Part shown: in pieces, positions 1 to 64,000 of the stretch
Layout: every line of letters starts with the position of its first letter
How positions within the stretch are numbered: position 1 is the first letter of the stretch
Source: an uncultured Opitutia bacterium
GTDB taxonomy: Bacteria; Verrucomicrobiota; Verrucomicrobiia; Opitutales; Opitutaceae
Direction: 5' to 3'
NCBI GenBank assembly: GCA_903827245.1
Contig: CAIKHO010000048.1
Location: forward strand, 62,001-126,000
Length of the DNA stretch: 64,000 bases
The notes under the pieces: model-generated
Database searches by the model: none
Seen by the model: the letters and a program-made list of their open reading frames with translations, nothing else
Told to the model about the DNA's origin: nothing
Program-made: the position numbers and the translations under genes

Positions 1-824
1 TGCGCATGGCCGGCGTCAAGATCGGCTCGGTCGAAAAGACCCGCCTCGCCGGCCGTCGCGCCGAGGCCGTCCTGCGCATCGATCCCGACGTGCAGATAGC
101 CGGCGACGCGAGCGCCACCATCGTTATGTCCGGTCTTATCGGCAGCAACTACATCGGCATCGACCTCGGCACCCGCGGCACGGCTCCCCTGCAGCCCGGG
201 GCCGAGATCCACACGAGCGTCACGCCCGACATCAACGCCATCATGACCCAGCTCGGCAACCTCGGCAGCAAGTTCGACAGCGCGCTCGGTACTCTGGGCG
301 ATTCCCTGAAGGGCAAGGACGGACAACCGGGCCTGTTTCAAAAGCTCGACACCCTCGTTGGCGAAAACGGGAGCAAGATCACTGCGACCATGACCAACCT
401 CCAGGAGGTCACGGCCAAGTTGAACAAGGGCGAAGGCACCATGGGCAAGCTGATCAACGATCCCAAGCTGCACGACGACCTTCTTGCCACGGTGGACGAG
501 ATCAAGTCCGCCGCGACCCAGGCCAAGACCTTCGTGGCCGACGCCCAGACGATCATCGACCAGGTGAAGTCCGGCAAGGGCCCGCTCGGCACGCTCGTCT
601 TTGACGAGACGACCGCCAACAACCTCAAGGCCACCGTGAAGAATGTGCGCGATGTGTCCGACAAGCTCGCGCGTGGCGAAGGCACCCTCGGCAAGCTGAT
701 CAACGACGACAGCCTTTACCTCAGCGCCCAGGGCACCTTGAAGAAGGCCGACCGCGCGCTCGATGGGTTGGACGACACCGGCCCGATCAACGCGCTCGGG
801 ACCGTGGCAAAGTCGCTGTTCTAG
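1..824 (+). CDS. MCE/MlaD-family lipid transport protein, 5'-truncated
   Basis: C-terminal part of an MCE-domain protein, the periplasmic substrate-binding component of Mla-type phospholipid ABC transporters. The open frame runs to the left edge of the window, so the N-terminal membrane anchor is missing and the ATG at 6 is probably internal. The visible part starts in the MCE domain (AGVKIGSV, then a run ending SNYIGIDLG). A long helical region follows with two copies of a motif like GEGTLGKLINDDSL (near 430-480 and 675-720), often seen in MCE proteins of this phylum. The permease and ATPase partners would lie upstream, outside the window. Family assignment is firm; the cargo is unknown. Confidence 0.8.
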   Translation, partial: RMAGVKIGSVEKTRLAGRRAEAVLRIDPDVQIAGDASATIVMSGLIGSNYIGIDLGTRGTAPLQPGAEIHTSVTPDINAIMTQLGNLGSKFDSALGTLGDSLKGKDGQPGLFQKLDTLVGENGSKITATMTNLQEVTAKLNKGEGTMGKLINDPKLHDDLLATVDEIKSAATQAKTFVADAQTIIDQVKSGKGPLGTLVFDETTANNLKATVKNVRDVSDKLARGEGTLGKLINDDSLYLSAQGTLKKADRALDGLDDTGPINALGTVAKSLF

Positions 825-941
825 AGCGAAGCCATGCGGGTGGAGCCGGTTGGCCCAACACGCTGGATCGACGCGGCTTCGCCGCAACGCGTTGAGGTCA
901 TTGCGTTCCACCTGAAGTCTTGGTGACACGGAGACTCTCGT

Positions 942-1008
942 GTAGGGGCGTTCCTTGCGGACGCCCGGCTTGCCCGCACCGGAGGGCGGCGGCGAGCACC
1001 GCCCCTAC
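942..1008. repeat. GTAGGGGCG palindromic repeat, copy 1
   Basis: Inverted repeat with ends GTAGGGGCG (942-950) and CGCCCCTAC (1000-1008). It lies in the gap between the MCE gene and the sugar isomerase/epimerase gene. The left half continues TTCCTTGCGGACGCCC, which recurs at 3491-3515. Confidence 0.75.
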
Positions 1009-1016
1009 CTTCGATC

Positions 1017-1802
1017 TCAGTACCCTGCGTCAGCCAGCTGGCGCCGCAGCTCGATCAGCGCGGGGATAGCCCCGACTGCCATCGGCTCCGTCCAGACACA
1101 CTCGATGGCGAGCCGTTGGCAGCGCACGGCCTTCTTCAAGGCCCGCAGAAACGGCCGGAAGTCGTCGCCCATCTCACCCGGGCGCGAGCGCTTTTCCTTC
1201 TCGGCGACATGCGCATGGACGATGAGGTTCGCGTGGCGCTCGATCGGTGCCGGATTCTCGTCGTTGCGCAGCATGTGAAAAATATCGACCAGGAGGCGGA
1301 CGTGCGCGTGGTTGCAGCGCTGCACCGCCTCGGCGCCTTCGTCGATGGTGTTTACGAGATTGCATTCACCGCGGTTCAGCGGCTCCACCACGACGGTGAC
1401 ACCGTGCTTTTTCGCGATCGGGGCGACGATTTTAAGCGCCTCGACGTATTGCTCGAAACCGCGCACGGCGGACCAACCCTCCGGGACCTGCCGCGCACCG
1501 GCCGAACCGAACACGATGGTCGTCAGGCCGATCGACTTGGCCCGCGCAAAGGCCGTCTCGGTATAACGCGCCAGCCGCGCCTGGTCCACAACGGGGCCGG
1601 TGACCTTGAGATCGGCGGGGAGAAAGCAATTGGCCGAGGGCATCGGGCGCGGGCTGCCGCGCATGGCGGCCGCGCTCGCGGCAAACTCCGTCTCCAGCGC
1701 CTCCGGCTTGAGGAAGTTCTGGACGTGGCCCTCGATAAAGTCGAAGGGCAGTTCCTTGAAGCTGGTGAGATCCGCCGGATGGGCGCAGAGGCCGAGTTGC
1801 AT
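1017..1802 (-). CDS. TIM-barrel sugar phosphate isomerase/epimerase
   Basis: A 261-residue protein of the xylose isomerase-like TIM-barrel family (AP endonuclease 2 fold). Enzymes of this family isomerise or epimerise sugars or keto-sugars using a divalent metal. The start MQLGLCAH, the central VVVEPLNRGECNLVNT with its conserved Glu, and a later VRLLVDIFHM / VHAHVAEKEKR segment match the metal-binding strand ends of the fold. It is transcribed in the same direction as uxaC, with a repeat of about 125 bp between them, so a role in sugar-acid catabolism is plausible. The exact substrate cannot be read from the sequence. Confidence 0.75.
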   Translation of the reverse strand: MQLGLCAHPADLTSFKELPFDFIEGHVQNFLKPEALETEFAASAAAMRGSPRPMPSANCFLPADLKVTGPVVDQARLARYTETAFARAKSIGLTTIVFGSAGARQVPEGWSAVRGFEQYVEALKIVAPIAKKHGVTVVVEPLNRGECNLVNTIDEGAEAVQRCNHAHVRLLVDIFHMLRNDENPAPIERHANLIVHAHVAEKEKRSRPGEMGDDFRPFLRALKKAVRCQRLAIECVWTEPMAVGAIPALIELRRQLADAGY

Positions 1803-1837
1803 GGAATAATTCTGATGAAGCTAGACCGCGCGTTTGC

Positions 1838-1964
1838 GGGTGGCCGCCGACCTCCGGGCGGCGGCCGTTTGATTCTGCACAGAAAAAAACACCGACGCAG
1901 ACCAAGACCGCCGCCCGGTCCGTCCGGCACAGGCTTGGCGAAGCCAGAAGGTCGGCGGCCACCC
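1838..1964. repeat. Dispersed inverted repeat (GGTGGCCGCC family), copy 1
   Basis: About 127 bp. The left arm begins GGGTGGCCGCCGACCTCCGG and the right end reads GAAGGTCGGCGGCCACCC. Between the GC-rich arms is an A-rich core of about 43 nt (1870-1912). The same arms recur at 47991-48121, 52334-52456 and 56358-56483. It fills the gap between the isomerase/epimerase start and the uxaC stop. Confidence 0.8.
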
Positions 1965-1999
1965 TTTCCCATTTTCGCTCTTAACCTTGAACATCGGGT

Positions 2000-3421
2000 C
2001 TAGGCTTTGCCCGGCTCCAGGCCGAAGAACCCGGCGGCGTTTTTATAGCAGATGTTTTCGATCAGCTCGCCCACCGTCGCGGCGTCGGCGGGGATCAGGC
2101 CGGCCTCGACGTCGTGGCCGATAAGGTTGCAGAGAATGCGGCGGAAATACTCGTGCCGCACATAGCTGAGGAAGCTGCGCGAGTCCGTCAGCATGCCGAC
2201 GAAGCGCGAGAGCAGGCCGAGCTGCGAGAGCGCGTTCATCTGCCACTCCATCGCCTCCTTCTGGTCGAGGAACCACCAGCCGGAGCCGAACTGCAGCTTC
2301 CCCGCGATCGAGCCGTCGCCGAAGTTGCCGCACATCGTGGCGAAGACGTAGTTGTCCGCCGGGTTGACGTTGTAGATCACGATCCGCGGCAGCTGGTTTT
2401 CCGCGTCGAGTGTGCCGAGGTAGCGCGAGAGCGAGCGCGCCTGCGGGAAGTCGCCGATGGAATCGACGCCGGCGTCCGCACCCAGCAGCTTGAGCAGCCG
2501 GCTGTTGTTGTTCCGGATGGCCCCGAGATGCAGCTGCTTCGTCCAGCCGCGCGCCGCATCCAGCCGGCCGAACGCGAGCATCATGAAGGAGGCGAATTTC
2601 GCCCACTGCTCCGGCGTCGCCGCCCGCCCGCCGCGCGCCTGTGTAAAGATCGCCGCGGCCTCGGTCTCGGTGCAGTCCTCCGCCGGCACGTATTCCATGC
2701 CGTGATCCGACACCCGGCCGCCCAGGGAATGGAAGAAATCATGGCGCTGTTTCAACGCCTCGAGGAATGTCGTGAAATTCTTCACCTCGATGCCCGACCG
2801 CGCGCCGAGCTGGCTGCACCAGGCGTTGAAGGTCGCGGGGTCGTTCACCAGCAGCGCCTTGTCCGGCCGGAAGGTCGGGTAGACCCGCGTGCCAAGGCCG
2901 CTCTTCGCGATCGCCACGTGGTGCGCGAGGTCGTCCGCGGGGTCGTCGGTCGTGCAGACGACACGGACCTTGAATTTCTTCAGGATACCATGGACCGACA
3001 GCTCGGGCTTCGCGAGGGCGGCGTTGGCCTGCTCCCAGATCTTCGGCGCGTTGGCCTCGTTGATGAGCAGGTCGATGCCGAAATAGCGGCGCAACTCGAG
3101 GTGCGACCAGTGATGCAACGGATTCCGCACCAGCTGGGGCACGGTCCGGGCGTAGACCAGGAATTTCTCGTAATCCGTGGCGTCGCCGGTGATCAGCCGC
3201 TCCGGCACGCCCGCCGCCCGCAGCGCGCGCCACTTGTAGTGGTCGCCGCCGAGCCAGATCTTCGCGAGGTTCTCGAACTGCCGGTTGGCCGCGATCTCGT
3301 TCGGCGGCAGGTGGCAGTGATAGTCGAAGATGGGCTGCGGCGCCGCGTGGTCGAAGTAAAGCCGGCGGGCCCAGGCGTTGGTCAGGAGATAATTCTCCGG
3401 GAGAAAGGTTTGTTCGGACAT
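2000..3421 (-). CDS. uxaC: Glucuronate isomerase (uronate isomerase)
   Basis: A 473-residue, full-length UxaC, a member of the amidohydrolase superfamily. It isomerises D-glucuronate to D-fructuronate and D-galacturonate to D-tagaturonate in the cytosol, the first step of hexuronate catabolism. The N-terminal metal motif FDYHCHLPP, the segment HHWSHLELRRYFGI and the C-terminal region LTDSRSFLSYVRHEYFRR are characteristic. The start MSEQTFLPENYLL matches the usual family start. The bases just upstream are pyrimidine-rich (AAACCTCCCTC before ATG), with no Shine-Dalgarno sequence. The UxaA-like gene at 49575 could serve a later step of the same pathway. Confidence 0.95.
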   Translation of the reverse strand: MSEQTFLPENYLLTNAWARRLYFDHAAPQPIFDYHCHLPPNEIAANRQFENLAKIWLGGDHYKWRALRAAGVPERLITGDATDYEKFLVYARTVPQLVRNPLHHWSHLELRRYFGIDLLINEANAPKIWEQANAALAKPELSVHGILKKFKVRVVCTTDDPADDLAHHVAIAKSGLGTRVYPTFRPDKALLVNDPATFNAWCSQLGARSGIEVKNFTTFLEALKQRHDFFHSLGGRVSDHGMEYVPAEDCTETEAAAIFTQARGGRAATPEQWAKFASFMMLAFGRLDAARGWTKQLHLGAIRNNNSRLLKLLGADAGVDSIGDFPQARSLSRYLGTLDAENQLPRIVIYNVNPADNYVFATMCGNFGDGSIAGKLQFGSGWWFLDQKEAMEWQMNALSQLGLLSRFVGMLTDSRSFLSYVRHEYFRRILCNLIGHDVEAGLIPADAATVGELIENICYKNAAGFFGLEPGKA

Positions 3422-3490
3422 GAGGGAGGTTTGGGCGTCTAGCCAATCAGGTTGGAGGCGACGGAGTCGAAGCTGATTTTTCAGCGACAG

Positions 3491-3558
3491 GTAGGGGCGT
3501 TCCTTGCGGACGCCCTTCGGGAAATGTCAATCCGGGCGCCGTCAAGCAGCGCCCCTAC
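3491..3558. repeat. GTAGGGGCG palindromic repeat, copy 2
   Basis: The left arm GTAGGGGCGTTCCTTGCGGA continues to CGCCC as in copy 1. The right arm ends CAAGCAGCGCCCCTAC. It occupies the gap between uxaC and the downstream oxidoreductase stop. The right arm, read on the minus strand (GTAGGGGCGCTGCTTGACGG), matches the half-copy at 56303. Confidence 0.75.
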
Positions 3559-3564
3559 ATAAAG

Positions 3565-4719
3565 TCACCGCCCGAATGATTTCGTGAAGTCGTCGCCGCT
3601 GACCGCCACCTTCTTCTTTTTCTTCATCTTGGAGCCGGCGATCTTCTCCTTCAGCAGCGCCTCGTAGCGCGCCGCGTCGATCGGCAGCTCGACCGTCTCG
3701 CCGGTCCAGCCCGACATCAGCATGGCATTCGCCAGCTCGACGGAATGGATGCCCTCGACCGCGGGCGAAACCAGCGGCACGCCGTCGATTATTGCATCGG
3801 TGAAGTTCTTCAGGATCTCGTTGTGCTGGCCGCCGTGATCCAGCGCCGGCATCTCCACGATCGAGGACTCCGGCCGGCCGAAGGCCTCCGGCACCGTGCG
3901 CGAGAATTCCGTCATCGGCGTCTTGTTGCGGGTGAAAATGATCCTGTCGTCCTCGTACACGAGTCGGCCGAGCTCCCCGGCGATCTCGAGCCGGTTGGTG
4001 CCCGGCGCCTCGCCGGTGGACGTGATGAAGACGCCGGTCGCGCCGTTGGGAAACTCCATGTAGGCAGTGACGTCGTCCTCGACCTCGATGTCATGGTATT
4101 TCCCGAAGCCGCAGTTCGCGCGGATGCGCTTCGGCATGCCCAGCATCCACTGGAAGAGGTCGAGATTGTGCGGGCACTGGTTGAGGAGCACGCCGCCGCC
4201 CTCGCCCGCCCACGTGGCCCGCCAGCTCCCGGACGCGTAATAGTGCTCGGTCCGAAACCAATTCGTGATGATCCAGTTCACCCGGCGGATCTCACCGAGT
4301 TCGCCGTCGCGGACGAGTTGCCGGATCTTCTGGTAGTAATGATCCGTCCGCTGGTTGAACATCGCGGCGAAGACCTGCTTTTTATCCGTGTAGGCCGCGA
4401 TGAGCCGCTGGGCATCGGCCTTGTGCACCGAGAGCGGCTTTTCCACCATGACGTGCAGGCCCGACTTCAGGGCCTGGATGCCGAGGGTCGTGTGGTCGTA
4501 GTGCGGCGTGGCGATGAGGATGGCGTCCACCAACCCGGAACTCATCATCGCCTCCAGCGAGGAAAAGGCCTTGGCCTGCGGCACGCGCGCATGCTTGGCC
4601 GGATCGGCATCGGCGATCGCCGCCAGCTCCAGCCGGGGCACCTTGCCGGCGAGGATGTTGGCCGAGTGCACCGAGCCCATGTTGCCCAGGCCGATGATAC
4701 CGAGACGGACTTTATTCAT
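3565..4719 (-). CDS. Gfo/Idh/MocA family NAD(P)-dependent oxidoreductase
   Basis: A 384-residue dehydrogenase-like protein starting MNKVRLGIIGLGNMGSVHS. The N-terminal Rossmann fold has the motif GLGNMG, and the family signature VEKPLSVHKADAQRL carries the catalytic-region Lys. The C-terminal beta-sheet domain ends in a basic tail (KMKKKKKVAVSGDD). Family members oxidise or epimerise sugars, inositols and sugar acids; the substrate here is not identifiable. The minus-strand frame stays open upstream past 4719, but homology begins at this ATG. It lies between uxaC and argG on the same strand, so a sugar role is a reasonable guess. Confidence 0.85.
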   Translation of the reverse strand: MNKVRLGIIGLGNMGSVHSANILAGKVPRLELAAIADADPAKHARVPQAKAFSSLEAMMSSGLVDAILIATPHYDHTTLGIQALKSGLHVMVEKPLSVHKADAQRLIAAYTDKKQVFAAMFNQRTDHYYQKIRQLVRDGELGEIRRVNWIITNWFRTEHYYASGSWRATWAGEGGGVLLNQCPHNLDLFQWMLGMPKRIRANCGFGKYHDIEVEDDVTAYMEFPNGATGVFITSTGEAPGTNRLEIAGELGRLVYEDDRIIFTRNKTPMTEFSRTVPEAFGRPESSIVEMPALDHGGQHNEILKNFTDAIIDGVPLVSPAVEGIHSVELANAMLMSGWTGETVELPIDAARYEALLKEKIAGSKMKKKKKVAVSGDDFTKSFGR

Positions 4720-4834
4720 GTGGAAAGCGAGAGGGGGTGAAGAGGTATGCGGAGCAAGACGAAACGAAAAAGGTTTGGATGCGGCTCGCGGGATGTCGAG
4801 CCGCGGCTCGGCTGGAGCCGTCCCATTCGGATTA

Positions 4835-4924
4835 TTTCGCGCAGAGGCGCGGGGGCGCAGAGATTGGTTGATCTGAACAATTCCGGAAACTCTCGGCTCT
4901 GCACCCCGGCGCCTCTGCGCGAAA
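4835..4924. repeat. Palindromic repeat with CGCAGAGGCGC arms
   Basis: Near-perfect inverted repeat. The left arm is 4835-4862 (starts TTTCGCGCAGAGGCGC) and the right arm is 4897-4924 (ends GCGCCTCTGCGCGAAA), with a 34-nt loop. It sits just past the argG stop codon on the minus strand, so it may also act as a 3' end structure. There is no clear U-run. Confidence 0.7.
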
Positions 4925-4928
4925 CCCG

Positions 4929-6155
4929 TCAAACCTTCGGGCCGCCCTGCGCGATGTTGCGCGCACGGAGCCGGAGGCCGTTCAGGCGGATGAAGCCCGT
5001 GGCGTCGGTCTGGTTGTACCAGCTCTTGACACCCTCCATCGACGCGATGTTCATGTCGTAGAGCGAGTACTTCGACTTCCGGCCGCAGGTGATGACGTTG
5101 CCCTTGTAGAGCTTCAGCCGCACCGTGCCGGTCACGAATTTCTGGCTCTCGTCGATCAGCGCCTGCAGCGCCTCGCGTTCCGGGGCGAACCAGAAGCCGT
5201 AGTAAACCAACTCGGCGTACTTTGGAATGAGCGAGTCGCGCAGGTGCATGACCTCGCGGTCCATCGTGAGTGACTCCACCTGCCGGTGGCCGTGCATCAG
5301 GATGGTGCCGCCGGGAGTCTCGTACACCCCGCGGGACTTCATGCCGACAAACCGGTTCTCCACCAGGTCGACGCGGCCAACCCCATGCTTTCCGCCGAGC
5401 TTGTTGAGTGCCTTGAGCACGCCGGCGGGCGAAAGCTTCTGGCCGTTCACGGCGACGCAGTTGCCCTTCACGAAATCGAGCTCGACGTATTCGGCCTTGT
5501 TCGGCGCATCCTCGGGCGAAACCGAGAGCTTGAACATGCCCTTGTTGGCCTTCGTCGTAGGGTCGAACCACGGGTCCTCGAGGATGCCGGCCTCGTAGGA
5601 GATATGCAGGAGGTTCCGGTCCATCGAATACGGTTTCTTCAGCGAAGCCTCGACCGGGATCTTGTGCGCCTGGCAATAGGCGATCATCTCGGCCCGGCCG
5701 GGAAACTCGTTGCGGAAGGCATCGATCTTCCACGGCGCGAGGATGGTGAGTTTCGGCGCGAGCGCCATGTAGGTGAGCTCGAAGCGGCACTGGTCGTTGC
5801 CCTTGCCGGTGGCGCCATGGGCGACGGTGTCGGCCTTTTCCTTCCGCGCGATGTCGATCTGCGCCTTGGCGATCAGCGGGCGGGCGATCGAGGTGCCGAG
5901 GTAATACTGGCCCTCGTAGATCGCATTGGCCCGCACCATCGGGTAGATGAAGTCGCGCGCGAACTCCTCGACGAGGTCGAGGGTGTAGTGCTTGGACGCA
6001 CCGGTCTTGCGCGCCTTCTGCGGCAGGCCCTTCAGCTCCTCCTCCTGGCCGATGTCGGCGGCGAACGTGACGATCTCCGCGTCGTAGGTTTCGCGGAGCC
6101 ATTTGACGATGACGGACGTGTCGAGTCCGCCCGAGTAGGCGAGGACGATTTTCAT
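4929..6155 (-). CDS. argG: Argininosuccinate synthase
   Basis: A 408-residue enzyme that condenses citrulline and aspartate with ATP to argininosuccinate, the penultimate arginine step. The start [15 protein letters not shown] is chosen because the ATP pyrophosphatase P-loop (SGGLDTS) is normally within 15 residues of the N-terminus; the open frame extends further to 6221 without homology. Other matches are [17 protein letters not shown] and the C-terminal [17 protein letters not shown]. It is the downstream member of the argB-argD-argF-argG series on the minus strand. The genes are separated by gaps of about 95 to 315 bp that hold palindromes, so they may not form one tight operon. Confidence 0.96.
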
Positions 6156-6310
6156 GATCCCGTCCAGTGTGGGGTGAAGCTTCACCCGCGCGCAACGGAT
6201 TTCCTCCGCACCAACCGTCACGGCAACTCAGCCAGCCCGTTTCCCGGGCGATACAGGTGCAGCGCAGGACACGCCTTGCGGGCAGCCGACACACTCCTGA
6301 TCCAATCTGA

Positions 6311-6386
6311 TTTTACAGGAGGAAGACCGAGGGCAAACGAAGATTGGGACCGATCTTGGTTCGTCCTCGGTCTTCCTCCTGTAAAA
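6311..6386. repeat. 22-bp perfect inverted repeat between argF and argG
   Basis: Left arm 6311-6332 (begins TTTTACAGGAGGAAGACCGA) and right arm 6365-6386 are exact reverse complements with a 32-nt loop. Partial pairing continues into the loop. The arm ends in TTTTA, so the folded RNA would end in a U-run when read in either direction. It may serve as an argF 3' terminator as well as being a repeat. Confidence 0.75.
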
Positions 6387-6470
6387 TTCCTTGGGTTTGC
6401 CGCATGCGCAAGGGACTCTGCGGTGCCCGGGATCTTTTTGCGTTATTTGAGCCTTTTCGTGGCCCAAAAA

Positions 6471-7418
6471 TCACTTCCGCGCCGATTTCGCCAGCATGGC
6501 CATGATCGCCTTCTGCATGTGCAGGCGGTTCTCGGCCTCGTCGAAGATCACGCAGCGGGGGTTGTCGAGCACGGCCTGCTCGACCTCCTCGCCGGGGTGG
6601 GCCGGCAGGCAGTGCATGAAGAGCGCGTCCGGCTTGGCGGCGGCGAACAGCTTCGCGGTCACGGCGTAGGGCTGCATCTGTGCGAGGCGTTTCTTCGACT
6701 CTTCTTCCTGGCCCATGCTGGTCCAGACATCCGTGTAGACCAAGTCCGCGCCGGCGACAGCCTCATAGGGGTCCGTCGTGAAGTGATAATCCGCCTTCAG
6801 GCCGTCGGCCTTGAGCTGCGCCTGGATCTCGGCGCCGGGCTCGAAGCCTTTCGGGCCCGCGAGCGAGATCTTCATGCCGAAGAGCGCCGCCCCGAGGATC
6901 CACGAGTTCGCCATGTTGAAGCACGTGTCTCCGAGATAGGCGATCTTGCGGCCCTTCAGCGCCGCCACGAGGTCGCCGCCGGGCGCGGCCCAGCGTTCCG
7001 CCGCGGTGAAGGCGTCGGTGTAGATCTGGCAGGGGTGCAGGAAATCCGTCAGGGCGTTGATCACTGGCATGGTGCTCGCCGCGGCCAGGCGCGTGACGTC
7101 CGCGTGGTCGTAGGTCCGCACGACCAGGCCGTGCACGAAACGCGAGAGCACCTTCGCGGTGTCCTCGATCGACTCGCCGCGGCCGAGCTGGATGTCATTC
7201 CGGTTGAGGAAAAGCACATGGCCGCCGAGCTCGTGGATGCCGACCTCGAACGACACGCGCGTGCGGGTGCTCGATTTCGAGAAGATCATGGCCCACGTCT
7301 GCCCCGCCAGCACGCCCGTCCGGGGCTGCCCGCGGGTGCGCTTGTACTCCCGGGCGAGCGCGAACACCTCGCCCAATTCCGGTGCGTGGAAGTCGGTCTC
7401 CTTGAGGAAGTGTTTCAT
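6471..7418 (-). CDS. argF: Ornithine carbamoyltransferase
   Basis: A 315-residue enzyme making citrulline from ornithine and carbamoyl phosphate. The start MKHFLKETDF is chosen because homology begins there; the frame is open further upstream. The carbamoyl-phosphate motif SSTRTR lies at residues 49-54, DFLHPCQIY follows mid-protein, and the catalytic Cys motif FMHCLPAHPGEEV lies near the C-terminus. Length fits the family. The leader before the ATG is TTTTCCTTTCC, with no Shine-Dalgarno sequence. It sits between argD and argG. Confidence 0.95.
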   Translation of the reverse strand: MKHFLKETDFHAPELGEVFALAREYKRTRGQPRTGVLAGQTWAMIFSKSSTRTRVSFEVGIHELGGHVLFLNRNDIQLGRGESIEDTAKVLSRFVHGLVVRTYDHADVTRLAAASTMPVINALTDFLHPCQIYTDAFTAAERWAAPGGDLVAALKGRKIAYLGDTCFNMANSWILGAALFGMKISLAGPKGFEPGAEIQAQLKADGLKADYHFTTDPYEAVAGADLVYTDVWTSMGQEEESKKRLAQMQPYAVTAKLFAAAKPDALFMHCLPAHPGEEVEQAVLDNPRCVIFDEAENRLHMQKAIMAMLAKSARK

Positions 7419-7501
7419 GGAAAGGAAAACGTTAAAGCGCGCCGCGTGCCGCGCACGAGTGAAAAATCGCCAGGGTCGGGCAGGATGCGTCGGATTTTTT
7501 C

Positions 7502-7568
7502 GCCACAGATTACACGGATGGGCACAGATGTTCCTGATCCCATTTGTGCCATCGGTGTAATCTGTGGC
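7502..7568. repeat. CCACAGATTACAC-type inverted repeat
   Basis: Left arm 7502-7530 (begins GCCACAGATTACACGGATG) and right arm 7541-7568 (ends CGGTGTAATCTGTGGC) form a nearly perfect hairpin in the argD-argF gap. Sequences of the form CCACAGATTACAC are widespread intergenic repeats in environmental bacterial genomes; this is recalled knowledge and was not searched. Confidence 0.7.
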
Positions 7569-7589
7569 CAAACCGGATCGAAGTCCTGT

Positions 7590-8810
7590 TCAGGCCTTGG
7601 CCGCCAGGACGGCGCGAATGATCTCGACGGATTTCGCGAGGTCGGCCGCCGTGGTGTTCAGCGGCGGGAGCAGGCGGATGACGTTGCCGCCCGACGGCGT
7701 CACCAGCAGCCCGCGCTCGCGGAGTGCCGTGACATAGGGAGCGATGTCACCGGTCAGCTGCACACCGGTGAGAAAACCGCGGCCGCGCACCGCGGCCACC
7801 TGCGCGGGATATTCCTTCACCAAGGCCGTGAGCGCGGCCAGCCACGGGCCGCTCGCCTGCGTGACGTGGGCGAGGAGCTGCTCGCGCTCGATCACGTCGA
7901 GCACCGCCAGCGCGGCCGCGCAGGCCAGTGGCGTGCCGCCGAAGGTGGTGCCGTGCATGCCCGGCTGAAACAGGTCCGCCGCGCCCTCGCCCACCCAGAT
8001 GGCCCCGATGGGAAAACCGCCGCCCAGGCCCTTGGCCATGGCAATGGCATCGGCCCGCACACCCGCGTGCTCGAAAGCATAGAATTTGCCGGTGCGACCG
8101 ATGCCGCATTGCACCTCGTCGAGCAGCAACAGCAGGTTGTTTTGGTCGCACAGCCGCCGCAGGCCGAGCAGGAACTCCGTCGTGCATGGACGGACGCCGC
8201 TCTCGCCCTGGATCGTCTCGACGAAGATCGCCGCCGTCTGGCCGTCGATGAGATCGGCAAAACTCTGCAGGTCGTTGAGCTCGCCGAAGGAGAAGCCCGG
8301 CACGAGCGGACGGAAGCCGTGCTGGATCTTTTCCTGCGGCGTGGCGCTCATGCCGCCGAACATCCGGCCGTGAAACCCCTGCTTCGCGCAGATGATCTTG
8401 TAGCACTTGCCTTCCTCCCCACCCGCCTTGCGCATGCCGTGCAGGCGCGCGAGCTTGATCAGGGCCTCGTCGGCCTCGGCCCCGCTGTTGCAGAAAAATA
8501 CCCGGCCCGGCCCGGCATAGCCCACGATCCGGCGCGCCAGCTCGCCCTGGTTGGGGTGGCGAAAAAGATTGCTGGTATGGATCAGCTCGCCCGCCTGCAG
8601 CTGTACTGCGGCCACCCAGTACGGATGACAATGGCCCAGCGCGCTCACCGCGATGCCCGAGGTGAAATCCAAGTAGCTGTTGCCCTGGTCATCCCAGACC
8701 GTCGGACCGCGGCCACGCACCAGCGTCAGCGCCGGCCGGCCGTAGTTCTTGAGCACGTGCGCGTCGTAAAGATCGGCGGTGTTCGTGCGGATGATGGAGG
8801 GTGTGCTCAT
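7590..8810 (-). CDS. argD: Acetylornithine aminotransferase
   Basis: A 406-residue class III PLP-dependent aminotransferase converting N-acetylglutamate semialdehyde to N-acetylornithine. FFCNSGAEADEALIKLAR binds the cofactor phosphate. LLLLLDEVQCGIGRTGK has the cofactor-pyridine Asp, and AMAKGLGGGFPIGA has the Schiff-base Lys at residue 260. It is placed directly between argB and argF. It does have a purine-rich ribosome site (AGAGGAAAG, about 8 nt upstream), and that site is part of the hairpin at 8818-8886. Related ornithine or GABA aminotransferases share the fold, but the context favours argD. Confidence 0.92.
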   Translation of the reverse strand: MSTPSIIRTNTADLYDAHVLKNYGRPALTLVRGRGPTVWDDQGNSYLDFTSGIAVSALGHCHPYWVAAVQLQAGELIHTSNLFRHPNQGELARRIVGYAGPGRVFFCNSGAEADEALIKLARLHGMRKAGGEEGKCYKIICAKQGFHGRMFGGMSATPQEKIQHGFRPLVPGFSFGELNDLQSFADLIDGQTAAIFVETIQGESGVRPCTTEFLLGLRRLCDQNNLLLLLDEVQCGIGRTGKFYAFEHAGVRADAIAMAKGLGGGFPIGAIWVGEGAADLFQPGMHGTTFGGTPLACAAALAVLDVIEREQLLAHVTQASGPWLAALTALVKEYPAQVAAVRGRGFLTGVQLTGDIAPYVTALRERGLLVTPSGGNVIRLLPPLNTTAADLAKSVEIIRAVLAAKA

Positions 8811-8817
8811 CGAAAAT

Positions 8818-8886
8818 CTTTCCTCTTTCTCTTAATCTTTCTCCGCTCGTCCTGACCAAAGATAAAGAGAATGAGGAAAGAGAAAG
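8818..8886. repeat. CTTTCCTCTTTCTC inverted repeat between argB and argD
   Basis: The pyrimidine-rich left arm (CTTTCCTCTTTCTCTTAATC, from 8818) pairs imperfectly with a purine-rich right arm ending near 8886 (GATAAAGAGAATGAGGAAAG). On the minus strand the structure contains the likely argD ribosome-binding site, so folding could hide it. Confidence 0.6.
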
Positions 8887-8904
8887 TAGGCAGGCGTGCC
8901 AATA

Positions 8905-9786
8905 TCAGCCGTGCACAATTTCCGTGCCGGTGCCCTTGTCCGTGAAAATCTCCAGCAGCAGCGAGTGCGGAAGGCGGCCGTCGATGAAATGCACCCGTTG
9001 CACGCCCTCTTCCAGGGCCCGGACGGCGCTGCCCACCTTGGGGCGCATGCCCTTGTCGATCACGCCCTTTTTCTTGAGATCCTCCACCTGGCTGATCTTG
9101 AGCGTGGAGATGAGCGACTCTGGGTCGGACGGGTTCGCGAGCAGGCCGGGGACATCGCTCATGTAGACCAGGCGGCGGGCGCGCAGCGCACTGGCCACGC
9201 GACCGGCCACCAGGTCGGCGTTCACGTTGTACGGCTTGCCGTCGTAACCCTCGGCCACCGGCGAGATGATCGGGATGAAGCCGTCGGCGATCTCCTTCTT
9301 GATCAGCTTCACCTTCACCTCCGTGACCTCGCCGACATAGCCGAGGTCGATCTCCTTGCCGTCGTCATCGGTCAGAAGCTTCTGGCAGACCAGCACGGTG
9401 TCGCCGGGCAGGCCCTTCGGCTTGCCCTTCGCGGTGCTGACGGCGTCGCAGACGTCCTTGTTCACGATCTCGTCGAGCGTCTTCTTGACGATCGCGATGG
9501 CGGCCTCGTCGGTGACGCGCAGGCCGCCGACGAACTTCGCCGCGAGGCCGGACTCCTCCATCGCCTTGGTGATGGCCTTGCCGCCGCCGTGGACCACGAC
9601 GACGTTGATCCCGACGGCCGCGAGAAACGCGATGTCGTAGGCGACGCGCGTGCGGGCGACGGGATCCGGATCATCCATGAAGCTGCCGCCGTATTTCACG
9701 ACGAACGTGGAGCCGCGGAAATCCTGGATGTAGGGCAGCGCCTCGAGAAGGACCTTCGCCTTCGCAGTGACTTCGTCGACGTTCAT
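8905..9786 (-). CDS. argB: Acetylglutamate kinase
   Basis: A 293-residue amino-acid kinase family enzyme phosphorylating N-acetylglutamate. The segment [12 protein letters not shown] holds the phosphate-binding Lys and Gly residues, [15 protein letters not shown] is the acetylglutamate-binding glycine loop, and [18 protein letters not shown] follows in the C-terminal nucleotide half. The length with an N-terminal helix of about 25 residues resembles arginine-sensitive hexameric forms. It is divergent from argJ, with a shared intergenic region of about 220 bp at 9787-10009 that should contain both promoters. Confidence 0.95.
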
Positions 9787-10009
9787 TGCACGTCAGGGCA
9801 CGCGACCGGCGGTCGCGCGAGGAAGAGGCAGGCGGTGAAAGGCGTTCACGTTCAATGTCGGCAAGGAAATGCTTATCGCACCCGCCGCGCGCATTTCCAT
9901 AAAAATTTTGCGTTGGGCGAAAATAAATTCCCCGGCGCGTGGCCCGATCCGGGCGCGGCGCACTGAAATTCGGCTTCACTCCGCGCCGCCGGGCGCCCAC
10001 TTCTCTCGC

Positions 10010-11326
10010 GTGCCCAGCACGAATCTCACCTTCACCTCCAGCGCGGCGCATCGCGCGTGGCTTGCCGGCCAGGCCGCGCTGCCCGCCGGTTTCCGCGTCG
10101 GGACGACGCGCCTGGAATTCATGCCCCGCGAGGCGCCGAAGCCCGGGAAGATGATCCTCACGCTGATCAGCCTCGACCGGCCGGCGCCCGATTTCGCCGC
10201 GGTCTTCACGCGCAACGCCTTTCCCGGCGCGCCGATCATCATCGGGCGCCGCCGCCTGGCGGAACGCGCCCTCGGCGCGATCATCGTCAACAACAAGGTC
10301 TCCAACGTCTGCGCCCCCGGCGGCGTGGAGGCCGCGGAACGCATTTGCGCCGAAACCGCCCGGCTGCTCGGACTCACCCCGGCGCAGGTCCTGCCCAGCT
10401 CGACCGGCGTGATCGGCTGGACCCTCCCGGTCGAGGCCATGCTCCCGGCCATCCCCGGGGCGGTCGCGTCGCTGTCCTCCGCCTCCGTGATGCCCGCCGC
10501 CGAGGGCATCATGACGACCGATCTTTACCCGAAGGTGCGCCGCGCCGCGGTCGGCGCCGGCAGCATCGTCGGAATCGCCAAGGGCGCGGGCATGATCGAG
10601 CCCAATCTGGCGACCATGCTGATCTATCTCCTGACCGACCTCGCCGTGCCGCGCTCCGACCTGCGCGTGATGCTCGCCCGGGCGGTCGATGCGAGTTTTA
10701 ACACCATCAGCGTGGACAGCGACACCAGCACCTCGGACACCGTCGCGCTCATTTCCTCGGGCCGCGTGCCCTGCGACGATCTCGGTGCGTTTGAGCGCAG
10801 CCTCCACACGGTCTGCCGCGACCTCGCCGAGGATGTCGTGCGCAATGGTGAGGGCGTGCGCCACGTGATCCGCGTCACGGTGCAACAGGCCGCCAGCCCG
10901 GTGCTGGCGCGCTCGCTCGGCAAGGCGATCGTCAACGCCCCGCTCTTCAAATGCGCCGTCGCCGGCAACGACCCGAACGTCGGCCGCCTCGTGCAGGCCA
11001 TCGGCAAGCACGTCGGTGCCCACGCGCCGGAACTGAATCTTTCCCAGCTGCGCCTGCGCATGGGCGGCATCGAGATCTTCGCCGACGGCGTGTTCCAGCT
11101 GAACGCCGACAAGGAAGCCGCGCTGGCTGCGCACCTGCGCCAGGCGGAGCTTTACGCCAGCGCCCCGCCCCAGGCCGGGGTCTTCACGGCTCCGATCGAT
11201 TATCCGCCACACGAACGCTGCGTTGAAATCGAGGTCGATTTCGGCAACGGCGCCGCGACGGCCACGGTGATCGGCGGCGATCTCACCCACGAGTACGTCA
11301 GCGAAAACGCGGATTATCGGAGCTGA
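10010..11326 (+). CDS. argJ: Bifunctional ornithine acetyltransferase/N-acetylglutamate synthase
   Basis: About 438 residues from a GTG start. ArgJ moves the acetyl group from N-acetylornithine to glutamate, and bifunctional forms also use acetyl-CoA. Family features are LPAGFRVG near the start, FTRNAFPGAPI, the oxyanion segment SSTGVIGWTLP, and IAKGAGMIEPNLATML containing the autoproteolysis site and nucleophile Thr. The frame is open back to 9869, but GTG 10010 best fits the family N-terminus. Where most ArgJ proteins have NSGNANACTG, this one reads NNKVSNVCAPGG. It is divergent from argB. Whether it is mono- or bifunctional cannot be seen. Confidence 0.88.
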   Translation: MPSTNLTFTSSAAHRAWLAGQAALPAGFRVGTTRLEFMPREAPKPGKMILTLISLDRPAPDFAAVFTRNAFPGAPIIIGRRRLAERALGAIIVNNKVSNVCAPGGVEAAERICAETARLLGLTPAQVLPSSTGVIGWTLPVEAMLPAIPGAVASLSSASVMPAAEGIMTTDLYPKVRRAAVGAGSIVGIAKGAGMIEPNLATMLIYLLTDLAVPRSDLRVMLARAVDASFNTISVDSDTSTSDTVALISSGRVPCDDLGAFERSLHTVCRDLAEDVVRNGEGVRHVIRVTVQQAASPVLARSLGKAIVNAPLFKCAVAGNDPNVGRLVQAIGKHVGAHAPELNLSQLRLRMGGIEIFADGVFQLNADKEAALAAHLRQAELYASAPPQAGVFTAPIDYPPHERCVEIEVDFGNGAATATVIGGDLTHEYVSENADYRS

Positions 11327-11397
11327 GCGGGAGCAACAACCGCTTCAGATCACTGTTTTCTATATCGATACGAAAGCCTTGCGCCAATGGGATGCTC

Positions 11398-11992
11398 CTA
11401 GCGATTGGCTTGATGAAATCTAATCTTGGGGCGCAGAATATCAGCTGGTGGAGAGAGGATCGGCTGGAACTTCTGATAAAGGTCCCACAACTCTGAATCG
11501 TGGAGAAGCAGCGTTCCGGTCGATCTCGGCCAGGCGCTGCAATACGGCCGCGTTGCTGGCGAGCGCCTCACGCATCTTGACGAAGGCGCGGATGACGAAG
11601 ACCAACATCTCGGCCGCGCGGGCCGCGCGGAGAATATTGGCCGCCATGAGGGCGCCGTGCTCGGTGAAAGCCCAAGGGAGATAAGAGGCCCCACGATGGA
11701 CCGAACTGGTCACAATTTGTGACCAGTGTATCTTTTAACTTTGGCTGCCAGCGTCTTGTGTTTCGGGTGCAACAGCTGCCTTCGCCTTCAATTCGACCGC
11801 TTCTGCCGGGATGAGCTGGAAAGCAAAATCATCCGGAAACCGATCCAAGTTTCGTTTGACCGCCTGATTGAGGCTCTTGGTGCTCATCGCGTAGAGGACT
11901 GCCAGATCGGAATCGAGCACCACCCTCCGGCCCCGTACCATGTGGATGCGGCGCTCAATGGCTTCGCCCGAGAGTGGAGTGCTTTGGGTCAT
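11398..11992 (-). pseudogene. Broken ORF6N-domain DNA-binding protein gene
   Basis: The first 85 codons from ATG 11992 encode an ORF6N domain (RRIHMVRGRRVVLDSDLAVLY, KSLNQAVKRNLDRFPDDFAFQL), typical of mobile-element and prophage regulators. The frame then hits TAA at 11735-11737. Beyond the stop the same frame resumes the family sequence (WSQIVTSSVHRGASYLPWAF, then FTEHGALMAANIL) until about 11515. There a shift into another minus frame restores the usual tail (LLLHDSELWDLYQKF, ILRPKIRFHQANR) ending at 11398. One nonsense and one frameshift lesion make this a decaying remnant, perhaps left from a mobile element. Confidence 0.8.
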
Positions 11993-12171
11993 GGTTGAAT
12001 ATCATTGAAACGTCCGGAATGAACCCGACCTTTCATAAAAATAAGAATAAATTCAGCCATTCACCCGTTGGCGCCGTGACATCCCCGGCGCGGCCAAGCA
12101 CCAGATCGTCGGGGTGCATCAGAAATTCTCCGCGCACGATCTCCGGCGTGCGTGCGCAAACCTAGGAAATC

Positions 12172-13665
12172 TTACGTCGCCATAGTGAAGCGGGCGTGAC
12201 CCCGACTCCGGCGGTGGATCACGTAGAGCAAAAAGCCGCACTGAAACATGAACTGCGCCAACATCAGGTTTCTCATGACCTCATCCAGCCCAACTCCCCC
12301 CAACCAAAGGCCGGCACAAATTGCAAAAAGGCCGACGTAGCCGGCGCCCGCACGCCTTCCGATCGGAGCGAGCCACAACTCCTTCTTTCCTCGCCAGCGC
12401 CTCCGTAACGCCCGGCGATGGATCACGTTCAACAACGCTGTCAGCAAGACAATGGCGAAGCCCATGATCATGGCATCATTGCGTCCTCCGAACAAGTACC
12501 GCCAGACGTTTGGGGCCGGGCCTGGCTTAAAAATCAACGAGGCGGCATCGACCGGCGGATTAAGGCGCGGGCGATAAATGATGGTTTCGTCCACCCGCAT
12601 CCTCATTTTTTCCAGCAGGGAACTGCTGTGCGAAATTCGCGCGATCAGGTACGACCGGGCATCAATCCACAAAGTGAACACGGGGCCGTTTGCCGCAGCC
12701 CGCTGCAGCTTGAATGTCTCGCGACCGTCAATGCGCTGGGTCCCCAATAGCTCGATTTGCGCGCGGCTGTCAGACAGCGGGCCCCCGCTCATTTTATCCG
12801 GCTGCAAAAGTCCGGGTACTAGCACGGAAGTCAGCTCCGAGACTCCCGCGGCTCCTCCGAGTGCGTTGTTGAGGTCCTTTTGCGGTGCCACCTGCGGCTC
12901 GATCGTCCACCATTCCTTCACACTACCTCCCTCCTTCCAGATCACATACTCATTCCAGGCGTCGAGCCGGTCGAATTGATCCCGAAAGCCAAACCGAAAG
13001 CCTCCATCCCGGACAAAGGTGGTGCCAAAAGTCTTGATCTGGATGCTTGAGAAGAAACCGCGATAAACTGTCTGCACCTCGCCCTCGTCCGCATAGGTCT
13101 GCGCCTTGCGATAGACCTCTTCCATCCGCCGGTAAACCTCCCGGCCCGTCAAAGATGGATCTGTGACGGGAACCAACGGGCTTTCTGGTGGCGGCGCCAA
13201 CTTGGGATTAAGGCTGTTGATCGGTGCGAGCATCAGTCCGACCAGTACCCCGAGGAAGGCCGCTTTGAATAGCGCAGCGCGGGTGCTCTTGGAAAATACC
13301 ACGATAAAGACGGCAAACGTTCCGTTTAGGCAGGCCCAGCCAAGAACCTTGAGCAGGAACGGGATTGGCGCGGAATCCAGATAGAAGATGGCCAGCCCGG
13401 CCGCCGCGACGGTCATCAGCGCCACGCGGGGAATGGTCATCGACCATTCCCGGGGTACCGTATGGAAAACGTCCCATGCCAGATGTAACGCGTAGCGGCC
13501 ACACGCCATCACGCCGTCCCGGGTGGCCTGGCTCCATTCCTCCTGAAAAATCTGGAGCATCTCGCCCTCGTAGCGCTGGCGGAAGGCGGCAGGATACAAC
13601 TTCAGCACGCCGCGGTAAATCCACGCGGCGAAGCCGGCCTTCGGCGATGTCGGGTCCGGATTCAT
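12172..13665 (-). CDS. Membrane protein with permease-prefix-like N-terminus
   Basis: A 497-residue protein. The first 70 residues (WIYRGVLKLYPAAFRQRYEGEMLQIF) resemble the short prefix domain found before FtsX-type ABC permeases in PadR-linked operons. Two to three membrane segments follow at about residues 78-155. A soluble region at about 175-390 looks like a lipoprotein-sorting or LolA-like beta domain (ETFKLQRAAANGPVFTLWID). At least three further membrane segments close the protein. It overlaps padR by 4 bp, so the two are co-transcribed and probably co-regulated. The permease catalytic core itself is absent. Function unknown. Confidence 0.6.
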   Translation of the reverse strand: MNPDPTSPKAGFAAWIYRGVLKLYPAAFRQRYEGEMLQIFQEEWSQATRDGVMACGRYALHLAWDVFHTVPREWSMTIPRVALMTVAAAGLAIFYLDSAPIPFLLKVLGWACLNGTFAVFIVVFSKSTRAALFKAAFLGVLVGLMLAPINSLNPKLAPPPESPLVPVTDPSLTGREVYRRMEEVYRKAQTYADEGEVQTVYRGFFSSIQIKTFGTTFVRDGGFRFGFRDQFDRLDAWNEYVIWKEGGSVKEWWTIEPQVAPQKDLNNALGGAAGVSELTSVLVPGLLQPDKMSGGPLSDSRAQIELLGTQRIDGRETFKLQRAAANGPVFTLWIDARSYLIARISHSSSLLEKMRMRVDETIIYRPRLNPPVDAASLIFKPGPAPNVWRYLFGGRNDAMIMGFAIVLLTALLNVIHRRALRRRWRGKKELWLAPIGRRAGAGYVGLFAICAGLWLGGVGLDEVMRNLMLAQFMFQCGFLLYVIHRRSRGHARFTMAT

Positions 13666-14030
13666 GTTGGGGCAAAAATCTTCTTGCTCCGGGCCAGACC
13701 AACGGCCCGGGCCAGCCGGGCCGCCTCCGCCTGCAACACCCGCCGGCCAAAGGAGCTCAGCCGGTAATATCGCCGCCGCTCGTCATCCTCGTTTGCGGTC
13801 GGCCGCCGATCCGACTCGGCGATATATCCCGCCTTCAGCATCCGGTCGAGAGAGCCGTAAAGCGTGCCCGGTCCCATCCGGGTCCGCCCCTCGGTCGCCT
13901 CCTCCACTTCCTGCATGATCGCGTAGCCGTGCTTTTCGCCGTCGGCTAGAGATAGGAGAATGTTGAAGACCGTCGGCGTGAGAGGCAGCTCCGCCTCGGG
14001 ATCGGGGGACAGCGTAGCGGCGGGTTTCAT
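13662..14030 (-). CDS. PadR-family transcriptional regulator
   Basis: A 122-residue PadR protein. The winged helix is visible as LTPTVFNILLSLADGEKHGYAIMQEVEE, TRMGPGTLYGSLDRMLKAGYI and the wing DDERRRYYRLSSFGRRVLQAE. PadR proteins are usually local repressors released by small ligands. The stop overlaps the start of the membrane protein (ATGA), and a 31-bp near-palindrome lies 18 bp upstream of the start codon. Self-repression of a two-gene operon is therefore likely. Confidence 0.9.
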   Translation of the reverse strand: MKPAATLSPDPEAELPLTPTVFNILLSLADGEKHGYAIMQEVEEATEGRTRMGPGTLYGSLDRMLKAGYIAESDRRPTANEDDERRRYYRLSSFGRRVLQAEAARLARAVGLARSKKIFAPT

Positions 14031-14047
14031 CGGGGGACCAATCCTTC

Positions 14048-14078
14048 CACAGCTATATCCGAAACGGACATAGCTGTG
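14048..14078. promoter_or_regulatory. Probable PadR operator (31-bp palindrome)
   Basis: Outer arms CACAGCTAT (14048-14056) and ATAGCTGTG (14070-14078) are exact inverted repeats. The inner part ATCCGAAACGGAC continues the symmetry with one mismatch about the centre AAA. It lies immediately upstream of the padR start at 14030. The size and symmetry suit a dimeric winged-helix regulator. Confidence 0.65.
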
Positions 14079-14182
14079 TCAATCGCGATTGTCTCGACGG
14101 TTTGGTGGTCGATACGAACGAAACGCATCGATCACAATGCGTTGCCTAGCTCCATCGACGCCTGGTAGCGGACGGAGACTCC

Positions 14183-14203
14183 AGCGCGTTAGGTCAACGC
14201 GCT
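14183..14203. repeat. AGCGCGTT/AACGCGCT hairpin after argC
   Basis: Perfect 8-bp inverted repeat with a 5-nt loop, 9 bp beyond the argC stop on the minus strand. It has no U-run. A related sequence (GCAACGCGTTGAGGTCA) lies near 885-901, so it is probably a dispersed repeat and not a dedicated terminator. Confidence 0.45.
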
Positions 14204-14211
14204 CCAACTTC

Positions 14212-15237
14212 TCAAACCAGCCCGGCGGTTTCCGGAAACCCGGACCACAGGTTCATGATCTGCACGGCCTGGCCGCTCGTGCCCTTCACGAGGTTGTCCT
14301 CGGCGGAGGTGACGATGAAGTTGCCCGTGCGCGGATCGTGGACCGCGGACATGTCGATCCGGTTGGTCCCGGTCACGTGGGCCGTATCGGGCGTCTCACC
14401 CGCCGGCAGAATCTGCACGAACGGTGCGGCGGCGTAGGTCTTGCGCCAGGAAGTGTAAAGGGCGTCGATCGTCGCTCCGGCCGCTGCGGGCACCGTAATC
14501 GTGGTGGCAATGCCGCGCCGCATCGGCGCCAGGTGCGGATTGAACTGGATGATCGTCTTCGCCCCGGTGTGCAGGGCGAGCTGCTCCTCGATCTCCGAGA
14601 GATGCCGGTGCTTGACCAGCCCGTAGGCCTTGGCGCTCTCGGCCCGCTCGACATAAAGATAGGTCTCCTCGACCTTCCGGCCCGCGCCGCTCACACCACT
14701 GAAAGAGTTGGCCACGATGTGTTCCCGCGTTACTACGCCGTCCCGCAACAGCGGCACGAGCGGGATCAGGATACTGGTTGGATAGCAGCCCGGGCAGGCG
14801 ACCAGCTTTGCCTCCTTTATCCAGGCGGGAGACGTCAGTTCGGGCAGGACGAACCGGGCTAGCGGCAGCAGCTCGGGCGCGTGGTGCTTGCCGTAGTATT
14901 TCTCGTAGGTCGCGAGGTCGGCGACGCGGAAGTCCGCGCTCAGGTCGATCACCCGCTTGCCGGCGGGCAGGAGCACCCTGGCGAACTCGGCGGCGGTGCC
15001 ATGCGGCACCGCGAGGAAGAACAGCGCGATGTCACTCGCGGCCAGCGCCGCCGTGTCGGAATCGATGAACTTCAGGCCCCGGTCGAGGCCGCGCACTGCG
15101 GGAATGACCTGGGCCAGCGGCTTGCCCGCGTGCTGGCGCGATGTCACCGCCGCCAGCTGGACGTGCGGATGATCGAGGAGGAGTTTGACCAGGACTTCGC
15201 CGGCGTAACCGGACGCACCAACAATACCGACTTTCAT
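14212..15237 (-). CDS. argC: N-acetyl-gamma-glutamyl-phosphate reductase
   Basis: A 341-residue NADPH-dependent reductase for the third arginine step. The N-terminal Rossmann motif is GIVGASGYAGEVLVKLL. The active-site Cys is residue 151 in ACPGCYPTSILIPL, and HRHLSEIEEQL and FNPHLAPMRRGIATTI are conserved segments. It lies 2.9 kb from argJ, separated by the ORF6N remnant and the PadR pair, and it is followed by a hairpin at 14183. The preceding genes rpsI and rplM are on the same strand but end in a terminator at 15294. Confidence 0.95.
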   Translation of the reverse strand: MKVGIVGASGYAGEVLVKLLLDHPHVQLAAVTSRQHAGKPLAQVIPAVRGLDRGLKFIDSDTAALAASDIALFFLAVPHGTAAEFARVLLPAGKRVIDLSADFRVADLATYEKYYGKHHAPELLPLARFVLPELTSPAWIKEAKLVACPGCYPTSILIPLVPLLRDGVVTREHIVANSFSGVSGAGRKVEETYLYVERAESAKAYGLVKHRHLSEIEEQLALHTGAKTIIQFNPHLAPMRRGIATTITVPAAAGATIDALYTSWRKTYAAAPFVQILPAGETPDTAHVTGTNRIDMSAVHDPRTGNFIVTSAEDNLVKGTSGQAVQIMNLWSGFPETAGLV

Positions 15238-15293
15238 GGCGGGAGGAGGATCAGGCAGTGAGGAGGAGGAATCGAGCAGGTTTTACGCGGACA

Positions 15294-15323
15294 CAAAAAA
15301 GGCGGGGCGCCATGCGCCCCGCC
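15294..15323 (-). terminator. Intrinsic terminator of rplM-rpsI
   Basis: On the minus strand a perfect 10-bp GC stem (GGCGGGGCGC with GCGCCCCGCC, loop CAT in plus-strand order, 15301-15323) is followed by a run of six T residues. It lies 25 bp past the rpsI stop codon. Confidence 0.9.
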
Positions 15324-15348
15324 CTTGGGAAAAGGTTGGAAAAGGCGC

Positions 15349-15753
15349 TTAGCGCTTGGAGAACTGGAAACGCTTGCGGGCACCCGGCTGGCCGGCCTTC
15401 TTGCGTTCCTTTTCGCGCGGATCGCGCGTGATGTGGCCGGCCTTCTTCAGCGCCGGGCGGAGCTCGGCGTTCATCTTCTGCAAGGCCCGGGCGATGCCGT
15501 GGGCGACCGCGCCGGCCTGGCCGGCGACACCGCCGCCGGCGACATTCGCCGAGACGTCGATCTTTTCGCGCAGCTCCACGGTCAGCAACGGCGCATAGGC
15601 CTGCTTGGAGAAATTCTCGTGGGAAAAGTAGCTGTCAAAGGTGCGGCCGTTGACGGTCAGCTTGCCGCTGCCCTCACTGAGGCGGACGCGGGCGGTGGCG
15701 GTCTTGCGACGGCCGGTGCCGAGGAAAATAGTGGTGGCGGTGGCAGTGCTCAT
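15349..15753 (-). CDS. rpsI: 30S ribosomal protein S9
   Basis: A 134-residue S9. The N-terminal [14 protein letters not shown], the central [20 protein letters not shown] and the C-terminal [17 protein letters not shown] (basic tail reaching the P-site tRNA) are diagnostic. Its start is 14 bp past the rplM stop, giving the universal rplM-rpsI order, and a strong terminator follows. Confidence 0.97.
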
Positions 15754-15767
15754 GGGCGGATCACAAA

Positions 15768-16196
15768 TCAGGCGGACAGTTTGACGGGGTTCTGCGCCTC
15801 ATGGGTGTGCTTCGGGCCGGCGAAGACGCGCAGCTTGGTGAGCATCTTGGCGGCAAGGCGGTTCTTGGGGAGCATGCCCTTCACGGCGTGCTCGATGATG
15901 AACTCCGGGTGGCGCTCCCGCATGAGGGACAGCTTGCGGTAGCTTTCGCCGCCGACGAAACCCGAGAAGAACATGTACTCGTTCTTTTCCTCCTTCTTGC
16001 CGGTGAGGACGACCTTCTCGGCGTTGATGATCACCAGATGGTCGCCCGTGTCGACGTGCGCCGTGTAGGAAGGCTTATTGCGGCCGCGGATGATATTGGC
16101 GGCTTTCACAGCGAGACGGCCGAGCACCTGCCCCTCGGCATCGATAAGATACCATTTGGGTTGCACCGTCTCCTTTTTGGCGAGGAAGGTTTTCAT
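15768..16196 (-). CDS. rplM: 50S ribosomal protein L13
   Basis: A 142-residue L13 from the start [20 protein letters not shown]; an ATG five codons upstream is possible but does not match the family. Typical segments are [34 protein letters not shown] and the signature near [16 protein letters not shown]. First gene of the rplM-rpsI pair. The 5' leader is pyrimidine-rich (CCTCTTTTCCC before ATG), notable for a highly expressed gene. Confidence 0.96.
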
Positions 16197-16265
16197 GGGA
16201 AAAGAGGCCAAGTGCTAAAGTTTCGCGAAGGCGTGTCAACCGCTTTGTTCACGGGGGGTCCGGGG

Positions 16266-16299
16266 CAAAAAAAGCCCGCCCCGGCAACCGGAGCGGGCT
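16266..16299 (-). terminator. Intrinsic terminator of the porin gene
   Basis: The stem AGCCCGCCCCGG / CCGGAGCGGGCT (16273-16299, one mismatch, loop CAA) has seven A residues on its left, which is a U-run for the minus-strand transcript. Confidence 0.8.
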
Positions 16300-16309
16300 G
16301 GAAGGAAAA

Positions 16310-16332
16310 CCCGGCGGCCAAAGGCCGCCGGG
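16310..16332 (-). terminator. GC hairpin next to the porin stop codon
   Basis: Perfect 10-bp stem (CCCGGCGGCC, loop AAA, GGCCGCCGGG) 8 bp past the porin stop codon, without its own U-run. Together with the terminator at 16266 it forms a double hairpin 3' end. Confidence 0.5.
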
Positions 16333-16339
16333 ATGAAGG

Positions 16340-17080
16340 TTAGAATCCGATCCGGATGCCCGTGGTGAACCAGACGTTCTTGTCGCTGAGCACGCCGAAC
16401 GGACCTCCCACGCCCGCCACGTTGCGGTTGCTGGCATAGTGTCCGCCGATGGTGAACGTGGCGTTTTTGTTCAACTTGTACGGGATGTTCAGGTCGAGGC
16501 CGTAGAAGCTGTAGGCATCGTGCACCGCCGGGCCGAAAGCGTCAGGCGCGGTGTCCCGCGCGTTGACCGAGCCGACAAAGAGGTTCGAGTCGAGCGAGGC
16601 GCCGATGGCTTCCAGCGGCACGCTGTAGCCGACCGCACCCACGACAGTGTCCGCCCGGAGCCGGAAATCGTGGTAGACGTAGGCGCTGGGGGAGAAGCCC
16701 GCCACGGTGTAGGTGGCGCCGACCCCGAGTTCCCAGGTGTTCTTCGTCTGTCCCGCCTTGGCCTCGAAATAGTTGTACGAGGTGGCGACACCCTCGAGCT
16801 TGAGGGCGTTGTTCACCTTGTAGTCGTAGCCGGCATAGACGTCGACCTCGTTGTTCTGGTGTTTCGTGAGCGGCTCGTTCGTCCAGACCCCGACATTGAA
16901 ATCGCCGGCGGCGACTTCGACGGAAGGCTGGAACGAGTTGCCCGCGCTTTTGACCCCGCGGAAGACGTACTCCGAGGCGTAGGTGAAGTCCGAGGTGATG
17001 GAATAAGCCGGCTTCGGATCGTCGGCCCTCAGGCCGGATGCCGCTGCCAGGGCGGCGATCAAGTAGATGCTGTTTTTCAT
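16340..17080 (-). CDS. TorF-family putative outer-membrane porin
   Basis: A 246-residue protein with a signal peptide (MKNSIYLIAALAAASGLRAD, cut near residue 20). It then has alternating beta strands such as YSITSDFTYASEYVFRGVKS and ends in Phe (WFTTGIRIGF), typical of outer-membrane beta-barrels. The SDFTYASEYVFRG motif marks the TorF/TIGR02001 group. The open frame extends to 17158, but only this ATG gives a signal peptide. A terminator pair follows. The substrate is unknown. Confidence 0.8.
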   Translation of the reverse strand: MKNSIYLIAALAAASGLRADDPKPAYSITSDFTYASEYVFRGVKSAGNSFQPSVEVAAGDFNVGVWTNEPLTKHQNNEVDVYAGYDYKVNNALKLEGVATSYNYFEAKAGQTKNTWELGVGATYTVAGFSPSAYVYHDFRLRADTVVGAVGYSVPLEAIGASLDSNLFVGSVNARDTAPDAFGPAVHDAYSFYGLDLNIPYKLNKNATFTIGGHYASNRNVAGVGGPFGVLSDKNVWFTTGIRIGF

Positions 17081-17187
17081 GGATGATGTTCTGTTTGTTT
17101 GGGTTTTAATGTCGCGCGCCGGACGAGTCCGACACACGACCGTGACTTGACTGCACAAACATAATCGCGTTCCCAGAAATAATATTC

Positions 17188-17616
17188 ATGCTGATGAAAC
17201 AAATGCGAAATGCCGCTTTGGCCTCCGGGATTTTTGGATTCACCGGCGTGCTGCTCGGTGCGTTTGGCGCGCACGCCCTCAAGGCGGCACTCGCGGCGCG
17301 TGGCACGCATGACATCTGGGAGACCGCGGTTTTCTATCAACTGACCCATGCCGCCGCGCTGCTCAGCGTCGCAGCCTGGCAGGGAAAAAATGCCGGTGAC
17401 TCCGCCACGATCACGCGCAACTGGCTCGGCTGGGCCGCCCGCTGCTGGTCGCTCGGCATCGTGCTCTTTTCCGGCTCGCTCTACGCCCTGGCGCTGGGCG
17501 GCCTGCCCGGAGTTTTCGGGCCGGTGACGCCCCTCGGTGGCTTCGCGTTTCTCTGTGGCTGGGCCTGTCTGATCAGACAGGCGCTCACGCAAACGGCTTT
17601 GTCCGCCAAATCCTGA
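17188..17616 (+). CDS. DUF423 membrane protein (YgdD family)
   Basis: A 142-residue small inner-membrane protein with four hydrophobic segments. The DUF423 hallmarks are GVLLGAFGAHALKAAL near the N-terminus and ETAVFYQLTHAAALLSVA in the second segment. Its function is not established in any organism known to me. The stop shares one base with the start of the CCA-adding enzyme, so the two are translationally coupled. Confidence 0.85.
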   Translation: MLMKQMRNAALASGIFGFTGVLLGAFGAHALKAALAARGTHDIWETAVFYQLTHAAALLSVAAWQGKNAGDSATITRNWLGWAARCWSLGIVLFSGSLYALALGGLPGVFGPVTPLGGFAFLCGWACLIRQALTQTALSAKS

Positions 17617-19010
17617 TGCAACTGCCGGAGGAACTGCGCGCGGTGTTGACGGCCATCCGCCCCGCCGGCCGGCCGCGGCTGGTGGGCGGTTGCGTGCGCG
17701 ACTGGTTGCTGGGGCTCGAGCCGAAGGATTTTGATGTCGAGGTCGCAGGCATCGATTTCGAGACGCTGCACCACGTGCTCGCTCCCTTCGGCGCAACCAA
17801 TGTGGTGGGCCGCAGCTTCGGTGTGATCAAACTGCGCCTCGCAGCCGGGGAATACGATTTCAGCCTGCCCCGCCGGGAGTCGAAGACTGGCGCAGGCCAC
17901 CGTGGATTTGCCGTCGCGCCCGACCCGCAGCTCAGCGACTCCGAAGCCTCCGCCCGGCGTGACTTCACGATCAACGCGATGGCCTACGATCCGTTCACCG
18001 GCACCGTGATCGACCCGCACGGCGGCCAGGCCGACCTGCGCGCCCGCGTCCTGCGGCACACCAGCCCGGCGTTCGTCGAGGACCCGCTCCGCGTGCTGCG
18101 GGCATTCCAGTTCGCTGCGCGCTTCGACTTCGAGCTCGCACCGGAAACTGCCGTCCTGTGCAGCTCCATCAGCGACACCTTCCCGGAGCTGCCCCTCGAG
18201 CGGGTGTATGGCGAATGGGACAAATGGGCGGCCAACTCGACCAAGCCATCCCGCGGCCTCAAGGTGCTGGAGGAAACCGGCTGGCTGCGTCATTTCCCCG
18301 AGATCGCAGCTCTGCGTGGTACTCTGCAGGAACCCGCGTGGCATCCTGAAGGCGATGTTTTCACGCACACCCAACATTGTATCGATGCCTTGGTGCAGCT
18401 CGGCGGCTGGCAGGGCGCCGAGACCGCCCGACGCCGCCTGCTCACCTTCGCCGTGCTGGCGCATGATTTCGGCAAGCCGGCGACTACCACGCGCGCCGAG
18501 CGTCGCGGCGTCCTGCGCTGGATCAGTCCGGGCCACGAGGCCGCGGGCGGTCCGCTGTCCGGCGCGTTCCTCCGCCGGATCGGAGCGCCCCTCGAACTCG
18601 ATCCCCCGGTGCAGGCGCTCGTGGCGAACCATCTCGCGCACCATCATGGCAGCCAGGGCGATTTTACGGACACCCAAGTACGTCGCCTCGCCCGCAAGCT
18701 GGCACCGGCCACGATCGATGATCTTGCGCTGGTGATGATGGCCGACTCGCTCGGCCGCCCGCCCCTGCGCTCGCCCGAAACGCTGATCCTCATCGACCAG
18801 CTCCGCGCGAAGGCCCACCAGCTCAATCTCGAGAGCATGGCCCCACGGCCCCTGATGCTTGGCCGGCACTTGCTGGCACTGGGCTTCAAGCCCGGACCCG
18901 AATTCAAACCCATCCTCGAGGCCGCCTTTGAAGCCCAGCTCGACGGAAGCTTCAGCGATGAGGCCGGCGGCATCGCCTGGCTGCAGACGCAGCTTCCGCC
19001 TGTGCGGTGA
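17616..19010 (+). CDS. cca: CCA tRNA nucleotidyltransferase with HD domain
   Basis: A 464-residue class II nucleotidyltransferase that builds or repairs tRNA 3' CCA ends. The N-terminal palm has LVGGCVRDWLLG and the metal-binding pair in KDFDVEVAG. The RNA-binding region DFTINAMAYDPFTG...DPHGG and EDPLRVLRAFQFAARF follow. A C-terminal HD domain is present (HTQHCIDAL, VLAHDFGKP, HEAAGG), as in many bacterial Cca proteins, and could add phosphatase or phosphodiesterase activity. A poly(A) polymerase paralogue cannot be excluded from sequence alone. Confidence 0.88.
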   Translation: MQLPEELRAVLTAIRPAGRPRLVGGCVRDWLLGLEPKDFDVEVAGIDFETLHHVLAPFGATNVVGRSFGVIKLRLAAGEYDFSLPRRESKTGAGHRGFAVAPDPQLSDSEASARRDFTINAMAYDPFTGTVIDPHGGQADLRARVLRHTSPAFVEDPLRVLRAFQFAARFDFELAPETAVLCSSISDTFPELPLERVYGEWDKWAANSTKPSRGLKVLEETGWLRHFPEIAALRGTLQEPAWHPEGDVFTHTQHCIDALVQLGGWQGAETARRRLLTFAVLAHDFGKPATTTRAERRGVLRWISPGHEAAGGPLSGAFLRRIGAPLELDPPVQALVANHLAHHHGSQGDFTDTQVRRLARKLAPATIDDLALVMMADSLGRPPLRSPETLILIDQLRAKAHQLNLESMAPRPLMLGRHLLALGFKPGPEFKPILEAAFEAQLDGSFSDEAGGIAWLQTQLPPVR

Positions 19011-19069
19011 ATGGAACGCCGGTCCGCGCGCATTTTGCACCAAGGGCCCGCCCCGGCAGACGGAATGCC

Positions 19070-19158
19070 GGGACTGGCAAGATTTGCAGGGCGGGGTGTT
19101 TGCCACCTCCGCGACTCTACCCCCGTAAAGCCGCCGCCCTGCAAATCATGTCAGTCCC
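19070..19158. repeat. CTGGCAAGATTTGCAGGGCGG inverted repeat
   Basis: Left arm 19070-19094 (GGGACTGGCAAGATTTGCAG onward) and right arm 19134-19158 pair with three mismatches. It lies in the 396-bp gap (19011-19406) between cca and the sigma factor gene. The rest of that gap holds a second inverted repeat, ATCTTTCAAAA (19287-19297) and TTTTGAAAGAT (19355-19365), about 40 bp before the sigma start. No gene is seen in this gap. Confidence 0.65.
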
Positions 19159-19406
19159 GCCGTTGGCGCGTCGCCCGAAAATCGTCCTTCCTGCACCATA
19201 AATCCGTTTCGCAATCCTCCGTTTCCCGCCGGAACATCAAGAATCAGATGAGTCGCTACTGATATAAAACGGATGGCGGCCAAGGGATCTTTCAAAAGAA
19301 TATCCGTCTACGCCCATCACCGCCCAATTCGGTGGCTTGCACGATTTCGCATTTTTTTGAAAGATTTGGGCCGTTGAGTCCGTTTCAACAGGTAAACGCG
19401 CCCATC

Positions 19407-20036
19407 ATGCCCCTTGAGCCATCCGACTCCCTGCTCACCCGCGCCAGCCTGCTGTTCCGGCTGCGCGACTGGAAGGACACCGCCAGCTGGGAGGAATTCT
19501 ACCGGCTCTACCGCAAGCTCATCTACGGCCTGGCCCGCAGGTCCGGGCTGACGCACAACGAAGCCGAGGAAGTGATGCAGGACGTCTTCAAGCGGGTGGC
19601 GGAAACCATCCACAATTTTGAATCCCACCCCAAGCGGGGCCGTTTTCGGGCCTGGCTGTTGAATCTTGTCCGCTGGCGTGTCTCCGACAAGTTCCGCGCC
19701 CGGCGACCGGAGGAACATGCGGCCATGGCCGGCCAGATCGCGGCCGCCAGTGACGCCGCCCTCATGGAGCGCATGACGGATCACGAGGCCGGGGACCGCG
19801 CCCTTTGGGAATCCGAGTGGCAGCGCAACGTGCTGGATGCCGCCCTCGCGCGGCTCGCCCGGCGGGTGCCAGCCAAACAATTCCAAGCCTTCGACCTCTA
19901 TGCGCTCCAACGCTGGCCGGTGCTGCGCGTGGCCCGGGACTTGGGCATCAATCCCGCCACGGTCTACCTCATCAGCCATCGGCTCACCCGGCAGCTCAAG
20001 GTCGAGGTCCTCCGCTTGAAGGCCCAGATGGGCTGA
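19407..20036 (+). CDS. ECF-type RNA polymerase sigma factor
   Basis: A 209-residue sigma-70 family protein with only regions 2 and 4. Region 2 includes YRLYRKLIYGLARRSGLTHNEAEEVMQDVF and GRFRAWLLNLVRWRVSDKFR. Region 4 includes VARDLGINPATVYLISHRLTRQLKVEV. The start MPLEPSDSLL is preferred; the frame is open further upstream. No anti-sigma gene follows. Instead a Ser/Thr kinase-WD40 gene starts 113 bp downstream, an arrangement known in Planctomycetes and Verrucomicrobia where the kinase may control the sigma factor. Confidence 0.88.
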   Translation: MPLEPSDSLLTRASLLFRLRDWKDTASWEEFYRLYRKLIYGLARRSGLTHNEAEEVMQDVFKRVAETIHNFESHPKRGRFRAWLLNLVRWRVSDKFRARRPEEHAAMAGQIAAASDAALMERMTDHEAGDRALWESEWQRNVLDAALARLARRVPAKQFQAFDLYALQRWPVLRVARDLGINPATVYLISHRLTRQLKVEVLRLKAQMG

Positions 20037-20149
20037 GGCCGTCCGTCCGACCTTGCCATGGCCAGCGGAATGTTTCAACGGGCCGGCCGCAGCAGGTTGA
20101 GGCAATTTTCCATTGGACCACCCCGCCGCATCATGGCTCGCTTGAACGC

Positions 20150-23131
20150 GTGAAGCTGGAGGCGACTCCCGCACCGCCCGTTATTCCCGACTACGAGCTG
20201 CTGCGGCTGGTCGGACGCGGCAGCTATGGCGATGTATGGCTCGCCCGCGGAATCACCGGACTCTACCGCGCGGTGAAAATCGTCTGGCGCGCCCGGTTCG
20301 ACGACCTGCTGCCCTACGAGCGGGAATTCAAGGGCCTCCGCGAATTCGCCGCCATTTCATTCACCGAGGCGCGCCAGCTGGCATTGCTCCATGTCGGCCG
20401 GAATGACGCCGCCGGATTCTTCTATTATGTCATGGAGCTGGCAGATGACGCCGCGACCGGCAGTGCAATCGACCCGGAGTCCTACGTGCCGCACACCTTG
20501 AAGGTGGTGCAGGCCCGGCGCGGCCGCGTGCCTGCGCCGCAGGTGATTGCACTGGGAGCCGATCTCGCCCGCGCCCTCGCCGGGCTGCATGCGCATGGGC
20601 TCGTGCATCGCGACATCAAGCCGTCGAACGTGATCTTTGTCGGCGGGGCACCCAAGCTGGCCGACATCGGCCTGGTCACCGCCACCATCTCCGCGCAGAC
20701 CTTCGTCGGCACCGAGGGATTTGTTCCGCCGGAGGGACCGGGCACCCCGGCGGCCGATGTCTTCAGCCTCGGCAAGCTGTTGTACGAAATTTCCACCGGG
20801 CTCGACCGTCATGACTATCCGCGCCTGCCGGCCGATCTCGACCGGCTGCCGGACTGCAAGCCGATGCTGGAGCTCAACGAAATCCTGATCCGAGCCTGCG
20901 ATCCCATGCCGGGCAAACGCTATCCCGACGCCGCAGCGCTGCTGGACGATCTTCTCCTGCTTCAGGCCGGGCACTCCATCCGCCGCGTGCGCGCCACCGA
21001 GCGCACCCTGATGCGGGCCGGACGCATCGGTGCGCTGCTGGGAATGATTGCCACGATCGCCGGCGCCAGCGTCTACGTTGAGCGCCAGCGCGCGGCCCAG
21101 GAAAACGTCCTGCGGCGAAAATCGGAGCACGAGGACCGCACCAAAAAGGCGGCATATTCCGCCGGTCTGGCCCGCGCCCAGCGCGAGATCGAGCTCGGTA
21201 GCCTCGGCCAGGCGCGCAAGGAACTCAGCGAGCTTCTGCCGGAAAATGGGGCGCCCGATCAGCGCGGTTTCGAATGGCATATGCTCTGGAACGAAGCCCA
21301 GGGCGACCTGGCCGAGCAATTGCGGCAGAGCGGTCCGGCGGTCGAGCAGGTCCGCTTTTCGCCGGACGGCCGCCATCTTGCTTGGCAGGGTGCGGACGCG
21401 CGCGTGGCCCTTTGGGATGTGAGCACGCACCGGCCGGTGCGGAACGTGGAGGGAATTTCGCGCCTCGCCGGTTTTTCGGCCGACGGCCAGTGGCTCATCG
21501 GAGTCGACCGGCAGGCTGCGTTTCAACGCTGGTCCGTCGAAACCGCGCTGCCCGACCGGGATCCCGCCATGCTTTTCAATCATCCGCTGGCAGCACTTGC
21601 CCAAGGAGATCAAGGGATCTGCTTCACCGAAAGCGACGCCGGCGTAACCCACTCGCTGCGGGTCTGGGATTTTGCCCGGCATGTGGAAATCATGCGGGTG
21701 CCCATCACATCCGAGGCCGATGGCCGGCATTGGGATTTCTATCGTTCCGCCGTATCGGAAAACAGCCGGGTCTGCACGGTCGCGCTCACGACCGGCCGCG
21801 GCCCGGGGGCCAGCTGGCAGCTGCAGTCCTTTGACCTCACCACGCGGAAACAACTGCGGGCCGATCCATTGCCTCAGGCACCCGCCGCCCTCGCGCTGTC
21901 GCCGGACGGCACGAGACTGGCCATTGTACTGGCCGACAGCAGCCTGGTGCATGTGTGGGACCTGGCGAACGGGGCCCGGCTCTGGCAGCAAAGTTTCAGT
22001 TCCGGCCAGCCCGAGACCGCGGCGTTTTCAGCTGATGGCACCCAGCTGGCCATCGCGGGCCGCGATTCCGTGATTCAGGTCATCGATGCCGCCACCGGGA
22101 GTCTGCTCAACTCATTGCGCGGACATGAGGCAGGCGTCATCGCCCTGGCGTGGTCCCCGACTGGGCATGTGCTCGTGTCGGGTGGCACATCGGGGGACCT
22201 GCGGCTATGGACCGAACCCGCACAACCCCGGCTCCGGCTGGCCGGACACGAGCCGGGCAACCCGCCACTCCACAATCCGGGTGGCGGCGTGTGCCTGAGC
22301 CGCGATGGCCGGCGCCTGGCTGTTTCCCGTGAGGAAACCGGCGTAAACATCCTGGCCACCGAAACCCTCGAGTTGCTGGCCACCTTTCCGGGTCCGGCTC
22401 GCCCGATCTGCTTTGCCGAGGATGACCGCGTTTTACTGGCACTCACGCCCCAAGGTCAGCTGAAACGATGGGAGCTCGACGCACCGGCTTCCATGGCGGA
22501 CGAGTTCCTGCCGTTCAAGGATGGTTCCACCACCCATGTCACGCTCGCGACGAATGGACGCTGGCTCGCCGCGACCAATGGCAGCGGGAAGATTCAAGTG
22601 TGGGACTGGCCGGCCAAACAACGGCTCTTTGAACAGCAGGCGCACTCGTCCGCCGCCCGCGGTCTCGCCTTCTCCCCGGACGGGGAAACCCTCGTCAGCG
22701 TGGGCGATGACCGGAAAACAAAATCGTGGGTCACCCGCACCGGACAATTGCGCGCCGCCTGGACCACAGGCAGCAATCCGCTGAACGTATGTTTTTCCAC
22801 GCGTGACGGCAGCCTGGCGGTCGGCCATGGACGCGGCACTGTGCAGCTGTGCTCCCTGGATTCGACGGAGGCGCCACGAATCCTGCATACCCGCAATGCT
22901 CGCTCAACCGCGTTGATATTTTCACCCGACGGCTCACGCCTGCTCTGCGGTGGTCCCAATGGTGTGCTGCAGGTATATTCGACCGATGACTGGCGCGAGG
23001 TGACCACCCTGACCGCCGGCAGCGCGAGGGATCCGGTCAATGACGTGGTGACCGCCCTTGAATTCAGCCCCGACAGCCGCGTATTGGCGGCTTATCTGGC
23101 GGACGGGTGCCTGCGGGTCTGGCGTCATTGA
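20150..23131 (+). CDS. Membrane-anchored Ser/Thr protein kinase with WD40 repeats
   Basis: About 993 residues from a GTG start; the frame is open into the sigma gene but homology starts at about 20190. The kinase domain (about 14-270) has GRGSYGDV, the ATP-binding Lys 43 in RAVKIV, and the catalytic loop HRDIKPSN (153-160). DIG (172-174) stands where DFG is usual, and PPEG replaces APE. One membrane segment lies at about 291-309. A charged linker and at least seven WD40-type repeats follow to the end (FSPDGRHLAWQGADARVALW, LAWSPTGHVLVSGGTSGDLR, FSPDGETLVSVGDDRK). The kinase would be cytoplasmic and the WD40 propeller external. Its likely partner is the sigma factor just upstream. Confidence 0.88.
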   Translation: MKLEATPAPPVIPDYELLRLVGRGSYGDVWLARGITGLYRAVKIVWRARFDDLLPYEREFKGLREFAAISFTEARQLALLHVGRNDAAGFFYYVMELADDAATGSAIDPESYVPHTLKVVQARRGRVPAPQVIALGADLARALAGLHAHGLVHRDIKPSNVIFVGGAPKLADIGLVTATISAQTFVGTEGFVPPEGPGTPAADVFSLGKLLYEISTGLDRHDYPRLPADLDRLPDCKPMLELNEILIRACDPMPGKRYPDAAALLDDLLLLQAGHSIRRVRATERTLMRAGRIGALLGMIATIAGASVYVERQRAAQENVLRRKSEHEDRTKKAAYSAGLARAQREIELGSLGQARKELSELLPENGAPDQRGFEWHMLWNEAQGDLAEQLRQSGPAVEQVRFSPDGRHLAWQGADARVALWDVSTHRPVRNVEGISRLAGFSADGQWLIGVDRQAAFQRWSVETALPDRDPAMLFNHPLAALAQGDQGICFTESDAGVTHSLRVWDFARHVEIMRVPITSEADGRHWDFYRSAVSENSRVCTVALTTGRGPGASWQLQSFDLTTRKQLRADPLPQAPAALALSPDGTRLAIVLADSSLVHVWDLANGARLWQQSFSSGQPETAAFSADGTQLAIAGRDSVIQVIDAATGSLLNSLRGHEAGVIALAWSPTGHVLVSGGTSGDLRLWTEPAQPRLRLAGHEPGNPPLHNPGGGVCLSRDGRRLAVSREETGVNILATETLELLATFPGPARPICFAEDDRVLLALTPQGQLKRWELDAPASMADEFLPFKDGSTTHVTLATNGRWLAATNGSGKIQVWDWPAKQRLFEQQAHSSAARGLAFSPDGETLVSVGDDRKTKSWVTRTGQLRAAWTTGSNPLNVCFSTRDGSLAVGHGRGTVQLCSLDSTEAPRILHTRNARSTALIFSPDGSRLLCGGPNGVLQVYSTDDWREVTTLTAGSARDPVNDVVTALEFSPDSRVLAAYLADGCLRVWRH

Positions 23132-23170
23132 TGCCTCGCGGCTCCTCCCGGCGCGCAGGCATAAAATTAA

Positions 23171-23204
23171 CAAGGGCGCCCCCGCCGAAGCAGGGACGCC
23201 CTTG
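23171..23204. terminator. Bidirectional terminator between convergent genes
   Basis: The stem CAAGGGCG (from 23171) pairs with CGCCCTTG (ending 23204), with further imperfect pairing inside. It is flanked by A-rich sequence on the left and T-rich sequence on the right, and lies between the convergent kinase and TonB-like genes. Confidence 0.6.
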
Positions 23205-23228
23205 GTTGTTTTCTGGTTTACTGGTTTA

Positions 23229-23624
23229 TCACTTCATCGCGTAGCCAGTGGTCGGCAGCGTGCCATCGATGATCGTGATCGGGAGGACGACTTTCGCCGC
23301 CACCGGAGCACCATCACGCAACGCAGGCGTGAACCGCCACTGTTTCACTGCATCCACGACTGAGGCCGCCAGCTCTGAATCCACGGGGGAATTCACGCTG
23401 AGGTCCGTCGGCTTGCCGGCCGCGTCCACCACGAACTCGATCTGCACCGAGGTTCCGACGTACTTCGAGCTGACACTGGGTGTAACCACAGTGACAGGAA
23501 CGGGCACGGCCGGATCCTTGCGGCAGGTCTCGAGATAGGCTTGCTCAGGCGTCTTCGCCGAGGCGGCGAAGGGCGCGAGCACGCCCAGACTGAGGAGGAC
23601 GGCGAGTTTGGTTGCTGTTTTCAT
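23229..23624 (-). CDS. Small secreted TonB C-terminal-domain protein
   Basis: A 131-residue protein with a signal peptide (MKTATKLAVLLSLGVLAPFA, cut after ASA). It carries a TonB-C-like domain (VQIEFVVDAAGKPTDLSVNS, VVDAVKQWRFTPALRDGAPV). It lacks the transmembrane anchor plus proline-rich spacer of true TonB, so it is a free periplasmic TonB-like protein of the kind common in this phylum. The start is fixed by the signal peptide, since the frame is open further upstream. A hairpin formed by AACTC/GAGTT arms (23635-23655) lies just before the start codon. Confidence 0.75.
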   Translation of the reverse strand: MKTATKLAVLLSLGVLAPFAASAKTPEQAYLETCRKDPAVPVPVTVVTPSVSSKYVGTSVQIEFVVDAAGKPTDLSVNSPVDSELAASVVDAVKQWRFTPALRDGAPVAAKVVLPITIIDGTLPTTGYAMK

Positions 23625-24105
23625 TTTATAAACTCCGCGCGAGGCGGAGAGTTTGACTTCTGCTTCTTGGTTAAGCGCCCTTGCACCGTCCGCGCGTAAG
23701 CACGGACGACACTCGGGCGTTTTTGACCCCAGGGTACGGACCCCGCGGCCAAAGTTAGTTTTGGGTGCCACCAAGACCGGCCGGCATGCCACTCGCCCGC
23801 ATACCGGTCGAAATTCAGAGGCTCCGCCGGGGGTGTTCCGGCCAGAGCAGACTCAAAGAACGTTCAGGGTGTTCTTTGAAAGCAAGCGGCGCACTTGCGC
23901 CACGTGATACAAGCAGGAGACGTGCCGGCCAGAGTCAAGCCTGGCACCTAAATGTTACATGGTGAAAAGCGGGGTGTTTGGCGCACCCCGGATTAAGCCT
24001 ACACGTACTAATTCACCGTCGCCCAGCCCGCTCTCGCGCTAAACTTTCCGGAAACGCGGCTTGCCGTGCCTCGTTAAACGCATTCCCTGTCGTGTCTTCA
24101 TTTCC
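23625..24105. other. 480-bp non-coding stretch with several hairpins
   Basis: No convincing gene is seen between the divergent TonB-like and desaturase genes. The region holds a hairpin beside the TonB-like start and a GC stem around 23693-23712. It also holds a perfect 9-bp inverted repeat TCAAAGAAC/GTTCTTTGA (23853-23861, 23871-23879). A CGGGGTG/CACCCCG hairpin lies at 23970-23990, and the block CCGGCCAGAG occurs twice. A structured leader or small RNA is possible; it matches no RNA class I know. Confidence 0.45.
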
Positions 24106-25332
<1,227 letters not shown>

Positions 25333-25388
25333 TTAGCGGAAACAGCCGCGAGCCGTTCGCTCGCGTCCTACCGCAACTCACTTCCCGC

Positions 25389-26672
25389 ATGTCCCGTCTC
25401 GCAATCATCGGCACCGGCATCGCCGGTCTCGGCTGCGCCCATTTTCTCCATCGGCATTTCGATCTCACGCTGTTCGAGCAGAACGACTACGTCGGCGGCC
25501 ATACCAACACCGTGACGGCTGCCGAGCCGGACACCGGGCGGCAATTGCCCATTGATACCGGCTTCATGGTGTTCAACAAGGTCACGTATCCGCTGCTGAC
25601 CCGCCTCTTTGAGCAGCTGCAGGTGCCGATCAAGCCGGCCGCCATGTCGTTCAGTGTCCGCCACGGCGCCAGCGGCCTCGAGTTTTGCGGCTCCTCGCTC
25701 AACCATCTCTTCGCCCAGCGACGGAACCTCTTCCGCCCGCGCTTCTACCGGATGCTCACCGCGATCAACCGTTTCAACCGCGAGGCGGTGTCGGCCCTCG
25801 CCGATCCGGTCGCGCAGACGGAAACCCTGGGCGACTACGTGCGTCGCCGCGGCTACGGCGACGATTTTTTCCACCTTTACCTGGTGCCAATGAGCTCCGC
25901 GGTGTGGACCACCCCGCCGGAGCAGATGCTGGCCTTTCCCGCGGCGACCTTGCTCCGCTTTTTTCACAATCATGGTTTTCTGGGCCTCGCCACCCAGCAC
26001 CCCTGGTGGACCGTCGATGGCGGCGCGAAAACCTACGTGGAAAAAATCTCCGCCCCGTGGCGCGACCGCCTTCGTCTCGGCCAAGGCGCGACCGCCGTCG
26101 TCCGCACCCCAAAGGGCGCCATTGTCACCACCACCGGCGGGACCGCGCACAATTTCGACCATGTCATCGTTGCCTGTCACGGGGACCAGGCCCTGCGGCT
26201 CCTAGTCAACCCGACCGCCGATGAAACGCGGCTGCTGCGCGAGTTCAAGTACCAGGCCAATGTCGCCACGCTGCACACCGATGCCACCGTCATGCCGCGC
26301 ACGCGCCTGGCCTGGTCGAGCTGGAACTACGAAATCGCCCGCGATGAAGGCGGCGCCGTTTCCACCGCCACCCATTACTGGATGAATTCGCTGCAGGGCG
26401 TGTCGGACCGCGAAAACTACTTTGTCACGATCAACCGCCCCGAGTCGATCAACCCCGCGAAAGTGCTGCGGCGGATAAATTACGAGCATCCGCTTTTCAG
26501 CCTGGGTGCCATCGGCGCGCAAGCCGGGATTCCGCGGCTCAACGCCGAAGCCCGGGGCACGACCGAGACCTACTTTGCCGGTGCGTGGCAGCGCTACGGA
26601 TTTCACGAGGACGGCCTGCTCAGTGCCGCGCGTCTCAGCGAGCAGCTGCTCGGCCGCGATCCTTGGGCCTGA
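25389..26672 (+). CDS. FAD-dependent amine-oxidase-like oxidoreductase
   Basis: A 427-residue flavoprotein. The N-terminal dinucleotide fold is IIGTGIAGLGCAHFL, followed by FEQNDYVGGHTNTV and the motif PIDTGFMVFN. The C-terminal FAD contact is TYFAGAWQRYGFHEDGLLSA. This NAD/FAD-binding family is regularly found with DUF1365 and CFA synthase genes, as here. In proteobacteria, equivalent clusters have been tied to modification of unsaturated acyl chains and to light or singlet-oxygen stress. The exact reaction is not known to me. Confidence 0.85.
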   Translation: MSRLAIIGTGIAGLGCAHFLHRHFDLTLFEQNDYVGGHTNTVTAAEPDTGRQLPIDTGFMVFNKVTYPLLTRLFEQLQVPIKPAAMSFSVRHGASGLEFCGSSLNHLFAQRRNLFRPRFYRMLTAINRFNREAVSALADPVAQTETLGDYVRRRGYGDDFFHLYLVPMSSAVWTTPPEQMLAFPAATLLRFFHNHGFLGLATQHPWWTVDGGAKTYVEKISAPWRDRLRLGQGATAVVRTPKGAIVTTTGGTAHNFDHVIVACHGDQALRLLVNPTADETRLLREFKYQANVATLHTDATVMPRTRLAWSSWNYEIARDEGGAVSTATHYWMNSLQGVSDRENYFVTINRPESINPAKVLRRINYEHPLFSLGAIGAQAGIPRLNAEARGTTETYFAGAWQRYGFHEDGLLSAARLSEQLLGRDPWA

Positions 26673-26680
26673 CCAAGCGG

Positions 26681-27253
26681 CTAGGCCGCCAGGGGCAAGG
26701 ATCCCAGGTGGTCCGCGATTTGGCCTGCCACCTCGGACAGAAGCCGGTCAATGACTTCGCTGCCCACCTGGGTGCCGCTCACGATCGGGGTGGTCGTGCG
26801 GCAAAGCGCCAGGGCCTCCTCCGCGAGCAAACGTCCGGACCCGGCGTCGATCAGCTGGAAACCCACGCATAGCGTCGTGTCGACGCGCAGGGCGGCAAGA
26901 TTCCTCATCCTCGATTCATCCACCCGGCAGCTGAGCTCGTGCATCGCGACGATCAGGACATATTCCGCGCCCGATCGACGAGCGTGATGCAACGTTGCGG
27001 AATCAAGGAAGGGTTTTCCGTTCCGGCAGGCGATTACGGGACCACCCAGGTTGAGGATCGAAAAGCCATGGGCCTTCATCCCAGCCCTCACCAGTCGGGC
27101 GAGTATCGGCATTTTTTCCCCCAGGATTGGTTCTCCGCCATTGAGCACAAATAGGGCGGTTGTGCGCGGTTTGCGCCTGCGCATCCCCACCGCGACCACC
27201 AGCCAGCCAAACAGCAGGCCCGCGATCACCAGCCATGTGCCACCGGATTCCAT
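26681..27253 (-). CDS. Hypothetical single-pass membrane protein
   Basis: A 190-residue protein with an N-terminal membrane segment (WLVIAGLLFGWLVVAVGM) and a soluble domain. The domain has alternating strands and helices (ARLVRAGMKAHGFSILNL, SGAEYVLIVAMHELSCRV, LCVGFQLIDAGSGRLLAEE). The pattern is reminiscent of the LpoB/CsgG-like fold, a weak resemblance only. It starts 2 bp after the stop of a small ribbon-helix-helix gene, so they form one operon on the strand opposite to the lipid genes. Function unknown. Confidence 0.55.
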   Translation of the reverse strand: MESGGTWLVIAGLLFGWLVVAVGMRRRKPRTTALFVLNGGEPILGEKMPILARLVRAGMKAHGFSILNLGGPVIACRNGKPFLDSATLHHARRSGAEYVLIVAMHELSCRVDESRMRNLAALRVDTTLCVGFQLIDAGSGRLLAEEALALCRTTTPIVSGTQVGSEVIDRLLSEVAGQIADHLGSLPLAA

Positions 27254-27255
27254 GA

Positions 27256-27432
27256 TCAGGCCACCCGGCCGGCCCGGCCCAGCGCACCCGTGCCGTTTTC
27301 ATCGAGATCGCGACGCAATGCACTCTCCACCAGAGCGCTGACCGAACACCGCTGCCGTCGGGCTTCCCGCTTCAGCCTCGCGCACGTCTTCAAGGGCAAC
27401 TTCACGCGCTTGATCACATGCTTGGCGCTCAT
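27256..27432 (-). CDS. Small ribbon-helix-helix DNA-binding protein
   Basis: A 58-codon gene. The product begins MSAKHVIKRVKLPLKTCARL and continues with REARRQRCSVSALVESALRR, matching the strand-helix-helix pattern of Arc/CopG-type proteins: a basic beta strand, then helix A, turn and helix B. It is immediately upstream (2 bp) of the 190-residue membrane protein gene and divergent from another ribbon-helix-helix gene at 27529. It could be an autoregulator. A toxin partner is not evident, since the downstream protein does not look like a known toxin. Confidence 0.65.
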   Translation of the reverse strand: MSAKHVIKRVKLPLKTCARLKREARRQRCSVSALVESALRRDLDENGTGALGRAGRVA

Positions 27433-27458
27433 CGTAGGCGGGATTGATGTTATCCGTT

Positions 27459-27474
27459 AATATCTGTCAATATT
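27459..27474. promoter_or_regulatory. AT-rich palindrome between divergent RHH genes
   Basis: AATAT-N6-ATATT lies in a markedly AT-rich stretch (27450-27480) of an otherwise GC-rich region, between the two divergent ribbon-helix-helix genes. It is a candidate shared promoter or operator. Confidence 0.4.
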
Positions 27475-27528
27475 TTGTTCATACTTCTCATTCCCAAACG
27501 ATGCGGCCAGATTTTCTCTGCGATCATC

Positions 27529-27783
27529 ATGCCCACTGAAAAAGGCCGAACCTTCGTTACGCAGAGCATCTCGTTCCATCCTGATCTGCTGGGCCGGGCC
27601 AAGCAGCGCGCCGAACGGTTGGGCCTGCCCTTCAGCACCTATGTGCAAAAATGCATCGAGAAGGACCTGACCGCGCGCGACCCCATTGTTTTCAACGAGC
27701 GCGACTCGCCCGAATTGCTGGCCGCGGAAGATCCTCCTGTCGACAAGCCCGGCCGCCGGTCTTCCTCACCTCGGGCGCGCTGA
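27529..27783 (+). CDS. Ribbon-helix-helix-type small protein
   Basis: An 84-residue protein from MPTEKGRTFVTQSISFHPDLL. The strand TQSISFHPDLLGRAKQRAER followed by LGLPFSTYVQKCIEKDL fits a ribbon-helix-helix fold. The C-terminal 35 residues are Pro, Ser and Arg rich and unstructured in appearance. The frame is open to 27475, but the ATG at 27529 gives the natural domain start. It is divergent from the 58-codon ribbon-helix-helix gene. Local regulator, target unknown. Confidence 0.6.
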   Translation: MPTEKGRTFVTQSISFHPDLLGRAKQRAERLGLPFSTYVQKCIEKDLTARDPIVFNERDSPELLAAEDPPVDKPGRRSSSPRAR

Positions 27784-27892
27784 GCGGCCGCCCGGCCTCG
27801 CCAAATCCAGGTGGTTCGCGCAGGTTTGAAAATGGCGCATCCACCCGCCGGCCTTGCCCGTAACAGGGCCGTAGCTATTGTCCCGCTCCAGC

Positions 27893-28789
27893 ATGCAGTC
27901 CTGCCTTTACGAGTGCCATGTCATGCACCGACGCTTTCTTCCCAAGGCGCATCGGTTCGTTTATCGCATCTTCCTTTTCGCCGTCGATCTGGACGAACTC
28001 GATACTCTCCATCGGCGACTGGCGCTTTTCTCACTCAAGCGTCCGAACCTTTACGCCTTTTTTGACCGGGATTACCTGCCCACCGGCGAAAAGCTGCACA
28101 ACCGCCAGCCGGCCGACCCTGCACCCTCCACCCCCGGCTCGTCTCTCAAGCAGCGCGTCACCGATTATCTCACCACCCGCGGCGTAGACCTGTCGGGTGG
28201 CCGTGTGATGCTCGTCACGCTGCCCCGGGTCGCCGGCTATCTTTTCAATCCGGTCTCATTTTATTTTTGCTATGACCGCTCCGGTGCCCCAGTCGCGACG
28301 CTCGCCGAGGTGACCAACACCTTCAAGGAGATGAAGCCGTACTTCCTGGGCCCACAAACCCGGGACGGGGCGGACGGTGGGTTCCGGCTCCGCGTTCCGA
28401 AGTATTTCTACGTTTCCCCTTACTCGGACGTCGATGTGGATTTTGATTTTAACCTTCATCCGCCCGGCGAACGGCTTTCGGTCCAGATCGATGATTATGC
28501 CGGGGAGGCCCGCATGCTCACGAGCACGCTCACGGGCCCGCGCCGTGAGCTGACGGACGCCAGACTGGCGTGGTTTACGCTGAAATACCCGCTGATCACC
28601 CTGCGGGTCATCTCGCTCATTCACTGGCACGCCCTGCTGCTCTGGTTGAAGCGCGTCCCATGGTTTGCCAAGTCCGGCCGCCCCAGGGACCAGCGCGCCC
28701 TGCACCGTCCCCACTCCTCCATCGCCCACGCGGCCCCCGCTGAACCCGTCTGCACCTCACCTTCGGTCCTCAAGGGCGGCAATTCCTAG
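27893..28789 (+). CDS. DUF1365 family protein
   Basis: A 298-residue member of DUF1365, a family of unknown biochemistry nearly always found beside CFA-synthase-like methyltransferases and an FAD oxidoreductase. The start MQSCLYECHVMHRRFLPKAH is typical. Family segments are YLFNPVSFYFCYDRSG, EVTNTFKEMKPYFLG, KYFYVSPYSDVDVDFDF and the late LITLRVISLIHWHALLLWLK. It lies directly upstream of the first CFA-like gene (25-bp gap). It presumably acts on membrane acyl chains with its neighbours. Confidence 0.88.
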   Translation: MQSCLYECHVMHRRFLPKAHRFVYRIFLFAVDLDELDTLHRRLALFSLKRPNLYAFFDRDYLPTGEKLHNRQPADPAPSTPGSSLKQRVTDYLTTRGVDLSGGRVMLVTLPRVAGYLFNPVSFYFCYDRSGAPVATLAEVTNTFKEMKPYFLGPQTRDGADGGFRLRVPKYFYVSPYSDVDVDFDFNLHPPGERLSVQIDDYAGEARMLTSTLTGPRRELTDARLAWFTLKYPLITLRVISLIHWHALLLWLKRVPWFAKSGRPRDQRALHRPHSSIAHAAPAEPVCTSPSVLKGGNS

Positions 28790-28814
28790 CTCCATCTTAC
28801 ACGTTGAACGTCAC

Positions 28815-30113
28815 ATGACCCATCCGCCCTCGAACTCCACGACCGCACCCGCCTTTGCCGAGCGCGCCCCGCCTTCCGCCTTCCGGGCCGCTGCGCTCAA
28901 TGCGTTCGCCAACATGAAACGGGGCCATCTGCGCTTTGAGCTGCCCGACGGGACCGTCCGCGATTTCGGCGACCACGCCGATGCCCAGGCACGTGCCCTG
29001 CCGCTCGGCCTGCCAGCGGCAGCCCACATCCGGGTGCGGCGCGAGGTGTTTTTTAGAAAATGCGTGCTGGCGGGTGACATCGGGTTCGCCGAGTCGTTCA
29101 TCGACGGCGACTGGGAAACCCCCAATCTCACCGCGGTCGTGGCCTGGTTCATCCTGAATCTCGACGACGCCCCCACGCTTTCGGGCTCGCAGAAAGCCCG
29201 CTCATTCCTGCTCAACTCACTGCGCATTGCCAACCGCCTGGGCCACGTCCTCCGTCCCAACTCCCGGGCCAACGCCGGCCGCAACATCCGCGAGCATTAC
29301 GATCTCTCCAACGATTTCTTCGCCCTCTTCCTGGACCCGTCGATGATGTACTCCGGAGCGAAATGGACGCAGCCCGGCCTGACCCTCGAGCAGGCCCAGT
29401 GCGAGAAAAACGACGCCCTCTGCCGCAAGCTCCGCCTCGCGCCCTCCGACCACGTGCTCGAGATCGGCACCGGCTGGGGCGGCTGGTCGCTCCATGCCGC
29501 GCAAAGGTACGGCTGCCGCGTGACCACCGTCACAATTTCACGCGAACAGCATGAACTCGCGAGCCGGCGCATCGCCGCGGCCGGCCTGGCCGACCGGGTC
29601 GATGTGCAACTCCGGGACTATCGCGACCTGCAGGGCCGATTCGACAAGGTGGTCTCCATCGAAATGATGGAGGCCATCGGGCATCGTTACCTGCCGGAGT
29701 TTGGCGCCGTCCTCGATCGCGTGCTCAAACGCGACGGGCTCCTCGCGCTCCAGTTCATCACCTGCCCCGATGCGCGTTACGAGCAGTTCCGCCGCGGCAT
29801 CGATTTTATCCAGAAGCACATCTTCCCCGGTTCGCTCCTCCTCTCGCTCAACCGCGTGAACAACCTGCTGACCGAGGCCGGCGGGTTTACCCTGCATGAG
29901 ATGGACGACCTGGGCCAGGACTACGCCCGCACCCTTCGGCTCTGGCATGAAAACTTCCGCGCCCGTCTCGAGCAGGTGCAGGCCCTGGGCTTCGACGAGC
30001 GATTCATCCGCAAATGGACCTACTACCTCGGCTACTGCGAGGCGGCGTTCGCCCTGCGCAATATCTCCGTCGTGCAAACGCTGCATTCCCGGGCCAACAA
30101 CCTGAGTTTTTGA
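28815..30113 (+). CDS. Cyclopropane-fatty-acyl-phospholipid synthase-like methyltransferase 1
   Basis: A 432-residue SAM-dependent enzyme of the CFA/mycolic acid cyclopropane synthase family, which adds a methylene or methyl group to acyl double bonds in membrane phospholipids. An N-terminal lipid-interaction domain (about 25-130) is followed by NIREHYDLSNDFFALFLDPSMMYS and the SAM motif VLEIGTGWGGWSLHAA. VVSIEMMEAIGHRY and YEQFRRGIDFIQKHIFPG follow. The usual Cys near the substrate pocket (FITC) is present. The frame is open upstream into DUF1365, but ATG 28815 fits the family. Confidence 0.9.
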   Translation: MTHPPSNSTTAPAFAERAPPSAFRAAALNAFANMKRGHLRFELPDGTVRDFGDHADAQARALPLGLPAAAHIRVRREVFFRKCVLAGDIGFAESFIDGDWETPNLTAVVAWFILNLDDAPTLSGSQKARSFLLNSLRIANRLGHVLRPNSRANAGRNIREHYDLSNDFFALFLDPSMMYSGAKWTQPGLTLEQAQCEKNDALCRKLRLAPSDHVLEIGTGWGGWSLHAAQRYGCRVTTVTISREQHELASRRIAAAGLADRVDVQLRDYRDLQGRFDKVVSIEMMEAIGHRYLPEFGAVLDRVLKRDGLLALQFITCPDARYEQFRRGIDFIQKHIFPGSLLLSLNRVNNLLTEAGGFTLHEMDDLGQDYARTLRLWHENFRARLEQVQALGFDERFIRKWTYYLGYCEAAFALRNISVVQTLHSRANNLSF

Positions 30114-30219
30114 CCATCCCGTCCTCCTCGTTTTTCTCCTGCGCCACGGGCTTGTCCCGCAAGCCGTGAGCCCGGGAAAAGCGATCGAGGCCAAGACGAA
30201 GTCGACGGTTTCCAACCCC

Positions 30220-30627
30220 ATGATCCTCTTCCTCCGGGCTCTTTGCCTCATCGTCATCGCCTCGATGCTCTGGGTTACCAGTTGGGCGAGCCTGCAATGC
30301 CCGCTTTTCGCCGTGCCGCGCAGCGTGTTCACCCATCCCTGGTTCATCGCCACGATGTTCGATGCCTACTGGGGGTTCACCACGTTTTTTGTCTGGGTCT
30401 GTTACAAGCAGACGTCCTGGCTCGCCCGCCTCGCGTGGTTTTTGGCGATCATGCTGCTCGGTAACATCGCCATGTCGGCCTATTGCCTCAGTGAGCTCCT
30501 GCGCACGTCGCGCCATGGCCGGCTCGCGGAGGTGCTGACGGTCCGCCGCGAAGGCCCCGGCGCCCTCGGCATCGCCCTGGCCCTTTCCGGCGTGGCGGTG
30601 GTGGCACTCGGCTGGCCGCGCCCATGA
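30220..30627 (+). CDS. DUF1475-like membrane protein
   Basis: About 135 residues from MILFLRALCLIVIASML; a GTG at 30166 would add 18 residues. Three or four membrane segments are visible. PWFIATMFDAYWGFTTFFVW resembles the core of the DUF1475 family, a small membrane family also found in plants and with no known function. The stop overlaps the next start by 4 bp (ATGA), so it belongs to the same transcription unit as DUF2062, DUF1295 and the second CFA-like gene. Confidence 0.65.
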   Translation: MILFLRALCLIVIASMLWVTSWASLQCPLFAVPRSVFTHPWFIATMFDAYWGFTTFFVWVCYKQTSWLARLAWFLAIMLLGNIAMSAYCLSELLRTSRHGRLAEVLTVRREGPGALGIALALSGVAVVALGWPRP

Positions 30628-31238
30628 CCCGGGGATTTGTAACGCAGCTTGTGCCGGGACCGGCCGGTGTTCTATCATGGCTCTCCGTGCCTGATGCCGA
30701 CGCTCAACCCCCGCCCGCCCCACCGCGCACCTTCTGGCAGCGGCGCGTCCGCGATCCCATCGTCGCGCAGCTCACGCAGGGCATGACCCCGGAAAAAATC
30801 GCCGAGACGATCGCCATCGGCAGCTGCATCGCCCTTTTCCCCATCATCGGGGTGACAACCTCCCTGTGTTTCCTCGTCGCCGTGGTGCTCCGGCTCAACC
30901 AGCCGATCATCCAGCTCATCAACCAGGCCCTCTGGCCGGTGCACATCTCGGCGATCTATCTCTGCGTCCGGCTCGGCGAGACCCTCTTCGGTGCCCCCCA
31001 CCTGCGTTTCAGCATCAAGTACATGAACTCGTTGTTCTGGGATGATCGCACGATGTTTTTCCACCGGTTTGGCATGACCGCGCTCTATGCCATCGTCGCC
31101 TGGGCGTTGCTGGCCCCACTCTACATCGCCGCCGTCTATTACATCGCCCTTCCCCTGCTGCGCGAGATCGCCCGCCTGCGGGCGGAGGCGGCGGCCAAGG
31201 CCGCGGCCGCGAAGTCGTCCGAACACCCCGTGCCATGA
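30624..31238 (+). CDS. DUF2062 membrane protein
   Basis: A 204-residue protein with two to three membrane segments. The DUF2062 core is visible: FWQRRVRDPIVAQLTQGMTP, EKIAETIAIGSCIALFPIIG and LNQPIIQLINQALWPVHI. The tail is rich in Ala, Glu and Lys. Members often accompany lipid or glycosyl-transfer genes; the molecular role is unknown. It overlaps both neighbours by 4 bp, indicating coupled translation. Confidence 0.8.
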   Translation: MTRGFVTQLVPGPAGVLSWLSVPDADAQPPPAPPRTFWQRRVRDPIVAQLTQGMTPEKIAETIAIGSCIALFPIIGVTTSLCFLVAVVLRLNQPIIQLINQALWPVHISAIYLCVRLGETLFGAPHLRFSIKYMNSLFWDDRTMFFHRFGMTALYAIVAWALLAPLYIAAVYYIALPLLREIARLRAEAAAKAAAAKSSEHPVP

Positions 31239-32029
31239 GTCCCGCTTCTCTGCTGCTCGTCGCACTGGGATCGCTCTGCATCGTGTTCGCTTTGCTGTAT
31301 GGGGTGGCCCGCCGCATCGATAACTACGGCATCGTGGATATCGCGTGGTCCTATGCGTTCGGCGCCCTGGCGGGGTTTTACGCCCTGCTCGGCCCGGGCT
31401 GGCCTGCCCGCCGGGCACTAATTGCCGCCCTGGCCGTCGTCTGGAGCCTGAGGCTGGGTACTCATCTCTTCATCCGGGTCATGGGCCACCATCCGGTCGA
31501 GGACGGCCGCTACCAGCAGCTGCGCAAGGACTGGGCCCATGACTTTGCCTCGAAGATGTTCGGTTTTTTCCAGATGCAGGCAGGATCGGTCGTCCTGCTG
31601 GGCCTGGCGTTCTTCGTGTCATGCGTGAATGCGGCGCCGGCCCTTCACCCCATCGAAATCGCCGCCACCGCGCTTTGGCTCGTCGCCATCAGCGGCGAGG
31701 CCCTAGCCGACTTCCAGCTCGCCGCGTTCAAGCGCAATCCGGCCTCCAAAGGCCGTGTCTGCGATTCAGGGCTGTGGCACTACAGCCGGCATCCGAACTA
31801 TTTTTTCGAGTGGCTCGTCTGGGTGGCCTATTTTGTCTTCGCGCTCGCCTCACCGTGGGGTTGGGTCGCGATTATCGGCCCCGCCAGCATCCTTTACCTC
31901 CTGCTGCGCGTAACAGGGATACCCATGACCGAGGAACAGAGCATCCGGAGCCGGGGCGACGCCTATCGCCGCTACCAGCAGACCACGAGTGCCTTCGTGC
32001 CATGGTTTCCCCGGAAACCCAGCGCATGA
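31235..32029 (+). CDS. DUF1295 / steroid 5-alpha-reductase-like membrane enzyme
   Basis: A 264-residue polytopic protein with about six membrane segments. The family hallmark near the C-terminus is present: GLWHYSRHPNYFFEWLVWVA, then PMTEEQSIRSRGDAYRRYQQ. This fold covers isoprenylcysteine-type methyltransferases and NADPH-dependent sterol or enoyl reductases. The adjacent CFA-like methyltransferases suggest it reduces or modifies the same acyl intermediate. It overlaps the next gene by 4 bp. Confidence 0.85.
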   Translation: MSPASLLLVALGSLCIVFALLYGVARRIDNYGIVDIAWSYAFGALAGFYALLGPGWPARRALIAALAVVWSLRLGTHLFIRVMGHHPVEDGRYQQLRKDWAHDFASKMFGFFQMQAGSVVLLGLAFFVSCVNAAPALHPIEIAATALWLVAISGEALADFQLAAFKRNPASKGRVCDSGLWHYSRHPNYFFEWLVWVAYFVFALASPWGWVAIIGPASILYLLLRVTGIPMTEEQSIRSRGDAYRRYQQTTSAFVPWFPRKPSA

Positions 32030-33054
32030 TTGATTCACTGCTCGAAAAAAACCTCCTCCCCGACTGGCTGATCCGACGCGGCATCCGCCGCCTGCTAGCG
32101 CAGCGGCTTCGCGATGAGACCCTGCCCACCCCCGCCGCCCAGCAGGCCAGGTTGCTCGGCTATGTCGCCGACTTGAAGATCCGCCCCATCGCGGAGGACA
32201 CGCAGGCGGCGAACACCCAGCACTACGAGGTGCCGACACCCTTCTACCAGTACTGCTTGGGCCGGCGCCTGAAGTACTCCGGCTGCCTCTACCCGACCGG
32301 GACCGAGACCCTCGACCAGGCCGAGGAAGCCATGCTCGGGCTCTACGCCGAGCGCGCCGAGTTGGCCGATGGCCAGGCCATCCTCGAGCTCGGCTGCGGC
32401 TGGGGCTCGTTCTCGCTCTACTTGGCGGAAAAATTCCCGCGGGCGAAAATCACCGGGGTCTCCAACTCGGGGACCCAGAAGGAATTCATCGATGGCGAGG
32501 CGAGGAAGCGCGGCCTGTCCAACCTCCGTATCATCACCTGCGACATGAATGTGTTCGATCTCGCGCCCAGCCAGTTCGACCGCGTCGTCTCGATCGAGAT
32601 GTTCGAGCACATGAAGAATTACCAGCGGCTGCTGGCCAATGTCGCACGCTGGCTGAAGCCCGGGGGGCTGCTGTTCGTGCACATCTTCACCCACCAACGC
32701 TTCGCCTATCACTTCGTCTCCCAGGGACCCGGCGACTGGATGTCGCGCTATTTTTTCACCGGGGGCCAGATGCCGTCCCACGACCTGCTCACGTATTTCC
32801 AGGATGACCTGAAGCTGGTGTCCGACTGGAAGGTCAACGGCACCCATTACCAGAAGACCGCCGAGCACTGGCTGCAGAGCATGGACCGCCACAAAACTGA
32901 GATCCTCCCGCTCTTCGCCGCCACCTACGGGCGGGATCAGGCGGTGAAGTGGTGGGCCTACTGGAGAATTTTCTACATGAGCTGCGCCGAGCTCTGGGGT
33001 TATCGGGGCGGGAAGGAATGGATCGTGAGCCATTATCTTTTTCGTCGTCCCTGA
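32026..33054 (+). CDS. CFA-synthase-like SAM methyltransferase 2
   Basis: A 342-residue second member of the CFA/methyltransferase family. The start ATG 32026 overlaps the DUF1295 stop (ATGA); an ATG at 32002 is possible. It has QHYEVPTPFYQYCLGRRLKY, the SAM motif ILELGCGWGSFSLYLAEKFP, VVSIEMFEHMKNYQRLL and FVHIFTHQRFAYHFV. Residues GKEWIVSHYLF close the protein. It lacks the long N-terminal lipid domain of true CFA synthases, so it is probably a different methylation step from the enzyme at 28815. It ends the run of overlapping genes. Confidence 0.88.
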   Translation: MIDSLLEKNLLPDWLIRRGIRRLLAQRLRDETLPTPAAQQARLLGYVADLKIRPIAEDTQAANTQHYEVPTPFYQYCLGRRLKYSGCLYPTGTETLDQAEEAMLGLYAERAELADGQAILELGCGWGSFSLYLAEKFPRAKITGVSNSGTQKEFIDGEARKRGLSNLRIITCDMNVFDLAPSQFDRVVSIEMFEHMKNYQRLLANVARWLKPGGLLFVHIFTHQRFAYHFVSQGPGDWMSRYFFTGGQMPSHDLLTYFQDDLKLVSDWKVNGTHYQKTAEHWLQSMDRHKTEILPLFAATYGRDQAVKWWAYWRIFYMSCAELWGYRGGKEWIVSHYLFRRP

Positions 33055-33104
33055 AGGCCGGCCTCTGGCAGTAAAGTCTCCACGGACCGCTGTCCGCCAC
33101 AGCC

Positions 33105-33914
33105 GTGAATCCTCCCAGAGACCCACTTGCTCGTCACAGGTACTGCGTGTCGTCATCCACTGGCGCCATTCTGATTCTTTGCTTGTCACTCGGCGCAACG
33201 CGATTGCCCGCCGCCACCGACGCTGACGCGCTCTTCCAGCAGGGCGTCGCAGCCGAGGGCCGGCTCGATACGCACCGCGCGCTGGAGCTGTTCATCGCCG
33301 CGGATCGGGCCCGGCCCAATGATGCACGGATCCTCCAGAAAATCGCCCGGCAATACTCCGACCTCATCGTCGACGTGCAGGACAACGGGGAGAAGCAACG
33401 CTGCGCGCGCCTGGCCCTCGATTATTCCCAGCGCGCGGTCCAGCTGGATCCAAAGGATCCTGTCAGCGTGCTTTCCCTGGCCGTGTGCCATGGCGAGCTC
33501 GCCGTCTACAGCGATCTCGAGACGAAGATCAAGTACTCGCGTTTCGTCAGGTAGGAAGCGGAACGCGCCCTGACCCTCGACCCGAACTATGCCTGGGCTC
33601 ATCATGTCCTCGGCCGCTGGCATTGCGAAGTCGCGTCGCTCGGCGCCACTGCCCGGATTTTCACCCGGGTTTTCTACGGCGGCCTGCCTGGCGCGTCCTG
33701 CACGGAGGCCATCTCGCACCTGCGGCGCGCGGTCGAGCTCGAGCCCGGCGAGCTCGAGCACCAGCTGGAACTCGGCTTCGCCTATCTGGCCGACGGACAG
33801 AAGGACCACGCCCGCACCCAGTTTGAGCGCGGTCTCGGCATGCCTTCGCGGGAAAAACACGATGAGGCCGCCAAGGCGCGCGCCCGCGAAGCCCTGGCCG
33901 CGCTCGGCCCCTGA
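33105..33914 (+). pseudogene. TPR-domain secreted protein gene split by in-frame TAG
   Basis: The GTG start gives a signal peptide (GAILILCLSLGATRLPA) and a TPR-rich region like eukaryotic RMD1-type and bacterial TPR proteins. TAG at 33552-33554 interrupts it, but the same frame continues without another stop to TGA 33912-33914. The continuation is clearly the same protein (EAERALTLDPNYAWAHHVLG, then RRAVELEPGELEHQLELGFA). One base change in a Glu, Gln or Lys codon would explain the TAG. It may be a recent mutation, a sequencing or assembly error, or, less likely, a suppressed codon. Confidence 0.8.
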
Positions 33915-33939
33915 TCCCGGGCGCACCGCCCGGCGCCCA

Positions 33940-34728
33940 TCAGGCGCGGCGGCCCGCGGGAAACTTGCGCAGGTATTTCAGCGCCACTTCAAACTCCTGC
34001 GGCAACGGGGCGTTCAAGGAGAGGGGCTCGCGGGTGTCCGGATGCTTGATCGTCAGCCCGCTCGCGTGCAGCGCCAGGCGCGTGATGAGCGGCTTCTCCT
34101 CGTCCCGGCCTTTGTAACGCCGCTTCAGGTCGGACAGGAGGAGCTTGATTTCCGGATCGCCATAAAACGGGTCGTTCAGAATCGGCGCGCCCACACCCGC
34201 AAGATGAACCCGGATCTGATGGGTGCGCCCGGTCAGCGGCCGGCACTCGACGAACGCAAAGCGCCCGTGGTGCTCCAGCACCCGGAATTCCGTCAGGCTC
34301 GGTTTGCCGCCGCGCTTTTTGAAGATCCGCATCCGCCCCGGCTGCCGCTCATCCTCCCCCAGGGCCAGATCCACCGTAAACGCCGCGGGCAGGCCGCCCT
34401 CCGGCGTCCGGGCGGGTGCCACGACCTTCATCGCCTGGTCGGTCGGGAGGACCACGACGAGGGCATGATAAATCTTGCCGACGGTCTTCGATTGGAACTG
34501 CCCGCTAAGGAAATCCAGCGCCGGCTTGGTTTTCGCACAGAGGAGCAGGCCGCTGGTATCCGCATCGAGGCGGTGCACGTTGGCCACCCCGTGCCCCAGC
34601 CTGGCGTGCACCAGGCCCATCAGGTTCTCCTTCTCCTTGTCCCATCGGTCGGGCGCAACGAGCATGCCGCTCGGCTTGTCGAACGCGATCAGGGCGGCGT
34701 CCTCGTAGATGACCGGGGGGAGTGGCAT
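33940..34728 (-). CDS. RluA-family pseudouridine synthase
   Basis: A 262-residue enzyme that isomerises uridine to pseudouridine in rRNA or tRNA. The catalytic Asp is in ANVHRLDADTSGLLLCAKT. The family motifs FDKPSGMLVAP, the later GRTHQIRVHLAGVGAPILND and RLALHASGLTIKHP are present. It has no S4 domain. The start MPLPPVIYEDAALIAFDK is chosen because the extra upstream residues lack homology. The RNA target cannot be assigned. Confidence 0.9.
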   Translation of the reverse strand: MPLPPVIYEDAALIAFDKPSGMLVAPDRWDKEKENLMGLVHARLGHGVANVHRLDADTSGLLLCAKTKPALDFLSGQFQSKTVGKIYHALVVVLPTDQAMKVVAPARTPEGGLPAAFTVDLALGEDERQPGRMRIFKKRGGKPSLTEFRVLEHHGRFAFVECRPLTGRTHQIRVHLAGVGAPILNDPFYGDPEIKLLLSDLKRRYKGRDEEKPLITRLALHASGLTIKHPDTREPLSLNAPLPQEFEVALKYLRKFPAGRRA

Positions 34729-34829
34729 GCGGGGCGGCCTTTCTCGCCTTGAAGGGAACCGCACGCAAAGGGAAAAGTCACAGGCCCGTGCCACATCGGT
34801 GAAATCCCCGTGTCGGTCGTGGATTGCCT

Positions 34830-34842
34830 TTGCCTGTAGAAT
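34830..34842 (+). promoter_or_regulatory. Candidate promoter element TTGCCTGTAGAAT
   Basis: A 13-mer 32 bp upstream of the hydrolase-GH3 pair. The same motif with one pyrimidine change (TTGCCCGTAGAAT, 39591-39603) lies upstream of the YggS gene. TAGAAT could be a -10 box. Confidence 0.35.
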
Positions 34843-34874
34843 TCACCATCTAACAACCTGCTCGCATCAACCCT

Positions 34875-35984
34875 ATGCCTGCGCTCGGTCTATCACCCGC
34901 CCTGCACATGCTGGCGCAGTTGCAGCCCGCCCTCTCGATCCGGACGTTCCTCCGGACCGCCAGCTACAGGCTGCGTCCGCCCCGCCCCGTGCCATTTTCA
35001 CCCACCGTGCGGCACGCCCAGGAGGCGGTGCTCGAAAGCGGCCGCGCCGAATTGCGCCAGAAATCCACCGTCCTGCACGAACAGCGCAAGGGCGGCGTGC
35101 CCACCATTGTGCTCGGGGGCTTCGTGCCGGACGCCACCGAGCAGGTCTATCTCCTGCGCGGCCGCCTGCTGGAGCATGGCAGCCTGTATTACTTCAACTA
35201 TTCGCGCCACGGTTTCTCGCTCGACCTGTTCTGCGCGCAACTTGACGACCTCGTGGAGGAGCTGGTCACCCTGCATGGCCAGCAACCCGTCCTGTTCACC
35301 GTGAGCTTCGGCTGCGGCCTGCTCCTGGAGTGGCTCCACCGCGCGCGCCGCGCCGGGCGGAACCGGCCCGCGCTCGGCGGCGTGATCCTCGTCAGCCCCG
35401 TCGCGTGCGTCGAGGACCTCCTCGAGCCCGGAGCCCCCAAGCCCACCACCCTGCTGGGGCGCGCGGTCAAACCCTACATCGAGGCCGACGGGCCCGTCAG
35501 CGCCGGGGGCATCGAAAAGTCCCGGATGGTTTTCACGAAAATGTTCGAGGCCGGCGCGCAAAACAAGGATCTGCTGCACACCCTCATGACCAAGGGGGAG
35601 CTGGAACGCCTGCGCGATGGGGTACTGGCCACGATCCGAAACATCGATGCCGTGGGCGCCTGCGAACGCATGCAAGCGCTCCGCGGCATGCCGGGACCGG
35701 CCGGTTATTTTTCACCCGAGGTCCTGCCGTTGAGCGACGCACCCACGCTCATCCTCTACGCCGAGAAGGAGGGCTCGGTGATCACCGCGAACTCGCCCAC
35801 GCGTTTTGCCTTGGAGCGCGCGCCACGCGCCTATTTCTCCGACGTCTCGGTGCAGGTGGTCACCAACCCCCGCGGGAACCCGGTCCAGCACGCCTCACTT
35901 ATTTTCCATGTTTTTAACTTCCTGCCCCCGCTCAAGGCGTTCTACCGGCGGCTAAAAAAGGGTAAGCTCCGCGAGGCCGCTTGA
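34875..35984 (+). CDS. Alpha/beta-hydrolase-like protein coupled to GH3
   Basis: A 369-residue protein. VPTIVLGGFVPDATEQVYLL followed by LYYFNYSRHGFSLDLFCAQL resembles the start of an alpha/beta-hydrolase core. VLFTVSFGCGLLLEWLHRAR would be the nucleophile elbow, with Ser in SFG but without the first Gly of GxSxG. An acid (TLILYAEKEGSVITAN) and a late His (NPVQHASLIFHVF) are placed as expected for a triad. The stop overlaps the GH3 start (TTGA), so the two proteins probably share one pathway. Substrate unknown. Confidence 0.6.
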   Translation: MPALGLSPALHMLAQLQPALSIRTFLRTASYRLRPPRPVPFSPTVRHAQEAVLESGRAELRQKSTVLHEQRKGGVPTIVLGGFVPDATEQVYLLRGRLLEHGSLYYFNYSRHGFSLDLFCAQLDDLVEELVTLHGQQPVLFTVSFGCGLLLEWLHRARRAGRNRPALGGVILVSPVACVEDLLEPGAPKPTTLLGRAVKPYIEADGPVSAGGIEKSRMVFTKMFEAGAQNKDLLHTLMTKGELERLRDGVLATIRNIDAVGACERMQALRGMPGPAGYFSPEVLPLSDAPTLILYAEKEGSVITANSPTRFALERAPRAYFSDVSVQVVTNPRGNPVQHASLIFHVFNFLPPLKAFYRRLKKGKLREAA

Positions 35985-37657
35985 ATTCGCTTGCCGCTCC
36001 CGCGGGTGCCGCGCTGCCTAGACCGGCGCCCGGCGCGGCGCACCCGTTCATGCCGGCCCTGCCCAAAAGCCTTTTTTATCTCGGCGCCGATTTCCTGACG
36101 GCCCGCACCGCGCGAAAACTGCGGCAAAAAAAGAAATCCGTCCCCGCCCAGACCCGCATCTGGCGCCGGCTCGTGGGTGCAATGTCCGCGACTTCCTACG
36201 GCCGCAAGGCCGGCATCGAGCCCGGGCTGGACTATGATGCTTTTCGCCGGCGCGTGCCGCCGCAGACCTACGAGAAATTCGTGCCGCACATCGAGCGGAT
36301 GAAGCGCGGCGAGGCCGATGTGCTCTGGCCGGGCCAGTGCAGCCTCTACGCCGTTTCCTCGGGCACCACCGCGGGCCGCACCAAGTATCTTCCCATCACC
36401 GGCGAAATGCTCGGCCACTTCCGGCAGGCGGGCCTCGATTCGCTGCTGTTCTACACGTCCCGCGTCGGCCACACCGGGGTCTTCCGCGGGCGGCATCTTT
36501 TTCTCGGCGGATCGACCGCCCTGACCGCGCTGCCGGACTCGGCCCCTTTTGCGGCCCACGGCGGCGACCTGAGCGGCATCACCGCGCTCAACCTGCCCTC
36601 CTGGGCGGAAAAACACCTCTATGAACCCGGTGCGGACATCGCCCAGATCGCGGACTGGCCGGCGAAGATCGACGCGATCGTCGAGCGCACCTGGGACCGC
36701 AACATCACGATGCTGGCCGGCATCCCGAGCTGGATTCTCATCCTCGCGGAGCAGCTCCGGCTCCGCGTGGACACCGGCCCCGCCCGGCTCCCCAACCTGC
36801 AGGCGCTCTGGCCCAACCTCGAGTGCCTCGTCCATGGTGGCGTGCCTATCGCTCCCTTCGCCGACGAACTGCGGGCCGTGCTCGGCCCCACCGTGAATTT
36901 TCACGAGGTCTACCCGGCGTCCGAGGCCTTCATCGCGGCGCAGGACGCGGACAGCGCCCTCGGGCTCCGGTTGATGGCCGACGCCGGGATTTTCTATGAG
37001 TTCCTGCCGATGAAGGAATTCGACGAGGCCACGCTCCCGCACCTGGGCAACAAGGCGGTGCCGCTGGAAGAGGTGCGGACCGGGGTGGACTACGCCCTGC
37101 TGCTCACCACGCCGGCCGGGCTCTCGCGGTACGTGATCGGCGACGTCGTTCGGTTCATCTCCACCGAGCCGCCGCGCCTGCTCTATGTCGGCCGGACCAA
37201 GCTCCAGCTCAGCGCGTTCGGCGAGCATGTGATTGAAAAGGAGCTGACCGACACGCTGCTCGGCGTTTGCCAGCGGCATGGCTGGCAGATCGTGAATTTC
37301 CATGTCGCCCCGATGTTCGTGAATTCGCTCACGGGCCAGAAGCGCGGGCGGCACGAATGGTGGGTTGAACTCAAGCCGGGCACGGTCGAGACACCCACCG
37401 GCCCCATCATCGCAGTCGAACTCGACGCCGAACTCCAGCGGATCAACGACGACTACGAGGCCAAGCGCAAAGGCGGCGGCCTCGAAATGCCGGTCGTGCG
37501 GCTGGTCATTCCCGGAGTTTTCGAGCACTGGATGCGCCAGAAGGGCAAGTGGGGCGGCCAGAATAAAATGCCACGGTGCCGGAGCGACCGCGAGGTCGCG
37601 GACGAACTAGCCGGGCTCACCAAGTTTACCGAGGACACCCAGTCGCCCTTTTTTTAA
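35981..37657 (+). CDS. GH3 (auxin-responsive) family acyl-adenylating enzyme
   Basis: 558 residues from TTG 35981 (ATG 36050 gives 535). GH3 proteins adenylate carboxylates such as plant hormones and conjugate them to amino acids. The ATP motif YAVSSGTTAGRTKYLPITG, FHEVYPASEAFIAAQDADS and YVIGDVVRFISTEP mark the three acyl-adenylate motifs, and YVGRTKLQLSAFGEHVIEKE begins the C-terminal domain. Bacterial GH3 functions are mostly unknown. The tight coupling to a hydrolase-like gene suggests a make-and-break or loading partnership. A strong terminator lies about 180 bp downstream. Confidence 0.88.
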   Translation: MNSLAAPAGAALPRPAPGAAHPFMPALPKSLFYLGADFLTARTARKLRQKKKSVPAQTRIWRRLVGAMSATSYGRKAGIEPGLDYDAFRRRVPPQTYEKFVPHIERMKRGEADVLWPGQCSLYAVSSGTTAGRTKYLPITGEMLGHFRQAGLDSLLFYTSRVGHTGVFRGRHLFLGGSTALTALPDSAPFAAHGGDLSGITALNLPSWAEKHLYEPGADIAQIADWPAKIDAIVERTWDRNITMLAGIPSWILILAEQLRLRVDTGPARLPNLQALWPNLECLVHGGVPIAPFADELRAVLGPTVNFHEVYPASEAFIAAQDADSALGLRLMADAGIFYEFLPMKEFDEATLPHLGNKAVPLEEVRTGVDYALLLTTPAGLSRYVIGDVVRFISTEPPRLLYVGRTKLQLSAFGEHVIEKELTDTLLGVCQRHGWQIVNFHVAPMFVNSLTGQKRGRHEWWVELKPGTVETPTGPIIAVELDAELQRINDDYEAKRKGGGLEMPVVRLVIPGVFEHWMRQKGKWGGQNKMPRCRSDREVADELAGLTKFTEDTQSPFF

Positions 37658-37735
37658 AGGCACCCTGCCCGGAAAAAATTTCCGGCCGCTGACCGCGCAA
37701 GAAAAATTATCCTGCATGCCATTCGTGACCCTCCT

Positions 37736-37751
37736 TGGCATGGGTGATGCT
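37736..37751 (+). promoter_or_regulatory. Sigma-54-like promoter
   Basis: TGGCATG-N4-ATGCT matches the -24/-12 sigma-54 pattern TGGCAYG-N4-TTGCW with one deviation (A for T), and GG and GC are at the required 12-nt spacing. It points rightward into the hairpin-rich stretch 37762-37877, which has no coding potential. Confidence 0.45.
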
Positions 37752-37761
37752 GAAATAATCC

Positions 37762-37877
37762 CATCCTGCGATCCCCTGCCTCGGCAGGGTTTCAGGGAAA
37801 CATGGATGTCCGCCGCCAGGCGGATAAAGAAAATAGTGGGCCCGCCGTTAGGGGTTACCGGCGGGCCCTTCTTTTTT
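37762..37877 (+). ncRNA. Candidate small RNA with three hairpins and terminator
   Basis: In the 423-bp gap (37658-38080) between GH3 and tlpA. Hairpin 1 is CCCTGCC/GGCAGGG (37774-37789) and hairpin 2 is TCCGCC/GGCGGA (37809-37824). Hairpin 3 is a 10-bp stem GGGCCCGCCG/CGGCGGGCCC (37838-37868) with loop TTAGGGGTTAC followed by TTCTTTTTT. Hairpin 3 may instead just terminate the GH3 transcript. The element resembles the DAHP synthase leader at 45652-45730: the same AAGAAA run before the last stem and the same TTAGGGGT loop. The 3' end prediction is sound; the RNA identity is a guess. Confidence 0.5.
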
Positions 37878-37999
37878 CCCGGATCGGAACCCTGCCCGTA
37901 AATGCCGCCGCTCAGCTGCCCGCATCCTCAGCCGGACTCTTGTAATTGATGATCACCGGTCACGGCTGAAAATGGGAAGGCGTCAGGTGGTTTCAGACC

Positions 38000-38061
38000 G
38001 GAGCCTGCCTGCAGGCGATTTTACCCCGGTCCACGCCGCTCATCGCCTGCAAGCAGGCTCC
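38000..38061. repeat. GGAGCCTGCCTGCAGGCGAT inverted repeat
   Basis: Arms 38000-38019 and 38042-38061 (ATCGCCTGCAAGCAGGCTCC) pair with one mismatch. It lies 20 bp past the tlpA stop on the minus strand. The outer end CTCCTAC resembles the GTAGGAGC repeats at 56333 and 59810. Confidence 0.65.
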
Positions 38062-38080
38062 TACCACGGAATGACCCCGC

Positions 38081-38581
38081 TCAATTCAGGACGGCCTTGA
38101 TCTTTCGTTCGTATGCTTCCGCCGGCTCCGCGCCGACCTTGCGGTCGCGGATCTCTCCCGCGCGATCAATCAGGAAGGTGGTCGGAATCGAGTCCAGCCC
38201 GCCAAAGAGCTGCTGCACCTCCTCCGAGCCCATGACCACTTGGTAATTCATCACCCTCGCCTTCACGAATGGCTTCACCTGTTCCGGACCTTTCTCATCG
38301 AGCGAGACGCCCACGATCACGAGGCCATCCTTGCCGTATTTTTCCTGCAGCTTGATGTAACCCGGGATTTCGCCGATGCACGGCACGCACCACGTGGCCC
38401 AAAAATCCACCACAACGACCTTGCCCCGGAACTGGCTGGAGGAAACTTCCTTGCCGTCAAGGTCCTTGAGCTTCCAGGCCGGCGCATGGCCGAGCAGGGG
38501 CAATGGGGCCGGCTTGCACGCGGCGAGACCGGCCAAAGCCATGGCCAGGATGAACTGCATCAGGCAACGGGAGATTTTCAT
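38081..38581 (-). CDS. TlpA-like thioredoxin-fold lipoprotein
   Basis: A 166-residue protein with a lipoprotein signal (LAGLAAC, Cys 22 as lipid anchor) and a thioredoxin fold. The redox pair is in ATWCVPCIGEIP (Cys 65 and 68), and the cis-Pro loop is IPTTFLID. TlpA/ResA proteins reduce disulfides in the periplasm, for example in apocytochrome c. The system II cytochrome maturation genes at 52501-55565 are possible partners, though distant. Confidence 0.87.
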   Translation of the reverse strand: MKISRCLMQFILAMALAGLAACKPAPLPLLGHAPAWKLKDLDGKEVSSSQFRGKVVVVDFWATWCVPCIGEIPGYIKLQEKYGKDGLVIVGVSLDEKGPEQVKPFVKARVMNYQVVMGSEEVQQLFGGLDSIPTTFLIDRAGEIRDRKVGAEPAEAYERKIKAVLN

Positions 38582-38675
38582 GGAGTGAAACGAAGGCTAG
38601 GCGTGGGAGCGGCCGGCGCAAATTTCCTTCCCGGATTTTTGCGGAAACCGTCGCGCCGGGGCCGGACTCGGCCGC

Positions 38676-39575
38676 TCAGGTATCGCGCATCTCGGGCAGA
38701 TCCAGCCCCAGTATCTCGATGAACTTCTTCATCGCCGGGGTCAGCACCCGGCCCTTGCGGTGCAGGATCGCCAGCGGGCGCGTAAAGGTCCGGCCCTTGA
38801 AATGCAGCACCGCGAGCGTCCCCGCCTTCTCCTCCTGCTGGACCGTGGCCTGCGGGACAATCGCGATGCCGTGGTCGATCTCCACCGCGCGCTTCACCGT
38901 CTCGATGTTGTCGAATTCCATGACCGGCTCGCTCTCCAGCTTGTTCTCGCGGAAAATCTGGTCCACCGCCTTGCGGGTGGGGATGTCGGGATCGAAGCCG
39001 ATGAATTTCTGGCCGCCCAGGTCCTTCACCTCGATCTCCCCGCGCTTCGCCAGCGGATGCTGGGGGTGGGCGATGAGCACCAGGTGGTCGTTGCGAAAGG
39101 CGAGCACCTCGATCTGGCGCTGCTTGACGGGAAACGCCACGAGGCCGAAATCCACCGAGTTGTGCAGGATGTCCTCGTACACCAGGTTGGAACGGCGGTA
39201 TTCGACCCGCACGTTGACTGACGGATAATCGTGCAGGAATTTTTTGATGTACGGCGGCAGTTCATGCAGGCCGATCGAATAAATGGTCGAGATGCGAATC
39301 GTGCCGCTGATCACCTTTTTCATCTCCTCGAGCTCGCACAACAGCTTCTCGTAGGTGTGGAGCATCTCCTTGGCCGAATCATAGACCCGCTGCCCTTCGC
39401 GCGTGAGCTGGAATTGCTTCTGGCTCCGGTCGATCAGCAGGGTCTTGAAATGCCGCTCCATTGCCCGGGCCTGTTGGCTGACCGCCGACTGGGTAATGCT
39501 GTTCAACTTGGCCGACTTCGAGAAGCTCTTGGTCTCGACGAGATCGGCGAAGATTTTGAAGTTTTCAATTTGCAT
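38676..39575 (-). CDS. LysR-family transcriptional regulator
   Basis: A 299-residue LTTR. The N-terminal winged helix is FKIFADLVETKSFSKSAKLN through SITQSAVSQQARAMERHFKT, then the effector domain (ISGTIRISTIYSIGLHELPP onward). It is divergent from the YggS gene with a gap of 79 bp, the usual position for an LTTR controlling its neighbour and itself. The opposite neighbour, tlpA, lies downstream of it on the same strand. The effector is unknown. Its DNA-binding half is Lys-rich, unlike the Arg-rich proteins around it. Confidence 0.92.
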   Translation of the reverse strand: MQIENFKIFADLVETKSFSKSAKLNSITQSAVSQQARAMERHFKTLLIDRSQKQFQLTREGQRVYDSAKEMLHTYEKLLCELEEMKKVISGTIRISTIYSIGLHELPPYIKKFLHDYPSVNVRVEYRRSNLVYEDILHNSVDFGLVAFPVKQRQIEVLAFRNDHLVLIAHPQHPLAKRGEIEVKDLGGQKFIGFDPDIPTRKAVDQIFRENKLESEPVMEFDNIETVKRAVEIDHGIAIVPQATVQQEEKAGTLAVLHFKGRTFTRPLAILHRKGRVLTPAMKKFIEILGLDLPEMRDT

Positions 39576-39590
39576 GATTAGCCCAAGTTG

Positions 39591-39603
39591 TTGCCCGTAG
39601 AAT
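39591..39603 (+). promoter_or_regulatory. Candidate promoter element TTGCCCGTAGAAT
   Basis: Lies in the LysR-YggS divergent gap, 51 bp before the YggS start. It matches TTGCCTGTAGAAT at 34830-34842 at 12 of 13 positions. Confidence 0.35.
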
Positions 39604-39654
39604 GTGGAAGACCTCCGCTTCGTAAATGCCTAAGTAGATTTTCTAAAGTCCGCC

Positions 39655-40350
39655 ATGTTCATCACCTTTGAGGAATTCGTCCGCCGCGCGGGGGCCATCC
39701 GGGCCCGGATGGACGTGGCCTGCGCCCTCGCCGGCCGCGATCCCCTCGGGGTCGAACTGCTCGCCGTGACGAAAACCCACCCGCCCGCCGCCGCCGAGTA
39801 TGCTGCGCGCCTTGGCCTGCGCGCCGTGGGTGAAAACCGCGTGCAGGAGGGCGTGGAGAAACGCGCCCTGACCACGGCCGCCATCGCGTGGGAGCTGATC
39901 GGCCATCTCCAATCCAACAAGGCCCGCCTCGCCGCGCAGCATTTCGACCGGGTGCAAAGCGTCGACAGTGCCAAGCTGGTCCAGCAGCTCGACCGCGCCG
40001 CGGCCGAGCTCGGCAAGACGCTCCCGATTCTCCTGCAGGTCAATGCGGGCAACGATCCGGCCAAGTACGGGGCCGATCCGGCCGAAGCCGGGCGCCTCCT
40101 CGAGCAGGCCCTCGCCGGAAAGAACCTGCGCGTTGACGGCCTCATGACGATCGCCCCGCTCTCACCCGACCCCTCCGTCGCCCGGCGTACTTTCGCCAAT
40201 CTGCGCGACCTGCGTGATCGGCTCGCCGCCGATTTCGGCGTGCCGTTGCGCGAACTCTCGATGGGTATGAGCGGCGATCTCGCCGAGGCCATCGCCGAGG
40301 GCAGCACCCTCGTGCGCATCGGCACCGCCCTCTACGGCGCGCGGGAGTAG
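39655..40350 (+). CDS. YggS-family pyridoxal-phosphate homeostasis protein
   Basis: A 231-residue single-domain alanine-racemase-fold PLP protein, lacking the C-terminal racemase domain. It has LLAVTKTHPPAAAEYAARLG with the PLP Lys, AVGENRVQEGVEKR, WELIGHLQSNKAR, VDGLMTIAPLSPDP and ELSMGMSGDLAEAIAEGSTL. Members buffer free PLP and affect amino-acid pools. It is transcribed divergently from the LysR gene. Confidence 0.93.
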   Translation: MFITFEEFVRRAGAIRARMDVACALAGRDPLGVELLAVTKTHPPAAAEYAARLGLRAVGENRVQEGVEKRALTTAAIAWELIGHLQSNKARLAAQHFDRVQSVDSAKLVQQLDRAAAELGKTLPILLQVNAGNDPAKYGADPAEAGRLLEQALAGKNLRVDGLMTIAPLSPDPSVARRTFANLRDLRDRLAADFGVPLRELSMGMSGDLAEAIAEGSTLVRIGTALYGARE

Positions 40351-40463
40351 CTTTGGCGCCGTTGCGCGCCGACCGAAGGTTGGCGCGGTTCAAAATATTT
40401 CCGGGGATTTTTTAAGGGTTGGCCCGTTTCCTGATTGCCAGCAGGGCGAAACCTTTTTCGCTC

Positions 40464-41339
40464 ATGACTGTGCCAACGGAAAGACTCAGTGAAGGATTGC
40501 GCGACGCCCTCCTGAGCTTGCTCGACGACACCAGCGGCCCCGTCCGCAAGGCCCTGCTCGTCCGTTTCAACCAGCACGGTACGGCTGCGTTGCAGTTCCT
40601 GCAGGAGACGGCCCGGGGCCCCAACCGGATCCTCGCCTGGCACGCCCGCTGGTTTCTCGAGGAGCTCAGGTTCGCCGACCCGGTGGCCGAGTTCCGCGGC
40701 TTCATTCGCTCCCTCAACTACGAGCTCGAAACCGGCGCCCTCCTGCTGAGCCGCACCGTGTCGCCGGATCTCGATGTCGGCGCCTGCTGCCTCGCCCTCG
40801 ATGACCTGGCTGCGCGCTGCTGCGAGCTCATCGTCGAGCCAAGTTCCGCCCGGGAGAAATGCCGCGTGCTCAACCGCGTGCTTTTCCACGAGGGCGGGTT
40901 CCACGGCAACGTCGAGCACTACACTGATCCGCGCAACAGCTTCATCGACCAGGTGCTCGTGCGCCGCACCGGCATCCCCATTTCGCTCAGCATCGTCTAT
41001 CTCCTCGTGGCCCAGCGGATCGGCCTGAGCCTCGAGCCGGTCGGCCTCCCCGGTCACTTTGTCGTCGGGTGCTACCTGGATGATGCGCCGTTCTTCGTCG
41101 ACACGTTTGACGGCGGGGTTTTCCGCACGGCCGACGAGATCTTCACCGCGCTGCGCGCCAACCATATCGTGCCAAAAGTCACCGACCTCGCCCCCACGCC
41201 GGTCCGCGAGGTGCTCTGCCGCATCTGCCGCAATCTGGTGAACCACTACCACGCCGCGGGTCAAGACGCCCAGGCGCGGCTTTTCTCCGGTTTTGTCGAG
41301 GAATTCGAGGCTACTTACGCGCGGCACGTGCAGCCGTGA
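40464..41339 (+). CDS. SirB1-type transglutaminase-like protein
   Basis: A 291-residue protein. The C-terminal two thirds match the SirB1/transglutaminase-like core: NSFIDQVLVRRTGIPISLSI, EPVGLPGHFVVGCYLDDAPF and FVDTFDGGVF. The transglutaminase Cys is not obvious. The N-terminal region LLDDTSGPVRKALLVRFNQH looks like a helical-repeat segment. The start MTVPTERLSEGL is used. The 49-bp gap to aroE suggests co-transcription. Biochemical role unknown. Confidence 0.72.
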   Translation: MTVPTERLSEGLRDALLSLLDDTSGPVRKALLVRFNQHGTAALQFLQETARGPNRILAWHARWFLEELRFADPVAEFRGFIRSLNYELETGALLLSRTVSPDLDVGACCLALDDLAARCCELIVEPSSAREKCRVLNRVLFHEGGFHGNVEHYTDPRNSFIDQVLVRRTGIPISLSIVYLLVAQRIGLSLEPVGLPGHFVVGCYLDDAPFFVDTFDGGVFRTADEIFTALRANHIVPKVTDLAPTPVREVLCRICRNLVNHYHAAGQDAQARLFSGFVEEFEATYARHVQP

Positions 41340-41388
41340 AAATCGTTCGCGTTCCGGCCGGTGTTTCGCCTTGTCTCGGGGCGAACGC

Positions 41389-42306
41389 ATGAGCGCCGTC
41401 CACCCCGTCCCCACCCTGCGCGACCTCGAATCGTGGTCCTTCGTCGGCACGGCCCTGGCCGTGTTCGGGCACCCGATCGGGCATTCCCTCAGCCCGCCCA
41501 TGCACAACGCCGCACTCGCCGGGCTGGCCCGCGATGACGTCCGCTTCCGGCACTGGGAGTACTTCCGTTTCGAGATCCATCCCGACGACCTGCCGCGCGC
41601 CCTGGAAGTGGCCCACGACAAGAAATTTCACGGCATCAACCTCACCGTCCCGCACAAGATCATCGCCTTTGACCGCGTGGCCGAGATCGATTCCGCCGCC
41701 CGGCCGGTCGGCGCCGTCAACACCCTGCTCCGGACCGCGGACAACTGGCATGGCTTCAACACCGACGGATATGGACTGGCCACCGCCCTGCGGGAGACGC
41801 TGGGCCTCGACCTAGCCGGCACCGATGTCATCCTGCTCGGCGCGGGTGGCGCCGCCCGCGGTGCCGCGGTTGAATGCCTGCAACGCCGCTGTGCGTCACT
41901 GTGGATCGCCAACCGCACGCGTGAAACGCTCGACGCCCTGCTGGCCCGGCTCGCCCCGCTCGCCGGCAGCGTACCGCTGCAGGGCTTTTCCCCGGGCGCA
42001 CGACCCGCCGGGCTGCCCGCCGGCGCCCTCGTGATCAACGCCACCAGCGCCGGCCTGCGCGCCGGCGACCCGGCGCCCATCGACCTAGCCGCGCTGCCGC
42101 GACCCGCCGGCGTCTATGACATGATCTACAATCCCGCACGGACTCCCCTGCTGGAGCAGGCCGAGTCGCTCGGTCTGCATCGCGCCAACGGGCTTTCCAT
42201 GCTGGTTCACCAGGGCGCGAAATCCCTCGAGATCTGGACCGGCATTCCCGCCGCCCGGACCGCGCCGGCCATGCAGGCCGCCGCCCTGGCCGCCCTCGGG
42301 GCCTAG
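41389..42306 (+). CDS. aroE: Shikimate dehydrogenase
   Basis: A 305-residue NADPH-dependent enzyme of the shikimate pathway. The substrate domain is AVFGHPIGHSLSPPMHNAAL and GINLTVPHKIIAF with the catalytic Lys; GAVNTLLR and GFNTDGYGLATAL follow. The nucleotide loop is ILLGAGGAARGAAVECL and the NADP discriminator is NRTRETL. The C-terminus has YDMIYNPARTPLL and NGLSMLVHQGAKSLEIWTG. The ATG start follows the previous gene by 49 bp. DAHP synthase, the pathway entry enzyme, lies 3.5 kb downstream. Confidence 0.94.
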   Translation: MSAVHPVPTLRDLESWSFVGTALAVFGHPIGHSLSPPMHNAALAGLARDDVRFRHWEYFRFEIHPDDLPRALEVAHDKKFHGINLTVPHKIIAFDRVAEIDSAARPVGAVNTLLRTADNWHGFNTDGYGLATALRETLGLDLAGTDVILLGAGGAARGAAVECLQRRCASLWIANRTRETLDALLARLAPLAGSVPLQGFSPGARPAGLPAGALVINATSAGLRAGDPAPIDLAALPRPAGVYDMIYNPARTPLLEQAESLGLHRANGLSMLVHQGAKSLEIWTGIPAARTAPAMQAAALAALGA

Positions 42307-42366
42307 GAGCATGCTTGCGCGCGACCGCTTCGTTGGCGAACGTCGCGCCGGCCCGACCGCCCCCGC

Positions 42367-43290
42367 ATGAATTCCACCACTTTCGCCGAGGTCTCCACCG
42401 CGTTTCCCTGGTTTTTTCCGACGGTGGTTTTCATCTTCGGCGCCTGCATCGGCAGTTTTCTGAACGTCTGCATCTACCGCATCCCCGCCGGGAAATCCAT
42501 CATCACCCCCGGCTCACACTGCGGCTGCGGCCAGCCGATCGCCTGGTATGACAACATCCCGGTTTTTTCCTGGCTCATCCTCCGTGGTCGCGCCCGTTGC
42601 TGCGGGCGGCCGTTTTCCTTCCGCTACCCGGCGATCGAGCTGCTGACCGCGCTGCTTTTTCTCGCCTGCTGGCTGCTGTTTCCACCAGCCAAGGCCCTGT
42701 GCGGCATGCTTTTCGTCAGCGCTCTCCTGTGCGCGACCTTCATCGACCTCGACCACATGATCATTCCCGATGCTTTTACCATCGGGCTCGGAGTCGTCGG
42801 GGTCGCGCTCTCATTTTTTGTGCCGGGACTGCATGACCAGCATCACTCCATTTTCATCGTGGCGAGCCTGCACTCCGGGATCACCGCACTGATCGGGCTG
42901 CTCACCGGCTCGGGCCTGGTGCTGTGGATCGCGCTGCTGGCCGAGGCGGTGTTGAAAAAGGAGGCCATGGGCTTCGGCGATGTGAAGTTTGTCGGCGCCA
43001 TCGGCGCGTTCACCGGCTGGCCCGGCGCGGTCTTTGCCGTGTTCGGCGGCGCGCTCGTGGGCACGATCTGGATCGGGCTGGCGCTGGCCTGGAAGAAAAT
43101 TTTCGGGAAAGCCACCCCGGCGGCGCCGCGGGCCGAGACGCCCGAGGGCCAGCCCGCCGAGATCGGCCTGGGCGTACATGTGCCCTTCGGGCCGATGCTC
43201 GCGATCGCCGGGGCGCTGTATTTTCTGGCTTTGCATCCCTGGGTCGACGCCTACGTGCAGCAAACCGCCGCGCTGCTTACCCTGGAATGA
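42367..43290 (+). CDS. pilD: Prepilin peptidase (type IV leader peptidase)
   Basis: A 307-residue polytopic aspartyl protease that cleaves and N-methylates type IV pilins and pseudopilins. The first hydrophobic segment is FGACIGSFLNVCIYRIPAGK. The Cys cluster of the methylase part is reduced but present (CGCGQPIAWY, CCGRPFSF). The catalytic Asp residues are in ATFIDLDHMIIPDAF and MGFGDVKFVGAIGAF. No pilin gene is nearby, so it probably serves pilus or type II secretion genes elsewhere. Confidence 0.9.
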   Translation: MNSTTFAEVSTAFPWFFPTVVFIFGACIGSFLNVCIYRIPAGKSIITPGSHCGCGQPIAWYDNIPVFSWLILRGRARCCGRPFSFRYPAIELLTALLFLACWLLFPPAKALCGMLFVSALLCATFIDLDHMIIPDAFTIGLGVVGVALSFFVPGLHDQHHSIFIVASLHSGITALIGLLTGSGLVLWIALLAEAVLKKEAMGFGDVKFVGAIGAFTGWPGAVFAVFGGALVGTIWIGLALAWKKIFGKATPAAPRAETPEGQPAEIGLGVHVPFGPMLAIAGALYFLALHPWVDAYVQQTAALLTLE

Positions 43291-43297
43291 GTCCGCG

Positions 43298-44668
43298 CTA
43301 CGGCGCGATCACTTCGGCCCCGTTGCCCGTGAGGGCGTGGAGTAAATCCGGACGGCTCCCGAATTTCCTTTCGTAGGCCTCCGCCACGCTCGCGGCCTGC
43401 GCCTCGCCGAACGCCGCACCGGTCAACGCCATCACCGCGCCACCAAAACCGCCGCCAGTCAGCCGTGCGCCGTAAACCTGCGGCAGGGCCGCGAGCGCAT
43501 CGACAAGGAAATCGAGCTCCGCGGTGCTGTTTTCAAACAGGTGCTGCGAACTGCGGTGAGACGCCGTCAACAGGCGACCCGTTTCAACCAGATCGCCCGA
43601 CTCCAACGCCCGCGTGGCCGCCGCAACCCGGGCGATTTCCTCGACGACATGCCGCGCCCGCTTGAGCGCCACCGGCGAAAGCCCCGCCGCCGCGCCCGCC
43701 AGCGCCTCCGCCGAAACCTCGCAGAGCAGCGACACCCCGAGCGCCTTCGCCGCTTCCATGCATTCGCGGTGGCGCGCGGCGTAGAGGCCATCCACCAGCG
43801 CATGCTTGGTGTGGGTGTTAAAGATCCAGAAATGCGCGTCCGCCGGCAGCGGAACGGTCGCAAAGCGCGGCCCGCGGCAATCGATGAAGACCAGGTGGTC
43901 CTTCCGCCCGAAGCCCGAGACCCCCTGGTCGAGGATGCCGCAAGGTACCCCGACGAAATTATTTTCGGCGTGCTTGCCGACGTTCACCAGCGTTTCGCGC
44001 GCCGGATGCTGGCCGGTCGCCTCGAGGAAGGCCAGGCCCGAAGCCAGCTCGATCGCGGCGCTGCTGCTCAAGCCCGCTCCGATCGGCAGGTCGGACACCG
44101 CCGCATAGTCGAACCCTGCCGGCACCTGCAGTCCAAAAGCCGGCAAAGCCGCCAGCACGCCCTGCGGGTAATTGATCCAGCTTTGCACGCCCGCCAGTTT
44201 CCGCAGCTCGGCATCCGCCGGCAAGGTGACGACTTCTCGGCCGTGATCGCTGAAAAATGACCGCTGCCCGTCCGTCCGCCGCGCCAGCGCGACCCACACG
44301 CCGCGATCGATCGCGGCCCCCAGCACCGTGCCTCCGTTGTAGTCGGTATGGTTGCCGATAAACTCGATGCGGCCCGGCGCGCGGGTGATAATTTCCGGGG
44401 CCCGGGCATAGGTGGCGTGAAATAGGGCGATGAGTTTTTCCCGCATGGAAGGGGTCGGGCGGTCCGGCAGGGCCTCGGCGGAGATCTCGCCCTGTCGGGC
44501 TTTGACCAGGACATCCAGCAGGTATTTCATCGCCACCTCGCGGGTGATGCCGCGTTCGCCCGCCAGCTGCCCGGCGCGTTTCTGCAACTGCGCCGCCATC
44601 GTTGCGGCCTGCGCGGGTACGGCGCCCAGCCGCTGGCAAAGTGCAATGAGCTGCTCCAGTTCCGTCAT
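43298..44668 (-). CDS. galK: Galactokinase-like GHMP kinase
   Basis: A 456-residue GHMP kinase. The galactokinase signature region reads GRIEFIGNHTDYNGG, the ATP loop is LPIGAGLSSSAAIELASG, and motif 3 is GARLTGGGFGGAVMAL. It is longer than the usual 380-400 residues because of an N-terminal helical extension of about 85 residues before the signature. In canonical galactokinases the signature is GRxNLIGEHTDYN, so Asn and Glu have changed places; that Glu contacts the sugar in characterised enzymes. Galactose is likely but another sugar is possible. It overlaps ygfZ by 4 bp. Confidence 0.82.
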   Translation of the reverse strand: MTELEQLIALCQRLGAVPAQAATMAAQLQKRAGQLAGERGITREVAMKYLLDVLVKARQGEISAEALPDRPTPSMREKLIALFHATYARAPEIITRAPGRIEFIGNHTDYNGGTVLGAAIDRGVWVALARRTDGQRSFFSDHGREVVTLPADAELRKLAGVQSWINYPQGVLAALPAFGLQVPAGFDYAAVSDLPIGAGLSSSAAIELASGLAFLEATGQHPARETLVNVGKHAENNFVGVPCGILDQGVSGFGRKDHLVFIDCRGPRFATVPLPADAHFWIFNTHTKHALVDGLYAARHRECMEAAKALGVSLLCEVSAEALAGAAAGLSPVALKRARHVVEEIARVAAATRALESGDLVETGRLLTASHRSSQHLFENSTAELDFLVDALAALPQVYGARLTGGGFGGAVMALTGAAFGEAQAASVAEAYERKFGSRPDLLHALTGNGAEVIAP

Positions 44669-45528
44669 GATGGATCCAAGACTTTGATGGCCGGCGGCGT
44701 GTCCGGCGCGAGGCTCAAAGGCAAATCCCGCGACAAATGCAGCAGGGTGAGCAACGCCAGGCCGATGAATCCGTCGCCATCGCTCACCGTGGAGCGGAGC
44801 TCACCGACCGGTCGCACGCCTTGAAACAGTTTGGCCAGTCTCGCCGGTGGCGCGCCCGGACTGGACACGCGCAGCAGCCGGCGCCGGACCTGACCCATGG
44901 ATTTGAGACGGGCCATGACTTCCTGGCCGAGATAACATCCCTTGGTATAGGAGATCGCCTCATTCTCCAGGCCTCCCTCGTTGGGCAATTCACCGGCACC
45001 GATGTCCGCAGGAATGGCCGGAACGGCCGCTCGAATGCGAAAGCGCTCCATGTCGTTGTCGCTGAAGGTGCGCACCCCGGGAAAATCCCGTGGCCCGCGC
45101 GTGAGCCATTCCATATGCCCGTTGAGCCCGCGGCGCCCGGGAAAAAGTAGTCCATCCCCCGCCGACCGCGCCTGTTCGATCAGGGTATCTCCCACAATCG
45201 TCGCGCCATGCCAGCCGGCCGACTCGTCCTCCAGCGCGACCTCATCAGCGATGATGTGACTTTCCAAACGCTCCCGGATCACGGCCGTGGTGCTGAAATA
45301 ACTTCCGACCCAAAACTCCTCCTCACTGCGTCCTCGCACCACAAAACTGTCCGCCAGCACACGTCCTTTTTGATTAAGCCAAAGACCATAGACCGCCGGG
45401 CTCGTTTTAAGCCGGTTGAGATCGTTCGTGTGCTGGCCCTGCAGGAAAACAAGCGCGTCAGGGCCGCTCACCCGCAGCCATGTTGCCGGACGCCAAAAAT
45501 ACACCGAGGGTGAATTGCCAATTGTCAT
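44665..45528 (-). CDS. ygfZ: Folate-binding YgfZ/GcvT-like protein
   Basis: A 287-residue protein of the aminomethyltransferase-related YgfZ family, which supports repair or assembly of certain iron-sulfur enzymes using tetrahydrofolate. The signature ISYTKGCYLGQEVMARLKSM contains the conserved Cys. The N-terminal LRVSGPDALVFLQGQHTNDL is typical. It precedes galK with a 4-bp overlap, an unrelated pairing. The AT-rich region upstream separates it from divergent DAHP synthase. Confidence 0.9.
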   Translation of the reverse strand: MTIGNSPSVYFWRPATWLRVSGPDALVFLQGQHTNDLNRLKTSPAVYGLWLNQKGRVLADSFVVRGRSEEEFWVGSYFSTTAVIRERLESHIIADEVALEDESAGWHGATIVGDTLIEQARSAGDGLLFPGRRGLNGHMEWLTRGPRDFPGVRTFSDNDMERFRIRAAVPAIPADIGAGELPNEGGLENEAISYTKGCYLGQEVMARLKSMGQVRRRLLRVSSPGAPPARLAKLFQGVRPVGELRSTVSDGDGFIGLALLTLLHLSRDLPLSLAPDTPPAIKVLDPS

Positions 45529-45554
45529 GGAATTACAATATTCATTTGTTTGTC

Positions 45555-45570
45555 ATTCAATAACTTGAAT
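45555..45570. promoter_or_regulatory. AT-rich palindrome ATTCAA-TAAC-TTGAAT
   Basis: Perfect 6-bp arms with a 4-nt centre in the AT-rich part of the ygfZ / DAHP synthase divergent region. A regulator site or part of a promoter is possible. Confidence 0.35.
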
Positions 45571-45651
45571 AAATTTGTGGGAGATTTTGATAACTTTTGA
45601 TTGACGATGCTGCAAGATCACGTATCTCTGAACTCATCAAATTTCTCACTT

Positions 45652-45730
45652 CTCCCGCCTAGCGGGAGTTTTGGGGTAACTAAGAAAGCAATGGCGGGCC
45701 GCTTAGGGGTAGGCGGCCCGCCTTATTTTT
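45652..45730 (+). promoter_or_regulatory. Possible attenuator in the DAHP synthase leader
   Basis: Hairpin CTCCCGC/GCGGGAG (45652-45668) is followed by TTTTGGGGTAAC. A 10-bp GC stem GGCGGGCCGC/GCGGCCCGCC (45693-45722) with loop TTAGGGGTAG comes next, then TTATTTTT. This is a terminator shape 75 bp upstream of the DAHP synthase start in the same direction, so it suits transcription attenuation. A 54-codon frame (ATG 45607 to TGA 45770) spans it but shows no run of aromatic codons. The loop and upstream AAGAAA match the element at 37762-37877. Confidence 0.55.
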
Positions 45731-45804
45731 GCCCAAAAACAGAGCCCGGAACGGATAAGGTCGAGGCTTGATTGCAGCCCCCACGGTGCGCAGTTTGGCC
45801 GACT

Positions 45805-46860
45805 GTGCAAAAAACTTCCGACATTAACGTCGTTGAAACCCGCCTCCTGCCCTCGCCCGCCGCTCTGCTGGCGGAACTGCCCAAGACCGAGGCCGAGGCG
45901 GAGTTCGTGAGCCGGGCCCGGGAGGAAATCCACCGGATCATCTTCACCAACGACAAGCGCTTCCTGCTGATCGTCGGTCCCTGCTCCATTCATGATATCG
46001 AGGCTGGCCGCGACTACGCGCGTCGCCTGGCCGCCCTTGCCCGCGAGGTTTCCGGCCGCGTGATGATCGTGATGCGGGTCTACTTTGAAAAGCCCCGCAC
46101 CACCGTCGGCTGGAAGGGCTTGATCATGGATCCGCATCTTGACGGCTCGCATGACATCGCCGCCGGCCTGCGCCTCGCCCGGACTTTTCTGCGCGATGTG
46201 CTCGATCTGGGCCTGCCCACCGCGACCGAGCTCCTTGATCCCATCACTCCGCAGTACATTGCCGATCTGATCTGTTGGTCCGCCATCGGCGCCCGCACCG
46301 CCGAGTCCCAGACCCACCGCCAGATGGCGTCCGGCCTTTCCATGCCGCTCGGCTTCAAAAACGGCACCGACGGCTCGATCACCACCGCAATCAACGCCAT
46401 CAAGTCCGCCGCGCAGCCGCACACCTTCCTCGGCATCGATCTCGACGGCCACGCTTCCGCCATCGTCACCCGCGGCAATCCCAACTGCCACGTCGTCCTG
46501 CGCGGCGGTGCCGGCGGCCCGAACTATTCTCCTGCGCACATCGCCCAGACCGAGCAATTGCTGGCCAAGGCCGGCCTCCTCAAATCCATCCTGGTCGACT
46601 GCTCGCACGATAACTCCGCCAAGCAGCCGGAGCGCCAGCCCGAGGTCATGCGCGAATTGCTCGCCCAGATTTCCACCGGCAACACCTCCATCATGGGCGC
46701 CATGATCGAGAGCAATCTCGTCGCCGGCAGCCAGCCGTTCCCGCAACCGAGGGAAAAACTGCGCTACGGCGTCTCCATCACCGACGCCTGCATCGACTGG
46801 CCAACGACGGAAAAACTCGTCCGCGAAATCCATGCGGCCCTGGCCCCGAGATTCGGTTGA
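45805..46860 (+). CDS. aroF: 3-deoxy-7-phosphoheptulonate synthase (DAHP synthase, type I)
   Basis: 351 residues from GTG 45805, the length of E. coli AroG/AroF/AroH. It condenses phosphoenolpyruvate and erythrose 4-phosphate, the first shikimate step. Diagnostic parts are LLIVGPCSIHDIEAGRDYAR, MRVYFEKPRTTVGWKGLI, ATELLDPITPQYIADLICW, FKNGTDGSI and LVDCSHDNSAKQPERQ. The N-terminal extension that usually carries feedback regulation is present. Which isozyme it is cannot be told. An attenuator-like hairpin precedes the gene. Confidence 0.93.
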   Translation: MQKTSDINVVETRLLPSPAALLAELPKTEAEAEFVSRAREEIHRIIFTNDKRFLLIVGPCSIHDIEAGRDYARRLAALAREVSGRVMIVMRVYFEKPRTTVGWKGLIMDPHLDGSHDIAAGLRLARTFLRDVLDLGLPTATELLDPITPQYIADLICWSAIGARTAESQTHRQMASGLSMPLGFKNGTDGSITTAINAIKSAAQPHTFLGIDLDGHASAIVTRGNPNCHVVLRGGAGGPNYSPAHIAQTEQLLAKAGLLKSILVDCSHDNSAKQPERQPEVMRELLAQISTGNTSIMGAMIESNLVAGSQPFPQPREKLRYGVSITDACIDWPTTEKLVREIHAALAPRFG

Positions 46861-46998
46861 GCAATCGCCGGCCGGCCATCCCAAGCCTCCAGCCGGATTA
46901 GCTCTTGCTCTACCGCGGCTCGCTTCTGCTAAAACTTTACCCTCCGGACATTTCTTCCGTGTGTTCCCCGTGTCCCGTCGACTAGAAACCTTCCTCCT

Positions 46999-47985
46999 AT
47001 GAAATCCCCCATCCGCGTCGCCGTCACCGGTGCAGCCGGCCAGATCGGTTACTCCCTCCTCTTCCGCATCGCCTCCGGCGCGATGTTCGGTCCCGACCAG
47101 CCCGTGATCCTGCAGCTCATCGAGGCGCCCATCGAAAAGGCCATGAAGGCCCTCGAGGGCGTGTCCATGGAACTCGATGACTGCGCGTTTCCCCTGCTCA
47201 AGGGCATGGTCCTGACCGACGACGCCAACGTGGGCTTCAAGGACGCCAACTGGTGCCTGCTCATTGGCGCCAAGCCCCGCGGCCCCGGCATGGAACGCGC
47301 CGATCTGCTCAAGGACAACGGCCGGATCTTCACCACCCAGGGCAAGATCATCGACGCTGTCGCCGCCGATAACGCCCGCGTCGCCGTGGTCGGCAATCCC
47401 GCAAACACCAACTGCATGATCGCCGCCAGCCACGCAAAGCGCCTGCCGGCCGAGCGCTTCACCGCCATGGTGCGCCTCGACCAGAACCGCGCCCAGACCC
47501 AGCTGGCCAAGAAGGCCGGCGTCGATCTCACCACGGTCCAGAACATCTTCATCTACGGCAATCACAGCCCGACCATGTTCCCCGCCTTCGCTCACGCCAC
47601 CATCGGCGGCCAGCCGGCGCCCTCGGTCATCACCGACACCGCCTGGCTGCAGGGGCCGTTCTGCGAGATCGTCGGCAAACGCGGCGCCGCCATCATTGCC
47701 GCCCGCGGCGCCTCGTCCGCCGCCTCGGCCGCCAACGCCCTCGTCGACCACGTGCGCAGCCTCGTCACCCCCGGCGCCATCCATTCGGTCGCCGTGAAAT
47801 CAAGCGGCCATTACGGCTTCGATGCCAACGTCTGGGCCGGCATGCCCGTCCGCACCACCACGGCCGGCAGCTACGACGTGATCACCGGCTACGCGATGGA
47901 CGATTTCGCCAAATCCAAGATCGCCGCGACCAACAAGGAACTGGTCGACGAACGCGCCCTCGTCACGGAGCTCCTCGGCACTTAA
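46999..47985 (+). CDS. mdh: Malate dehydrogenase
   Basis: A 328-residue NAD-dependent malate dehydrogenase of the cytosolic-type (group 2) family. The dinucleotide fold starts [18 protein letters not shown], followed by [38 protein letters not shown], the catalytic pair region [12 protein letters not shown] and [11 protein letters not shown] with the active His. Length and N-terminus agree. The sequence just before the ATG is CCTTCCTCCT, the opposite of a Shine-Dalgarno sequence. Confidence 0.96.
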
Positions 47986-47990
47986 GGCCA

Positions 47991-48121
47991 AAGGTGGCCG
48001 CCGACCTCCGGGCGGCGGCTGGACTCTGTCGGCGGAAGCGGCGAGCGAAGTCAGGATTCGTCGCGTAGGAATTGAACCGTCCCTTTCAAACCACCGCCGA
48101 CCTCCAGGCGGCGGCCACCTT
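47991..48121. repeat. Dispersed inverted repeat (GGTGGCCGCC family), copy 2
   Basis: Begins AAGGTGGCCGCCGACCTCCG and ends CCAGGCGGCGGCCACCTT, between mdh and the next minus-strand gene. The interior differs from the other copies and includes a second, inverted GACCTCC block. Confidence 0.75.
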
Positions 48122-48142
48122 GGCGAATCAGGGTCGTCGACC

Positions 48143-48838
48143 CTATCCGATCAGCCCGGACAGTTCGCGACTGACGCTGAACGCGCTGCGGACCGCGGCG
48201 AAGGTTTCCATCAATTCGCGCGGCGCCCCCGTTCGCGGCAGCACCATGTCCAGCGTCCCTCCGGTGCAGCGCACCTGTGCGTCGACGCCTTCCACGCTGA
48301 TCACGCATTCATGGCAGTCGGAGGGATACGAGACCGAAATTCCGCCTTCGCCCTCGAGGTTTTCAATGGTGTCCACTACCGCCTCCACTCTCACCCCTTT
48401 CTTCAGGCCGAAAGAAATTTCGCCAAACATCCGGGCGAAAACCCGGGAAAACTCCTCCGTTCGCGCGAGCTCCGCACTGCGCAGATCACGCAGGATGGTC
48501 GTGACCACGTACCGTCCCGGGTCCGCCTCCTCCAGCGCATAGCTGATTTCCACCGAAAAATCCTTCGCGGCGAGCACCGCGCCAGGACTGGCAAGGCTGA
48601 GCGACATATCCTTGCGCTTGTAATCGAGCTGCGTGCGCACCTGCTGAAACAGTGCCTCGGCCCGTGTCGCAAGTTCGCTCGCACAGATTTTTCCCAGAAA
48701 GGCGTTGGTCGTGGCGTTCGCTGCGTCGGGCAGGGTGTGGTGCCCTTTTTTAAAACCACCCAGCGCCTTCACCATTCCGCCCGAGCGCCCGATGAAGCTG
48801 ATGCCCGCGATGATGCTGGAGGGAAGTTCACCCGTCAT
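48143..48838 (-). CDS. Hypothetical protein
   Basis: About 231 residues from MTGELPSSIIAGISFIGRSG. The frame is open to 48961, but the extra N-terminus would run through a palindromic repeat and looks unlike a folded protein. It has no signal peptide or membrane segment. It is rich in charged helices (ASELATRAEALFQQVRTQLD, VVTTILRDLRSAELARTEEF) and ends with a beta-rich section including YPSDCHECVISVEGVDAQVR. I do not recognise the family. It is divergent from the Nudix gene, with a palindrome between them. Confidence 0.6.
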   Translation of the reverse strand: MTGELPSSIIAGISFIGRSGGMVKALGGFKKGHHTLPDAANATTNAFLGKICASELATRAEALFQQVRTQLDYKRKDMSLSLASPGAVLAAKDFSVEISYALEEADPGRYVVTTILRDLRSAELARTEEFSRVFARMFGEISFGLKKGVRVEAVVDTIENLEGEGGISVSYPSDCHECVISVEGVDAQVRCTGGTLDMVLPRTGAPRELMETFAAVRSAFSVSRELSGLIG

Positions 48839-48921
48839 GCAGGTCGAGCGAAGCCGGAACTCCGCGCGCCGCCAGCCTGAAAGCAGGGTGCGCTTTCCCA
48901 GTGGGATGCGTTGGCCACTTC

Positions 48922-48993
48922 CGTAGCAGCCGAGGTAACGAGGCTGGGTTTGCGGACTCACCTCAAATCAGCCTCGTTACCTCGGCTGCTACG
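48922..48993. repeat. Perfect 25-bp inverted repeat
   Basis: Arms 48922-48946 (begins CGTAGCAGCCGAGGTAACGA) and 48969-48993 are exact reverse complements with a 22-nt loop. It lies between the divergent 48143 gene and the Nudix gene, and it overlaps the open reading frames extending upstream of both, which argues for the shorter starts. Confidence 0.8.
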
Positions 48994-49051
48994 TTCGACC
49001 GTGCGCCTCCCCGGCTTGCGCGTTTTCGTTTCCGTGTGCTCTGTGTGTTCC

Positions 49052-49450
49052 GTGGGTCATCCTTCCGCCATTCCCATTCCTGTTGTCTGCGCCGTGATCG
49101 AGCGCGACGGCCACGTGCTCGCCGCGCAGCGCCCGGCGCACAAACACCTCGCTCTTAAATGGGAGTTCCCCGGCGGCAAGGTTGAGCCGGACGAAACACC
49201 CGAGGCCGCCATCATCCGCGAGATCAAGGAGGAACTCGGTTGCAACGTCATCGTCACCCGCGCCCTGCCTCGTTTCACTCACGCCTACGCCGTCCTCATC
49301 GAGATGATTCCCTTCGTCTGCCACCTGGCCCCGGGAAGCCCGGAGCCCCGGCCACTCGAGCATATCGCCCTGCAGTGGGTTACGCCGGCCGAGTTGCCCG
49401 CTCTCGACTTGGCCGCCGCCGACCTGCCTGTGTTGAATAGCTATCGATAA
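49052..49450 (+). CDS. Nudix hydrolase (MutT-like)
   Basis: About 132 residues from GTG 49052, which places PIPVVCAVIERDGHVLAAQR at the N-terminus as in MutT. The Nudix box matches Gx5Ex7REUxEExGU exactly (GKVEPDETPEAAII then REIKEELGC). WEFPGGK precedes it and LEHIALQWVTPAELPALDLA follows. Likely substrates are oxidised dGTP or another nucleotide; short MutT-like proteins of this form are usually 8-oxo-dGTP diphosphatases. The frame is open to 48911, but that extension runs through a palindrome. Confidence 0.85.
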   Translation: MGHPSAIPIPVVCAVIERDGHVLAAQRPAHKHLALKWEFPGGKVEPDETPEAAIIREIKEELGCNVIVTRALPRFTHAYAVLIEMIPFVCHLAPGSPEPRPLEHIALQWVTPAELPALDLAAADLPVLNSYR

Positions 49451-49574
49451 TGCTCTCGGCGACTTGTCACCTAATAGGTGACAAGTCGCTGGATCGATTC
49501 GCGGATCCGTTGTGCACCAACCGTCGGCGGCGGATGGAGCGTCCGCTCGACATCGAGGGGAACGAGCGGTTTGA

Positions 49575-52328
49575 ATGTTTGCCATGCCCTCCGTCCCGCT
49601 TGATTTCACCTCTGCCGGCCGTTTGCCGGCGCCGGACGACAACGTTGCCATCGCCATTCGCCGGCTCGAAGCCGGAATGGCGTTGCTGATTGACGGTGTC
49701 GTACGGACGCTCGCGTATACCGTGCTGGAGGGGCATCGCTTTGCGGTACGACCCATCGCGACCGGTGAGGCCCTGCTCTCGTGGGGGCTGCCGTTCGGCG
49801 TGGCCACGACCGATATCGCCGCCGGCGACTATGTATGCAACCAGTCGACCCTCGAGACCCTCGCCATCCGCCGTACCGGCGCGAGCCTGCCTGCCCAACC
49901 GAATTTTGCCGACCGCCTCGTGCCCTTCCAGCTGGATGAAGCTGCGTTCCGACCCGCGTCCGCGACCGAGCGCGTGGCCGCACCGCGGACTTTTTCCGGC
50001 TACCGCCGGCCCGGCCGGCGCGGCATCGGCACGCGCAACTTCATTGTCATTCTCGGCACGACGTCGCGCACCGCGAGCTACGCCCGCCAGCTCGCCGCCC
50101 GGCTGCAGCCTCTCGCCCGCGTCCATCCTGGCATCGACGGCATCGTGGCCATCGCCCACACCGAGGGTGACGGCCCGGGGCAGCCCAACAACGCCGCCGA
50201 GATCCTGCGCTCGCTCGCCGGTTTTATCGTCCATCCCAACGTCGGAGCCGTTCTGGCGGTCGATTACGGCGTCGAGCCGGTGAACAACGCCCGGCTCCAC
50301 GATTTCATGCGCACGCGCGGCGATCCGCTCGATGACGTGCCGCACCAGTTTCTCACCTTGCACGGCGGACTCGCGGCCGGGCTCGCCGAGGGTGAACGCA
50401 TCGTGCGCGGCTGGCTGCCGTCCGTGAATGCGCTGCGCCGCACGGACGAGCCCGTCAGCGGCCTCCGCATCGCGCTGCAATGCGGCGGGTCCGACGCGTT
50501 CTCGGGGATTTCCGGCAATCCCCTCGTCGGCGCCGCCGTCCACGAGGTCGTGCGTCACGGCGGGTCCGCCAATCTCTGCGAAACCGACGAACTGGTCGGC
50601 GCCGAGGCTTACGTGCTGTCCCGGGTGAAGGATCTTCCGACCGCGCGCGCGGTGCTCGCCAAGATCGAGGGCTTCAAACAGCGCCTGGGCTGGCACGGCG
50701 TCACGCCCGAGAGCAACCCCTCCGGCGGGAACAAGCTGCGCGGCCTGTACAACATCGTGCTCAAGTCCCTCGGCGCCGCGCACAAAAAGGATCCGCGCAC
50801 CCGCATCGATCGCGTAATCGAGTACGCCGAGCCGATGACCGAGCCCGGCTTCTATTTCATGAACAGCCCGGGCAACGATCTCGAGGGTATCGCCGGCCAG
50901 ATCGGTGCCGGCTGCAATCTCCTGCTCTTCGTCACCGGCAATGGCTCGATCACGAACTTTCCATTCGTCCCGACCCTCAAGGTCACCACCACCACGCGGC
51001 GGCACGAACTGCTCATCCACGAGATGGACATCAACGCCGGCCGCTACCTCGACGGCGAGGCAATGGAATCGCTTATCGCCGAGACCTTCGACCTGTTGCT
51101 CGCCACGGCCTCCGGCAAGAGAACCAAGGGCGAACACGCCGGCCACTCCCAGGTCTCGCTCTGGCGCAACTGGCGGCAGACTGATACCTCGCAGCTGGAA
51201 GGCCTGCGCGCCCGGGTCGCGCCGGATGGTCTGCCGCTCGAGGTAGGGCGAGTCTCCGACCCGCCCTCTCCGCCTTCTAAGGGCGGGACACAGACCCGCC
51301 CTGCTTCAACCCCGGTCAACCTGCAGCGCACCGAATATGGCTGGGCCACGGAACGCATCGGCCTCGTGCTCCCCACCAGCCTTTGCGCCGCCCAGATCGC
51401 ACGGCTCGCCGCCGAGCGGCTGAACCAGAAGGGACTCGGCCGCGCGCAGGGGATCTCGCGCTTTGTCGGGCTCACCCACACCGAGGGCTGCGGTTTTGGC
51501 GGCGAGTCCATGCACAAGCTGCTTCACCGGACCTACCGCGGCTACGTCACGCATCCCAACGTCGTCGCCGCCCTCCTGCTCGAGCACGGCTGCGAAAAGG
51601 TGCCCAACGACATGATGCGCCACCAGCTGGAGCTCGCCGGCGTGTCGCTCGATCGCTTCGGCTGGGCCAGCGTGCAGCTCGATGGCGGCATCGAAAAGGC
51701 GCTGGGCCGGGTCGAGGCTTGGTTTGCTGAAAAATTCGCCGCCTTGCCGCCGCCCTTTACCGCGGCCACCGATCTTGGGGCGCTTTCACTCGGTCTCCTC
51801 ACGGCTGCGCCCGTCAGCCTCCCGACCGCCGCTGCCCTCGCCGCGGTGGTCCGTGAAACCGTCGCCGCCGGCGGTTCCATTCTGCTGCCGGAAAGCGATC
51901 CGCTGCTGGCGAACAGCTCCTTCCGGTCCGCCGTGCTCGGCACCACGCCGCCCCATGCCACGCTCGCCTACGGCCAGCCGCTGGTCCGGCCCGGCCTGCA
52001 TGTCGTCGCAACCGAGTCCGACCACTGGGTGGAAAACCTGACCGGCCTCGGTGGCTGCGGGGCACACCTTTTTCTCACCGTCGTCAGCGAAAATTCACGT
52101 CAGGGTCATCCGATGCTCCCGGTCATCCAGGTCGCCGAGGCCGGCCAGCGCGGGACGCTGCCGGCGGACGACATCGATGCGTTTCTTTCCGGGGATGCCT
52201 CCGCGGACGCGAATGTGTTGAAGCAACTCATCGTGGCCGTGGCCCAGAACGAGCTCACCCCCGCCGTCACGGCGCAGGGTTTCACCGATTTCCAGCTGAC
52301 GCGCGGCCTGCTCGGCGTTTCGACGTGA
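49575..52328 (+). CDS. Double-length altronate dehydratase-like (UxaA family) protein
   Basis: 917 residues, against about 495 for E. coli UxaA, which dehydrates altronate. Residues 1-540 align along a whole UxaA: SAF domain (1-110), GIGTRNFIVILGTTSRTASY, QCGGSDAFSGISGNPLVGAA, NPSGGNKLRGLYN and MNSPGNDLEGIAGQIGAGCN. The central motif HTYGC is HTEGD here (195-199), and the next Cys motif (GLGCENN) is DYGVEPV. Residues 585-917 repeat the central and C-terminal domains and do have the cysteines (HTEGCGFGGES at 635, LLEHGCEKVPND, GLGGCGAH). A linker of about 23 residues at 556 is encoded by a palindromic repeat. Related galactarate or other sugar-acid dehydratases are possible. Confidence 0.82.
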   Translation: MFAMPSVPLDFTSAGRLPAPDDNVAIAIRRLEAGMALLIDGVVRTLAYTVLEGHRFAVRPIATGEALLSWGLPFGVATTDIAAGDYVCNQSTLETLAIRRTGASLPAQPNFADRLVPFQLDEAAFRPASATERVAAPRTFSGYRRPGRRGIGTRNFIVILGTTSRTASYARQLAARLQPLARVHPGIDGIVAIAHTEGDGPGQPNNAAEILRSLAGFIVHPNVGAVLAVDYGVEPVNNARLHDFMRTRGDPLDDVPHQFLTLHGGLAAGLAEGERIVRGWLPSVNALRRTDEPVSGLRIALQCGGSDAFSGISGNPLVGAAVHEVVRHGGSANLCETDELVGAEAYVLSRVKDLPTARAVLAKIEGFKQRLGWHGVTPESNPSGGNKLRGLYNIVLKSLGAAHKKDPRTRIDRVIEYAEPMTEPGFYFMNSPGNDLEGIAGQIGAGCNLLLFVTGNGSITNFPFVPTLKVTTTTRRHELLIHEMDINAGRYLDGEAMESLIAETFDLLLATASGKRTKGEHAGHSQVSLWRNWRQTDTSQLEGLRARVAPDGLPLEVGRVSDPPSPPSKGGTQTRPASTPVNLQRTEYGWATERIGLVLPTSLCAAQIARLAAERLNQKGLGRAQGISRFVGLTHTEGCGFGGESMHKLLHRTYRGYVTHPNVVAALLLEHGCEKVPNDMMRHQLELAGVSLDRFGWASVQLDGGIEKALGRVEAWFAEKFAALPPPFTAATDLGALSLGLLTAAPVSLPTAAALAAVVRETVAAGGSILLPESDPLLANSSFRSAVLGTTPPHATLAYGQPLVRPGLHVVATESDHWVENLTGLGGCGAHLFLTVVSENSRQGHPMLPVIQVAEAGQRGTLPADDIDAFLSGDASADANVLKQLIVAVAQNELTPAVTAQGFTDFQLTRGLLGVST
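51240..51304. repeat. Palindromic repeat in frame inside the UxaA-like gene
   Basis: The segment contains AGGGCGAGTCTCCGACCCGC and AGGGCGGGACACAGACCCGC arms and starts GTAGGGCG, like the intergenic palindrome at 63228. It keeps the frame open and encodes a Pro/Ser/Gly-rich stretch (EVGRVSDPPSPPSKGGTQTR) that falls exactly between the two UxaA-like halves. Confidence 0.65.
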
Positions 52329-52333
52329 ACGAC

Positions 52334-52456
52334 AAGGTGGCCGCCGACCTCCGGGCGGCGGAATAACCTCCGTCCACGAAAAACGTCTGCTCAAATCCAA
52401 ACCGCCGCCCGGCCTGTCCTCCGAAGTCTTGGCGATGGATGAAGGTCGGCGGCCAC
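52334..52456. repeat. Dispersed inverted repeat (GGTGGCCGCC family), copy 3
   Basis: Left arm AAGGTGGCCGCCGACCTCCG and onward, a 40-nt core at 52362-52401 (begins AATAACCTCCGTCC), then a right arm ending GAAGGTCGGCGGCCAC. The core is the reverse complement of the core in the copy at 56358, while the arms are in the same order. Confidence 0.85.
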
Positions 52457-52500
52457 GATGATCCAGCTTCAGCTTAACGCGAATATAGCGCTCGTGCCCG

Positions 52501-54396
52501 TCAGGCCGGCGCCTTCGCCATCGGGCCGCGCATCGGCGGCGTGGCCACCGTCGGACCCTGGAAGCTCCGCCACTTTTCCAGCGGCAGGTTGGCGAGGCCG
52601 ATGATCACGAGCTGGCTGGCGACAAACGCCACCAGCCACCAGAAGGCGGCGTCCATGAAACCGTAGCTGTGGAGGCCGACGCCCAGCATGTTGACGCCAA
52701 ACCAGCTCCAGCTCGTCACCACGTTGCCGAAAACGGCCAGGCACATCAGTCCGCGCTGCTTCACCAGGCCGCCCCAACGGGCGTGCAGGATGATCGCGTT
52801 CCAGATCACGATGATCAGCGCGCCGTTTTCCTTCGGATCCCAGCCCCAGAAACGGCCCCACGACTGGTCGGCCCAGATGCCGCCGAGCACGGTGCCCACC
52901 AGGCTGAACAGCGTCGCGAAGCACACGATCCCGTAGACCATGCGGGCCAGCGAATCGGCCGTGGCCTTGTCGAGCGACCGCGTAAAAACTCCGCGGAAAA
53001 TGTAGATGAGGGCGAGAAACCCCGAGAGGAAGGTCGCCGCATAACCCGTCGCCACCACCACGACGTGTGTCGCCAGCCAGAAATTGGAATCGAGGACGGC
53101 GCGCATCATCTCCAGCGTATCACCGCTGAACGAGAGGTAGTGCGCGATCAGCAGGGTGCTGAAACCGACCAGCCCCGCCGCCACGCTGCCGATGGCGTTC
53201 TTGAAGATGGTCTCGAGCACGAGGCAGAGCGCCACGGCGCCCCAGCCGACAAAGAGGGCCGAGGAATACAGGTTGGTGACGGGCGGACGCCCCTCGAGCC
53301 ACATGCGCGTGACAATGCCGGCCGTGGCCAGCAGCCACGCGAGTGCCACCACGTAAAACGCCGACCGACCGAGCACCTCCGGCCATTTCAGCCACGAGAA
53401 CAACGCGAGCAGGAAGGCCCCGATATAGACCAGCATGCTGGTCCAGAACGGATCCGCCGAGTTAAAGCGCACCTCGACGTCGCATTTCACGAGCTGCGGC
53501 GCAAAGCGCTTCTGCAGCGCGTCACGGTACAGCGCGACCAACTCGTTGAACTGCGCCGGCTGGTGCTGGCGCCAGGTGCGGGCAAACGCCGCATAGGTCA
53601 GGACCGAGGGATTGATCCGGCCGGACGCAAAGGTCTCGAGCAGCGCGCTGCCCGGCTTGCTCCACGCCGTCGGATCCTTGGCCCCGGCCTCCGGCGGAAT
53701 CGCCAGCAGATAGCCGTAATTTTCCAATTGCATGAACTTCTCCCCGATGGCGGTGACCTGGTTGGCGGCCGCCTCGTCAAACGGCTGCCCGGCCTGCTTG
53801 GCCCGCATGGCCGCGACGCCGGCGGGCAGCGCCTTCTGGAAACTCATCAGCTCGGCGAGGAAATCCTCCGAGTCCGGCGGCACGAGGCTGTGCTGGAGCC
53901 GCTGGTAGAGGACGAGGCTGTTGTAGAGCTGGATGACCGCCTTCTGGAACGACGAGCGCACTGCGGACTCCACCGGCTCGGCCAGCTTGTACTGGCGTTC
54001 GAGCTCGGTGAGATTTTTTTCCAGCTGCACGAAAGAAAAGCGCTTTTTTCCCGCGCCGTCCTCGGGCTTGAGACTGAACAGCGCCAGCACGTCCGGGTGG
54101 ACGATCTCGAAGGTCTGGTAGGCGTCGGCCACCGTGCCGCTGAACATCACGTCCAGCAGCCACTCCTCCGGCGTGAGCTCGCTGCCATTCGGCGCGGTCA
54201 CCGACCAGCGGCCCTGGAATTGCAGCAGGGAGGTGCGCGCCACGGTGTCGAAGGGCTTGATCCGGCCGTTGACGAGCACGGGCAGCCGGCCGAAGCCGGT
54301 GACATCGAATTCAGCCGGATTGTGCGGCGGCACCAGCGAGACGCCGACCAGGGCCAGCGTGGCGAGCAGGACGAGCCAGGGGATCGTTTTTTTCAT
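52501..54396 (-). CDS. ccsA: Cytochrome c biogenesis protein CcsA
   Basis: A 631-residue membrane protein of system II cytochrome c maturation, which carries and attaches haem. The C-terminal half is polytopic and contains the tryptophan-rich haem motif WADQSWGRFWGWDPKENGAL and flanking His residues (LIAHYLSF, ATHVVVVATGYAA, NAIILHARW). The N-terminal 320 residues form a large extracytoplasmic domain after one signal/anchor segment. This enlarged CcsA is a form seen in Bacteroidota and Verrucomicrobia. It overlaps resB by 4 bp. Confidence 0.9.
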   Translation of the reverse strand: MKKTIPWLVLLATLALVGVSLVPPHNPAEFDVTGFGRLPVLVNGRIKPFDTVARTSLLQFQGRWSVTAPNGSELTPEEWLLDVMFSGTVADAYQTFEIVHPDVLALFSLKPEDGAGKKRFSFVQLEKNLTELERQYKLAEPVESAVRSSFQKAVIQLYNSLVLYQRLQHSLVPPDSEDFLAELMSFQKALPAGVAAMRAKQAGQPFDEAAANQVTAIGEKFMQLENYGYLLAIPPEAGAKDPTAWSKPGSALLETFASGRINPSVLTYAAFARTWRQHQPAQFNELVALYRDALQKRFAPQLVKCDVEVRFNSADPFWTSMLVYIGAFLLALFSWLKWPEVLGRSAFYVVALAWLLATAGIVTRMWLEGRPPVTNLYSSALFVGWGAVALCLVLETIFKNAIGSVAAGLVGFSTLLIAHYLSFSGDTLEMMRAVLDSNFWLATHVVVVATGYAATFLSGFLALIYIFRGVFTRSLDKATADSLARMVYGIVCFATLFSLVGTVLGGIWADQSWGRFWGWDPKENGALIIVIWNAIILHARWGGLVKQRGLMCLAVFGNVVTSWSWFGVNMLGVGLHSYGFMDAAFWWLVAFVASQLVIIGLANLPLEKWRSFQGPTVATPPMRGPMAKAPA

Positions 54397-55565
54397 GGGG
54401 CGGCGGGGACAGCGGACAGACGGCGTTTCCGGAAGAACCCGGTGAGCGAAATGGAGAACTGGACGATCAAGCCCACGGCCATCAGCACGCAGGAGACGTA
54501 GGGCAGCAGCCAGCTCGGGTTGCGCACGACCTGAAGGATGGTGACCTTGTCATTTCCCTCCTCGAAACTCGCCTGGTAGAACGTGAGGCCTGAGTAGCGC
54601 AGGGGGTTGTTCATGTAGATGAGCACCTCGCGGTCGTCCCGGCCGTCGGGCGTGGTCAGATGGATGCGGCTCGAGAAATTCTTCGGGATGTCCGTGCCCG
54701 CGTAGATGTCGTGATTGAACTTGAGCAGCGTGAGCGCAAACGGGCGATAAGCCCGCGCCGGGCGCAGGGCCATTTTCCACGTATGGCCGCCCACGGCGAA
54801 AGTCTGCTGCAGCACCGGAATCGGCGCCACCAGCCGGGTGCCGAGCGAGCCCTCCGGTCCCACCAGCTCGACGTAAACCGCGGGCAGGTTGGTCTCGTCG
54901 GGCTTGTAGGTCATGGGCAGCGGGGTGGCGTCGATCTGCATGCCGGGACCGATGGTCGCAAGCGACGGCGGCTGGCCGGCCGCATCGGTGCGATTTTGCA
55001 GGCCGGCGTTGGGATAGTAGGCCTTGGGGACCACCCGGAAGGGGAGCTTGGGATGCTGTACCACCTCGCCGCGCTCCAGCAGCTCCGTGGGAATGACCAC
55101 CACGTCGTCGTGGTCCGCGCTGGTCGTGTCCGTGATCGCGAGCTCCATGAATCGTGAGCTCTCGGAGTAATTCTTGGGCTGGCCCTCCTCCAGGCGCATC
55201 TGGAATTCCTGCTGCCAGAGGCCGGCGAAGAGCTGGCCGAGGAGCAGGAGGATCAGGCCCAGGTGGGTGAGAAAGATGCCGGTCTTGCGCCACGTCAGCT
55301 TGAAGCGATAGACGTGCGCGGCGACGAGGTTGACGAAGAGCAGGCCGCCGAGGAAATAACCGCCGGGAAAGATCGGCACCGGCACCTCGCCGACTTTCCA
55401 GAGCACGAAGAAGGTCTGGAAATACTTCTGCTGCACCGCCCAGATGCCGAGGTTCACCTGGTCGATCGTCGCGGCGAAGATGAGGAGCATCGACAGCGCC
55501 AGCAGCACGACCGTCAGCCGGAGCGAAACGAAGAAATCGCGAAACTGCCGCGTCAGGTCGTTCAT
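54393..55565 (-). CDS. resB: ResB-like cytochrome c biogenesis protein
   Basis: A 390-residue ResB/Ccs1-type partner of CcsA. Three N-terminal membrane segments are visible (LRLTVVLLALSMLLIFAATI, FPGGYFLGGLLFVNLVAAHV, IFLTHLGLILLLLGQLFAGL). A large periplasmic domain follows, with the typical segment YMNNPLRYSGLTFYQASFEE, and a last membrane segment near the C-terminus. It is translationally coupled on both sides (4-bp overlaps with the lipoprotein gene and ccsA). Together they export and ligate haem. Confidence 0.9.
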   Translation of the reverse strand: MNDLTRQFRDFFVSLRLTVVLLALSMLLIFAATIDQVNLGIWAVQQKYFQTFFVLWKVGEVPVPIFPGGYFLGGLLFVNLVAAHVYRFKLTWRKTGIFLTHLGLILLLLGQLFAGLWQQEFQMRLEEGQPKNYSESSRFMELAITDTTSADHDDVVVIPTELLERGEVVQHPKLPFRVVPKAYYPNAGLQNRTDAAGQPPSLATIGPGMQIDATPLPMTYKPDETNLPAVYVELVGPEGSLGTRLVAPIPVLQQTFAVGGHTWKMALRPARAYRPFALTLLKFNHDIYAGTDIPKNFSSRIHLTTPDGRDDREVLIYMNNPLRYSGLTFYQASFEEGNDKVTILQVVRNPSWLLPYVSCVLMAVGLIVQFSISLTGFFRKRRLSAVPAAP

Positions 55566-56221
55566 GGCCGGGCCGGGGGTCTGATCGTCTTGAGGAATTC
55601 CTCGAACGAGGGCTTGCCGCCGGCAATCACGGCATCGGGTCCGGGTCCGAGTTTAAAAAACCAAGTACCCGTGTCGAAGGGGATGATCGCGCCGATCAAA
55701 CGCTGCGATGGTCCGCCAAAATCCACCAGGGCAATGCGCAGCCCGTTGGATTCAAGGCGCGTGACCGCCCCCGCGAGGTCCGCCGCGGTGAGCGGCGGCA
55801 GATCCACCTGTCCGCGCCAGCGGTTGACGTTGGCCAATTCGCCGCCGACATCGCTCGGGAATGCCGTGATCGAGAGTTCCCCTTCCGCCCCTCCGGCGCC
55901 TGGCACACTGTACGTTGCCTTGCGCATGGCCGACCCGGCCTTCGACTTCCAGTTTGCCGGCGCAGTCCAGGTCAGCTCGGGGCCGCTTGCCGTGGGCACG
56001 GCCGTCGCCGCCATGGCCGCGCCACCGGCAAAGGGCGCCACCGCCCCGGGCGTTGCATCGGCCGCGGCCGGCATCTGCGGGATCACCGCGTCCTTTTCCT
56101 TCGGCACCTGATAATAAGCCACCTTCGGGTCACGGCACGCGGCGAGGCACAGGGGCAGCAAGAGGAGCACAAGACAGACGGGACGGGGAAACATGAGGGA
56201 GGCCCACAGTCTATCCTTCAT
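55562..56221 (-). CDS. Putative lipoprotein of the cytochrome maturation operon
   Basis: 219 residues, or 210 from MFPRPVCLVL (start 56194). The lipobox LPLCLAAC gives an acylated Cys. The mature part has an Ala/Pro-rich linker and a domain with TWTAPANWKSKAGSAMRKAT and LIGAIIPFDTGTWFFKLGPG. The latter pattern is common in small lipoproteins that precede ccsA/resB in this phylum. It is first of three genes overlapping by 4 bp. A role in cytochrome maturation is inferred from position only. Confidence 0.7.
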   Translation of the reverse strand: MKDRLWASLMFPRPVCLVLLLLPLCLAACRDPKVAYYQVPKEKDAVIPQMPAAADATPGAVAPFAGGAAMAATAVPTASGPELTWTAPANWKSKAGSAMRKATYSVPGAGGAEGELSITAFPSDVGGELANVNRWRGQVDLPPLTAADLAGAVTRLESNGLRIALVDFGGPSQRLIGAIIPFDTGTWFFKLGPGPDAVIAGGKPSFEEFLKTIRPPARP

Positions 56222-56302
56222 CGGGAAACTTCAACCCAATCCACCGGCAAAAACCCGAGGCCCGCGCATATTAGGGCTGATGACAGGGTTTAGAACGATC
56301 GC

Positions 56303-56329
56303 GTAGGGGCGTTGCTTGACGACGCCCGG
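56303..56329. repeat. GTAGGGGCG repeat, half copy
   Basis: GTAGGGGCGTTGCTTGACGA and onward matches, in reverse complement, the right arm of the copy at 3491-3558. The opposite arm is missing, and another repeat type starts directly after it. Confidence 0.65.
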
Positions 56330-56332
56330 ACT

Positions 56333-56356
56333 GTAGGAGCGGCTTTACGCCGCGAT
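56333..56356. repeat. GTAGGAGC-GCTTTACGCC repeat, copy 1
   Basis: GTAGGAGCGGCTTTACGCCG followed by CGAT recurs with one change at 59810-59833. The pattern resembles one arm of REP-type elements. It adjoins two other repeat families in a cluster of about 180 bp. Confidence 0.65.
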
Positions 56357-56357
56357 C

Positions 56358-56483
56358 AAGGTGGCTGCCGACCTCCGGGCGGCGGTTTGGATTTGAGCAA
56401 ACGCTATTGGTTGACGGAGATTATTCCGCCGCCCGGCCTGTCCTTCGGAGGCTCGGCGAAGGAGGAAGGTCGGCGGCCACCTT
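56358..56483. repeat. Dispersed inverted repeat (GGTGGCCGCC family), copy 4
   Basis: Left arm AAGGTGGCTGCCGACCTCCG, a 40-nt core at 56386-56425 (begins TTTGGATTTGAGCAAACG), and a right arm ending GGTCGGCGGCCACCTT. The core is inverted relative to the copy at 52334. It ends 12 bp past the GH78 stop codon, so it also sits at that gene's 3' end. Confidence 0.85.
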
Positions 56484-56494
56484 TTCGGAACTTT

Positions 56495-59400
56495 CTACCT
56501 GATCGCCTGGCGCGGAAACGAGAACCGGTACGCACCCGCCGCAAGAGCCAGCGTCGTGCTGTTTCCATCCGCGCCGGCCACCGCTTGTCCGTCCTGACGC
56601 ACGTCCCGAGCGGAAACGGGCAGCACGATGTCGGCCGTAGTGTTCGGCGGCACGGTCACGTCGTAGATCATCTGGTCGTTCTCCACATGCCAATGGGAAC
56701 CGATGACACCGTAGGGCGTGTCGAGCGTCGCCTTCACGCGCGAGAGCCGCTTCGTGAATTGCGGCGCGAGCGTGAAGTGCTTGTAGCCGGGCTGCGCCTC
56801 GTCGGCCTGGATTCCGGCCGCGCCGGAGTAGAGCCACGCGCCGACGGAGCCAAGCGAGTAATGATTGAAGGAGTTCATCGACGAGGCCTGGAATCCCTTT
56901 TCCGGCGTCCAGCCATCCCAGCGCTCCCAGATGGTGGTGGCCCCATTTCTCACGGAGAAAAGCCAGGAGGGGTAGCTGTCGGTGAACACCAGCTGCCAGG
57001 CGAGATCGGAGCGGCCGATTTCCGTGAGCATGGGGCAGATCAGCCCGACCCCAACAAAACCCGTGGTGAGATGGCCGCTTTGCTCGACATCCTCCGCCAG
57101 GCGCCGGGCCACGATGGGACGCAGGTTTTCCGGGAGCAGGTCGAATTTCAGTGCGAGCATGTACGCCGTCTGGGTATTGCCCGAGCGTACCTCGGGGCCC
57201 GCATTCGCGGCCGGTGCAGCGCCCGCGCGTCCGCCCCGCGCGCCACCGACCGCGGTGATCGAACCATCGGCCCCCACATACGCGGCGTTGAAGGCGGCCA
57301 CGATATCCTGGCGCAGCTTGTCATATTTCGCGGCGTCCTCCGTCTTGCCAAGAATCGACGCGGCCCGCGCGACGATGCGCACGGACTTGGCAAAAAACGC
57401 CGTGTCCACGATGTTCGTGGGCGTGGGCTTCGGAGCGAGATGGTCGCCGACCCCGCCCGTGAGAATCAGGTTGTTGGACGAGCGCTGGCAGTAATCCACC
57501 CATTTCGCCATGTGGTCGTAGTTGTCCGCCAGAAACGCCTTGTCGCCGTAGGCCACGTACATGACCCACGGGATGATGACACCCGCGTCACCCCACACGG
57601 GCCACGAGTTGTTCTGGTTCGCCCGCGGCGAGACCGTCGAGAACTCGCCGTTCGGTCCCTGGGCATCGTTCACGTCCACCATCCACTTGGTGAAGAAGCC
57701 CGCGACATCCGCATTGCGCACGGCGGTGGGCGCGAACACCTGCGCGTCACCCATCCAGCCGAGGCGTTCGTCGCGCTGCGGGCAGTCGGTGGGCACGCTC
57801 AGGAAATTGCTGCGCTGGCCCCAGGTGATGTTCGAGAAAAGCTGGTTGAGATCCTTGTCCGAACTTTCCCAGGTTCCCGTCGCCGGCGTGTCGGAGCCCA
57901 CGACGATACCGCGGATGTCAGCGGCGGTGAGTTCGCCGGGATAGCCCGCGATCTCGACATAGCGGAAACCGTGGAACGTGAAGTGCGGCTCGAAGGTTTC
58001 GCGGCCCGCGCCGCCAAGCGTGAAGGTATCGATGGAAAGGGCCGTCCGGAGATTTTCCGCATAGAGCGTGCCGTCGGCGTTGATCATCTCCGCGTGGGTG
58101 GCCGTGATGGTGGTGCCGGCCGGTCCGCGGGCGGAAAGGCGGACGTGGCCGACCATGTTCTGGCCCAGGTCGACGATCCAGACATTGCCGCGCCGCGTGA
58201 TGGCTTTCGGGGCCAGCTCCATCAGCCGGCGCACCGGCGGCCCGCGCTGCGGATCGAGCGCGATGCCCTCATGGGTTTCGAGTGCGACGGGCGTCCACCC
58301 GGCATCGTCGAACGCCGGGCGGTCCCACGGAACCGTTTTGCGCCCGTCGATGACTTCGCCCAGCTGCGCATCGGCGCCGACGATCTCGCCCGCGCCACCC
58401 TTCCAGGAGCCGTCCGTCGCGATGATCTCGGTGGAGCCGTCGGCATAAAATATTTCCAGCTGCGCGCTGAAAAGCGGCCGGCTGCTGACCTTGGCGTATT
58501 GGGCCAGCCCCATCCAGCCCAGGCGGCCCGCAAACCAGCCGTCGCTCAAGAGCGCCCCGACCGCGTTCGGACCGGGCGTGAGCAGCGCGGTGACATCGAC
58601 CGTCTGCACCATCACTCGCCGGTTGTAATCGGTGAAGCCGGGGTCGAGCTGGTGGTCGTTGACGCGCTGGCCGTTGATCGAGGCCTCGTAGACGCCGAGC
58701 GCCGTCGCATAGAGGCGCGCCTTGGCCACCGGGCCCCTGACGGTGAAAGTTTTCCGCAGGTAGCGGCCGGGCCCGATCATGCCACCTGCGTTGTCCGCCA
58801 GATCCTGCGCGTGATAACCACCGAGCACACTGGCCGCAGGCCAGGCCGAATCATCGAAGGCCGTCTCAAACCACCCGGTCGCCGGCGCCACCGCGGCCTT
58901 CCAGGCGCCGTCCGTGTTGAAGGTGATGTGCCGGCCACCCTCGAGTTCGATGTCGCCATGGGCCGCCAGGGCGTTCCGTCCGCCGCCCCGGGAAAGGCGC
59001 ACAGCGGCCGCGCCGATCCCAATGATATTTTTGCCGGCGACCAGCTGGCCGCCAAAGTCCGCATGGAACGGCGCCGTGTGGCTGGTGCTGCCCTGCAGCG
59101 TGGGCTGGCCGTTGACATAAAGGGCGATCAATCCGTCGGCCGCCGCATCGATCGTCGCGCCGAGCACCTTCGCGCCGGCCGGAAGCTCAAGCACCAGCCG
59201 GGCGGCCGCCGCCTGATTGGAAATGGAGCCCGCCGAAATCCACGAGGCGCCGCCCAGCGCCGGCTGCATAATGTCATAGCGCGGCAAATCCGCGGTGATC
59301 CACAGGCCCTTCCATTCCCTGGCCGGCGCGAGCAAGCCGAGTTCAAACGACGCCGGCTCGCTCCACGCGGAAGGCGCTCCGTCCTTGTCCCACACCCGCA

Positions 59401-59740
59401 CCTGCCAGAAAACCTGCGACCGCGACCCAAGCGCCGGCCCACCCCACGGCACCAGCACCGATTCGGCGGAGGCCACTTTGCCGGAATCCCAGAGCCCCGG
59501 CGGGTTGGTCACCAAGCCTGCCGCAGTCGCCGCAGCGCGAATTTGATAGGCAGTCTGCACCTCGCCATTGCGGCCAGAGACCAGCTTCCACGAAAGCCGC
59601 GGCTGCACAACGCCAAGCCCAATCGGATTCCGCTCATGCTCGGTGGTGAGCCCCGCGAGGCGCACCGGTGAAACAGTTTGGGCATTTAGCGGACCGGTCA
59701 GGGAAAACGCAGCCAGCAGAAACAAGAGTCGGGTAATCAT
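56495..59740 (-). CDS. GH78-family alpha-L-rhamnosidase, secreted
   Basis: A 1081-residue glycoside hydrolase releasing terminal L-rhamnose from polysaccharides or glycosides. The signal peptide is MITRLLFLLAAFSLTGPLNA. The N-terminal fibronectin-like and carbohydrate-binding beta domains are followed by the (alpha/alpha)6 barrel. The barrel carries the GH78 signature SVPTDCPQRDERLGWMGDAQ with the catalytic acid region, WPVWGDAGVIIPWVMYVAYG, and the late TTIWERWDGWTPEKGFQASS. The C-terminal beta domain includes YGVIGSHWHVENDQMIYDVT. The ATG at 59740 is preferred for the signal peptide. Substrate probably plant or algal rhamnosides. Confidence 0.93.
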   Translation of the reverse strand: MITRLLFLLAAFSLTGPLNAQTVSPVRLAGLTTEHERNPIGLGVVQPRLSWKLVSGRNGEVQTAYQIRAAATAAGLVTNPPGLWDSGKVASAESVLVPWGGPALGSRSQVFWQVRVWDKDGAPSAWSEPASFELGLLAPAREWKGLWITADLPRYDIMQPALGGASWISAGSISNQAAAARLVLELPAGAKVLGATIDAAADGLIALYVNGQPTLQGSTSHTAPFHADFGGQLVAGKNIIGIGAAAVRLSRGGGRNALAAHGDIELEGGRHITFNTDGAWKAAVAPATGWFETAFDDSAWPAASVLGGYHAQDLADNAGGMIGPGRYLRKTFTVRGPVAKARLYATALGVYEASINGQRVNDHQLDPGFTDYNRRVMVQTVDVTALLTPGPNAVGALLSDGWFAGRLGWMGLAQYAKVSSRPLFSAQLEIFYADGSTEIIATDGSWKGGAGEIVGADAQLGEVIDGRKTVPWDRPAFDDAGWTPVALETHEGIALDPQRGPPVRRLMELAPKAITRRGNVWIVDLGQNMVGHVRLSARGPAGTTITATHAEMINADGTLYAENLRTALSIDTFTLGGAGRETFEPHFTFHGFRYVEIAGYPGELTAADIRGIVVGSDTPATGTWESSDKDLNQLFSNITWGQRSNFLSVPTDCPQRDERLGWMGDAQVFAPTAVRNADVAGFFTKWMVDVNDAQGPNGEFSTVSPRANQNNSWPVWGDAGVIIPWVMYVAYGDKAFLADNYDHMAKWVDYCQRSSNNLILTGGVGDHLAPKPTPTNIVDTAFFAKSVRIVARAASILGKTEDAAKYDKLRQDIVAAFNAAYVGADGSITAVGGARGGRAGAAPAANAGPEVRSGNTQTAYMLALKFDLLPENLRPIVARRLAEDVEQSGHLTTGFVGVGLICPMLTEIGRSDLAWQLVFTDSYPSWLFSVRNGATTIWERWDGWTPEKGFQASSMNSFNHYSLGSVGAWLYSGAAGIQADEAQPGYKHFTLAPQFTKRLSRVKATLDTPYGVIGSHWHVENDQMIYDVTVPPNTTADIVLPVSARDVRQDGQAVAGADGNSTTLALAAGAYRFSFPRQAIR

Positions 59741-59809
59741 GGGGTATCCTGACGGAATTCTAGGCAGACTCACACGGAACAGAAAAGAGTGAAGTCACGG
59801 GGCATCTTT

Positions 59810-59833
59810 GTAGGAGCAGCTTTACGCCGCGAT
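59810..59833. repeat. GTAGGAGC-GCTTTACGCC repeat, copy 2
   Basis: GTAGGAGCAGCTTTACGCCG followed by CGAT differs from the copy at 56333-56356 in one base. The two copies flank the GH78 gene on both sides. Confidence 0.65.
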
Positions 59834-59870
59834 GCTCGAGGTCCGCCGGACGAGCCATCGCGGGCCGGCC

Positions 59871-59901
59871 AAAAAAAGGCCGCCGCTGGTCAGCGGCGGC
59901 C
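59871..59901 (-). terminator. Intrinsic terminator of the DUF2911 gene
   Basis: Perfect 10-bp stem GGCCGCCGCT / AGCGGCGGCC with loop GGTC (59878-59901), and seven A residues on its left that give a U-run in the minus-strand transcript. It lies 20 bp past the DUF2911 stop. Confidence 0.9.
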
Positions 59902-59920
59902 GGGATGAAATCGGTGTCGC

Positions 59921-60517
59921 TTATTTCTTCACCGCGAAGGCCAGCGAGTACTGCGTGGTCTCCCACATGATCTTCAGCACGCCGCCGCCGCTGGCGGGAT
60001 CGTTCGCGACCGCGAGCGTGAGTTCGTCGATCTGCTTGTCCATGGCGTCCTTCTTCAGATCCACCCGGCCCAGGTCCTTCGTCTCATCCACCGGGATGCC
60101 CCATTTGCCGATGTGCGTGCTGATGGCCAGTTTCGACGGGCCGTTTTCCGACGGCACCATGTAAAGAACGTAGGCGACCCCGCCCTGGATCGTGACCCCG
60201 CCGAGGTCGAGCGGCTGCTCCGAAATGATCGTCGTGGCCTCGTCCGACCCGAGGCGCCACGCCTTTTCCCACGGCACCAGCGTGCCCCAGATTTTGCGCA
60301 TCGCGCCGGTCTTGGGATCCTTGGAGAAGGGCCGGCCGTATGTGATCGTGACCCGGCTGCCCGTGCGCCGGTCGCCGATGACCGCGCTGATCGTCTCGTG
60401 CGGGCTGGCGCCACCGCTGGAGGCGACCTTGGGTGCAGGCATCGCCGGTTGGTCGGCGGCACTGACAGAACTGACCAGAAGTGTGGCAAGAAGGAGGAAC
60501 GGGGTGATTTTACGCAT
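59921..60517 (-). CDS. DUF2911 secreted protein
   Basis: A 198-residue protein with a signal peptide (MRKITPFLLLATLLVSSVSA). The DUF2911 core comprises SRVTITYGRPFSKDPKTGAM, RKIWGTLVPWEKAWRLGSDE, ATTIISEQPLDLGGVTIQGG and YVLYMVPSENGPSKLAISTH. The family is common in Bacteroidota and Verrucomicrobia and has no known activity. A terminator follows. It sits 62 bp downstream of the bshA stop, so it may or may not be in the same transcript. Confidence 0.87.
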   Translation of the reverse strand: MRKITPFLLLATLLVSSVSAADQPAMPAPKVASSGGASPHETISAVIGDRRTGSRVTITYGRPFSKDPKTGAMRKIWGTLVPWEKAWRLGSDEATTIISEQPLDLGGVTIQGGVAYVLYMVPSENGPSKLAISTHIGKWGIPVDETKDLGRVDLKKDAMDKQIDELTLAVANDPASGGGVLKIMWETTQYSLAFAVKK

Positions 60518-60579
60518 GGGATTGGGGTGGGGTTGGGACAGAAAAGCTGCCGGCGATTTTCTTCGTGGGCGAGGAAAAA

Positions 60580-61725
60580 TCAGGCGCGTACCGCGCAGAC
60601 GCGCCGGTAAAGCGCCTCGTAGCGCGGCACGATGACATCGGCGGAAAACAGCTCGCGGGCGCGCACCTGCGCCGCCTGGCCCAGCGCGGCACGGCGCGCA
60701 GGGTCGCGGATCAGGGTTTCAACCGCGCGGGCCTGCGCATCTGTGTCGCCAAAGGGGACGAGCAGGCCGGTGGCACCGTCCTGCATCACCTCCGGGATGC
60801 CGCCGACTGCCGTTGCCACGCTCGGGAAGCCGAAGCACATCGTCTCGAGGATGCCCAGGCAGAAGCTCTCCATTTCCGAGGTGAACAGACCGAGGTCGGC
60901 TGCCTGCAGGTAATCCTCGATGTCGTTCACGTTTTCCCGGACCACCACCCGGTCTTCGAGGCCCAGCCGCCTCACCTCGCCCGCAAAGGGCGAAAAGTCG
61001 GCCCCGGCGAGGATTACCAGCTTGAACGCTTCTCGCGGGCGGATCGCGGCCGCCGTCTTCAGCAGCAGGTCGATGCGCTTGGGCGGACGGAGATTGGAGA
61101 GGTGCAGGAGCATCGCCTCGCCCGGCGCCAGCCCGAGTTCGCGCCGCACTTCTTCCCGCGGTCGCCGCGGCGTGCGCGGGATGAAGAAATTATGAATGAC
61201 ATCGATCGGGCGTTCGACCGCGAGCAGCTCGCGCGTTTCACGCTGCAGGTAGGCGGACACGGTCGTGACCGCATCCGAGCAGGCCAGCGCGTGCGTGATG
61301 GCCGGTCCGTAACCCGGATCGCGGCCGAGCAGGGTCGTGTCCGTGCCATGCAGCGTCGTCACGACCCGCGGCTGCTGCGCGGGCGGCAGCATCGAGCGCG
61401 CGAGGATCGCCGCGGTCGCATGCGGCACAGCATAGTGCACGTGCAGGACGTCGAGCCCGTGATCGCGCGTCACCTCCGCCATCTTCACGGATAGGGGCAG
61501 CGTGTAATCCGGATATTTGAACAGGCCGTAATCATTGATCACGACCGGATGGAAAAATAGCCGGGGCGAATCGGCCGGGATGCGGAACGGCCGCTCATAG
61601 CTGATGAAATGCACCTCGTGCCCGCGGCGCGCGAGCTCCTCGCCCAGCGCCGACGCCAGGATGCCGCTGCCGCCGACCGACGGGTAGCAGGTGATCCCGA
61701 TCTTGAGGGGCACGGCCGGGTCCAT
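60580..61725 (-). CDS. bshA: BshA-type N-acetyl-alpha-D-glucosaminyl L-malate synthase
   Basis: A 381-residue GT4 glycosyltransferase. It joins UDP-GlcNAc and L-malate, the first step of bacillithiol synthesis. The start MDPAVPLKIGITCYPSVGGS leads into the BshA-type GGSGILASALGEELARRGHE. YAVPHATAAILA, TTLHGTDTTLLGRDPGY and the GT4 donor motif SEMESFCLGILETMCFGFPS follow. It starts 1 bp after the bshB1 stop, which strongly supports a bacillithiol role over another GT4 activity. The frame is open further upstream inside bshB1. Confidence 0.92.
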   Translation of the reverse strand: MDPAVPLKIGITCYPSVGGSGILASALGEELARRGHEVHFISYERPFRIPADSPRLFFHPVVINDYGLFKYPDYTLPLSVKMAEVTRDHGLDVLHVHYAVPHATAAILARSMLPPAQQPRVVTTLHGTDTTLLGRDPGYGPAITHALACSDAVTTVSAYLQRETRELLAVERPIDVIHNFFIPRTPRRPREEVRRELGLAPGEAMLLHLSNLRPPKRIDLLLKTAAAIRPREAFKLVILAGADFSPFAGEVRRLGLEDRVVVRENVNDIEDYLQAADLGLFTSEMESFCLGILETMCFGFPSVATAVGGIPEVMQDGATGLLVPFGDTDAQARAVETLIRDPARRAALGQAAQVRARELFSADVIVPRYEALYRRVCAVRA

Positions 61726-61726
61726 G

Positions 61727-62464
61727 TCAGAACTGACGCGCGGCGCGGCCCAAAGTCGCGAGCGAATCGAACACCAGCGCATCGTTCGCAAAGAGCGGGA
61801 TCGCGTGCCCCACCCCGGCGCGCAGGCCGTGCACGCGGGCGCGCGCGACCTGCAGCTCGACATAGTTGCGCGTCGGCATCTGCGAGGCGTGCGCTTCCAT
61901 TGCGGCCGTCCACGCCGCCATGATCTCCGGCGCGGAGACATCGATCAGCACCTTCGTCAGGTCGGCGGGCTCCGACTCGGGCGTGACGGCGTAGAAAAAC
62001 AGCTGCCCGATCGCATGCGGCTTCGCCCCGCGGAGTTCCTTCACCCCGCCGTAGCGGGCCAGGCGGTTCGCATCGCGTACCATCCGGCCGAGCTTCGCGT
62101 GGTCCGGGTGCTGGTTCTCGACCGTGCTCGGGGCCAGCACCACGCCCGGCCGCACGCGACGGATGATCCTGGCGAGGGCGATCACGTGGGCCACGCGTTC
62201 CTCAAAGTGGGCGTCGCCGCCGAGGTTGGTAAATTCCACCGTCGCGCCGAGCAGTCGCGCCGCCCGTTTCGCCTCGCGTGTTCGTTGCGCCGGGGTGCCG
62301 TTCGTCGCGGCCTCGCCGCGCGAGCAGATCACGAAGTGCGCCGCGCGCCCGGCTCGGGTCTCGCGTGCGATCACGCCGCCGCAGCCGAATTCGATGTCGT
62401 CGGGGTGCGCGCCGAAAGCCAGCAGCGGCGCAGGGTCAGGGCTTGGGGTCGGTATAGGCTTCAT
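61727..62464 (-). CDS. bshB1: BshB1-type GlcNAc-malate deacetylase
   Basis: A 245-residue LmbE/PIG-L-like zinc deacetylase that removes the acetyl group from GlcNAc-malate. The zinc motif is LLAFGAHPDDIEFGCGGVIA (His-Pro-Asp-Asp), with FTNLGGDAHFEE and the later ENQHPDHAKLGRMVRDANRL containing the third ligand. The BshB1-specific C-terminal part YVELQVARARVHGLRAGVGH is present. The start overlaps the upstream gene by 29 bp. It forms an operon with bshA. Confidence 0.93.
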   Translation of the reverse strand: MKPIPTPSPDPAPLLAFGAHPDDIEFGCGGVIARETRAGRAAHFVICSRGEAATNGTPAQRTREAKRAARLLGATVEFTNLGGDAHFEERVAHVIALARIIRRVRPGVVLAPSTVENQHPDHAKLGRMVRDANRLARYGGVKELRGAKPHAIGQLFFYAVTPESEPADLTKVLIDVSAPEIMAAWTAAMEAHASQMPTRNYVELQVARARVHGLRAGVGHAIPLFANDALVFDSLATLGRAARQF

Positions 62465-63212
62465 CGGAGCGTTCAATCGGGTCGCGGTTGATATAGGTGA
62501 TCTCGGGGGCGTCCTCCTTGCGAAGGTACGCCTGTTCGCCGGCGCCGGCAATGTAATGGGTGCAATGCAGCACGGATTGCATCCAGCGGAGCCGGGTGTC
62601 GCGCGCCGGGCTGACCTGCTCCTTGCTGAACGCAACCCCGGGCAGCGTCACGTACGAATTCCCGCCTTCGTGCAGTTTCAGCACGCCGGCGATGCAGCGG
62701 GCGCGCACCACTTCACCTTCATGCGGCACATCGACGAAAAAATCCGGCACGTCGCAGGCTGCGCGCCGGACCGCCGGGTCGCTGGAGCGCACGACCCGGA
62801 TGCCGTCGAGCAGGCCCATCCGGGCATACATCTCTAGGCAGAAATCGGCGACGGTGGCGGCCTCGATGCGCCGGAATTCGTCCACCCAGCAGCCATCGAC
62901 ATAGGCCGGCATCTGGCGGGCGGTGTTGTCGCGCCAGCCGGCCGGCACGCGTTTCAGGAAAAGCGGCGAGTATTTCCGCTGGAGCCGGTTTGCGAACGTG
63001 AAGTTCATCGTCAGCGACGCGCCGCCCTGCCGGTGCCGGAGAATGGTCTGCGTCTCGCGCGGGTCGTGGTCGCTGTCGTGGCAGAAGAACACGATCTCGC
63101 CGCCGATCTCCGCCTGCAGCCGGCGGGCACTCTGGAACTTCGCGAAGAGGAACCGCCGCGGGAAGAACCCGCAGGGCTGCTGGCCGAAGGCGATGATAGG
63201 GGCGGAGGTCAT
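62436..63212 (-). CDS. BshC-like protein, short; candidate cysteine ligase
   Basis: A 258-residue protein, first gene of the bsh operon. Residues 8-50 (AFGQQPCGFFPRRFLFAKFQ, then SARRLQAEIGG and FFCHDSDHDPRE) follow the pattern of the BshC nucleotide-binding core. There a GQQ or GHQ motif, a phosphate-loop helix and a strand ending (S/G)EDHD occur in the same order and spacing. True BshC is about 540 residues and adds cysteine to GlcN-malate. This protein is half that size, and the rest (FTFANRLQRKYSPLFLKRVP, VDVPHEGEVVRARCIAGVLK) is unfamiliar. Assignment rests on this motif run and on position. Confidence 0.55.
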   Translation of the reverse strand: MTSAPIIAFGQQPCGFFPRRFLFAKFQSARRLQAEIGGEIVFFCHDSDHDPRETQTILRHRQGGASLTMNFTFANRLQRKYSPLFLKRVPAGWRDNTARQMPAYVDGCWVDEFRRIEAATVADFCLEMYARMGLLDGIRVVRSSDPAVRRAACDVPDFFVDVPHEGEVVRARCIAGVLKLHEGGNSYVTLPGVAFSKEQVSPARDTRLRWMQSVLHCTHYIAGAGEQAYLRKEDAPEITYINRDPIERSDEAYTDPKP

Positions 63213-63227
63213 GCAGGAGACAAACTA

Positions 63228-63299
63228 GGTAGGGCGACGACTCCGCTCGGCGCCGGGAACGTCCTTGTGCCCGGCGCGGAGCGGAGTCCGCGCCCTACC
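63228..63299. repeat. GGTAGGGCG-ACTCCGC palindrome
   Basis: Long imperfect inverted repeat from GGTAGGGCGACGACTCCGCT to a right arm ending GGAGTCCGCGCCCTACC, between the BshC-like gene and the symporter. Its GTAGGGCG end is shared with the in-gene repeat at 51243. Confidence 0.7.
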
Positions 63300-63318
63300 A
63301 GATTAATAATCAGGTTTC

Positions 63319-64000
63319 TCATGCTGTTGCAGTCGCCACAGGTTTCGGGCCACCGATCACGGCCTGAAGGATAAGGCTCAGCAGCACGCAGGCCGCGCAG
63401 CCGAGGAAGTTGTACCAGAGATAGCCGATGCTGAGGGTGAAATAGCACGTGATGACCAACGCCTGCGTCACCACCGCGGCCCAGAAGGCCGCCGTGCCGC
63501 CGATCCGGCGCAGAAAAAATGCGATCAGGAAGAGCGCCAGCGGAACACCATAGAAGACCGAGCCGACGATGTTGCCGGCCTCGATCAGGTTTTCCGACAT
63601 CCGCGCGAACAGCGCGAAGGCGATCGCCACCAGGCCCCAGAAGACCGTGAAACAGCGCGAGGCCACGACGTAGTGACGATCGGTCGCGTCGCGCCGGATG
63701 ACGTGGCGGTAGAGGTCGACAATCGTCGTCGAGCTGAGCGCGTTCAGTTCGCCGGCCTTGGACGACATGGTCGCGGCGAAGAACGCCGCCACCAGCAGGC
63801 CGATCAGGCCGTGCGGCAGATAATGCAGGATGAAGGTGATGAACACGTAGTCGGAGTCCTTCCGGTCCAGCGCGGGATTCGCCGCGACGAGGGCGTCCTT
63901 GGCCCGACCGCGGACGGCCTCGCTACGGTCGTACGCCGAGAGCGCCTGCGCCCGGGCCGCCGCCTCCGCCGTCGCGTCACCGGCGTGCCGGGCGTCGAGC
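63319..64000 (-). CDS. Sodium/solute symporter (SSS family), N-terminally truncated by window edge
   Basis: C-terminal 226 residues of an SSS-family transporter that moves a solute with sodium ions across the inner membrane. The frame continues to the window end, so the gene starts outside. The core motif AAFFAATMSSKAGELNALSS is diagnostic, preceded by YVFITFILHYLPHGLIGLLV. At least four more membrane segments follow, ending in a short hydrophilic tail (GGPKPVATATA). The cargo cannot be read; sugars or sugar acids would suit the neighbourhood. Confidence 0.87.
   Translation of the reverse strand, partial: LDARHAGDATAEAAARAQALSAYDRSEAVRGRAKDALVAANPALDRKDSDYVFITFILHYLPHGLIGLLVAAFFAATMSSKAGELNALSSTTIVDLYRHVIRRDATDRHYVVASRCFTVFWGLVAIAFALFARMSENLIEAGNIVGSVFYGVPLALFLIAFFLRRIGGTAAFWAAVVTQALVITCYFTLSIGYLWYNFLGCAACVLLSLILQAVIGGPKPVATATA

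Follow-up and report, generated by a model that had tools for sequence, protein, structure and literature searches.

Opposite core orientations in two neighboring REP doublets of an Opitutia genome can be read without a core inversion

Two REPIN-like elements, A and B, lie 4 kb apart in the 64,000-nt stretch of an uncultured Opitutia genome that we analyzed (hereafter the window), and their cores read in opposite directions when the arms are taken as the reference (table 1). By their cores the two are sister copies, yet the pair alone does not show that a core has flipped. It is read most simply as two doublets that carry a loop insert in opposite arms relative to the core, with no inversion needed, a reading to which we assign a probability of about 0.6. 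No flip need be invoked because the only marker of direction, a 30-nt insert in a hairpin loop, lands in either arm within this repeat family. Elsewhere in the family, comparison with flanking sequence suggests that core inversion is real and happens now and then.

Table 1. Repeat features of the window (positions counted from its first letter).
Feature	Position	Strand	Basis or remark
Element A, REP doublet (REPIN-like), 123 nt	52334-52456	+	Fold, alignment, gene context
Left REP of A, 26 nt: GTGG tag and own hairpin	52336-52361	+	Inner arm 52351-52361
Core of A, 40 nt	52362-52401	+	34/40 against reverse complement of core B
Right REP of A, 30-nt insert in hairpin loop	52402-52456	-	Insert 52413-52442
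Element B, REP doublet (REPIN-like), 126 nt	56358-56483	+	Fold, alignment, gene context
Left REP of B	56360-56385	+	Left arms of A and B agree 27/28
Core of B, 40 nt	56386-56425	+	Alignment to core A; reversed relative to A with arms as reference
Right REP of B, 30-nt insert in hairpin loop	56426-56483	-	Insert 56437-56466
Half of a different REP doublet (TGTAGGAGCGGCTTTACGCCGCGAT), abuts B	56332-56356	+	Whole doublet here in sister genome G002
Third doublet, 30-nt-type loop insert in right arm	1839-1963	+	Core not detectably related to A/B
Another repeat, same left REP, other core	47993-48119	+	

The anatomy of both elements is that of a doublet: a short core separates two GTGG-tagged REP hairpins in mutually inverted orientation, the right one with the 30-nt insert in its loop. 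A GGTGG tag stands directly 5' of the stem and the short arm forms 6+2 pairs, which places these sequences among the REPs marked by a GTRG tag. In A and in B the two inverted REPs and their spacer fold into one hairpin, as in a REPIN, and for neither element did any of 200 shuffles fold as well (z -6.1 and -7.5); the palindromic character that the first-pass annotation gave to the arms is thus borne out. Folded alone, the left REP of A reaches -10.1 kcal/mol (z -2.4, 6/200 shuffles equally good), and the right REP of A (z -1.1, 26/200 shuffles equally good) does no better than shuffles. The inner arms around the cores are perfect over 11 nt and form part of the longer REP arms. Both copies are intergenic. 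An altronate/galactarate dehydratase-family gene and a cytochrome c assembly gene converge on A, and B has the end of an alpha-L-rhamnosidase gene on one side and, on the other, the start of the gene that lies upstream of resB.

The REP hairpins covary. In 10 hand-picked distinct arms 98.8% of the alignment cells were paired, a percentage inflated by the omission of some mismatched arms, and 18 cells showed double changes against 6.6 in shuffles; none of 500 shuffles matched either value. Both sides had changed in five of the eight stem pairs, as many as in 29/500 shuffles, and controls in which the stem alignment was slid gave 30-54% pairing. The stem has therefore been kept by compensatory change, as is expected of a REP. 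The cognate RAYT of a REPIN was not found in the host draft (97% complete), where a search with the Y1_Tnp family (PF01797) gave 0 matches at E up to 0.001; the same family matched in 43 of the 57 genomes searched, both same-genus genomes included, and its absence from the host may possibly reflect either a loss or a gap in the draft.

Aligned to the reverse complement of core B, core A is identical at 34 of 40 positions (85%), a value that BLAST reproduces over the same 40 nt; in the same orientation the agreement is 10/40, or 13 at best with any shift. The left arms agree at 27/28 positions and the right arms at 49/55. The first-pass annotation had described just this, one dispersed repeat with the same arms in the same order and an inverted core, and had placed both elements and both cores correctly; its core identity of about 80% was a slight understatement. 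That the resemblance arose by chance or from an assembly artefact is hardly credible. The host genome is indeed a draft of 91 contigs, but both elements are internal to contig C48 and have genes on either side, and two further places carry the same core; chance as the source of the core similarity is refuted by the fact that 0 of 200,000 shuffled cores reached 34 (maximum 25). The next-best 40-mer on either strand of the window scored 23.

The mismatch could also be imagined to stem from a chromosomal event that inverted the intervening 4 kb, since A and B have homologous arms and lie near each other. Such an event is very improbable and is largely refuted by the sister genome G002, where the genes (rhamnosidase, unnamed gene, resB, ccsA, dehydratase) keep their order and strands although neither A nor B is present; several nested inversions would be needed. 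Synteny is kept at both sites in G002 and at site A in G001; neither genome has the element at the sites so compared, site B of G001 falling beyond the contig so that this comparison concerns site A alone. These sister sites hold other REP-like repeats and hence offer no shared element for comparison.

Up to E = 10, 108 pieces of the host genome matched element A, a count in which some places appear twice (both strands) and the weakest matches are at chance level; this agrees with the earlier description of a dispersed repeat. Candidate doublets in the host genome numbered 47, five of them chance or duplicate by eye. A covariance model of the core, run over 57 genomes with stricter filters that lose weak matches, gave four strong matches, all in the host genome (G000), and none at this level in the other 56, the best being 32.2 bits in G001. 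An exact core pattern was found in 20 stretches of genome_contigs, a collection whose scan may leave out records of the host genome or very near ones; they belong to unrelated taxa except for one labeled 'bacterium', and we read them as chance. Among the matches listed for 252 family genomes (at most three candidates per genome), the related subfamily A occurred only in G000 and G001 at E up to 1e-8, with one weak match (1.3e-5) in G002; by eye, the G001 copies have none of the conserved outer flanks of this subfamily. Copies with the TGTTGCGCG core in G001 have arms that differ by one letter, in swapped order; as evidence for a flip this is too weak, conversion of one stem pair being sufficient. 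Within the window, the doublet at 1839-1963 had been listed among repeats as a relative of the A/B core, and alignment against shuffles found no relation.

What decides the reading of A and B is whether their arms can serve as a reference. Within a doublet one REP is nearly the exact inverted repeat of the other, and for this reason the A/B doublets are almost without intrinsic direction; the arms of A and B differ clearly only in the 30-nt insert that the right REP has in its loop. In subfamily B an independent reference exists, as the REP stems differ, with CCGCC beside the ATGGAA-type ends and the CCGCG/CCGTG types opposite. Here the inserts (30 or about 69 nt) occupy the left REP in five copies and the right REP in five, the core being unturned; two copies with another kind of insert in the right arm (C73:30978 and C30:126052, given as contig:position in the host genome) stand outside this count, and C22:111202, where class-B-like letters stand next to the other type of arm, is counted neither here nor among flips. 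In subfamily A the inserts divide 6:2 by side with core direction kept, the 4-nt insert of C86:94101 being left out. This unevenness means that the case for insertion on either side rests mostly on subfamily B. The third copy of the A/B core itself (C74:141744) has inserts in both arms, and the fourth (C74:212080) just 4 nt in one arm. As inserts occur in either arm, a REP loop insert is no safe guide to orientation, and the earlier treatment of the arms as a fixed reference from which the pair implies inversion does not hold.

We infer that A and B follow the insert rule of their sister subfamilies. On this view a REP can acquire an insert, lose it or receive a copy from another REP whatever the core does, and either arm can be the recipient; most likely, A has its insert in the arm that adjoins the ...CAAATCCAAA end of the core, and B has it in the opposite one. 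The copying process was presumably gene conversion or template switching among REP hairpins. Besides the uneven insert side in subfamily A, two observations count against this. The inserts of A and B agree at 24/30 positions (80%), near the identity of the cores, as one inherited insert followed by a core flip would give, and this value ties for the highest in both rows of the identity matrix. Each, however, agrees equally well (24/30) with the insert of C22:111202, so that the A and B inserts are no closer to each other than to a third and need not have been inherited with the core. The second observation is the core inversion seen in subfamily A, where flanks provide a reference.

Subfamily A has conserved outer flanks (F1 and F2) against which 20 copies could be oriented. 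A count of core orientations among the genome copies had been proposed with the first-pass annotation; in this subfamily it gave 18 canonical and two reversed cores, the latter each with one readable flank. This lends independent support to core turning in general, as put forward in the earlier interpretation. In C72:1-130 the core matches the canonical one at 22/24 positions when read toward F1 instead of F2, against 3/24, and in C23:11525-11620 it matches at 20/24 when reversed relative to F2, against 6/24. The flanks of these copies are clearly identified (64 vs 32 alignment points for C72, 52 vs 14 for C23), one per copy: C72 lies where its contig ends, and C23 has a degenerate far arm. 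Final scoring used the inner flank parts, as the outer ends of F1 and F2 are similar inverted repeats and easily confused; C75:10337, with a core of only 4 nt, and C23:824, with no complete arm, were left out of the flip count. Four canonical calls (C7:87139, C23:7054, C74:232750 and C88:38893) rest on F1 alone with scores of 32-46, and F1 reached 38 in the random-window control, above the threshold of 30, probably because windows were drawn from loci with real F1 copies.

These two copies speak for an in-place inversion of core A or core B between the perfect 11-nt inner arms that enclose it; no dedicated enzyme would be involved, the route being template switching as the hairpin is replicated or recombination on the cruciform. 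Template switching is described as a source of inverted loops in rRNA hairpins (PMC8794818), flip-flop loops have been reported from plastids (PMC6824564), and in subfamily B, where the REPs are unlike, 21 listed copies (leaving out the duplicate C13 and C22:111202) are by eye in the usual direction. We nonetheless consider such an inversion of A or B possible but rather unlikely: the only direction marker of the pair can land on either side, both subfamily-A cases have a single readable flank, and an arm-mediated exchange between two different elements could also yield the C72 and C23 copies. Tentatively, the REPIN spacers of this lineage might behave as flip-flop loops, replication across a long perfect REP hairpin turning the spacer at an appreciable rate, with both orientations at the same loci and a rate set by arm symmetry; turning would be seen with identical arms (subfamily A, perhaps A/B) and not with unlike ones (subfamily B). 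If this were true, turned spacers would be the visible mark that template switching or cruciform processing leaves at REP hairpins, and the process could be followed among paralogues within one genome.

A site-specific recombinase that turns the core as a programmed DNA switch is a further explanation, and a most improbable one. Like invertons and phase-variable invertible promoters, the pair presents a short segment in two orientations between inverted repeats. Unlike them, it shows the two states only at different loci; no recombinase was found among the Pfam matches of the five adjacent genes, of which one (55565-56221) matches no family, and a serine-recombinase (PF00239) search of the host genome gave one match, on another contig, C84. 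The sole promoter-like site in 52250-56700 (55677-55650) lies outside both elements, with none in either core, and A lies between convergent gene ends. If the earlier suggestion of an element with a switching core meant such a switch, nothing found points there.

The family may be placed among known systems. REPINs are REP doublets that form hairpins (Bertels and Rainey 2011; PMC3116915), and they share with our elements the inverted REP pair around a less conserved spacer, the single long hairpin and the compensatory changes. Our elements differ in that no Y1_Tnp (RAYT-type) gene was found in the host genome, that hairpin inserts (30 to about 69 nt) are present in the REP loops, and that some spacers, judged by markers, are found in either direction. 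GTAG-tagged REPs form homo- and heterodimers, with dimers also inside longer palindromic sequences, and include the GTAG-20 family of Opitutus terrae, most copies of which read GTGG (PMC3733652). The GTGG tag, a stem of similar length (most there 6-9 bp) and the head-head dimers are common to both, A/B and GTAG-20 being likened by description; spacer inversion is not among the features of these dimers in the portions of that source drawn on here. As in the small inversions of plastids (PMC6824564) and the loop inversion by template switching (PMC8794818), a short loop would be turned between intact stem arms with no need of a dedicated enzyme. The plastid and rRNA cases compare orthologous loci between species whereas we compare paralogous copies, and the loops measure 4-24 bp in the plastid study and 24-40 nt here. 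The closest known counterparts are the REPINs together with the hairpin loop inversions of plastids and rRNA.

Elements A and B, two REP doublets that each consist of a left REP, a 40-nt core and a right REP, are real and related to one another. Between them, 27 of 28 positions are identical in the left arms and 49 of 55 in the right; the cores agree at 34 of 40 positions when one of them is reverse-complemented, as against 10 of 40 in the same direction. The next-best 40-mer across the window reaches 23/40 and none of 200,000 shuffled cores attained 34/40, which bears out the first-pass annotation's description of two elements with the same arms and opposite cores. As single strands, A and B fold far more stably than their 200 shuffles (z -6.1 for A and -7.5 for B).

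The short arm forms a hairpin of its own that starts with GTGG (26 nt, -10.1 kcal/mol, z -2.4, equalled by 6 of 200 shuffles); taken by itself, the longer right arm of A is unremarkable in folding (z -1.1, 26/200). Among ten distinct, hand-picked arm types (nine from the host genome, one from the sister genome G001), five of the eight stem pairs show a change in both partners (a result equalled in 29 of 500 shuffles), and double-change cells number 18 against 6.6 in shuffles (0/500). Pairing extends to 98.8% of cells (0/500 shuffles; slid controls, 30-54%), a value inflated by the hand-picking, as some arms that contain a mismatch or wobble, the left arm of B among them, stayed outside the set. 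With a GTGG hairpin arm and a stem kept by double changes, each element thus consists of two REPs, the second inverted, on either side of a spacer, the arrangement of a REPIN or head-head REP dimer.

The host genome is a 3.55-Mb draft of 91 contigs, 97% complete, in which element A has 108 matching pieces at E up to 10, with certain places entering twice, once per strand. When the window and the retrieved loci were scanned with a loose motif, the hits paired into 47 candidate doublets, five of them judged by eye to be duplicates or due to chance. With a covariance model built on the core plus inner arms, four strong copies are found in this genome (79-89 bits; next match, 31.7); in the 56 remaining genomes nothing reaches that level, the top match scoring 32.2 bits. 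The core of A is closest to that of B, and each matches both C74 cores at 22-28 of 40 positions; the third copy has loop inserts in both arms. At C74:141744-141971 one hairpin appears, by eye, to lie within another, the 30-nt loop insert of a REP having seemingly acquired about 36 nt in a loop of its own. The Y1 transposase (Y1_Tnp, PF01797) was not found in the 97% complete host draft, so that its REP population is apparently without a transposase of its own, whereas PF01797 matches occur in 43 of the 57 genomes searched, including both same-genus genomes. Two further long near-perfect inverted repeats with 38-nt arms (89% and 82% complementary) lie in the window at 6310-6387 and 19064-19164.

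Positions of the elements and their copies (window coordinates, or host contig and position). Subfamilies A and B are other REP-doublet groups of the host genome, distinct from elements A and B.
Feature	Position	Remark
Element A	52334-52456	strong core copy (covariance model)
Element B	56358-56483	strong core copy (covariance model)
Further strong core copies	C74:141829-141890, C74:212099-212160	covariance model
Core of A	52362-52401	
Core of B	56386-56425	
Loop insert of A	52413-52442	30 extra nt, hairpin loop of right REP
Loop insert of B	56437-56466	30 extra nt, hairpin loop of right REP
Subfamily B, insert in CCGCC arm	C56:42652, C58:10251, C73:48367, C79:65599, C88:44	
Subfamily B, insert in other arm	C1:69511, C11:6899, C22:78185, C25:868, C46:7047	
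Subfamily A, insert on GCCACA side	C5:11265, C7:12738, C9:8511, C21:84663, C30:150902, C70:19432	C70 read by eye
Subfamily A, insert on ATTCC side	C7:87139, C74:79803	
Subfamily A, truncated, canonical	C21:8269, C27:45124, C56:109800, C72:46360	
Subfamily A, reversed	C72:1-130, C23:11525-11620	

What makes the arms of A and B asymmetric is chiefly their loop insert, and core direction in the pair therefore rests on it. Subfamily B has unlike REP stems: CCGCC beside ATGGAA-type ends, and CCGCG or CCGTG types at the opposite end. While these stems keep their usual positions, inserts of 30 or about 69 nt occupy the CCGCC arm in five copies and the other arm in five more (C13:4, a repeat of C88:44, not being counted again, and C73:30978 and C30:126052, whose right-arm insert is of another type, standing outside the tally). 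Much of the C79:65599 core has given way to another repeat. Subfamily A has six inserts on the GCCACA core-end side and two on the ATTCC side; the C21 and C74 copies are without usable flank. Since inserts occur on either side, opposite-side inserts in two copies are not unlikely without inversion, and the A/B pair is not proof of a flip. The two inserts are identical at 24 of 30 positions, which also fits common descent; each is equally like the insert of C22:111202 (24/30), so that inheritance of a single insert is not evident. Of the proposed 40-bp flip, by recombination on the stem or in an orientation-switching core, the opposite cores stand, and inversion is probably not needed to explain them.

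For the A/B pair we favor, at a probability of about 0.6, REPIN-type miniature elements whose REP hairpins would take loop inserts in either arm. Spacers may at times be turned via hairpin-based template switching or cruciform recombination, and passages of PMC8794818 describe loop inversion through template switching in rRNA, bacterial examples included; for the A/B pair itself we regard such turning as rather unlikely. Among the papers listed for REP, REPIN or BIME, which include PMC3116915, PMC3733652 and PMC2817692, no title or abstract opening concerns turned spacers. That one inversion of the intervening 4 kb produced the core mismatch is excluded by the sister genome G002, where gene order and strands are kept around both sites and a different REP doublet (TGTAGGAGCGGC...) occupies each of them. 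A and B are thus not shared with G002, and the two gaps serve more than one REP family. On the G002 locus L111, the GTAGGAGCGGC doublet lies at 3050-3350 and 7040-7240; in G001, site A holds a third kind of repeat and the contig ends before site B.

A flip is better supported in subfamily A, a longer element bordered on the outside by two conserved, unlike flanks, F1 and F2, with outer ends that form inverted repeats. The count of core orientations over genome copies, suggested by the first-pass annotation, could be anchored on these flanks: the 21 copies whose core scores 40 or more divide into 14 canonical, two reversed and five without usable flank, and four further truncated copies are canonical, with F1 beside the ATTCC end, giving 18 canonical and two reversed among 20 orientable copies. 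In the reversed copy on C72, F1 lies past the arm due to face F2 (flank, 64 vs 32 points; core, 22/24 reversed vs 3/24); in that on C23, F2 lies past the arm due to face F1 (52 vs 14 points; 20/24 vs 6/24). Each is read from one flank, C72 being at a contig start and the other arm of C23 degenerate, so that in-place inversion and arm-mediated exchange between two elements are both possible. Subfamily B, with less complementary arms, has the usual direction by eye in 21 copies, not counting C13 (a duplicate) and C22:111202 (undecided).

Element A sits in the gap between convergent genes; element B, which adjoins half of a doublet that is whole in G002, sits between the end of a rhamnosidase gene and the start of its neighbor. 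This alpha-L-rhamnosidase (56495-59773) shares 95% protein identity with its G002 homologue over 1029 residues, against 63-83% for four neighbors, which suggests a recent transfer or replacement between the host and G002 lineages. Neither element contains a promoter-like site, and the only terminator-like match within them is the left REP of B, the region having four such matches against 3.4 expected, no more than chance. By Pfam, no recombinase is found among the five neighboring genes, one of which is without any Pfam match, and the one serine-recombinase match in the host genome lies on C84, away from the elements. Turning of the core would probably be neutral, because the hairpin stem is kept whichever way it points; passages of PMC6824564 argue such neutrality for hairpin loops in plastids.

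At several loci (L139 on C9, L133 on C56, L136 on C5 and others), an element of about 180 bp with inverted-repeat ends, ATACCAACGTCC...GGACGTTGGTAT, encloses a REP doublet. At L145 (C65:17286-17414) and L273 (C35:41105-41215), this element is reduced to a single palindrome or stump, with loss of the core and of the greater part of the arms by deletion on the hairpin. As far as the passages of these papers go, elements A and B share the anatomy of the REPIN (PMC3116915) and of the head-head REP dimer (PMC3733652), the latter source recording GTGG-type REPs in Opitutus terrae, which would agree with a tentative placement of the host near Opitutus; the doublet-bearing element of about 180 bp resembles the REP dimers that the same passages place within longer palindromic sequences in A. 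variabilis.
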